In this document: piece after piece, positions 1-34,733 of the stretch
Numbering within the stretch: position 1 is the stretch's first letter
Layout of the letters: every line of letters begins with the position of its first letter
Origin: Candidatus Kaiserbacteria bacterium
GTDB taxonomy: Bacteria > Patescibacteriota > Minisyncoccia > Phycocordibacterales > UBA2100
Length of the DNA: 34,733 nt
Assembly (NCBI GenBank): GCA_016217965.1
Contig: JACRFI010000023.1
Location: 1-34,733 of the forward strand
Reading direction: 5' to 3'
Made by a program: the position numbers and the translations under genes
The notes under the pieces: model-generated
What the model was told of the DNA's origin: nothing
Seen by the model: the letters and a program-made list of their open reading frames with translations, nothing else
The model's database searches: none

Positions 1-120
1 CCCATCGTGCACGCTTGCGGCAATGGGAAGAGAGAAAAGGAAAAGAAGCGCTGCTACGGCGAGAATCGTCGTAGCACCGCAAACCAGCACGAAACGTTGA
101 AATGTATCAATACCAGGCAC
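1..120 (-). CDS. 5' part of a CDS running off the window start; hydrophobic N-terminus (signal peptide or TM)
   Basis: Minus-strand frame from a GTG at 120 reads VPGIDTFQRFVLVCGATTILAVAALLFLFSLPIAASVHDG; start uncertain. Confidence 0.25.
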   Translation of the reverse strand, partial: MPGIDTFQRFVLVCGATTILAVAALLFLFSLPIAASVHDG

Positions 121-293
121 AAAGATTGCGCTGGTTTCCCTACACCTAACGAGCAACGATCATGCTCGAAAAGATATTTTATGCGCACGCTAGCCTCCCT
201 TGCCGGAGATTTTTCACTGAGCACGTCCCAATGTCAATCAAAAAACCGCTCTCCAACATATTAAGGACACCCTGGCAACTATGTGTTGAAAAG

Positions 294-1805
294 CTAGAGA
301 GAAGGTCTTTTACATTCCCAAGAAAGCAGAGACTGTCGAGAAGCTGGCTCAGCCGGAACTCCTGGCGGTGGCGTACGTTCCTCCATGTAGATTATCTCCA
401 AAGCGTCCATGCGCTTGCCGCTATCATACGTACCATTCCAACTTCTACAAAGATAATCGGCATAGTACGGCAGAAGCCATGCATTCGAGTCCCGCCTTAA
501 CTCGATGCCATACTTGCGCCACCTGGTACTTGGGTACAAGGCATATAAATTTTCTGGACGCTCGAACGTAAGCGTTGCGCCGTTACGATATAAGTCCACT
601 TGTCCACCATTGCTTTGAAACCCTGGTACCACGAACCATCCATCATCTTTGTAAGGGCTCGGCGCAAATAAGTTCCACCTCTGTTCAATGCGCAACACCT
701 TAGCGGGGATTTCCCAAACGTCCCATTGTGGCACGCCACGTATTGCAATAACGTCAGTGGCTTGCCACGCAAAAAGATATGCTATGTACAAAATACCACA
801 TGCGGAGAGCACAAACTGGAGGACTCTTTTTGATTTTGTTTGGTGCGTTACAGGGTCCGCATCGGTTCCTTGGATTGAAAGATGGCGGGCGACACTCGGG
901 AATCTGGGGCGGAGAATGCGCGCAATATTTTCCCAGAGTTCTCCTGGCAAAAATCCAATGAGCGCCGTTATTGCGATCCAGGAGAACATTCCAAGATGCA
1001 TGCAGAGAGCGAACGCGAGGTGCATGAGCATTAGAGCGCACGCAGCAATAGGACGAACATATCTCGTAAGTACGGGCGAGAATAAGAGGAAGAGCGAGAG
1101 GTGTTGGAACCAACGTATCGCATGTGTGAGAAAAAAGAGAAAGTCAGGAAACTGCAGCAAAAAAAATGCCAGAGGCGTTGCGTATTGGTCTATCGAAAGC
1201 GTGTAATAGATTGCACTGCCGTTCCCCCACTCGATGCTGTCTTTGAAGAAAGACGCAAAGTAGTACATGAATGCTATCTGGAATAAAAATGCCGCGGTCC
1301 ATCCTGAGAAGACCGTGGCACGCACATCCCTTGCCTTCGAAAGCATCCGATCTGCCGAGAATACGCCGCCCCACGGAAGGAACATGCCGACAAAAAGCAC
1401 TCCCCGCAAAAGAACGTCCCCACCTTGGAGAATAATGGGGTTCGCATTGTGCAGAGAGACCGTGAGAAGCCATGTTGCTACGCTTGCGTATCTCGTTTTG
1501 TACCCGGTGAGGAGCATGAAAGCCGCCACGGCGTTGAGAAAAAAGAAAAAGGCCACAAGCGGCACAGAACCACCATCCAGCAAATGAAGCGACCACGCCC
1601 ACGTTCCGGAATAAAACGAGTGGAGTAGCGATGACGGCAACGTGCTTTCGTCTCCGTAAAATACGGAGATGAAGCGGGCACGTGACGCCAGGTCGATGAG
1701 TATTATGAGCGCCGTGCAGATGCGAACCAGCGCAAGCGAGCGCATGTCCATGCTAAAAACGCCCGCAAGGTCAAACTGAAGAAATCGTTTCCAATGTTTC
1801 GCCAT
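294..1805 (-). CDS. HTTM-domain (vitamin K-dependent gamma-carboxylase-like) multi-pass membrane protein
   Basis: 503 aa ORF, several TM helices, HTTM-like N-terminal half (FDLAGVFSMDMRSLALVRICTALIILIDL...). Confidence 0.75.
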   Translation of the reverse strand: MAKHWKRFLQFDLAGVFSMDMRSLALVRICTALIILIDLASRARFISVFYGDESTLPSSLLHSFYSGTWAWSLHLLDGGSVPLVAFFFFLNAVAAFMLLTGYKTRYASVATWLLTVSLHNANPIILQGGDVLLRGVLFVGMFLPWGGVFSADRMLSKARDVRATVFSGWTAAFLFQIAFMYYFASFFKDSIEWGNGSAIYYTLSIDQYATPLAFFLLQFPDFLFFLTHAIRWFQHLSLFLLFSPVLTRYVRPIAACALMLMHLAFALCMHLGMFSWIAITALIGFLPGELWENIARILRPRFPSVARHLSIQGTDADPVTHQTKSKRVLQFVLSACGILYIAYLFAWQATDVIAIRGVPQWDVWEIPAKVLRIEQRWNLFAPSPYKDDGWFVVPGFQSNGGQVDLYRNGATLTFERPENLYALYPSTRWRKYGIELRRDSNAWLLPYYADYLCRSWNGTYDSGKRMDALEIIYMEERTPPPGVPAEPASRQSLLSWECKRPSL

Positions 1806-1862
1806 ATCATTTTGAAGGAGGCCGCCGCGCGCAAGTTTAACCCCGCGCGCAGCAAACCTGAC

Positions 1863-2060
1863 TCACCAATCCCGGATACACCAACAGGGAAGCTTCTCGT
1901 ACCAGCCCCGTCTCGCGCATTTCATTGGCTTGTGTGGACAAGCCTTTGAGGCACGGACGTTGCGGCCGTTAGAAGTCCCAGCCGAAGCACCAGAACTGAC
2001 AAGTCCCGCGATCATCGTGGCCGCGGCAGCCACACAGAGAGTTTTCACTAGAATGCGCAT
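1863..2060 (-). CDS. small secreted Cys-containing protein
   Basis: 65 aa, clear signal peptide, C-terminal CPHKPMKC...CWC cysteines. Confidence 0.5.
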   Translation of the reverse strand: MRILVKTLCVAAAATMIAGLVSSGASAGTSNGRNVRASKACPHKPMKCARRGWYEKLPCWCIRDW

Positions 2061-2140
2061 GGCACTCCTTTCCCCCCTGTCGGGGTCAAACGGGTTGATA
2101 CTCTCAGTTGCGGCACCATGTCACGAACTGGCGGACATGT

Positions 2141-2169
2141 CAAAACGCCACGTTTGACGTGGCGTTTTG
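2141..2169. terminator. strong symmetric hairpin, probable (bidirectional) intrinsic terminator
   Basis: CAAAACGCCACG-TTTGA-CGTGGCGTTTTG, 12-bp perfect stem, downstream of the 2248-3441 gene. Confidence 0.6.
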
Positions 2170-2247
2170 CGACTTTCACTTTCTTATCCTGCGAAGTTCA
2201 CCGGCTGGCGAACGAAGCAGGAGGAACCTCAAGAGCGGCGGGCTTGA

Positions 2248-3441
2248 TTAGAAGTTTCGGTCGATAGCAATTCCCTTTTCAGTGAATCGCATCGTATCCT
2301 TTGTCGAGAACGAGACTTCTTTTTTCTCAGTAGCGACAGTCGGGAGAACCGGCATCTCTACTTCTTCCTGCTTTTTCGAAGCTCGGAGGAAGCTGCCAGC
2401 GAAGGAACGTGCTCCGCCCTGGTAGTAGACCAAGAGGTACGCTCCTGCTACCGCCACGCCGATGAGCGACATCCAGTACATCGCATTGCCGACAGGTCCG
2501 AGATCGAAACCTGTGTACGGTATCTGCGAGAGCGCAACGTATTGCGGGTTCGTGTGGTACACGGGTGCAGCATGGTACGTCGATGTGTAGCTTGGAATGA
2601 CAGCGGCGATCGTGCGGCCCGGAGTCACAGACGCGATAGGCGTTACAGTTCCCCACGTCGAGCCGCCGATAGCGACAGCAGTGTTATTGCTGTCAACGTT
2701 GTTGAAACTTCCGATTACGTTCACGCTGTTGTCGTTGAAGCTATCTCGGATCGAATTGTCGATGTTCGTCGTCGTGATCGTCGTGTTGTTCGAGATAGGA
2801 GTTGGCTGATTCTGAACTACAGGATAGCTCGGGTAACTCGGCGTGTAGCTCGGCATGTTCGAGAACTTCATCGGCGCAGAACCACCAGAGAAACCTCCGG
2901 AGAAACTCGGCATCGAGAATTTCGGGAAAGATGCAGCAGACGAGGAGTACTTCGCACCATACGAATCTGAAATGTAGTAATCATCTACCGTTTCCTCGTA
3001 GAACGCATAGTCCTCTTCGTAGTAGTAATCGTCGTAGGTGTCATAGTAACCGAGGTTGTCACCGTAGGTATCGTAGTATCCGAGATTGTCCCCGTATGAG
3101 TCGTAATAGCCTAAGTTATCACCGTACGTATCGTAATAACCCAGGTTGTCGCCATAGGTATCGTAGTATCCGAGATTATCCCCGTATGTATCATAGTAAC
3201 CAAGATTATCGCCGTAGGTGTCATAGTAGCCTAGGTTATCTCCATACGTGTCGTAATAACCAAGGTTGTCCCCGTAAGTATCGTAGTATCCGAGGTTGTC
3301 ACCGTATGTATCAACGTAACCGAGATCAAATTCTTGTGCCATCGCAAACTGCGGAAGTATAGAAACTCCTACGAGAAGAAGGACTACAAAAACACAGAGG
3401 CTATGCGCCACAGAGACGCTCGACACAATTCGTGAATTCAT
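2248..3441 (-). CDS. secreted repeat protein with (YGDNLGYYDT)n repeats and an IPYTG-TM sorting-like signal
   Basis: Signal peptide; about nine decapeptide repeats; C-terminal QIPYTGF followed by a hydrophobic segment. Confidence 0.85.
   Translation of the reverse strand: MNSRIVSSVSVAHSLCVFVVLLLVGVSILPQFAMAQEFDLGYVDTYGDNLGYYDTYGDNLGYYDTYGDNLGYYDTYGDNLGYYDTYGDNLGYYDTYGDNLGYYDTYGDNLGYYDSYGDNLGYYDTYGDNLGYYDTYDDYYYEEDYAFYEETVDDYYISDSYGAKYSSSAASFPKFSMPSFSGGFSGGSAPMKFSNMPSYTPSYPSYPVVQNQPTPISNNTTITTTNIDNSIRDSFNDNSVNVIGSFNNVDSNNTAVAIGGSTWGTVTPIASVTPGRTIAAVIPSYTSTYHAAPVYHTNPQYVALSQIPYTGFDLGPVGNAMYWMSLIGVAVAGAYLLVYYQGGARSFAGSFLRASKKQEEVEMPVLPTVATEKKEVSFSTKDTMRFTEKGIAIDRNF
3040..3330 (-). repeat. tandem 30-bp coding repeat
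   Basis: Nine GDN-coding units spaced 30 bp, differing mainly at third codon positions. Confidence 0.9.
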
Positions 3442-3473
3442 ACTAAAATTTCTTAAATGTAATGTGGTCGTGA

Positions 3474-3502
3474 TTTATACTCTATTTTTTAATTTTGTCA
3501 AG
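3474..3502 (-). promoter_or_regulatory. sigma70-type promoter for the repeat-protein gene
   Basis: Minus strand TTGACA (3502-3497), 17-bp spacer, TATAAA (3479-3474). Confidence 0.7.
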
Positions 3503-3529
3503 TGGTACTTTGGTTTTGAAAAGGAGGGC

Positions 3530-3555
3530 GGGTTCCGAGGCAAGCCTCGGAACCC
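3530..3555. terminator. 12-bp perfect hairpin, probable terminator of the 3570-3854 gene
   Basis: GGGTTCCGAGGC-AA-GCCTCGGAACCC; only a weak T-run follows on the minus strand. Confidence 0.5.
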
Positions 3556-3569
3556 CCACCCGGCGTGCG

Positions 3570-3854
3570 TTATTCCCGCACGCAGACAACGTGCCACCGC
3601 GTGTCTCCGCGGTTGCGCTGGTCCCGGGTCATCGCCCCTCCGTTTTTCGCGGAGGGAGTGACCTTTTCCAATTTGACCTTGAGAGAGGGGCACGCTTTGT
3701 CGGCCCCCGGGAACATGTGATTCGCTGAAACGGGAGTGTTGCTCCCGATCGCGGTCCATGTCTTGCCCTCAAACTGGAACTGGACGTCGGCTTGCGCCGG
3801 CGCCGAAAACATTACAACCGAAGCGATCGCTGCTGAAAACGTGGTCTTTCTCAT
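3570..3854 (-). CDS. small secreted protein
   Basis: 94 aa with signal peptide MRKTTFSAAIASVVMFSAPAQA; upstream GGAGAAAGG could act as Shine-Dalgarno. Confidence 0.6.
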   Translation of the reverse strand: MRKTTFSAAIASVVMFSAPAQADVQFQFEGKTWTAIGSNTPVSANHMFPGADKACPSLKVKLEKVTPSAKNGGAMTRDQRNRGDTRWHVVCVRE

Positions 3855-3867
3855 GGTGAAAGCCCAA

Positions 3868-3941
3868 CCTTTCTCCCCAACCTAGTGGGGCTTTGAGGTG
3901 CAAAAAAATATTTGCATCCCAAAGTCCCACGGGGAGAAAGG
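3868..3941 (-). promoter_or_regulatory. long hairpin in the 5' UTR of the 3570-3854 gene
   Basis: Outer CCTTTCTCCCC/GGGGAGAAAGG plus inner GTGGG-CTTTG-TGCAAA / TTTGCA-CAAAG-CCCAC. Confidence 0.6.
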
Positions 3942-4121
3942 CGAACCAACACCGAAGTTAAAGAACTCGAGCCTCGCAAGGCCCCGGCAGAAGCAGAATG
4001 GCTGCTGCCGGCGCGTTGCAAGTGAGGAGAACTGAAGGGAGATACATTATCGCATCAAAAAGTGCATCTGTCAAGATAGCTAGAATATAGCTGTAAACCT
4101 CACTTTTGGAGTACGCACTCG

Positions 4122-4715
4122 TCACCGAGTTATCGGCTTCACGCCCCTAGCGACCTCAACAGGTCGTCCGATCTCGATTGCGCTTCCTATTGATACTGCG
4201 CGCCCTATCGGCGCGGAATAGCCTATTTGTGTTGCTGTGCCGATTTCTGTCGCAGAACCAATCTCAGTCGCTGAACCAATAGAAGTTGGCGTTCCTATTT
4301 GCGTGGCATGAGCTATCTCAGTTGCGTGCGCGATTTCAGTAGCGCTTCCAATAGAAACTGGATGTGCAACAGAGACGGGATGCGCAATAGAAACTGGATG
4401 CGCTACCGATACGGGATGAGCGACGTTTACTGCGTGTCCGACATTCACGGGATGTGCGACAGAAACAGGATGATTTGTCTGAACGGCATGCCCTGGAGTG
4501 ACCGCATGGCCTGGTGTTACTCCGTATCCAGGTGTCACACCGTATGCTTCTTGTACTGGATATACTGTTGTGACGCCATAGCCGATGTCGACTGGCCCTA
4601 CGTCGTCGCAATAATACGCGTCAGCAAAAAATACAACTGAAAAAAGAGGAATCGTTATAAAACCCGCGGCGCCAACCACAATACAAGTGTTTTTTGCGAA
4701 GGAATATACCTGCAT
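4122..4715 (-). CDS. secreted hexapeptide-repeat protein (possible left-handed beta-helix)
   Basis: Start refined to MQVYSFAKNTCIVV (signal peptide); repeats VAHPVS / IGSATE / IAHATE. Confidence 0.75.
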   Translation of the reverse strand: MQVYSFAKNTCIVVGAAGFITIPLFSVVFFADAYYCDDVGPVDIGYGVTTVYPVQEAYGVTPGYGVTPGHAVTPGHAVQTNHPVSVAHPVNVGHAVNVAHPVSVAHPVSIAHPVSVAHPVSIGSATEIAHATEIAHATQIGTPTSIGSATEIGSATEIGTATQIGYSAPIGRAVSIGSAIEIGRPVEVARGVKPITR

Positions 4716-4721
4716 GAAAAA

Positions 4722-4736
4722 GCTCCCATAGGGAGC
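4722..4736 (-). promoter_or_regulatory. 5' UTR hairpin containing the probable Shine-Dalgarno of the hexapeptide-repeat gene
   Basis: Minus strand GCTCCC-TAT-GGGAGC-TTTTTC-ATG; GGGAG lies in the 3' arm. Confidence 0.5.
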
Positions 4737-4785
4737 GTCAGAATATGACCACCGTTTACGTTGCTTGTCAAGTAGCGGAGTAGCG

Positions 4786-4912
4786 GCGCGAAACTTGTCG
4801 AAGGCTTGTGTTTTGCGCCGTGTCTCGCAGGCCGACGGGCCGAGAGGCAGCGCTGGCGCAGCAGCGCCAGACAGCGACGGCGCAAAATACATGCCGAGAA
4901 AGAGTTTCGCGG
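4786..4912. repeat. nested inverted-repeat element with AGCA-loop core hairpin (copy A)
   Basis: GCGAAACT/AGTTTCGC, TTTTGCGCCGT/ACGGCGCAAAA, CTGGCGC-AGCA-GCGCCAG. Confidence 0.6.
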
Positions 4913-4920
4913 CCCAAACT

Positions 4921-5598
4921 TTAGTACGACCCAATGAGCTCGGCCTCGACGACCCAGCGCGTGCTTTTTGAAGTGAGCGTATCGCACGTCACGATGGTGA
5001 GGCGATTCCCCGTTTTTGAAATGTCTATTTGCTCCTCATTCGCATCAGCTCTGCGTACAGTAACGACGCTATAGAAGTATTGCTTGCCGCCGCCGGAGAG
5101 CGTGATGGCATCACCCGCTTGTAATTCCGGGACATCGTTGAATGCCTTGTACATTTGGTTCCTCACAACCGGCAAATGCGAGCTGTGACCGAAGATAAGC
5201 ACGTTCCCCTTTTCTCCGAGAAGCGCGGAATCAACGTAACGTGCAGGGCCGTCTTTCAGGATCTCATCAAGCGCATCGACGTCACGCGTGTCAGGATTGT
5301 GCACAGGAAGGTCGAGGTCAATTGACGGGATGGAAATACGATCTGGTTTAAATCCTTCCTCAACTACCGAATCTGGATTTTCTGGAAGCTCAAAGCTAGA
5401 AGCTAGAAGCTGTTCCTCTCCCAGTTCGGGAAGATTCGAGAGGGAAAGTTCTCGCGGTGAGGACCCATCGACATAGTACGGAACAAAACCGATAGAATCG
5501 GCTGCGGACAATGACAAAAAGAAAAGCATCACAGACGTGGCGAAAAATACCGATTTCGGCGCTTTCTTTGCCTCAGGTTTGTAGGAGAAAGAAGGCAT
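4921..5598 (-). CDS. sortase family protein
   Basis: VLIFGHSSH (catalytic His region), LTIVTCDTL (catalytic Cys), N-terminal TM. Confidence 0.85.
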   Translation of the reverse strand: MPSFSYKPEAKKAPKSVFFATSVMLFFLSLSAADSIGFVPYYVDGSSPRELSLSNLPELGEEQLLASSFELPENPDSVVEEGFKPDRISIPSIDLDLPVHNPDTRDVDALDEILKDGPARYVDSALLGEKGNVLIFGHSSHLPVVRNQMYKAFNDVPELQAGDAITLSGGGKQYFYSVVTVRRADANEEQIDISKTGNRLTIVTCDTLTSKSTRWVVEAELIGSY

Positions 5599-5607
5599 AA
5601 CGTCGCT

Positions 5608-5658
5608 ATATTACATCATATTTTGCCTCTTGTCAACTAGGACTATGTGTGGTATAGA
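5608..5658. promoter_or_regulatory. divergent promoters with overlapping -35 boxes
   Basis: Minus: TTGACA (5636-5631)/17 bp/TAATAT (5613-5608). Plus: TTGTCA (5630-5635)/17 bp/TATAGA (5653-5658). Confidence 0.7.
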
Positions 5659-5716
5659 GAAGCGGTCCACAGGGAAACGGGCACATTAATTACCTCTATC
5701 TCTATTTCCCCTTTTT

Positions 5717-6751
5717 ATGGCAAATGAGGACGCATCCCCCAAGAGCGGGTTGGTATCAAATATCCTCGCAGTCGCTGGCTTTATCATTCTTATCGCCATC
5801 GTCGTGTGGGGCGCATTTCATTTTTTGAATATCGCTTCAAGTGGTTTCTCTTCCCTGTTCAATCGAAATAGCGGCAACACTATAACGGTCACGCTCTCAA
5901 ACCGCACGGTAAATTCAGGACAACCGCTTGATGTGTCGTGGAAATATACTCCGGCAAATGGAGGCAGTTATGCAGTGCTCTACCAGTGCAAAGACAATTT
6001 CCAATTCCGCGGCATTAATGCTGCTGGCGTTGTGACAGGAATTCCATGCGGTTCTCCGTACACCGTTGGCGACTCGTCCGCAAAAAGCGTACGGCTTGTG
6101 CCAGTTCTTGGCGGCGCCACGGCTACGGACATTCCGTTCTCTATCGTCTATTCTTCGCAGGCAGCAACTTCAACAGGAACAACGACTGGACAAGCAACGC
6201 GCGCTCAAGGAAATGCGACCGTGACTGTCTCGCCTCAAGCAGGCGGAGTTTCCATTGCAACGTCTACGCTCCCTGCGACTGGCACAGGCTCATCGCAAAC
6301 TGGCACGGTGAACACAGTTCCTGGCAAACCTGACCTCATGGTCCGCATTCTCGCGGTAGGAGTCATCGATGGGTACAGCGGTATGTTCGTGCAACGCGCG
6401 CCGCAAGGACCGAATGACATCATGGCGGTCAAGTTCGACATCGCAAACGTAGGAACGGGCGCGAGTGGCACATGGTACTTCAGTGCGCAGCTCCCAACTT
6501 CCCCGACAGCTCCGTATGTATCCTCGGCGCAGAGAAGCCTTGGCCGCGGGGACCACATCGAGAACACGCTTCGATTTAACCAGGTCGCGCCTGGTGGAGG
6601 AAACTTCACGGTCACCGTTGACCCATCGAATGCGGTCGGCGAACTCTCAGAGAGCAACAACTACGCGTCAGAGTGGGTACAGGGAGGCATCGGCGGCTAT
6701 CCGTACGGCACGCAATATCCGGGAAGCCCGTACTATCCGTATCAGTATTAG
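5717..6751 (+). CDS. membrane-anchored CARDB-domain protein with Tyr/Pro-rich tail
   Basis: N-terminal TM; KPDLMVRILAVG...FDIANVGTGASG...VDPSNAVGELSESNNYA is CARDB-like; C-term YPYGTQYPGSPYYPYQY. Confidence 0.75.
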   Translation: MANEDASPKSGLVSNILAVAGFIILIAIVVWGAFHFLNIASSGFSSLFNRNSGNTITVTLSNRTVNSGQPLDVSWKYTPANGGSYAVLYQCKDNFQFRGINAAGVVTGIPCGSPYTVGDSSAKSVRLVPVLGGATATDIPFSIVYSSQAATSTGTTTGQATRAQGNATVTVSPQAGGVSIATSTLPATGTGSSQTGTVNTVPGKPDLMVRILAVGVIDGYSGMFVQRAPQGPNDIMAVKFDIANVGTGASGTWYFSAQLPTSPTAPYVSSAQRSLGRGDHIENTLRFNQVAPGGGNFTVTVDPSNAVGELSESNNYASEWVQGGIGGYPYGTQYPGSPYYPYQY

Positions 6752-6772
6752 ATCGGATAGTTCTCAAGAAGC

Positions 6773-7813
6773 TCATCGCTGCAACAGGGAGCTCTTTATC
6801 CTTCGAATATTGCGCTGCATAATTTCGGGTCCGTGCAGAAAATACGCGGTGTAAGCTTCGCCGTTGTGTTCGAATGCAGCGGCACCCCACAAGTATCCAA
6901 ATCTTTGATATCCATCACGAACCTGGTCGTCTCCGATCATCGCTGCAATCCCGCCTGACATTCCTCCAACAGGCCGTACGGGATCATTTTTCTTGGCAAA
7001 ATGTTCGACGGGCACGCCCTCCGAGGATTTTGATATTACAACAAGAGACGTACTGAGCCATTTCTTTTCTTCAGGGACCTCAAAGATTGGCTCGAAATAA
7101 TCATAGAGAGGCTTGGTGACTTCGAACGCAATGCCGCCATACATCTTCACACCTGTTCTTCCCAACTCACTGTCTGGCCTATAGCCTGCGATTGCCACAA
7201 ATGAACCGTGTATATCCGTTGTTGTAAGACGGGGCGGAAAATGAGCAACTGACTTCGGATTGAAACGCACATTAGGTATTCTGGCTACGGCTGCATCGTA
7301 TTGCGGATCTTTAAACCCTTCGACCCCTTCGACTTGTACAAGAATGTCGAATATGTGCCCGGGCATAATCGCTTCTTTCTTTCCATATGGGATTATCTGG
7401 CCATACGTGATATCGAGACGATCAGCATCGCTCAATACCCCAACATTAGGTTTTTCCTGGGAGAACAAACTGATTTCCGATATTCCCCCTGCGCTCTTTA
7501 TGCCCGCAAGCACAATGTTCTCCTTCAGTTCCTTTGGATCGTACTCTGTGTCCGCAAGTAATGCCCAGTCAGGTTCGATCCTATACTGTTCGATTATCCG
7601 TTTTATTATTTCCTTTGGCGGCCTTGTCTTGAAAAAATCTTCGGTCTCCGGCGTGCGTATTGCACGACGAATGACGTTTGTATCAAATTTGAACTTATCG
7701 AGATATTCGCGCTTCTCAGGTGACTGAGCTAAAAGTTCATGGGGAGCGAGTACAGCGGCGCCTGCTGCTGTAAGAAATTTGCGCCGAGATGGTTTATCCG
7801 GCGATGAGTTCAT
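6773..7813 (-). CDS. Tat-signal secreted protein of unknown function
   Basis: N-term SRRKFLTAAGAAVLAP Tat-type motif; internal GGMSGG motif. Confidence 0.65.
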   Translation of the reverse strand: MNSSPDKPSRRKFLTAAGAAVLAPHELLAQSPEKREYLDKFKFDTNVIRRAIRTPETEDFFKTRPPKEIIKRIIEQYRIEPDWALLADTEYDPKELKENIVLAGIKSAGGISEISLFSQEKPNVGVLSDADRLDITYGQIIPYGKKEAIMPGHIFDILVQVEGVEGFKDPQYDAAVARIPNVRFNPKSVAHFPPRLTTTDIHGSFVAIAGYRPDSELGRTGVKMYGGIAFEVTKPLYDYFEPIFEVPEEKKWLSTSLVVISKSSEGVPVEHFAKKNDPVRPVGGMSGGIAAMIGDDQVRDGYQRFGYLWGAAAFEHNGEAYTAYFLHGPEIMQRNIRRIKSSLLQR

Positions 7814-7816
7814 ACC

Positions 7817-9877
7817 TTAAATATCAAGCGTTGCCTCCTTTGCGTGCGACTGGATGAACGACTTCCTCGACGCCACATCCGTGCCCATCAAAATATCGAA
7901 CGTTCGATCGGCATCTTGCGCATCGTCGATTGCCACTTGCTTGAGGACGCGCCGCGCGGGATCCATTGTAGTCTCCCACAACTCTTCCGGATTCATCTCG
8001 CCCAAACCTTTGTACCGCTGGACCGAGAGTTTCGCCTTACGTGCACTTCCTTTTTCTGGAATTTCTTCTTCTGATGCCTCATCACCCTCGACTGCTTCCT
8101 CTCCGCTGTCGACTTCTTCCAGCGGGAGATCTTTTCCGGCGATTTTTGTCTTTTCTTCTTCTGTATATGCGTAAAAGATTTCCTTGCCTTTCTTTATCTT
8201 GAAGAGCGGTGGCTGCGCGATATAGAGATATCCGCCATCGATGATAGGGCGAAAATGCCTGTAGAGGACTGTAAGCAGGAGGGTGCGAATGTGCGCGCCA
8301 TCCACATCGGCATCGGTCGCGATGATTATCTTGTGATAGCGAAGTTTTGCAATATCGAAGATATCGCCGATGGCGGTGCCCAGCGCAATGACAAGATTCC
8401 TGATCTGCTCCGACGCAAGCATTTTATCGAGCCGCGCTCTCTCGACGTTCAATATCTTGCCTCGTAGCGGCAAAACTGCCTGTGTTCTCCTGTCACGCCC
8501 CATTTTCCCCGAACCTCCGGCCGAATCACCTTCCACTATGAAAAGTTCAGATTCTGCAGCGCTTTTGCTTTGGCAATCAGCCAACTTTCCCGGAAGTGAA
8601 AGACCGTCGAGCGCGCCCTTGCGGAGGACAGAATCTTTTGCTGCTTTTGCGGCTTTTCTCGCTTTCATCGCGAGCGCAGCTTTCCCAATTATCGATCTCG
8701 CCTCATCAGGATTCTCTTCAAGGAACGCTGCGAATGCTTCGCCGAATACAGTCTCCACCGCGCCACGTGCTTCCACAGAGCCTAGTTTTCCTTTCGTCTG
8801 CCCCTCAAACTGGACCTCGCGCATTTTTACGGACACAACCGCCGTCAAGCCTTCCAACACATCGTCGCCCGTGAATGAATCGCCCTCTTTGCCGTTCCCT
8901 CCCTTGTTTGCCGTGTTCAGAGAGCGCGTAAGTGCCGTCTTAAAACCAGTGATATGCGTGCCACCCTCAGCGTTATAGATATTGTTCGCGAATGCGGAAA
9001 TGCGCGATGTGATGTCGTCCACGTACTGAAGCGCTATTTCAACCTGAACGCTATCCTGCTCTTTCTCAACGTAGAATGTTGTCTTGTGTACGGGTTCCAA
9101 ATGCCTGTTCTGAAATTCGACGAGCGATTTGAGCCCACCTTCAAAATAGAACGTCGTCGAAGGCCCATCGAGCCCGAGTTCGCGCACGTAGAATACGCCA
9201 ACATCATCCGCATCTTTCGCCTCCCGCAAGTCGAGAATGGAAATGCGAAGTCCTTTAACAAGGTACGCTTGCTGCCGCAAGTGAGATACGATGGTGTCCC
9301 AATTCAATTCCCTATCCGGGAAAATACTTGGGTCTGGAATGAATGAAATGATGGTGCCATGCAATTTCGACGCCGCGATTTTCTTTGTTTTCCCAACAGG
9401 CTTCCCGCCATTCTTGTACTCTTGTTCGTACTTCCCGCCATCGCGATGGACTTCTGCGCGCACATGCGTCGAAAGCGCGTTCACAACAGATACGCCGACG
9501 CCATGGAGGCCGCCGGAAACCTTATATCCCTCGCCGCCAAATTTTCCACCAGCATGTAGAACTGTCATGACAGTCTCGAGCGCAGACACTTTCGTCTTCG
9601 AATGAATGTCCACTGGAATGCCGCGGCCATTATCTGCAACACGTACAGAGCCGTCCGGCATCAGTGCAACTTCAATGTCGTCCGCGAACCCGCCCATTGC
9701 CTCATCGCGTGAGTTATCAAAGACTTCCCAGATCAGGTGATGAAGCCCGGCACTGCCGGTCGTACCGATGTACATTCCGGGCCGGCGCCTCACTGCTTCA
9801 AGGCCTTCGAGAACTGTTATTTGTTCTGCTCCGTATGCACCCGATTTTGAGTCCTTCTTCTCTTCTTTTTTTGCCAT
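7817..9877 (-). CDS. gyrB: DNA gyrase subunit B
   Basis: VLEGLEAVRRRPGMYIG, GGLHGVGVSVVNALS, VEGDSAGGSGKMGRDRRTQAVLPLRGKILNVE. Confidence 0.93.
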   Translation of the reverse strand: MAKKEEKKDSKSGAYGAEQITVLEGLEAVRRRPGMYIGTTGSAGLHHLIWEVFDNSRDEAMGGFADDIEVALMPDGSVRVADNGRGIPVDIHSKTKVSALETVMTVLHAGGKFGGEGYKVSGGLHGVGVSVVNALSTHVRAEVHRDGGKYEQEYKNGGKPVGKTKKIAASKLHGTIISFIPDPSIFPDRELNWDTIVSHLRQQAYLVKGLRISILDLREAKDADDVGVFYVRELGLDGPSTTFYFEGGLKSLVEFQNRHLEPVHKTTFYVEKEQDSVQVEIALQYVDDITSRISAFANNIYNAEGGTHITGFKTALTRSLNTANKGGNGKEGDSFTGDDVLEGLTAVVSVKMREVQFEGQTKGKLGSVEARGAVETVFGEAFAAFLEENPDEARSIIGKAALAMKARKAAKAAKDSVLRKGALDGLSLPGKLADCQSKSAAESELFIVEGDSAGGSGKMGRDRRTQAVLPLRGKILNVERARLDKMLASEQIRNLVIALGTAIGDIFDIAKLRYHKIIIATDADVDGAHIRTLLLTVLYRHFRPIIDGGYLYIAQPPLFKIKKGKEIFYAYTEEEKTKIAGKDLPLEEVDSGEEAVEGDEASEEEIPEKGSARKAKLSVQRYKGLGEMNPEELWETTMDPARRVLKQVAIDDAQDADRTFDILMGTDVASRKSFIQSHAKEATLDI

Positions 9878-9982
9878 TGTTTAAGCCGAAAAATGCGAAA
9901 ATCCGACTCGCGTATTGTATCAGAAATGGGAGCGTATTGAAAGCGCTGCTGTGGGTAAAAGTTGGCTCTATTCAGCCATTTT

Positions 9983-11788
9983 TCACCTAATTTCGTACCC
10001 TTTTGTTTTGAGGGCGCCGTATACGCTTTCCATCCGATGGTTCGCATCATCATCGGTCAAAGTTTTATCGAATGATTGGAAGACGAGGCGAAATGCGTAT
10101 GACACCTTCTCCCCCTTTTCAAAGGTATCAAAGAGCTCCGAGCGCACCAACAACTCCCCGGAATGGTGTCGAATTATATCCAGCACATCGGCAGGCAGAG
10201 TGCTCTTCGGGACCCAAAGGGCGACATCGCGAACAATATATGGGTAGCGCGAGAACGGCACATAGCGTTCCGCACCAGAAGCAGGAAAGGTGTCTTCTGC
10301 CTGTCCTGATCCATATTCGTCAAGAGTTTTTTCAGACGCACCACTTTTCTCGCTTGCGGTCGCTACATGAATTTCTTCTTTGTCCTTTTTCCATACGGAA
10401 CCGATCTCAAACAACTTAACTTCACTCAGCCCGAGCAGATCTTTGTTCAGGATATTGCGCTTCAGTGCATCCTGCAGCCCGTCGGCAAGATTCGAGCGAA
10501 GGAACGGTTTTTCACCTCCGACTTTGTTGGAAACTGCGCGCTCGCCAGTGTCGGAAAAAACAGAAGAATAAACCTCAGAATATCCCTGTGATAAAAGCTC
10601 TTCTCGTATTTGTTCTACATGCCGTAGGAATCCATTCTCTGCAGTTTTTCTCGAGAGAGGTGATAACTCTCTTGCCTCTACTTTGTCGTATCCAACAATG
10701 CGCCCCACTTCTTCAATAAGATCCTCGGGAATCAAGATGTCTATCCGTTCAACAGGTGCAGTAACCGTGAACACTTCACCCTTTTTCTCAAAGTGGAAAT
10801 TCAAGCGAGAGAACACATCTTCGACATCGCCTGATGAAAGTGACGTACCTAAAAGACGATTTGCGTGCGCAAGCGATACTGAGACAGATGTGCGCTCTTG
10901 TTTGTTTGGGTACTCGTCGACAAACCCAACGATCTCTCCTCCTGCCAATTGTGTAATGAGGTCGACTGTCGCCCACATTCCGAAGCGCGCCATTTCCGGC
11001 GAGATCACCTGCTCGAACCGGACTGACGCATCGGTTCGAAGCTTCAAAGCCTGTGCGGTTCTGCGGACTGACACGCCATCAAAATTTGCGGACTCAATGA
11101 TGATATCCGTCGTCGAATCATCAATGCCGCTAGCCATGCCGCCCTTAACTCCCGCGATACCGACAGGCTTGTCAGCATTTCCATCTGCGATTACAAGCAT
11201 TGTTTCAGAAAGTTCCTGTTCTTTCTTGTCGAGCGTAATCATTTTCTCTCCCTTCCTCGCCTTTCTGATCTCTATTTTGTATTTCCTAGAAGCCAGAAGC
11301 TCGGAGCTAGAAGCTAGCTTACCCGCATCAAACGCATGAAGCGGCTGCCCAACATTGAACATGACAAAGTTCGTAGCATCTACGACGTTGTTGATGCTTT
11401 GCTGCCCCATTCTCTCGAGATGCTTCACGAGCCAATCCGGTGAAGGGCCAACCTTAACCCCCTTGATATGCCCAGCGATGTAGCGATTGCACAGCGAAGG
11501 CTCTCTGATCTCGACGGATACTGTTTCGGTTTTCTTTTCGAGAACTGACTTATCGATGGAATGTTTATTTTCGACATATGGGATGTTCAGAATTGCGGAC
11601 ACCTCTTTCGCAATACCGCGGTAGCAAAGGCAGTCGTGCCCCCGATTCGGGGTTACTTTTACATCCAATACATCATTTTCAACACTCTCGATCTCAAATG
11701 CATGGAATGTGAGTGCATGCGAAAGCTCATGCACATCCGGCAGCGGAGCAGTAAAAAACGTTTGTAACCATTCGCGAGAGATTTTCAT
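9983..11788 (-). CDS. pheT: phenylalanyl-tRNA synthetase beta subunit, short form
   Basis: VTPNRGHDCLCYRGIAKE, B5-type region, C-terminal FDX-ACB-like domain; 601 aa. Confidence 0.92.
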   Translation of the reverse strand: MKISREWLQTFFTAPLPDVHELSHALTFHAFEIESVENDVLDVKVTPNRGHDCLCYRGIAKEVSAILNIPYVENKHSIDKSVLEKKTETVSVEIREPSLCNRYIAGHIKGVKVGPSPDWLVKHLERMGQQSINNVVDATNFVMFNVGQPLHAFDAGKLASSSELLASRKYKIEIRKARKGEKMITLDKKEQELSETMLVIADGNADKPVGIAGVKGGMASGIDDSTTDIIIESANFDGVSVRRTAQALKLRTDASVRFEQVISPEMARFGMWATVDLITQLAGGEIVGFVDEYPNKQERTSVSVSLAHANRLLGTSLSSGDVEDVFSRLNFHFEKKGEVFTVTAPVERIDILIPEDLIEEVGRIVGYDKVEARELSPLSRKTAENGFLRHVEQIREELLSQGYSEVYSSVFSDTGERAVSNKVGGEKPFLRSNLADGLQDALKRNILNKDLLGLSEVKLFEIGSVWKKDKEEIHVATASEKSGASEKTLDEYGSGQAEDTFPASGAERYVPFSRYPYIVRDVALWVPKSTLPADVLDIIRHHSGELLVRSELFDTFEKGEKVSYAFRLVFQSFDKTLTDDDANHRMESVYGALKTKGYEIR

Positions 11789-12354
11789 ATTTTACTCAGT
11801 GCGTCTTGCACCGGAAAAAAACGATATCTGATTGTTTTTTTGCCTATCAAGATCCGATGAGCAAGTTTCCGTTTTACCAATTTTTCCCACAATGCTTTAG
11901 CAGACTTTGATGGTGCTGAACTGGAACCTAGCGGGACATGCCATCGGGATCTGCTCAAATTGTCTAAAATTAACATACGCCGCTCCCCAAGCCCACGCCC
12001 TCCGAAACCCCACTCTGTATCCGGCATGTGGGTAACTGCTATCTGTTCTTCTGACGAGTAATACGCTCGAGTAATCCCACAGATTTTGTCCTTAAATACA
12101 TCTAGGGCATCAACCCTATATTGCCCGTCAAGCGCAACGTAGGTTTTGACCTGAGACGTCTCTCGTATACGGAAATATTCGCGATCATCGGACCTTCTTC
12201 TCCTCACACGATCTTGTACCTCGATCGGCATTTGATCGAAAGAGATTCTTTCCATAACAAACACATCAGCTTCAGGAGACCTGGGCGCGGAATAAAAACG
12301 TCCAATTTTGTGTGCCTCATACCCGCGTTTCAGTTTCTGTATGGTTTCTTTCAT
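11785..12354 (-). CDS. conserved-looking protein of unknown function between pheS and pheT
   Basis: 189 aa ORF; its stop overlaps the pheT start (ATGA) and it starts 5 bp after pheS. Confidence 0.7.
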   Translation of the reverse strand: MKETIQKLKRGYEAHKIGRFYSAPRSPEADVFVMERISFDQMPIEVQDRVRRRRSDDREYFRIRETSQVKTYVALDGQYRVDALDVFKDKICGITRAYYSSEEQIAVTHMPDTEWGFGGRGLGERRMLILDNLSRSRWHVPLGSSSAPSKSAKALWEKLVKRKLAHRILIGKKTIRYRFFPVQDALSKI

Positions 12355-12358
12355 GACA

Positions 12359-13090
12359 TCAAAATTGATTCACAAATCTTAAGTCCGCAGAATGCATCAA
12401 GCGAATGTCGTCGATGCCCCACCTCAACATCGCGAGACGGTCGAGGCCCATACCGAATGCGAAACCCTGGTACTTTGATGAGTCGACACCCGCATTCTTC
12501 AAGACATTCGGATGCACCATGCCGGCGCCCATCATTTCAATCCACTTGCCACGAAGTTTTTCTGGTACATGCTCACCATTGATTCTTGCGTCAATTTCAA
12601 CACCAGGCTCGACGAACGGAAAGAAACTCGGGCGGAATCGGACTTCCACCTCCGCGCCTTTGAATAATTCTGTGTAAAATCTATCGATCGTGCCCTTCAA
12701 ATTTCCGAGCGTCACATCTTCGCCCACCGCGAGCCCTTCGAGCTGGTAGAACTCTGCTTCATGCGTCATGTCGGTCGCTTCGTTGCGGAAGACTTTGCCA
12801 GGAACGATGATGCGATATGGCGGAGGATTCCCGGCTTTCATTTGCATCTCCATGTAACGAACTTGCACTGGAGATGTTTGTGTACGAAGCACATATCCCG
12901 GTTCATCCTTGATGAAAAACGTATCCTGCATGTCGCGGGCAGGATGGTCCTTGGGGACATTAAGGGCATCGAAGTTATACCATTCACTCTCTAAGAGCGG
13001 GCCGTCCGCGACGGTGAAACCCATGTTCCCAAAAATTTGGCTTGCCTCGCGAATGAGAGAAGAGATGGGGTGAATGTGTCCGCGATTCAT
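12359..13090 (-). CDS. pheS: phenylalanyl-tRNA synthetase alpha subunit, N-terminally short form
   Basis: Start refined to MNRGHIHPISSLIREASQIF; FDALNVPKDHPARDMQDTF, FGMGLDRLAMLRWGIDDIR. Confidence 0.9.
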   Translation of the reverse strand: MNRGHIHPISSLIREASQIFGNMGFTVADGPLLESEWYNFDALNVPKDHPARDMQDTFFIKDEPGYVLRTQTSPVQVRYMEMQMKAGNPPPYRIIVPGKVFRNEATDMTHEAEFYQLEGLAVGEDVTLGNLKGTIDRFYTELFKGAEVEVRFRPSFFPFVEPGVEIDARINGEHVPEKLRGKWIEMMGAGMVHPNVLKNAGVDSSKYQGFAFGMGLDRLAMLRWGIDDIRLMHSADLRFVNQF

Positions 13091-13121
13091 GATCGCAGTA
13101 TAACGCCCCCCAAACGCTGAC

Positions 13122-13240
13122 GCGAGGCGGAGATGCCTCTGGAGGGGCTCTGCAGCGCGTCGTCTGCCGACCCAGATACGAAGCCCGAGCAATTTTCTAG
13201 CAAGAAAATTGCGTACCCGGAAGAGGCATCCCCGCCGAGT
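13122..13240. repeat. inverted-repeat element with AGCA-loop core hairpin (copy B)
   Basis: Ends GGCGGAGATGCCTCT / AGAGGCATCCCCGCC; core GCAATTTTCT-AGCA-AGAAAATTGC. Confidence 0.65.
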
Positions 13241-14061
13241 TACAGCCCCACAATTTCGTAGAAAGAGCTTCCGTCTTTCACGATCAGCAGATCTCCAACG
13301 ATGCGGAATTCAGTTCCCGCTATCGGATACACCTTGGTCGTCGCGGGAGATGGACGGATATCAGCCTCGGCGAAATAAATACCACCCTCTGCAGTCGCGT
13401 ACACAACACCGCCGCGGAAGAACGCCGCCGACGTGCTTGTCTCTTGTCCGCCTTCGATTGGTATCTCAGAAAAACATCTCGAAGGCTGGCTGCAGAAATT
13501 ACTTGGCGGAAGCGCGTCTACCTGCGTGATGCGGTCGTAGACATTCCCTTCCTCAACAATGAGAGAATCGCCAGATAACCCAGCAGTTGTTGTGGCGGCA
13601 GGAGTGGAAAACTCCTGGCGAATATCTGCAAGTTCACTGCTGAGAATAGTGCGTGTTGTTGTGGCGTTGCTCGGTGCCGTAACAAGGCGGATCGTCTGCA
13701 CGCGCTGCGGCACAAGTTGGACGCGCACATCCGTCACTAACTGCGGCTCGACAAAGAGTGCCCGTATCCACGGTATCGAATCCTCACGCTCTGCTAACAC
13801 GGTGTACGTTCCGGTCGTTAAGTTGTCGATGTAAAAACTGCGTTGGAGAAAGCTGGTAGTTCCAATGTGCTCTCCATTGAGAAGAACATTCGTGCCCGAA
13901 TATGGGACCGCAATGAAAATGCCGCCCGTCTGCCGAAAACCTACTCCCGGGCGATACCGATATCCGTCCGCGTAGAAAATAACCATCGGGAGCAGCACAA
14001 CGAAAAGGAGCATCAAGGCATACAGATACACGCGACGAGTGCGGGAAGAAAGCGGTTGCAT
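13240..14061 (-). CDS. membrane-anchored PEGA-like domain protein
   Basis: N-terminal TM, GTNVLLNGEHIGTTSFLQRSFYIDNLTTGTYTVLAERE. Confidence 0.7.
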   Translation of the reverse strand: MQPLSSRTRRVYLYALMLLFVVLLPMVIFYADGYRYRPGVGFRQTGGIFIAVPYSGTNVLLNGEHIGTTSFLQRSFYIDNLTTGTYTVLAEREDSIPWIRALFVEPQLVTDVRVQLVPQRVQTIRLVTAPSNATTTRTILSSELADIRQEFSTPAATTTAGLSGDSLIVEEGNVYDRITQVDALPPSNFCSQPSRCFSEIPIEGGQETSTSAAFFRGGVVYATAEGGIYFAEADIRPSPATTKVYPIAGTEFRIVGDLLIVKDGSSFYEIVGL

Positions 14062-14122
14062 ATGAACAGTCTATAGTAGATAGTCAACAGTTGGTAGAAA
14101 AAAATATTTAATGACTGAGGAC

Positions 14123-15670
14123 TTATGACTGTCGACTCCTGCTCTTTGGCGTCACCCAAAAACCGAGATACCTTCCGGTCATCAATCTGATCTGCGAATC
14201 TAGCCCTGGGATAGAGCTGAACACGACCATGGTGAAGGGGACCAGTATCCACTGGAGAAATAATGCAACGCTTCGGAGTCGCGTGTACTCTGGAGGACGC
14301 TTGGGAACGAGAGAGGAGCAAATAATGGCAGAAACGATGAGCCCAAACATCGCAGCTGTTAAGAACGTCCGTGCGACGAGCGGCAGGTTGTATGAGAGCA
14401 CTGTTTCGTTGAATCCCCTTCCTCCCACAAGAAGCGGGAGCCACCCTATGGCAAAAAGTACCAAAGGATGTGTCGCAAGAGACCAGAACCCTTCTATTTG
14501 TACAAATGCTGCGCGAAATTTCTTCCAAAATGGGATGCGCGGATTCTTGAGGAACGCAAAAAGAATATAGGCAATATTCTCAGCACCGTACGTCCAACGG
14601 CGGTGCTGCTTGTATATATTTTTCGCCGTACCCCAAAAATTTTCCGCCACGTTTGCATCCATTGATACAGGGTACGCAAGTGGAATAACTTGGTAGTCTC
14701 CGTCGTACCGTACAAATAAATTCCAAAAGATGCGCGAGTCTTCCGACACAACGTTGCGCTGCCAATAGCCGGCCTCATACAGAGCGGGAAACGGCACCGC
14801 ATGCGATGAGAATGTCGCCAATTTCTCCGGCCGCTCTTGCTGTATCATCTGCCAGAACGAGCTTGAGTATGCGATGACACGAGAAAGCATGCTCGCTTCC
14901 CAGATGTTGTTGTTATACAGGGGAACAGGTTGAAAGCTAGAACGTTGCGGGTCTTTCGCGGTGAGGAAATACCACGAGAGGCAGCCGAAATAGTGCGGAT
15001 ACACAACCGTATCAACATCGAAAGCAGATACAATTACTTTGCCATACGGAATGTTTCCAGCATCAAGGATCAGTTTCCTTGCTTCCTCTGCCGCAAACGA
15101 GATATTAGACCCCTTGCCGGGGATCTCTCCCTCTACTCCCGCAGGATGCACCGTTACGATGAATGAATGAAAGAGCGGAGAGAACTCTTCCTTCAACCGC
15201 TTCGCGATCTCAAATTGTGCAGTTCCTGCCCGCGATTCAACAGCGAGCGCAACGGCTATCTTTTTTTTGTTCCATTTTGTGTCGACTAGCCCCTGTAAGC
15301 TTTCCTTCACGACGTGGTATCCCTCTTGGTAGAAAGGAAATATGACAAGATGAACAATATCTTCGTGCGCCCTCCCAAGTGTGCGGAGTCGCTCATTCCA
15401 ATCCATGGAAAGATGGTGGCGCATGCGGCGGAAATTGTGTCGGAGGTGGACGGAAAAATAGAACGTCTTGAAGAGCCAGTAGATGGAAAAGACGATGGTA
15501 AGATACGCAGCCCAGACTGGCTTCAAGAATGCGAGCCCGATAAATGCGGCAAGAGTCGTCAGTGAAAGGATGCCAGGAAGCATCTCGAACAACCGATAAA
15601 TAGCCCTATCGCGCCCCTCGAGCTCCGTTGCCCGCGCAACATGCAAATACCAGTATTTATCTGCGTCCAT
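14123..15670 (-). CDS. membrane glycosyltransferase (GT2-like)
   Basis: 515 aa; N-terminal TMs, VIVSAFDVDTVVYP (DXD-like), Q-x-x-R-W (KQHRRWTYG), C-terminal TMs. Confidence 0.75.
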   Translation of the reverse strand: MDADKYWYLHVARATELEGRDRAIYRLFEMLPGILSLTTLAAFIGLAFLKPVWAAYLTIVFSIYWLFKTFYFSVHLRHNFRRMRHHLSMDWNERLRTLGRAHEDIVHLVIFPFYQEGYHVVKESLQGLVDTKWNKKKIAVALAVESRAGTAQFEIAKRLKEEFSPLFHSFIVTVHPAGVEGEIPGKGSNISFAAEEARKLILDAGNIPYGKVIVSAFDVDTVVYPHYFGCLSWYFLTAKDPQRSSFQPVPLYNNNIWEASMLSRVIAYSSSFWQMIQQERPEKLATFSSHAVPFPALYEAGYWQRNVVSEDSRIFWNLFVRYDGDYQVIPLAYPVSMDANVAENFWGTAKNIYKQHRRWTYGAENIAYILFAFLKNPRIPFWKKFRAAFVQIEGFWSLATHPLVLFAIGWLPLLVGGRGFNETVLSYNLPLVARTFLTAAMFGLIVSAIICSSLVPKRPPEYTRLRSVALFLQWILVPFTMVVFSSIPGLDSQIRLMTGRYLGFWVTPKSRSRQS

Positions 15671-15705
15671 ATATCAAGTACAGCATACCAGCACGATTTG
15701 AAGAA

Positions 15706-16314
15706 CTATTCAAGTACTTGCCGTTGGTACTCAGCAATCCAAAGCTGGAGCAGCTTCAACAAACGTGCATCCGAATAACGTACAGCGACGGTCCCGTACT
15801 GAGACTTTGATTTATAACTGCCCTTTCCCGCAAAATGCAGAAAGGGACGATCAAATTGACTAAGGGGTATTTTGGTAATTTGCGACCAAAACCCGATAAG
15901 CTTCTTCGGATCGTGATCTCGGTAGTAGTGTAACCCGACTCGAAGCCTTTTTTCGTGCACGCCGCAAATCTCCCTAAGAAATCTCAGAAAAACCTGAATC
16001 ATCACGGGATCCGAGTTTGCGAGAGCAACCGTCAAACCTTTTTTCGTTCCTTCTCCCCAATACAGCATTACGCCGACGGCCTTAAGAATTTCTTGTCTCC
16101 GAGTCAAATTATGTCGGAGTTCAAAAGGACGTTTGCCGTATTTAGTTATGTACAAATTAGTGATTGCGTCGCTAATCGAACGGCGTGGGACACGATATTT
16201 GTCTAAGATACGTCGAACTCTGTTAGCTGAAATAGAAAATCGTTTTGCGGTCTGCATTTCAGAGAGACGTCGCTCAACATAGGAATCAACTACCTCTTTG
16301 TCTGGAACCATCAC
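15706..16314 (-). CDS. HTH plus LAGLIDADG-like protein
   Basis: N-terminal HTH (MQTAKRFSISANRVRRILDKYRVPRRS); VGVMLYWGEGTKKG...ANSDPVMIQVFLRFLREICGV. Confidence 0.6.
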   Translation of the reverse strand: MMVPDKEVVDSYVERRLSEMQTAKRFSISANRVRRILDKYRVPRRSISDAITNLYITKYGKRPFELRHNLTRRQEILKAVGVMLYWGEGTKKGLTVALANSDPVMIQVFLRFLREICGVHEKRLRVGLHYYRDHDPKKLIGFWSQITKIPLSQFDRPFLHFAGKGSYKSKSQYGTVAVRYSDARLLKLLQLWIAEYQRQVLE

Positions 16315-16367
16315 CCAATAATAACAGACCTCCCCTTTATCAAAAGGCGGTCCTGTTTACAGATATA

Positions 16368-16437
16368 GCCGGAGAGAGGAATCGGACCTCCGTCAACCGA
16401 TTACAAATCGGACGCTCTACCATTGAGCTACTCCGGC
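16368..16437 (-). tRNA. tRNA-Thr(UGU)
   Basis: Cloverleaf GCCGGAG TA GCTC AATGGTA GAGC G TCCGA TTTGTAA TCGGT TGAC GGAGG TCCGATT CCTCT CTCCGGC; no encoded CCA. Confidence 0.92.
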
Positions 16438-16479
16438 AACTGAACGAGTCTACACTTGTTGCTTGCCTTCATCAACACC

Positions 16480-16950
16480 CTACATCAATTTCTTGCGGGA
16501 CTTCTTCTTCCGCAGCGCCACTTCAGGCTGGACAGCTGCGGGCACATTATCTGAAACAGGAGGCACATTCGCACCATTCGTCCTCGGATATTCACTTACC
16601 TGCTTGAGGAAATCCGAACGAGTCTCGCGCCGCTCAAAATTATGTTTGTGAGACACAAGATCGGCGAGCCTGTGCGCTGCCTCGGCAGCGCCGTGCATAA
16701 GCCTCGCAAGCCCAGCTGCGGCAAAAGCGAGGAGGCGCACAGAGGCATACATCGTGAGGGACGGCATTCTTGAGAGGGCGCTTTCTATTGATATGAGGAG
16801 TGCTTTGCATTTCAAAGCCAGAGTGTCCGCTATCGCCCAGAAACCAGAACCATACGTACGCGCCCTCTTTTCCTCAAGAAGCTTCACAGAGAAAAGCGCG
16901 GCAATGCCCGCAAGGGAGGCGAAGAACACAGTGACAGCACCGACTACCAT
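16480..16950 (-). CDS. hypothetical protein with N-terminal TM segment
   Basis: 156 aa, MVVGAVTVFFASLAGIAALFSVKLLEEKRA. Confidence 0.55.
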   Translation of the reverse strand: MVVGAVTVFFASLAGIAALFSVKLLEEKRARTYGSGFWAIADTLALKCKALLISIESALSRMPSLTMYASVRLLAFAAAGLARLMHGAAEAAHRLADLVSHKHNFERRETRSDFLKQVSEYPRTNGANVPPVSDNVPAAVQPEVALRKKKSRKKLM

Positions 16951-16955
16951 GGCAT

Positions 16956-17540
16956 CTATTTTACAGAAAGGCGCTCAAAACGCACTACCTCTATTTTTTC
17001 CCCAAACTTTTGCACCGCAGATTCCACCAACTGCCGTATTGTTTGCGTAGGATCCTTTACGAACGGCTGTTCGAGAAGAACTTTGTCTTTAAGATAGCTG
17101 TCGAGCTTTCCATCTACTGCCCTCTGGCGCATATCGTCCGGAACATTGGCAGCCTCTTTCTCGAACACAGCTTTTGCGGCTTTGACGTCTTCATCTTTTA
17201 CATCATCTTTCGTTCTGAACTGCGGGGCCATCGCGGCGACATGCATCGCGATGTCATATGCCAATTTTCCGAATTCTGGGTTCCGGGAAACGAAATCCGT
17301 CTCACAGCCGAGCACCACTACCCCCACAACAGCACCCCCCGCATGCGTGTACGCTGCGACAGTCCCTGCGCCAAGCGTGCGGTCCGCTTTTTTGCCTGCG
17401 ATGGTAGCGCTAATTTTCCGCAAGATGACTTTGGCTTTCTCGATGTCGCCTCCGGCTTCTTCCAAAGCCTTTTTGCACTGCATTATAGACACGCCCGTTG
17501 AGTCTCGGAGTTCTTTGATAATGTCGGTTGTGATGGCCAT
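16956..17540 (-). CDS. tsf: elongation factor Ts
   Basis: IKELRDSTGVSIMQCKKALEEAGGDIEKA, CETDFVSRN; start refined to MAITTDIIKE. Confidence 0.95.
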   Translation of the reverse strand: MAITTDIIKELRDSTGVSIMQCKKALEEAGGDIEKAKVILRKISATIAGKKADRTLGAGTVAAYTHAGGAVVGVVVLGCETDFVSRNPEFGKLAYDIAMHVAAMAPQFRTKDDVKDEDVKAAKAVFEKEAANVPDDMRQRAVDGKLDSYLKDKVLLEQPFVKDPTQTIRQLVESAVQKFGEKIEVVRFERLSVK

Positions 17541-17545
17541 ATGTA

Positions 17546-17661
17546 TAAATTTCAATAACCAAGATACAAGATACAAACAAATTTCAAAAACTCAAACCCG
17601 AGAAAAATGTTTTGGGTATTTGAGCTTGAATATTGTTTGGTTATTATTTCTTGGAATTTGG
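17546..17661. repeat. AT-rich imperfect palindromic repeat between rpsB and tsf
   Basis: Left arm AATTTCAATAACCAAGATACAAGATACAAACAAATTTCAAAAACTCAAA, right arm TTTGAGCTTGAATATTGTTTGGTTATTATTTCTTGGAATTTGGTTATT. Confidence 0.65.
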
Positions 17662-18357
17662 TTATTTTGCCGCAGGTTTTTTTCCTTCCTGATACGCATC
17701 GGCTATCTCTTCCGTAACAAAGCTGACACTTTTCACCGACGTATCATTCGCAGGGATAGGGTACTGAATCTGCGCAAAATCGCAGTCGGAGCTCGCAAGC
17801 GCAATGACCGGGATTCCCAATTGATTCGCTTCCTTTACCGCTGTGTGCTCGTGGCGCGTATCAACGACATACAACGCCCCGGGAAGATCCTTGAGCGACA
17901 CAATGCCGCCAAAGCGCCCAAGCAGCTCTTCTATCTCTCGGTCTATCATGAGGCGCTCTTTCTTTGTGTATTTCTCGAGCTCGCCCGATTCTCTGTCCGC
18001 CGAGAGTTTCTCGAGACGGTCGATGCGCTTTCGGATGTTCTTGAAATTCGTCAACGTGCCGCCAATCCAACGGCCCGCCACGTATGGAGAATTTGCTCGC
18101 TCCGCCGCAGCTTTAACGATAGAAATGACTTCGTTCTTGCCCCCCACAAAAAGGAGAGACTTCCCCGCTTTAGCAAGATTTTGTACGAACTCTCTCGCAC
18201 TCGCGAGCCGGCGCACAGTCTCTTCAAGATCAAAAATATCCGTGCGGTCCTTTGTGCTGAAAATGAAAGGGACTGCAGTCGGATGGCGGCGGGTGCGGGC
18301 AAGGGCGAAATGCGCCCCGACGTCGTATAGTTTCTTTAATTCTGCTGCTGTTGCCAT
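17662..18357 (-). CDS. rpsB: 30S ribosomal protein S2
   Basis: LYDVGAHFALARTRRHP, VAGRWIGGTLTNFKNIRKRI, ALYVVDTRHEHTAVKEANQLGIPVIAL. Confidence 0.94.
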   Translation of the reverse strand: MATAAELKKLYDVGAHFALARTRRHPTAVPFIFSTKDRTDIFDLEETVRRLASAREFVQNLAKAGKSLLFVGGKNEVISIVKAAAERANSPYVAGRWIGGTLTNFKNIRKRIDRLEKLSADRESGELEKYTKKERLMIDREIEELLGRFGGIVSLKDLPGALYVVDTRHEHTAVKEANQLGIPVIALASSDCDFAQIQYPIPANDTSVKSVSFVTEEIADAYQEGKKPAAK

Positions 18358-18408
18358 AGCTTTGGGATGAAAATATGCCCCTAAAGGGCACGGGGAAATA
18401 TAGCAGGA

Positions 18409-19371
18409 TTAGGCGTCAGTGTCGAGAGCGCGTAGAGCCTCGATTATGGGACCCATGCCTCCTGCTAGTATCTTTGGAATATTCGACCAGTTCTCCTTGA
18501 GCCTGTGGTCGGTGACCCTGTCCTGCGGAAAGTTATAGGTACGTATCTTTTCAGATCTATCTCCAGTGCCGACCTGTAACTTTCTGTCCGCGGCACGCGA
18601 CATTGCTTCTTCCTCATCCTTTTTCTGCTGGAGCCTCGAGACAAGAAGCTTCATTGCGCGCTCTTTGTTCGCTTGCTGGCTTCTTTCCACTGTGCAACGA
18701 ACATCGATGCCCGTAGGTTTGTGGATGATCCTCACGGCAGTTTCCACCTTGTTCACGTTCTGCCCCCCGGCGCCTCCCGAACGGCTTGTTTCTATCTCGA
18801 GGTCAGCCGGATTTATCTCAACTTTGGTGCGCTTGTAAATGGGAAGGGTCGCAACCGTCGCAGTCGATGTGTGGATGCGCCCGCTTTTTTCCGTTGCGGG
18901 GACGCGCTGCACTCGATGCACGCCGGTTTCGAACTGCAGCTCGCGGTAACAATTCTCGCCCTTTATCTCGAACTGCGCTTCCTTGATACCGCCCAATTCC
19001 GAACGGCTTTCCTCGAGTTTCTTTGCCTGCCATCCTCTCGATTGTGAATATTTAAGATACATTTGCGCCAGTTCCTCGGCGAAAAGCGACGCCTCTTCTC
19101 CACCCACGCCTGCGCGCACTTCTAGGATTACCTCGTTCGGCCATTCCCGTTCATTATCGGCCCCGACTATTTGCTCCATCTGTTTAATTAGGGCGTCCTT
19201 TTGCGTTTCGATATCCGAGAGTTCTTTCTCCGCGAGCCCTTTCATGGAGGGGTCTACTTCCAAGAGTTCGTGCGCATCTTTCTCTGCTTGCGTCAGGCGT
19301 TTCCACTCTTCCACGAGAAAAGAGACGCGATGGTCGTCCGTGTATTCAAGTGGGTTTATTGGGGTAGTCAT
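18409..19371 (-). CDS. prfA: peptide chain release factor 1
   Basis: [55 protein letters not shown]. Confidence 0.94.
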
Positions 19372-19401
19372 AAGTCATTAGTCCTAAGCCTAAGTATATA
19401 C

Positions 19402-19432
19402 GCCGAAAGCCCCGCAAAGCGGGGCTTTCGGC
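19402..19432. terminator. intrinsic-terminator-like hairpin between rpmE and prfA
   Basis: GCCGAAAGCCCCGC-AAA-GCGGGGCTTTCGGC, 14-bp perfect stem. Confidence 0.7.
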
Positions 19433-19442
19433 AACAGTGTCG

Positions 19443-19715
19443 TTATTTCTTGGAAGCCTTCTTTGGTGTTGCCTTTGACTGGCGCGACTTGAATCGCTCC
19501 ACGCGCCCTGCAGAATCGATCGTCTTTGACTGTCCCGTATAAAAAGGATGCGATGCCGAGGAGATTTCCACTTCGTGCGTATCGTACTCCTTGCCATCGT
19601 CCCACTTAGATTTCTTGCTGGTCTTGATGGTCGAAGATATCAAAAAGCGCTGCCCCGAGGTCACATCCTCGAAGATCACAGGCCTATAGTCTGCCGGGTG
19701 GATATCTTTTTTCAT
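19443..19715 (-). CDS. rpmE: 50S ribosomal protein L31 (zinc-free type B)
   Basis: [29 protein letters not shown]...[12 protein letters not shown]. Confidence 0.92.
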
Positions 19716-19766
19716 GTCGGCGAAACTATACAGAAAAAACCCTCCCGTGGCAAGGGAAACGTAGAT

Positions 19767-20314
19767 TTACATCTTGTAGCGCTCATGGGGTTCCGGCAAT
19801 TTCTCGTATGCGTCATTATAGTAGCCCTCTTCGACAGGACCTCGCGCTTTGAGCACCTCGGTGGCCACTATGTTTATGCGTCCCAGTTCTTCTCTCAGTT
19901 TCAATATATCTTCAACTACCTTTTCTCTTTCTTTTTCATGGTAGTGCAGCTTCTTTGTAGGATCTTTCGCCGCAATGAAAAGCGGAAGCCCCGCGTAAAG
20001 AGATGCGACAAAAGAACCAAAAATTCCGAGCCCAAAAAGCATTTGATCTCTCATCACTTTCATGTTGAATTTGTGATCTGTGTACGTAACTTCCATATTC
20101 AACGTAGAAAGTACATAGCCCCAAATACGCTCTCGCAGACGGTAAATTTGCTCAAGTTTTGTTTCCGGATTCCTGATGAGGCTATCGACTTTCTCTCTTT
20201 CTGCCTTTAAATGCAGTAAAAAACCTTCAGCGTTGCTAAGCTTACCAATAAATTTACCTCGGGTTTTTGCAACTTAGGAGACAACCGAATTTGCATGTCC
20301 CGCGGCTCGCTCAT
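19767..20314 (-). CDS. hypothetical membrane protein; full reading needs a +1 nt correction at a T6 run (20218-20223)
   Basis: In-frame ORF 19767-20102 extends upstream to about 20270; MSEPRDMQIRLSPKLQ... from 20314 joins it if one T is added. Confidence 0.45.
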
Positions 20315-20398
20315 AGTGACAGAATAGCAGATACTGAAGTACAAACAATTACCATTTACGACAAGAGTCATGTGGCCTATTCATCGTCCTCCCAAGAA

Positions 20399-20959
20399 TT
20401 AATTTCTTCGAATATGATTTCCGAGTTCCATATACAATTCGATAAGCTTGGCTTGAGAAAACATGTATTTTCTGTTCAGCATTAAATTTGCCGACATAGG
20501 ACGCATCATGTCAACAAGTTCTCCTTGAAAATCTGGGTCAGGATATCTCCTTTGCATTTTTCGAACTTGCTCGTGAAAATCATCCCCATCAAGTTCGAGA
20601 TCGCGTATTTCGGTTGAGAACCAGTCAGTCTCTACTTTTTGTCGAAGGTATTGCTCTAAGAAAGACACGCCAATTTGGTATTTGTTTTGAAGCGCAGTAA
20701 ATTGAGGCATAAAACGATCTAAAATATTGTTCTGCGCTTGTTTCGCTGCATCCAAGTAAGGAATCCCCCGATCCCGAGCCATTGCATCAGCGTTCTCTAT
20801 ATCGTTTACTCGTACAAAGTTGAGCGACATAGGATTTGTGAGAGCAAGTAATGCTTCGGAAATGTCCGTACACCGATTCAAGAAATTACCCACGGCTTCT
20901 CTCTGAGCTCGCTCAGGGTGAATTTTTGGACCAGTCGGTGAGAATTCTTCGGCTACCAT
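20399..20959 (-). CDS. hypothetical protein
   Basis: 186 aa ORF with no better competitor on either strand. Confidence 0.55.
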   Translation of the reverse strand: MVAEEFSPTGPKIHPERAQREAVGNFLNRCTDISEALLALTNPMSLNFVRVNDIENADAMARDRGIPYLDAAKQAQNNILDRFMPQFTALQNKYQIGVSFLEQYLRQKVETDWFSTEIRDLELDGDDFHEQVRKMQRRYPDPDFQGELVDMMRPMSANLMLNRKYMFSQAKLIELYMELGNHIRRN

Positions 20960-21051
20960 AACTGTCTTGATGGAATAAATTGTATCGAGGAGATTACTTC
21001 CCCTTCTAAAATTTTACCATCGCTGTTGGACTCTCATTCGGCAATAGTGAT

Positions 21052-21642
21052 TCATTTTGTCTGACAAGCCCGAGCTGTCGGCGTTAAAACGCCATTTGTC
21101 ACCCTGATACAAAACGGCTTTTTGGTAACCGTGTCATATAACGTAATTCCGGAGGGTACTGCTTCGTTCCCAAGCTCAAGATTTCCTGAGAGGTCCAGCA
21201 TCATTTTGTAATTTGGATCGCCGTTTCCGGAGTGGCCTGAAATGCCGAGCCGCTGCCCAAGAACGCCCGTTTGCGCATTCCCTGCTGCTATGGTCCATGC
21301 GCTCGCGCTACCTTCCGGTTGCCCGACTGCTTTATTAGAGAGGACAAGCATCGCGCGATATCCAAGGGGGCCCGCGTGGCGAACAACCATCGCGGTATCG
21401 GCAGAAGCCGTGCCCTGCACATCAAGCATCGTAACCGGTTCTTTCGTACCAATTCCCACACGCTTTAGAATCGGGTTAATAAAAAATGTGTCCGAGGTGA
21501 GAAGCTGGATAACTTTCTGCTGCATCGCGACGACGCTATCCAAAAGAGACAGCACTGCCCCCTCGTCCGCCCGAACAGAGTATGGGAGCAGCAGAACGAC
21601 GTACACGAACAAGAGGACAAGTGCGCGTCGAGTAATGGCCAT
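21052..21642 (-). CDS. secreted hypothetical protein
   Basis: Signal peptide; RVGIGTKEPVTMLDVQGTASADTAMVV, a motif common in surface or tail-fibre-like proteins. Confidence 0.65.
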   Translation of the reverse strand: MAITRRALVLLFVYVVLLLPYSVRADEGAVLSLLDSVVAMQQKVIQLLTSDTFFINPILKRVGIGTKEPVTMLDVQGTASADTAMVVRHAGPLGYRAMLVLSNKAVGQPEGSASAWTIAAGNAQTGVLGQRLGISGHSGNGDPNYKMMLDLSGNLELGNEAVPSGITLYDTVTKKPFCIRVTNGVLTPTARACQTK

Positions 21643-21667
21643 GCCTGTATAGTAGCAAAATCACCGG

Positions 21668-22960
21668 CTATTTCCCCTCAAGAATGTTTATATCTTTCTG
21701 GTAGCTTTCCGCAAATTCCATCACATCATCGCCGTAAAATGCATAACTTGCCTTGTTCCAATTTCCGCCCGCGAAGTAGCGAAGGGCGGCTCGGCGCTCT
21801 GCCGCGAACGTCCCTTCGTCCGCACCGTTGTCCATCATAAGGAGCGCCGTTGCGAATATTGCCGTCCGCGCAGTCCAAGGATTCGGCGGATTCTCGCCAA
21901 CAATCGACGCCACTCGATCTTTATACAAAACCCATGTGGAAGGAATAAATTGGGCAGGGCCCATTGCGCCGCCCCACCCGTAGCTCGGTTTTTTCGAGAC
22001 CGGCATTTTATCCGGATCGAGGCCAAGCTCTGCTGTTATCTGTGCAAAGACGGGCCTATCCCGCGTAGGGTGCATGTCCGTCTGCCAGTTTCCCGTTCCC
22101 ACGTTCTCGCCAAGATTCGTTTCCTCGCGAAGGATGGCAAGAATCACCGCTGGCCTGACACCCGTCTTTGCTGAGGCCTCATTGGCATATTCATACGCCT
22201 TACCAAATGGAATGGCGGCAGAGTCACGCAGGCCAAAGAGCGCAGAGCGGATGACGGCCGCCTGCTTCTCGCGCTCGGCAATGAGCTGCTGATACGCTTT
22301 CTCCTGGCCTTTTGTCACAGTGAGAATGCTTTTCTTTTGCTTCTCATCCTTTTCTATTGCCTGCTTCTGCAAGACTTGTATCTGCCGCAAGTCTTGTTCC
22401 TCTATTTGCTGGCCCTCAAGCGCTTCTTTTCTCGTAGCGAGATCGGCGCGGAGTATCGCCATCTCTTTAAATGACGTATCGAGCGCACTCTGTATTTGCT
22501 CGAAATTGTCAACTTCTTCGAAGAAGCGGGTCACACTGCCTTCCCCAAGTGCAAGCTCAGCGAGCGATACATCGTCGATCTCACGCGTGCGCCGGATAAG
22601 TTGCGCAAGAGACTGTTCACTCTTTGAGACTTTTTGGTCTACGCTAACGATCGCGGTTTGCTTATCCGAAATGCCATCGCGAAGTTTCGTTATCGCAATA
22701 TCACGCTGCTTTATTGAAAGCTTCGCAGTCTCAATCTCCGCATCGAGTATGGCAACATCGCGCTCGAGAGAAGTACGCTGCCGCTGCAGTACGGTGAGAT
22801 TTCCTTTCTTTGCAGCAATATCCTTTTCTATCTCTGCAAGCTCCTGCTCAAGCCTTGAGCGGCGTTCTTCAGGAGTTTCCGCATAACTATGAATCGGCAC
22901 GGAAAACAAATAAATTGAAAATATTAGCATTCCGACGACAAACACCCGAGAAACCGACAT
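21668..22960 (-). CDS. coiled-coil protein with lytic transglycosylase (MltB/SLT-like) domain
   Basis: Signal peptide, EnvC-like coiled coil, then ILAILREETNLGENVGTGNW...GWGGAMGPAQFIPSTW. Confidence 0.8.
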   Translation of the reverse strand: MSVSRVFVVGMLIFSIYLFSVPIHSYAETPEERRSRLEQELAEIEKDIAAKKGNLTVLQRQRTSLERDVAILDAEIETAKLSIKQRDIAITKLRDGISDKQTAIVSVDQKVSKSEQSLAQLIRRTREIDDVSLAELALGEGSVTRFFEEVDNFEQIQSALDTSFKEMAILRADLATRKEALEGQQIEEQDLRQIQVLQKQAIEKDEKQKKSILTVTKGQEKAYQQLIAEREKQAAVIRSALFGLRDSAAIPFGKAYEYANEASAKTGVRPAVILAILREETNLGENVGTGNWQTDMHPTRDRPVFAQITAELGLDPDKMPVSKKPSYGWGGAMGPAQFIPSTWVLYKDRVASIVGENPPNPWTARTAIFATALLMMDNGADEGTFAAERRAALRYFAGGNWNKASYAFYGDDVMEFAESYQKDINILEGK

Positions 22961-22984
22961 CGCAACATTATAGCCCCTTACAAA

Positions 22985-23099
22985 GATTCTTTCGAGATGC
23001 AGGGTTGACGTCGCCTAGCGAGCGCGGCGGCGCGAGCTCGAGGAATTTTTCAGCAGAAAAATATCCGTGCGACGGAGGCCCTGCGGCGAGAAAAGAATC
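22985..23099. repeat. inverted-repeat element with AGCA-loop core hairpin (copy C)
   Basis: GATTCTTT..GCAGGG / CCCTGC..AAAAGAATC ends; core ATTTTTC-AGCA-GAAAAAT. Confidence 0.55.
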
Positions 23100-23757
23100 A
23101 ACCCTCCTTTTTTGTTTCAGCCTCTGCGGCTGGCGCTCCTTCTGCACCGGCCTCACCCTCTTTCTTCTCTTCTCCAACTTCCGCAAGCTTCACTTCCGTC
23201 TCGAGCGGCTTCTCTTCGACGAACGCTGTTATTGAAACGATGATCTCGTCGGAACCAGTCTTCAGTTCTGCAGACGGAGGAAGTTTGATCTGTGAGGCAG
23301 TAATGTGGTCGCCAACATCTGCGAGCGTCGAGAGGTCAACAATGAGATGGTGGGGCAGTTCGGCCGGTGCAACTTCGATCTCTACTTCATGGAGCGCTTT
23401 AACGACGATGTGGCCCGCCTTTTCTGCTGGCGCGAGGCCTTCGAATTCGAGCGGCACATTGATGGTTACTTTCTTGCCCTTCTCGATGACATAAAAATCC
23501 GCATGAAGGGGCTTGTCAGTCACGGGATGCAACTGCACATCATGGATGAGCGTCTGTTTTGCATCGCCTATACCGGTCAGATTTACAATGGTTGTTTCCC
23601 CTGCCTCTCGCCATATCTTGTCGAAAACACGCTCGTCGATCGCTATGGGCGTTGCTTCCTCTTTCGGGCCATAGAAAACTGCCGGAACCTGGCCGTTTTT
23701 GCGCAGGGTTTCGAGCGATTCTTTCGCGTCTCTTTGGTTTACGGCAAGCGTTAACAT
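23098..23757 (-). CDS. rplY: 50S ribosomal protein L25/TL5 (CTC family)
   Basis: LRKNGQVPAVFYGPKEEATPIAID, HDVQLHPVTDKPLHADFYVIEKGKKVTINVPLEFEG. Confidence 0.92.
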   Translation of the reverse strand: MLTLAVNQRDAKESLETLRKNGQVPAVFYGPKEEATPIAIDERVFDKIWREAGETTIVNLTGIGDAKQTLIHDVQLHPVTDKPLHADFYVIEKGKKVTINVPLEFEGLAPAEKAGHIVVKALHEVEIEVAPAELPHHLIVDLSTLADVGDHITASQIKLPPSAELKTGSDEIIVSITAFVEEKPLETEVKLAEVGEEKKEGEAGAEGAPAAEAETKKEG

Positions 23758-23759
23758 CG

Positions 23760-23779
23760 CGAGCAATATACATTGCTCG
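23760..23779 (-). promoter_or_regulatory. perfect hairpin ending 2 nt before the rplY start
   Basis: Minus strand CGAGCAAT-GTAT-ATTGCTCG-CG-ATG. Confidence 0.45.
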
Positions 23780-23780
23780 A

Positions 23781-23857
23781 AGTCATAAGTCAAAAGACAT
23801 AGGTCTTGAGTATGAAAAACATGGATTGTCCACGCCTTTTTCTAATGACTTATGACT
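23781..23857. mobile_element. 77-bp MITE-like element with perfect 12-bp terminal inverted repeats
   Basis: AGTCATAAGTCA ... TGACTTATGACT. Confidence 0.6.
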
Positions 23858-23877
23858 CAGGACTGTATACTGTTCCT

Positions 23878-24864
23878 ATGAAATACGACATGGTCTCGTT
23901 CGGCGACATTACGACCGACGCGTTTATCCGCCTCAAAGATGCGCACGTAAATTGTAAGATCAATAATGAAGACTGCGAGATTTGCATGAAATTCGGAACG
24001 AAGATCCCTTTTGAATCCGTCACCGAAGTATTAGCAGTGGGAAACGGCCCGAACGCGGCAGTGGCGGTCGCGCGCCTGGGACTTTCGAGCGCCCTTGTGG
24101 CGCATATCGGCGGCGACATGAATGGAGAGTCGTGCCTCAATGCGCTGAAAGAACGAGGTGTCGCGCTCGAATACGTCGAGAAGCATCCCGAAATGCGCAC
24201 GAACTATCACTACATACTGCAATACGGAGCAGAACGGACTATTCTCATCAAACACGAATTATACCCATACAAACTTCCCAATTTTTCAGAACCTCCTTCA
24301 TGGTTCTACATGACCTCGCTTCCCGAAGAAACACTCGACTACCAATTGGACATCGCAAGGTATGCGGCGAAAAACGGCGTGAAGCTCGCATTCCAACCAG
24401 GCACGTACCAGATGAAGCTCGGAACGCAGAAAATGGCAGAAGTCTATGCGGCAAGCGAAATATTCTTCTGCAACAAAGAGGAATCGCAACTTATCCTCGG
24501 CACAAAAGAAGAGGACATCAAGAAATTGCTCGCTGGCATCCAGGCTCTTGGCCCGAAAATTCCCGTCATCACGGATGGCCGCGATGGCTCATACGTTCTT
24601 GAAGAGGGTGTCGCATATCATGTGCCTATGTATCCGGACCCTGCGCCTCCTGTCTCGCGCACAGGTGCAGGAGACGCAACAGCTGCAACAACGGTCGCCT
24701 ACATCATCAAGGGCCTTTCTCCCAAAGATGCGCTGATGCGCGGCACTATTAACGCCGCTGCGGGTGTCCAGGCAGTCCACGTACAGCTCGGGACACTTAC
24801 CGCCGACAAGATTGAAGAATGGTACGCGAAGCGTCCCGCCGATTTTGTGGCAACCAAGATCTAG
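23878..24864 (+). CDS. PfkB-family carbohydrate kinase
   Basis: MKYDMVSFGDITTDAFIRL, GGNGPNAAVAVARLG-like motif, PVSRTGAGDATAATTVAYI. Confidence 0.88.
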   Translation: MKYDMVSFGDITTDAFIRLKDAHVNCKINNEDCEICMKFGTKIPFESVTEVLAVGNGPNAAVAVARLGLSSALVAHIGGDMNGESCLNALKERGVALEYVEKHPEMRTNYHYILQYGAERTILIKHELYPYKLPNFSEPPSWFYMTSLPEETLDYQLDIARYAAKNGVKLAFQPGTYQMKLGTQKMAEVYAASEIFFCNKEESQLILGTKEEDIKKLLAGIQALGPKIPVITDGRDGSYVLEEGVAYHVPMYPDPAPPVSRTGAGDATAATTVAYIIKGLSPKDALMRGTINAAAGVQAVHVQLGTLTADKIEEWYAKRPADFVATKI

Positions 24865-24873
24865 CGCTGTCGC

Positions 24874-26070
24874 TCACGAGCAGACCGCTTGGGCATATTC
24901 CGGAAGGCGAGCGCACTGCGCTTCGCTATTCTCGCCTTTCAGGTATTGGCGTATTTCAATGCCGAGATTTTCATAGCACGCGCGCTCCAATTTCTTGTCG
25001 TCGGCGGCAACACGGCAAAATCTAAAAGAAAGCTCTGGGTTGTTTTCTCCGCCCCAAAACAAGGAACGAAGCGAGGAAGTGAAGCATGGCACAACCCCTT
25101 CTTCAGGCGCCAGCTTGCACCACGAAACGACTTTTGCGAGGGCCTCGTCCGTGAGTGTATTCATGTCGCGAATGTCGCGATTGTTCGCCAATGTTGGAAA
25201 TTCTTTCCCGAAGCCACCGTAGCATGAATCACGAAGCTCCTTATTTCCACGCGGCAAAAGATCGCACAACCTGAACGCGTCCGCGAATTTCTCAGGTTCT
25301 GGATGTCCCATATTGATGCCGGCGACTTCCCAGATGCGTGGAGTGAGATAAATGATGCAGATGTTCTTTGCTTCATCCGGAATGTAATCGGCAGTGCATG
25401 GCGCGAGCGGCTCCTCTTTTGTTAGATATTTCTCGCGTGATTTCTCCCATAGTTCCGGGTCATGCCCGCCACCGCCCATCAATTCCATGACCGCGCCTCC
25501 GACACACTCCACGTATTCGCGATTGCGATATTCGTCCGTGCCTGTCTTCTTGCAAAAATCCACTGTTTCCGGAAATGAATATTCGTAAAATGCGAAGACT
25601 CCGTGCCCGAGGCCGTGGTAGCACATTGTGTACGCACCTGGTCCTCCCGGTGCTTTTTTGCATGCATCACGAATGAGAGCGAGCGCCGCTTCTCCGCCAA
25701 ATTCTTCAAGTGCGCCTATGACTATTGTGTGCGAGCAAGCGTTTCTGAAATCTTGCGTACAATATTGAATGCCATCCACCCCTTCTTGCAGGTATAGCTG
25801 ATCGCCGACTACATGCCCCAGCAAGTGAGTGTCGGTGTTTGGTGGAAGCGTTGCTCGTTTTAAAACTTCGAATGCATACACAGCCCCCTCTTCCGTCGCA
25901 AGGTCCTCAAAGCGCTGAGACAATTCCTTAAAATCTCTTGCCCCCTCTGCGATAGTTGCCGCTTCGGCGTATGCCCCGCTAGAGCTGTTCCACAAAAGAA
26001 AACCTCCGTACAGAATGCCGGCGCATGCGACAACGCCAAGCAGCACAAAAAGCAGCCTCCTATTCATCAT
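24874..26070 (-). CDS. membrane-anchored His/Cys-rich protein of unknown function
   Basis: N-terminal TM; HLLGHVVG, CSHTIVIGA, CYHGLGHGVFAF, CVGGAVMELMGGGGHD. Confidence 0.7.
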   Translation of the reverse strand: MMNRRLLFVLLGVVACAGILYGGFLLWNSSSGAYAEAATIAEGARDFKELSQRFEDLATEEGAVYAFEVLKRATLPPNTDTHLLGHVVGDQLYLQEGVDGIQYCTQDFRNACSHTIVIGALEEFGGEAALALIRDACKKAPGGPGAYTMCYHGLGHGVFAFYEYSFPETVDFCKKTGTDEYRNREYVECVGGAVMELMGGGGHDPELWEKSREKYLTKEEPLAPCTADYIPDEAKNICIIYLTPRIWEVAGINMGHPEPEKFADAFRLCDLLPRGNKELRDSCYGGFGKEFPTLANNRDIRDMNTLTDEALAKVVSWCKLAPEEGVVPCFTSSLRSLFWGGENNPELSFRFCRVAADDKKLERACYENLGIEIRQYLKGENSEAQCARLPEYAQAVCS

Positions 26071-26106
26071 GGCGTGCATAGTACGAAACTTCGCCCTAAA
26101 TACAAG

Positions 26107-27096
26107 CTATACGGCTTTTCGAGCGATTGCTCTCTTCGCTGCAACAGCGATATGCGAGGCACCCATCTCGTAGTGTTCAATGAGCTCTTTTGCCTCCCCT
26201 GACTGGCCGAATTTGTCTTGCATGCCCACAAATTCGATAGGTGTCGGCGCTTCTTTCGCGAGAAGTTCTGCTATCGCACCTCCAAGGCCTCCATGCACCT
26301 GGTGCTCTTCAACGGTAACAACCGCCCCTGCTTCTTTCGCGATCGTGACGATTTCCTGATCCAACGGCTTAAGCGTGTGTACGTTTGCCACGACAACAGA
26401 AATCCCTTCTTTCTCTAGCTCGCGCGCGGCAAGGAGCGCATTGTGCGTAAGAGGCCCGGTAGAAAAAATAGCCACTTGCGGACTCTCACCTTTCCAGAAA
26501 ATCCCAATTTTCCCGATCTCAAATGGAGTGTCAGCTGTAGTCATGATGGGAGATTTCTCTCGTCCGAATCGCATGTAGACCGGTTTTCCGAGTTTTGCCG
26601 CAGCAAGTGTTGCTTTTCTTCCCTCCTCGGAATCGCACGCGGATATCACCGTGAATTTCGGCATCGCGCGCATGAGCGCCATATCTTCGAGCGCTTGGTG
26701 CGTTGCGCCATCGGGCCCCACGGAAACTCCTGCGTGCATACCACACACGATCGCATGCAAGTCATTGAGCGCAATTGTTGTCCGTATCTGCTCCCAGTTC
26801 CTACCGGGAGAGAACGCGGCATACGAAGTAAAGAACGGGATTTTCCCATAGTTCGCCATGCCGGCAGCCACAGTTGCAAGATTTTGTTCGGCAACGCCGA
26901 CCTGGATGAACCTCTCCGGAAACGCCTTTTGGAAGTGATGCGCTTGAGTAGATTCCGCAAGATCCGCAGTAAGAACCACGACCCGCTCGTCGGCTTTCCC
27001 CGCTTCAACAACACCTTTCCCAAATCCCTCGCGCGTCGAAGCCATGTCGGGCTTCTCAAAGACATTCGCTGCAAGTTTTGCGTCTATGTTCAGCAT
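26107..27096 (-). CDS. transketolase C-terminal subunit
   Basis: VAEQNLATVAAGMANYGKIPFFTSYAAF, VGPDGATHQALEDMALMRAMP. Confidence 0.92.
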   Translation of the reverse strand: MLNIDAKLAANVFEKPDMASTREGFGKGVVEAGKADERVVVLTADLAESTQAHHFQKAFPERFIQVGVAEQNLATVAAGMANYGKIPFFTSYAAFSPGRNWEQIRTTIALNDLHAIVCGMHAGVSVGPDGATHQALEDMALMRAMPKFTVISACDSEEGRKATLAAAKLGKPVYMRFGREKSPIMTTADTPFEIGKIGIFWKGESPQVAIFSTGPLTHNALLAARELEKEGISVVVANVHTLKPLDQEIVTIAKEAGAVVTVEEHQVHGGLGGAIAELLAKEAPTPIEFVGMQDKFGQSGEAKELIEHYEMGASHIAVAAKRAIARKAV

Positions 27097-27097
27097 A

Positions 27098-27961
27098 CTA
27101 TTTTACGTGTGCCATTAGCTCCTCAAGAAAAGTATCTTTCTGTTTGTCTGCTGGAATTTTATCCGTAGGCCCCTTCCCTGGTGGAGCACCGTGCCAACGA
27201 TAGTCGTTTTCTATCGTCGGGACACCTTTTCCTGGCGTTGTATGCGCGAGAATAAGTGTTGGCTTTTCTTTGATGGATTTCGCTTCATCACATGCTTCAA
27301 TGAACTGTTGGATGTTGTGTCCGTCTATCGTAATCACGTGCCAGTTGAACGCGCGATATTTATCGGCAAGCGGTTCGAGTGGCATCACATCTTCCGTGTT
27401 GCCATCGATCTGAATGTTGTTGCGATCCATGATCGCGGTCAGATTCGTCAAGCGATACTTGCCGGCGAACATCGCAGCCTCCCACGTGTTTCCTTCTTCC
27501 TGCTCACCGTCCGACATCGCACAGAATACGCGAAAATTCTTACCGTCCATCCGCGCGGCGTATGCGTACCCCGACGCTTGCGACAAACCTGAGCCAAGAG
27601 GGCCGGATGTCGTTTCGACGCCAGGCAGCATGTCACGCTCTGGGTGACCCTGAAGCCGGGAGCCGAATTTACGAAGTGTCATGCACTCTTCCACGGGAAA
27701 ATAACCCGCATGTGCCATCGCCGAATATCGCACTGGGCAGATATGCCCGTTCGAGAGAAAAAGCCTGTCTCTCTCGGCCCAGTCAGGCTTTAGGGGGTCG
27801 TGCTTCAATACGTGAAAATAGAGCGCCGCGAAAATGTCTGTCATCCCAAGGGGTCCCGCCAGGTGCCCCGACTTCGCTGCCGCAAGCATTTCAATGATGG
27901 TTTTGCGGATAGCGAGCGCCTTTTCTTCAATATTCTTTACTTCCGCATCTGTGATGGCCAT
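27098..27961 (-). CDS. transketolase N-terminal subunit
   Basis: SGHLAGPLGMTDIFAALYFHVL, GPLGSGLSQASGYAYAARMDG, DGEQEEGNTWEAAMFAG. Confidence 0.92.
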   Translation of the reverse strand: MAITDAEVKNIEEKALAIRKTIIEMLAAAKSGHLAGPLGMTDIFAALYFHVLKHDPLKPDWAERDRLFLSNGHICPVRYSAMAHAGYFPVEECMTLRKFGSRLQGHPERDMLPGVETTSGPLGSGLSQASGYAYAARMDGKNFRVFCAMSDGEQEEGNTWEAAMFAGKYRLTNLTAIMDRNNIQIDGNTEDVMPLEPLADKYRAFNWHVITIDGHNIQQFIEACDEAKSIKEKPTLILAHTTPGKGVPTIENDYRWHGAPPGKGPTDKIPADKQKDTFLEELMAHVK

Positions 27962-27974
27962 GGTCGAGATTGTA

Positions 27975-28412
27975 CTACAAATTCAGTAACTTGAGTCCAA
28001 TTTCATCATCAAGCTCGCGCGATATTGCTTCGTTGTATGCAGTCAATTCTACTTCAAGAGTTACAGCTACTTTCGCCTCGAATACGTGTCCTCCCACGGG
28101 CTGATTTTCAATGCCCTTTTTGATTCCAGAGAGTACAGCGTGCATATGCACAAACGGTTTTCCCTCAACCTGCGTGACATTACCCGTCATAGAAGCTACT
28201 TCTCGCTCATCGGCATACAAGATAGAACCATATTTTTTGGCATCCAAATCATAGTAGCCAACCTTCGCCTGTTTTACGGCACCGATCGCCCGGAATGAAG
28301 CGCTCAAAATTCCTTTCCGCTCGCAGAAATCCGTTATCGCGAGGATAACATCTTCATCTTTTTGCAGCCGCAACATATAACGGCCTCGTTCTGTTACTTC
28401 CCTTGCCTGCAT
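27975..28412 (-). CDS. PPC/DUF296 (PCC) domain DNA-binding-like protein
   Basis: YMLRLQKDEDVILAITDFCERKGILSASFRAIGAVKQAKVGYYD; HMHAVLS; 5' end overlaps the aroB 3' end. Confidence 0.8.
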   Translation of the reverse strand: MQAREVTERGRYMLRLQKDEDVILAITDFCERKGILSASFRAIGAVKQAKVGYYDLDAKKYGSILYADEREVASMTGNVTQVEGKPFVHMHAVLSGIKKGIENQPVGGHVFEAKVAVTLEVELTAYNEAISRELDDEIGLKLLNL

Positions 28413-29500
28413 AGATTGAATGCTTTTGTAACAATACCAGCACTCACAGGATGCGCATACATCCCACCCTTTTTATGAACGGACCCAATGCCTGAAAGAA
28501 GCACATAATGAGGAACGCCTCCCTTGCTTTTCTTGTCTGTCTTTGCTGTTTCCAAAATGCTCGCGATAGAAAATTGAGATAGTTTCTTCCCTTGTATACC
28601 AAGCTCAGCAAGTGCATTACGGATAGACTCGTACTCTGAGTGAGAAATAAACCCGAGCAATTCCGAGATCTTACTCTCGACAAGCATGCCGTACCCGACC
28701 GAGTACCCGTGCGATATCTTGAAACGCGAAAGGAGTTCGATGGCATGACCTATGGTGTGCCCGAAATTCACGACGAGCCTCTCGCCGCTCTCACGTTCAT
28801 CCCGTTCCGTAATGCCCGCCTTTATCGAGATTGAACGGTGTATGATCTCCTGAAGGAGTTTCTTCGTTTTGAAGGGTGAGGCGATATCAAGCCCCCTCAC
28901 TCGATTGAGAGCGAGAGCATCTGAAGTAAGAAATGTTTTGATCGCCTCAAAAAGCCCGTTTACGAATTCTTTACGCGACAAATACTGAAGGAAGGCAATA
29001 TCTGCAATGACCGCACGCGGTTGCCAAAATGCTCCGACAGTATTCTTACCAAATGGTGTATTGATGCCAACCTTTCCGCCGATGGAACTGTCTACCATCG
29101 CTAGGAGTGTCGTAGGAGCTTGGATGTAGGGGATGCCGCGCATGTAGGTCGCGGCAACGAACCCTGCGAGATCACCGGTAACACCGCCTCCGAGCGCTAT
29201 GATGAGTGAATCTCTACCAAATTTTTTCTTGAGCATCTGGTGCTGAAGCTTCGTCACCATTTCTTGAGTTTTATTTCTTTCTCCAGCGGGGAACGGAAAT
29301 AATTCTGCACGGATACCAGCCTTCTTTAACGCTCCCATGATACGAGTGCCTAGTATCCGCACCACCGTGTTATCAGCAATCACCGCAACGCGGCGTGCGC
29401 CTTCTTTTTTTACCGCTGCGGCCAATTCGCGCTCAAGTTTCTCTCCCACGATAATTGGGTATGAAGTGTGCTTTGTTTTTACATGGACTGTACGGGTCAT
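28394..29500 (-). CDS. aroB: 3-dehydroquinate synthase
   Basis: LGGGVTGDLAGFVAATYMRGIPYIQAPTTLLAMVDSSIGGKVGINTPFGKNTVGAF. Confidence 0.94.
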   Translation of the reverse strand: MTRTVHVKTKHTSYPIIVGEKLERELAAAVKKEGARRVAVIADNTVVRILGTRIMGALKKAGIRAELFPFPAGERNKTQEMVTKLQHQMLKKKFGRDSLIIALGGGVTGDLAGFVAATYMRGIPYIQAPTTLLAMVDSSIGGKVGINTPFGKNTVGAFWQPRAVIADIAFLQYLSRKEFVNGLFEAIKTFLTSDALALNRVRGLDIASPFKTKKLLQEIIHRSISIKAGITERDERESGERLVVNFGHTIGHAIELLSRFKISHGYSVGYGMLVESKISELLGFISHSEYESIRNALAELGIQGKKLSQFSIASILETAKTDKKSKGGVPHYVLLSGIGSVHKKGGMYAHPVSAGIVTKAFNLCRQGK

Positions 29501-29501
29501 A

Positions 29502-29634
29502 CCCGGTTAGTGAAATTTCGGCTGGCGCTAGGCTTAGGGTCGCTGTCGTAAGAACGTGATGTGCTGTACTTTTTATTCATAGGTGTATGTTGTTGATTGG
29601 TTTAGATGAGACAAGCCGAAATTCTACTACCGGG
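29502..29634. mobile_element. 133-bp MITE-like element, copy 1, between aroG and aroB
   Basis: Imperfect inverted ends CCCGGTTAGTGAAATTTCGGCT/AGCCGAAATTCTACTACCGGG; flanking duplication TCATA; about 89% identical to copy 2. Confidence 0.8.
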
Positions 29635-30825
29635 TCATATCTCTTTCGCAACTTCCCTTAGAAGCTCTTGTGTTGCATCCCACCCGACGCACGGGTCGGT
29701 GATAGACAAGCCTCCTCTATCTATAGTCTCTGCCGTTAGCTTCTCGAGTTTCTGGCTTCCCTCCTGAATAAAGCTTTCCATCATGAATCCTTTGACCAGT
29801 CTTTTATATTCAGGATTCTTTTTCAATGCAAAGAGCACTTCTTTCACGACCACAGGTTGCTGCGCAGGTTCTTTCGCCCCGTTCAAGCGACAGTTCTCAT
29901 GGCTTACGTCGATAAGTATTGAGGGATTCTTTATCTTGTGCTTCTCGAAAAGCGCTGCCGCAGCATGTACGTGTTCTTGAGAATAGTTCGGGCCGCCTTC
30001 TCCTCCGCGCAGCACCAAGTGTGCATACGGATTTCCTTTTGTCTCGACTTGGTAGCCATCGAGAACGGCATGATGCTTGTGCTGCGCGGCGACGATGCCA
30101 TTTACCGCAACTTCGATTGATCCGGAAGTGCTATTTTTCATTCCCACCGGGCAGCTGACGCTGGAAGCAAAGATACGGTGTTCCTGGTCTTCGACGCTGC
30201 GTGCACCAATCGCCATCCATGAGAGAAGTTCAGCGAATCCTTTTGCATTGTGCGTGAAGAGAGCTTCGTCTGCGATAGGAAGCCCCATCTCGACTATTTT
30301 CACCATCATGTCGCGGCAATATAGTGCGCCCTCTGCAATATCCGGTTCTTGATATGGGTCAACCTGGTTGACGGGCCCGAGCCAGCCGCGGATAGTGCGA
30401 GGCTTTTGGATATACACACGCATGACAAGTTTGAGTTTCTCCGAGACTTCATCGGAGAGTTTTTTAAGGCGCTTTGCATACTTCAAGACCGCCTCCGAAG
30501 GCCATGCGGAGCAGGGACCCACGATGAAGAGCAGCCTGTCGTCCCTCCCTGCCAAAATATCTTCGATTTCTTTCCGATCTTTCTTTACTTGGGATAGCCC
30601 CTCATCAGAAATTGGATGCGCAGCAATTATCTCATCCGCAGACGGAAGCTTTTTTATGATGCGGACATTCATCCCATTAGAAATATCACGCCCAAGTCCT
30701 CCGGACGCGCCCGCGCGGGCCCCGTTAGAAGCATGGACCTCGTGTTCAGCAGCCGCGTGCGGCTGGCTTTTAACGGAGCGGGCGTGATTTCTAACGGGAC
30801 GAGTTATTTTTTTTCTCGTTTTCAT
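29635..30825 (-). CDS. aroG: 3-deoxy-7-phosphoheptulonate (DAHP) synthase, AroFGH type, with 42-aa repeat-derived N-terminal segment
   Basis: DDRLLFIVGPCSAWPSEAVLKYAKRL, VMRVYIQKPRTIRGWLG, SCPVGMKNSTSGSIEVAVNGIVAAQ. Confidence 0.93.
   Translation of the reverse strand: MKTRKKITRPVRNHARSVKSQPHAAAEHEVHASNGARAGASGGLGRDISNGMNVRIIKKLPSADEIIAAHPISDEGLSQVKKDRKEIEDILAGRDDRLLFIVGPCSAWPSEAVLKYAKRLKKLSDEVSEKLKLVMRVYIQKPRTIRGWLGPVNQVDPYQEPDIAEGALYCRDMMVKIVEMGLPIADEALFTHNAKGFAELLSWMAIGARSVEDQEHRIFASSVSCPVGMKNSTSGSIEVAVNGIVAAQHKHHAVLDGYQVETKGNPYAHLVLRGGEGGPNYSQEHVHAAAALFEKHKIKNPSILIDVSHENCRLNGAKEPAQQPVVVKEVLFALKKNPEYKRLVKGFMMESFIQEGSQKLEKLTAETIDRGGLSITDPCVGWDATQELLREVAKEI
30673..30798. repeat. 126-bp palindromic element in frame within aroG
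   Basis: CCCATTAGAAATATCACGCCC ... GGGCGTGATTTCTAACGGG ends; inner CAGCCGC-GT-GCGGCTG hairpin; 126 = 42 codons. Confidence 0.7.
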
Positions 30826-31622
30826 ATAGATTGCTTTTGTAACGCATCTTGCAGCAGTGCAGTATACCCATAATCCCGAATTTCCCTATCAAGCCACAGC
30901 CTTTCCTGCTCAAGCCCTTGCGCGACGAACATGGAAAGCCCCGAGATTGCACGCGCACCTTTCGCAGAGGTGTGCTTCAAAAGCGGCGTCTCCGTATAAA
31001 TGAGATCGAGTACTGTCGTGTCCTTCGTTATCAATTCCTCCCTAATGGGCAGTGGATCGCTCAGTTTGAGTCCAACGGAGGTTGCATTGACGATGAGTGA
31101 AAATCTGCCTGGGCTGATGGATGACAGGTCGTCTTCGACAACGCCACCGAATCTGCTACGCATCTCTTCTGCTTTTTCCTTTGTTCGATTGTGATAGAAA
31201 ACATGTGCGCCCTTAAATTTCAGATAGTATGCAACCGGATATGCGGCGCCTCCCGCGCCGAGAAGAAGTACGTCTTTGCCGGAGACTTGCACGCCCTTCA
31301 GTGCTGCCTCGATCCCCACAATGTCCGTGTTGTAGCCGCGGAGCACTCCATCTGTATTGAGAAGCGTGTTCACTGCACCGATATCGCTGGCTCTCGCATC
31401 TATCTCGTCCACATACTGCATCACCGACTGCTTATGCGGCAGCGTGACCGCAGCAAGATGAATGGGAAGCGCCCGCATCTTTTCTGTGAATGCCGCTATG
31501 TCCTCTTCGTCATACGCATGCATGTCTGCATCTACGCCTTCGTGCTTGTAGATAGCGTTATGCAACAAAGGAGAGAGGCTGTGGGATATCGGATGCCCAA
31601 CGACGGCTGTTTGGAGTGTCAT
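30822..31622 (-). CDS. aroE: shikimate dehydrogenase
   Basis: VVGHPISHSLSPLLHNAIYKHEG, LGAGGAAYPVAYYLKFKGAHVFYHNRTKEKA; ATGA overlaps with both neighbours. Confidence 0.93.
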   Translation of the reverse strand: MTLQTAVVGHPISHSLSPLLHNAIYKHEGVDADMHAYDEEDIAAFTEKMRALPIHLAAVTLPHKQSVMQYVDEIDARASDIGAVNTLLNTDGVLRGYNTDIVGIEAALKGVQVSGKDVLLLGAGGAAYPVAYYLKFKGAHVFYHNRTKEKAEEMRSRFGGVVEDDLSSISPGRFSLIVNATSVGLKLSDPLPIREELITKDTTVLDLIYTETPLLKHTSAKGARAISGLSMFVAQGLEQERLWLDREIRDYGYTALLQDALQKQSI

Positions 31623-32050
31623 ATTCTTTTTTGGAGCTCGGCGAGCGCCTCGACGTATCCTTGTTCCTTCTTGCCACTGATCTGAAGCACACACGCAGGA
31701 GCAATCACGGACATTTGCCTCCATGTCTCACGTTTTTTTATATCGGAAAGATGCACTTCAATAGCTGGAAGCCCAGTATCTTTTATTGCGTCGTGCAATG
31801 CGTAGCTGTAGTGCGTAAACGCACCGGGATTGATAATAATGCCCGCTGCGCTTTCGCTCTCCGCCTGTAAAAAATCGATGAGCTCCCCTTCGTGATTTGA
31901 TTGGAACGCTTTCACTTCGATATCCGCTTTTCTAGCCTCATCTCGTACAAGATTCTCAATATCAGAAAGCGTGACACTCCCGTAGTGCTGCGCGTCGCGC
32001 TTTCCCAAGCGATTCAGGTTAGGTCCGTGAATAAGTAAAATTGTCTTCAT
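31619..32050 (-). CDS. aroQ: 3-dehydroquinate dehydratase, type II
   Basis: LLIHGPNLNRLGKRD...YGSVTLSDIE, FQSNHEGELIDFLQ, INPGAFTHYSYALHDAI. Confidence 0.95.
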   Translation of the reverse strand: MKTILLIHGPNLNRLGKRDAQHYGSVTLSDIENLVRDEARKADIEVKAFQSNHEGELIDFLQAESESAAGIIINPGAFTHYSYALHDAIKDTGLPAIEVHLSDIKKRETWRQMSVIAPACVLQISGKKEQGYVEALAELQKRI

Positions 32051-32063
32051 AAAGAACGCGTCG

Positions 32064-32166
32064 AAAAATCGTCAGATACGAGGCGCGGAGAAAGCGGCGC
32101 GCGAGGCGTACGAAACGTACGACAAGCGTGACGCAAAGGCTCCGCAACGAGGTAGATGAGATTTTT
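32064..32166. repeat. 103-bp inverted-repeat element between attenuator and aroQ
   Basis: Ends AAAAATCGTCAGATAC/GTAGATGAGATTTTT, inner GCGGAG/CTCCGC, central CGTACG-AAA-CGTACG. Confidence 0.6.
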
Positions 32167-32183
32167 AGGCATGTTATTTAATG

Positions 32184-32205
32184 AAAAGAGCCCTTTCGAG
32201 GGCCC
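32184..32205 (-). terminator. attenuator terminator (3:4 hairpin) of the aro operon
   Basis: Minus strand GGGCCCT-CGAA-AGGGCTC followed by TTTTC; stem 7 bp including one G-U. Confidence 0.7.
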
Positions 32206-32265
32206 GATTCCGCTATCGTATCTTTTTGTTTACGATCGCGCAAACGAGACCTCGAGCTTGAGGTC
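32198..32265 (-). promoter_or_regulatory. alternative 1:2 and 2:3 (antiterminator) pairings of the aro leader
   Basis: 1: GACCUC (32265-32260); 2: GAGGUCUCGUUUGCGCGAUCGU (32253-32232); 3: ACGAUAGCGGAAUCGGGCCCUC (32219-32198); 2:3 pairs about 18 of 22 positions including one G-U. Confidence 0.75.
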
Positions 32266-32304
32266 ATAAAAGAAAAACCAAAAGAAATACTGCGCGCGAG
32301 TCAT
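32230..32304 (-). CDS. aromatic-rich leader peptide MTRAQYFFWFFFYDLKLEVSFARS
   Basis: ATG ACT CGC GCG CAG TAT TTC TTT TGG TTT TTC TTT TAT ... TAA, directly upstream of the attenuator structures and aroQ. Confidence 0.85.
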   Translation of the reverse strand: MTRAQYFFWFFFYDLKLEVSFARS

Positions 32305-32312
32305 GTATGTAC

Positions 32313-32340
32313 AGGCTACCGCTTGTTGGAAAATTGTCAA
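32313..32340 (-). promoter_or_regulatory. candidate promoter of the aro leader/operon
   Basis: TTGACA (32340-32335), 16-bp spacer, TAGCCT (32318-32313); good -35, weak -10. Confidence 0.5.
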
Positions 32341-32473
32341 CCCGGTTAGTGAAATTTCGGCTGGCGCACGGCGCAAAGTCGCTGTCGTAAGAACGTGATG
32401 TGCTGTACTTTTGATTCAAACGTTACTGTTGTTGATCGGTTTAGATGAGACGAGCCGAAATTCTACTACCGGG
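32341..32473. mobile_element. 133-bp MITE-like element, copy 2, between rpe and the aro leader promoter
   Basis: Same ends and length as copy 1, 14 mismatches by eye; flanking TCAA duplication. Confidence 0.8.
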
Positions 32474-32485
32474 TCAACGCTGTTA

Positions 32486-33142
32486 TCAGACACCTGCTAA
32501 TTTCAGAAGTTTTTCATACATCCCCGCAGGATCATCGCTTTTTGATATAGCAGAACCCACAGAAAAACGAGTCGCACCAGCTTTTACGAATAGCTTAATG
32601 TTTGTTTCCGAGACGCCGCCATCGACAGCAATCGGAACATCAGAGTGTTTTTTGTGGAATAGTTTGACTCGCTCGATGCCTCGCTCGTCAAAAGGAATTC
32701 CCTGCTTCCCAATAGTTGCGATGGACATAAAAAGCACGAAATCGCAGATATCCAAATACGGTTCGAGTGATTCAAGTGGCGTCTGGAGCAGGACGCCCAG
32801 CCCAACCTCCTTCGCGCCCGCCTTCTTCCACATATCCAAAGTCTCGCGCGCAGATTCTGCATTTGAAAACGCTTCCACATGGCCGATGACTCTCTTCGCG
32901 CCAGCTCGCACGAACGAGAGCCCTGCAGTGAGAGGATTCTCGATCATGAGATGCGCTTCGTACATGACATGTGCTGAATCTGGCATCTTTTCATCCGGCT
33001 CAGGTATCCAAGTAGTGTTAGGTGCAAGTGAGCCATTTGCCGCATCTATCTGAAGTCCTGGAGCGAACGGAAATCGCTCTCTCGCAACAGCTATATCGCC
33101 GAGTGAGTTCGGGACGACCGTTGGAAATATCTCAATAGTCAT
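32486..33142 (-). CDS. rpe: ribulose-phosphate 3-epimerase family protein
   Basis: LQIDAANGSLAPNT, HVMYEAHLMIENPLTAG, IAVDGGVSETNIKLFVKAGATRFSVGSAI; start refined to MTIEIFPTVV. Confidence 0.85.
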   Translation of the reverse strand: MTIEIFPTVVPNSLGDIAVARERFPFAPGLQIDAANGSLAPNTTWIPEPDEKMPDSAHVMYEAHLMIENPLTAGLSFVRAGAKRVIGHVEAFSNAESARETLDMWKKAGAKEVGLGVLLQTPLESLEPYLDICDFVLFMSIATIGKQGIPFDERGIERVKLFHKKHSDVPIAVDGGVSETNIKLFVKAGATRFSVGSAISKSDDPAGMYEKLLKLAGV

Positions 33143-33547
33143 AAGTTGAGAGTCATGAGTCACGAGAGCGTACGATCATCGTCGAGAGCATTCTACTTAC
33201 TTCAGTGGCATACTTCTCCGCTTCGCTTACAAGTGTAGCATCTGCATATCGCACTCTCTGGGCAATCTCCATTTGTGTTTCTAATTCAGCAACAGAACCA
33301 AGAGCAATGCAAAGAAAATTACGGAAATCTGCTTTTGTACTTCTTTTGCTGCCTTCTGCAATATTTGAAGGAATTGAAACTGCGCTACGACGCATCTGGC
33401 TTGTTAGCCCGAATGTCTCAGATTTGGGAAACTTTTCAGTCATTGTATAAATTGAAACAACCAAATCCATCGCTTTTTGCCAAACAATCAATTCTCGATA
33501 GCCGCCCGCCATGCATTCTAAGATTTATGTCTTATGACTTATGACTA
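33136..33547. mobile_element. 412-bp cassette with perfect 11-bp terminal inverted repeats carrying an S23-type gene
   Basis: TAGTCATAAGT (33136-33146) / ACTTATGACTA (33537-33547). Confidence 0.55.
33153..33512 (-). CDS. four-helix bundle protein (23S rRNA-intervening-sequence protein / bAvd-like family)
   Basis: YRELIVWQKAMDLVVSIYTMTEKFPKSETFGLTSQMRRSAVSIPSNIAEGSKR. Confidence 0.92.
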   Translation of the reverse strand: MAGGYRELIVWQKAMDLVVSIYTMTEKFPKSETFGLTSQMRRSAVSIPSNIAEGSKRSTKADFRNFLCIALGSVAELETQMEIAQRVRYADATLVSEAEKYATEVSRMLSTMIVRSRDS

Positions 33548-34036
33548 CAAACTATCTATCTGCTGCACACGGCGCGCATGCCGTTCCTCGCCAGAAAACG
33601 GGGTTGAAAGGAATCGCGTGACCGCATCTTTTGCTTCCTCAAGAGAAAGGAAACGAAGCCCTAGTGAAAGTGCATTCGCATCATTGTGCTGCCTTGTGGA
33701 CGAGAGAATATCGAGTTCTTTGCCACTCATATCTGTTTGCGCTCGTCCCGCTTGGCCATAATACAGAGCGCAGCGCACACCTTTGAATCTGTTCGCAACA
33801 ATTGCCTCTCCTTGCCCTGATGCACCCGCAACGATGGCTTTGCTATCTTTTCCTGCCAATGCATCGGCAGAAAGTTTCCGAGCAGCGTCAGCGATGATGC
33901 CCGGATAATCATCAGCAGGGTCATTCACGAATGCTCCGCAATCTTCCACCTCATGGCCAAGTTGGCCTTGGACGAATGCAATGAGCTGATTCTTTATTTC
34001 AAATCCCGCGTGATCCGCCGCGAAATAGATCTTCAT
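33545..34036 (-). CDS. rpiB: ribose-5-phosphate isomerase B (RpiB/LacA)
   Basis: MKIYFAADHAGFEIKNQLIAFVQ, DDYPGIIADAARKL, GASGQGEAIVANRFKGVRCALYY. Confidence 0.93.
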   Translation of the reverse strand: MKIYFAADHAGFEIKNQLIAFVQGQLGHEVEDCGAFVNDPADDYPGIIADAARKLSADALAGKDSKAIVAGASGQGEAIVANRFKGVRCALYYGQAGRAQTDMSGKELDILSSTRQHNDANALSLGLRFLSLEEAKDAVTRFLSTPFSGEERHARRVQQIDSL

Positions 34037-34068
34037 GTGCCGTTATAGTAGCATGCTCTCCTTACGCA

Positions 34069-34733
34069 TCACGGATCGACACGGACACGCCCCGTTGCTG
34101 TTTTATTGCCGCTCAGCGACTGTACTGTGATTGTCACTGTGTATGTTCCAGGCGATGAGTACGTGTGTGAATACGTCTCTATATGCGGCATGTCGACTGG
34201 ATAGTGTGCTCCGACGCCGCCAGTCGAGCCATCCCCCCACTGTATTGTGACCGCGCCAAGGAGTTGCGAACCGATTTCAGCGGCATACAGCGAAAGCGAC
34301 GCGGTGAAAGGAGCCTTCCCATGCCGCGGAATCATGCCAAATACGATGGAATCTTGCCCACATGCGGCACTGGTCTCAGGGCATAGTTGTGATCCGTAGT
34401 AGACTTTGTATCCAGGGCTATTCGGATTCGGATCGTTCCATAGCCATGTACCGTTGTCACACAGTACCGTTATGTAAGAAGGTGGAGACGTCGCGATGAA
34501 CGGATTCAGCACCGTCACACTCTGCCCCTCTGCATACGTTTGCCCCTTGTATGTGCAAGATGTCGCAGCGGCTGCGGCACTTGTGTAGCTTGCCTGCGCA
34601 TAGCTTGTGCCCGTGTTCGCTGTCGCAGCCTTCACCGTGCACGAGGTTTTGTTGTATTCAGCGGAACCAGAGAATGTCCCGTCGTTGCACGTCCTCGATT
34701 GCTCGACTGAGCTGCATGTTGCGGGCGATGTGA
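34069..34733 (-). CDS. PKD-type domain surface protein, 5' end beyond the window
   Basis: VTIQWGDGSTGG...IETYSHTYSSPGTYTVTITVQS; frame stays open to the window end (TSPATCSSVEQSRTCNDGTFSGSAEYNKTSCTVKA). Confidence 0.8.
   Translation of the reverse strand, partial: TSPATCSSVEQSRTCNDGTFSGSAEYNKTSCTVKAATANTGTSYAQASYTSAAAAATSCTYKGQTYAEGQSVTVLNPFIATSPPSYITVLCDNGTWLWNDPNPNSPGYKVYYGSQLCPETSAACGQDSIVFGMIPRHGKAPFTASLSLYAAEIGSQLLGAVTIQWGDGSTGGVGAHYPVDMPHIETYSHTYSSPGTYTVTITVQSLSGNKTATGRVRVDP

Follow-up and report, generated by a model that had tools for sequence, protein, structure and literature searches.

The window, by which we mean the whole 34,733-nucleotide stretch of DNA analyzed here, corresponds to C19, one of the 23 contigs in the 982-kb genome (G000) of a Candidatus Kaiserbacteria bacterium. 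Its minus strand codes for aroQ, aroE, aroG and aroB (Table 1). Downstream of aroB lie a gene for a PCC-domain protein and then a transketolase that is split over two genes. As inferred from strand and spacing, these two genes may form the distal end of the operon, where they would supply erythrose-4-phosphate. Upstream of the leader described below are rpe and rpiB, with a gene for a four-helix protein of the 23S rRNA intervening-sequence type between them. An intergenic repeat of about 135 bp, bounded by imperfect 21-nt terminal inverted repeats (81%), has one copy just upstream of the leader, ending at the −35 region, and another between aroG and aroB. Several copies occur in the genome at 78–89% identity (7 aligned), and an Rfam search of the window returned no match for this repeat.

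Table 1. Features of the aro locus, its leader and neighboring elements, in window coordinates.
Feature	Position	Strand	Evidence or remark
Split transketolase, two genes	26107..27961	minus	PF00456, PF02779
aroB, 3-dehydroquinate synthase	28394..29500	minus	PF01761
~135-bp repeat, copy between aroG and aroB	29496..29637
aroG, class I DAHP synthase	29635..30825	minus	PF00793, E 4.2e-55
aroE, shikimate dehydrogenase	30822..31622	minus	PF08501
aroQ, type II 3-dehydroquinate dehydratase	31619..32050	minus	PF01220, E 1.7e-53
Intrinsic terminator (3:4), GGGCCCU-CGAA-AGGGCUC + UUUU	32184..32205	minus	hairpin proper 32205–32188, then TTTT; same overlap in 30/33 relatives
Segment 3, antiterminator 3′ arm	32198..32220	minus	3′ part doubles as terminator 5′ arm
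Segment 2, antiterminator 5′ arm	32231..32253	minus	covariation and folds; overlaps the stop codon
Segment 1 (GACCUC)	32260..32265	minus	pairs with 32253–32248, z −3.8
Control codons Tyr-Phe-Phe-Trp-Phe-Phe-Phe-Tyr	32266..32289	minus	codons 6–13, TAT TTC TTT TGG TTT TTC TTT TAT
Leader peptide ORF, MTRAQYFFWFFFYDLKLEVSFARS-stop	32230..32304	minus	ATG at 32304, stop 32232–32230; homologous peptides in L097, L100, L107
−10-like TAGCCT	32313..32318	minus	16-nt spacer, 8 nt ahead of leader ATG
−35-like TTGACA	32335..32340	minus	read from sequence
~135-bp repeat, copy upstream of leader	32336..32476
Four-helix protein gene	33153..33512		PF05635

A preliminary description of this locus had proposed an unannotated leader peptide of 24 residues with eight consecutive aromatic codons ahead of aroQ. 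Re-reading the sequence confirms this ORF. No other run of at least five aromatic codons occurs in the six frames of the window. Dinucleotide shuffles (n = 200) contained on average 0.2 runs of at least five and 0.015 runs of at least six such codons, and none of seven or more. A short ORF with clustered codons for the products of the biosynthetic operon that follows is one criterion for an attenuator, and it is met here.

The same description had assigned competing RNA segments 1:2, 2:3 and 3:4 to the span 32184–32304. These assignments hold in the window, and the span covers the element; the promoter-like TTGACA falls just outside. Segment 1 is complementary to the GAGGUC that opens segment 2. 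When folded separately, the 1:2, 2:3 and 3:4 helices reach −11.8, −27.9 and −14.0 kcal/mol. Two further criteria for an attenuator are thereby met, since an intrinsic terminator precedes the first structural gene and the antiterminator and terminator exclude each other. The protector hairpin 1:2 is strong in the window and in three close relatives (z −3.8 to −5.3); it is only weakly conserved, with weak pairing, through much of the wider family. A plain fold of the region is unexceptional (z −1.1). A terminator scan by itself returns sites at chance level. The significance of the element therefore rests on the codon run and on comparative evidence, not on a single-sequence fold or a terminator scan.

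These unremarkable fold and terminator statistics, together with the position of the terminator between rpe and aroQ, favor a simpler explanation, namely that the hairpin and U-tract merely terminate transcription of the upstream rpe gene and that the aromatic ORF is no more than U-rich sequence arising by chance. We consider this very unlikely. Eight aromatic codons in a row were not reached in the shuffles; the ORF, its spacing and both helices are retained in relatives with a different upstream gene; and the codons track the downstream pathway, as detailed below.

We return to the attenuator reading and to the question of how the leader may be transcribed and translated. The −10 hexamer of the window is weak (3/6); its spacing is common to the family. 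An exact TTGACA stands in the matching position before the leader in L097, L100, L107, L118, L121, L140, L162, L177, L173, L191 and L208. Fourteen of 22 leaders combine a TTGACA-like −35 element (≥5/6) and a 16–17-nt spacer with a −10 element that ends 6–10 nt before the start codon, as compared to 0.94% of background ATGs with a promoter at this leaderless spacing. No Shine-Dalgarno sequence was found in the leaders compared for promoter spacing. Because the −10 element lies so close to the start codon and no Shine-Dalgarno sequence precedes it, we predict that most leaders of the family, including that of the window, are leaderless or nearly so. This prediction derives from promoter position and is not backed by transcript data. 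Leaderless leader ORFs have been reported for Sinorhizobium meliloti trpL and for Actinobacteria (PMC7298713, PMC8079986).

The distance between codons and RNA segments is also characteristic. Across the family, the ATG precedes segment 2 by a median of 54 nt, and the stop codon lies a median of 21 nt (IQR 19–22) past the point where segment 2 starts. Most aromatic leaders have their last aromatic codon ending 10–14 nt ahead of segment 2 (12 nt in the window). As inferred from known ribosome footprints, a ribosome with this codon in the A site should just cover segment 1. The position of the control codons thus satisfies the criterion that stalling there should hide segment 1 and leave segment 2 exposed. 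The single UGG of the window ends 24 nt ahead of segment 2. To judge from this spacing, a ribosome stalled at Trp would probably leave segment 1 exposed and favor termination. Since the Trp codon is this far from segment 2, Phe and Tyr are the likelier main signals. The initial suggestion that the leader senses all three end products is therefore not shown, and its Trp part is doubtful. In Corynebacterium glutamicum aroR, Tyr availability has no effect despite the Tyr codon in the leader (PMC11802643).

The preliminary description had named the absence of aromatic upstream ORFs in relatives as a possible refutation. AroQ is encoded in 15 of 70 genomes of the family, and the element is found just upstream of aroQ in three of these 15 loci: the window and two congeners, G029 (MVRGALNFFGFWFYELSLESSFARS-stop) and G047 (MQSRNSAWFTFFFYGLSIEGSSALL-stop). 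Both congeners contain TTGACA promoters and the 1:2, 2:3 and 3:4 alternatives; at these loci, L097 and L100, the upstream ORF before aroQ is rich in aromatic codons. The remaining 12 aroQ loci have no leader before aroQ, and in most of them aroQ directly follows rpe. Because three of 15 is an ambiguous result, we turned to a covariance model and to gene-first searches. The covariance model of the 2:3 helix identified MSRAMQWFYFFFFGASLEVSFARS-stop before a DAHP synthase gene in the same genus (L107), and, among the 398 genomes of the order that were searched, matched in 31, from 19 genera. Leaders before DAHP synthase include L117, L118, L121, L127, L129, L133, L139 and L140, with the DAHP synthase at L133 being a divergent homologue below NCBIfam cut-offs. 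About ten genomes besides the window's have such a leader. In the gene-first test, PF00793 was located in 22 of the 398 genomes before the upstream regions were checked with model R3. Nine of the 22 genes have an R3 match just upstream. Genome G178 has a leader (MNMTAQKWGFFYFFFNSQKGDFVATR-stop) before DAHP synthase without a model match. With the leader at the head of the operon in the window, 11 of 22 genomes contain an aromatic leader.

The 2:3 helix covaries. Over 33 sequences, 83.5% of its cells are paired, and 111 cells show double changes, compared to 35 ± 5.6 after shuffling and 25–34 when the helix is slid. Because a structural model was used to pick the set, this covariation is somewhat inflated; searches that started from the gene (DAHP synthase and leuA) are not tied to the model in the same way. 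The first covariance model (R1) had yielded few members. With model R2, a sample from across the phylum returned, besides the window, one weak match (L146) without a leader ORF, and therefore we make no claim outside the class. Weak matches at L109–L111, L144–L146 and L175 were rejected for lack of a convincing leader, and antisense matches were set aside as by-products of hairpin symmetry.

A second alternative is that a T-box or a small-molecule riboswitch controls the operon and that the short ORF is incidental. T-boxes do use an antiterminator/terminator layout, and another genome has a T-box-like match below the gathering threshold (L108, minus strand, 46 bits). Nevertheless, this alternative is all but excluded: no T-box or riboswitch family in Rfam matches the window region, and both the reading frame and the identity of the codons are retained and follow the pathway. 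The sole Rfam match at the element is the Phe leader (RF01859), aligned end to end over 32305–32181 with 21.9 bits (E 0.63). With a gathering threshold of 55, the window is not a member of that family by Rfam's criterion. At gathering threshold, a search of 15 loci returned only a tRNA.

The leader was initially treated as a single case. This view must be corrected, since it is one member of a family that occurs with other codon sets. Leucine-rich leaders (MRYKQGNLLGLLLTTSSGGFACV-stop and relatives) with the same RNA architecture precede each of the genus's four leuA genes that score above cut-off; two of these leaders were found only after they had been predicted from the other two. For four lower-scoring isopropylmalate-synthase-type genes (L229–L232) leaders were looked for and not found. 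An isoleucine version (MKQAIGIIAIITAPSGV-stop) precedes ridA-ilvA, proline versions with the motif SPVPP precede proC (with a weak family score) and proB, and a lysine version (MNRIQVQNVKKDKKISTHFRVCFCY-stop) precedes dapA. The window's own genome contains an arginine version (MESIKNIQNRRRAASS-stop) before argG (L208, G000:C3:1356–1439, plus strand). Among 178 genomes of the order, argG above cut-off was found in G000 only. For 24 leader–gene pairs, the observed match between codon identity and downstream pathway was reached by none of 20 000 shuffled pairings. Since these pairs were picked for a recognized pathway gene, this comparison tests the specificity of the pairing, not its frequency.

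The codon sets also bear on a third alternative, in which the leader acts by nascent-peptide arrest or by a general slowdown of translation instead of sensing charged aromatic tRNA. Some members, before uvrB and before unknown ORFs, indeed lack an obvious codon run. On the other hand, conservation of the peptide beyond the run is limited to the part that encodes segment 2, and the codons of the run change among Phe/Trp/Tyr, Leu, Ile, Pro, Arg and Lys with the downstream gene. This rival is therefore very unlikely.

Given these observations, the element is very likely a ribosome-mediated transcription attenuator of the aro operon, a verdict reached without transcript, translation or starvation data. 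The preliminary description had assigned pheL/trpL-type control to aroQ-aroE-aroG-aroB; relatives, 2:3 covariation and spacing support this assignment, while the regulation itself is inferred, and so are where transcription starts, that the leader is translated, that ribosomes stall on it and that starvation brings read-through. We propose that the transcript would start on the leader AUG or only a few bases away from it, as inferred from promoter position, and that a ribosome would load onto this nearly leaderless end. A shortage of aromatic aminoacyl-tRNA would make the ribosome stall among the aromatic codons. If the last Tyr/Phe codons occupy the A site, its front edge would cover segment 1 and leave segment 2 free to form 2:3, so that no terminator arises and aroQ-aroE-aroG-aroB is transcribed. 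When charged tRNA is plentiful, the ribosome would complete the leader, whose stop codon closes segment 2, and would cover this segment; 3:4 would then end transcription about 130 nt before aroQ. Departure of the ribosome would allow 1:2 to form, which also favors termination.

We surmise, as the likely broader reading, that Kaiserbacteria-type CPR and other families of the order and class share one attenuator design in which the codons alone are changed. This design would comprise a leaderless leader ORF and a shared 2:3:4 module, with Phe/Tyr/Trp codons before aroQ and DAHP synthase, Leu before leuA, Ile before ridA-ilvA, Pro before proB/proC, Arg before argG and Lys before dapA. There may be further versions that are not tied to biosynthesis (uvrB).

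The attenuation mechanism as such is classical, and an attenuator of DAHP synthase is already known in Corynebacterium. The C. glutamicum aroR-aroF system likewise places an aromatic leader (Phe-Tyr-Phe) before DAHP synthase, the first gene of the common pathway, and ribosome stalling enhances transcription of this operon (PMC4046766, PMC11802643). In contrast, the window represents another phylum, has a run of eight codons including Trp, heads an aroQ operon, and belongs to a family with one shared RNA architecture; we claim a functional analogy only. Enterobacterial pheL/pheA resembles the window in its Phe-rich leader and segments 1–4. In pheL/pheA, a stalled ribosome masks segment 1. The window differs by its mixed Tyr/Phe/Trp codons, by control of the common pathway instead of pheA, and by a stop codon at the end of segment 2. 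In S. meliloti trpL the leader AUG is the 5′ end of the transcript (PMC7298713), which is only predicted for the window; trpL is Trp-specific and a different RNA. The E. coli pheST leader (pheM) finds a parallel, in a different lineage, in an aromatic leader of the present family (L136) before a PheS-like gene that falls below NCBIfam pheS cut-offs.

The authors of a 2010 survey knew of no demonstrated leader-peptide attenuators outside Proteobacteria and Actinobacteria, and extended the range to Firmicutes (PMC2965389). Among the open-access papers searched, none joins CPR, Patescibacteria or Parcubacteria with leader-peptide attenuators. What is probably new is the phylum, the single RNA design with swapped codons, and the Pro, Arg and Lys versions. 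If true, Pro, Arg and Lys would be new codon classes for ribosome-mediated control of the corresponding syntheses, and attenuation would be a major means of amino-acid regulation in a lineage to which little regulation is ascribed. Codon-matched leaders for at least six pathways suggest that these reduced genomes control the biosynthesis they retain through the coupling of transcription to translation. The leader codons may serve as a readout of the amino acids that an uncultured cell monitors, and could guide annotators to leader ORFs missed so far and to the function of the operons behind them.

Several members of the family have less evident contexts. Some precede genes without an evident link to amino acids, such as uvrB and small unknown ORFs. 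L122, L125, L138, L141 and L143 lie 270–850 nt upstream of uvrB (recognized by eye), in several cases with a small unknown ORF intervening, and their leaders lack a single-amino-acid run. Leu-type leaders without a downstream leuA occur at L181 (G000:C21:6577–6671, minus strand) and L182 (G029:C5:213160–213252, minus strand); neither G000 nor G029 contains a leuA match, and these leaders are possibly relics or may act on something else. Very similar NFWFYF leaders are found in other families of the class (L190, L194 and L196), with no aromatic gene seen within 1.5 kb; L194 and L196 precede LemA-like genes (recognized by eye). The T-box-like match at L108 (positions 1235–1394 of this locus, from G015; gathering threshold 93) lies upstream of a SerA-like gene and adjoins an Ile/Thr-codon leader on the opposite strand. 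The hairpin of L208, a second candidate attenuator of this family in G000, ends 15 nt before argG.
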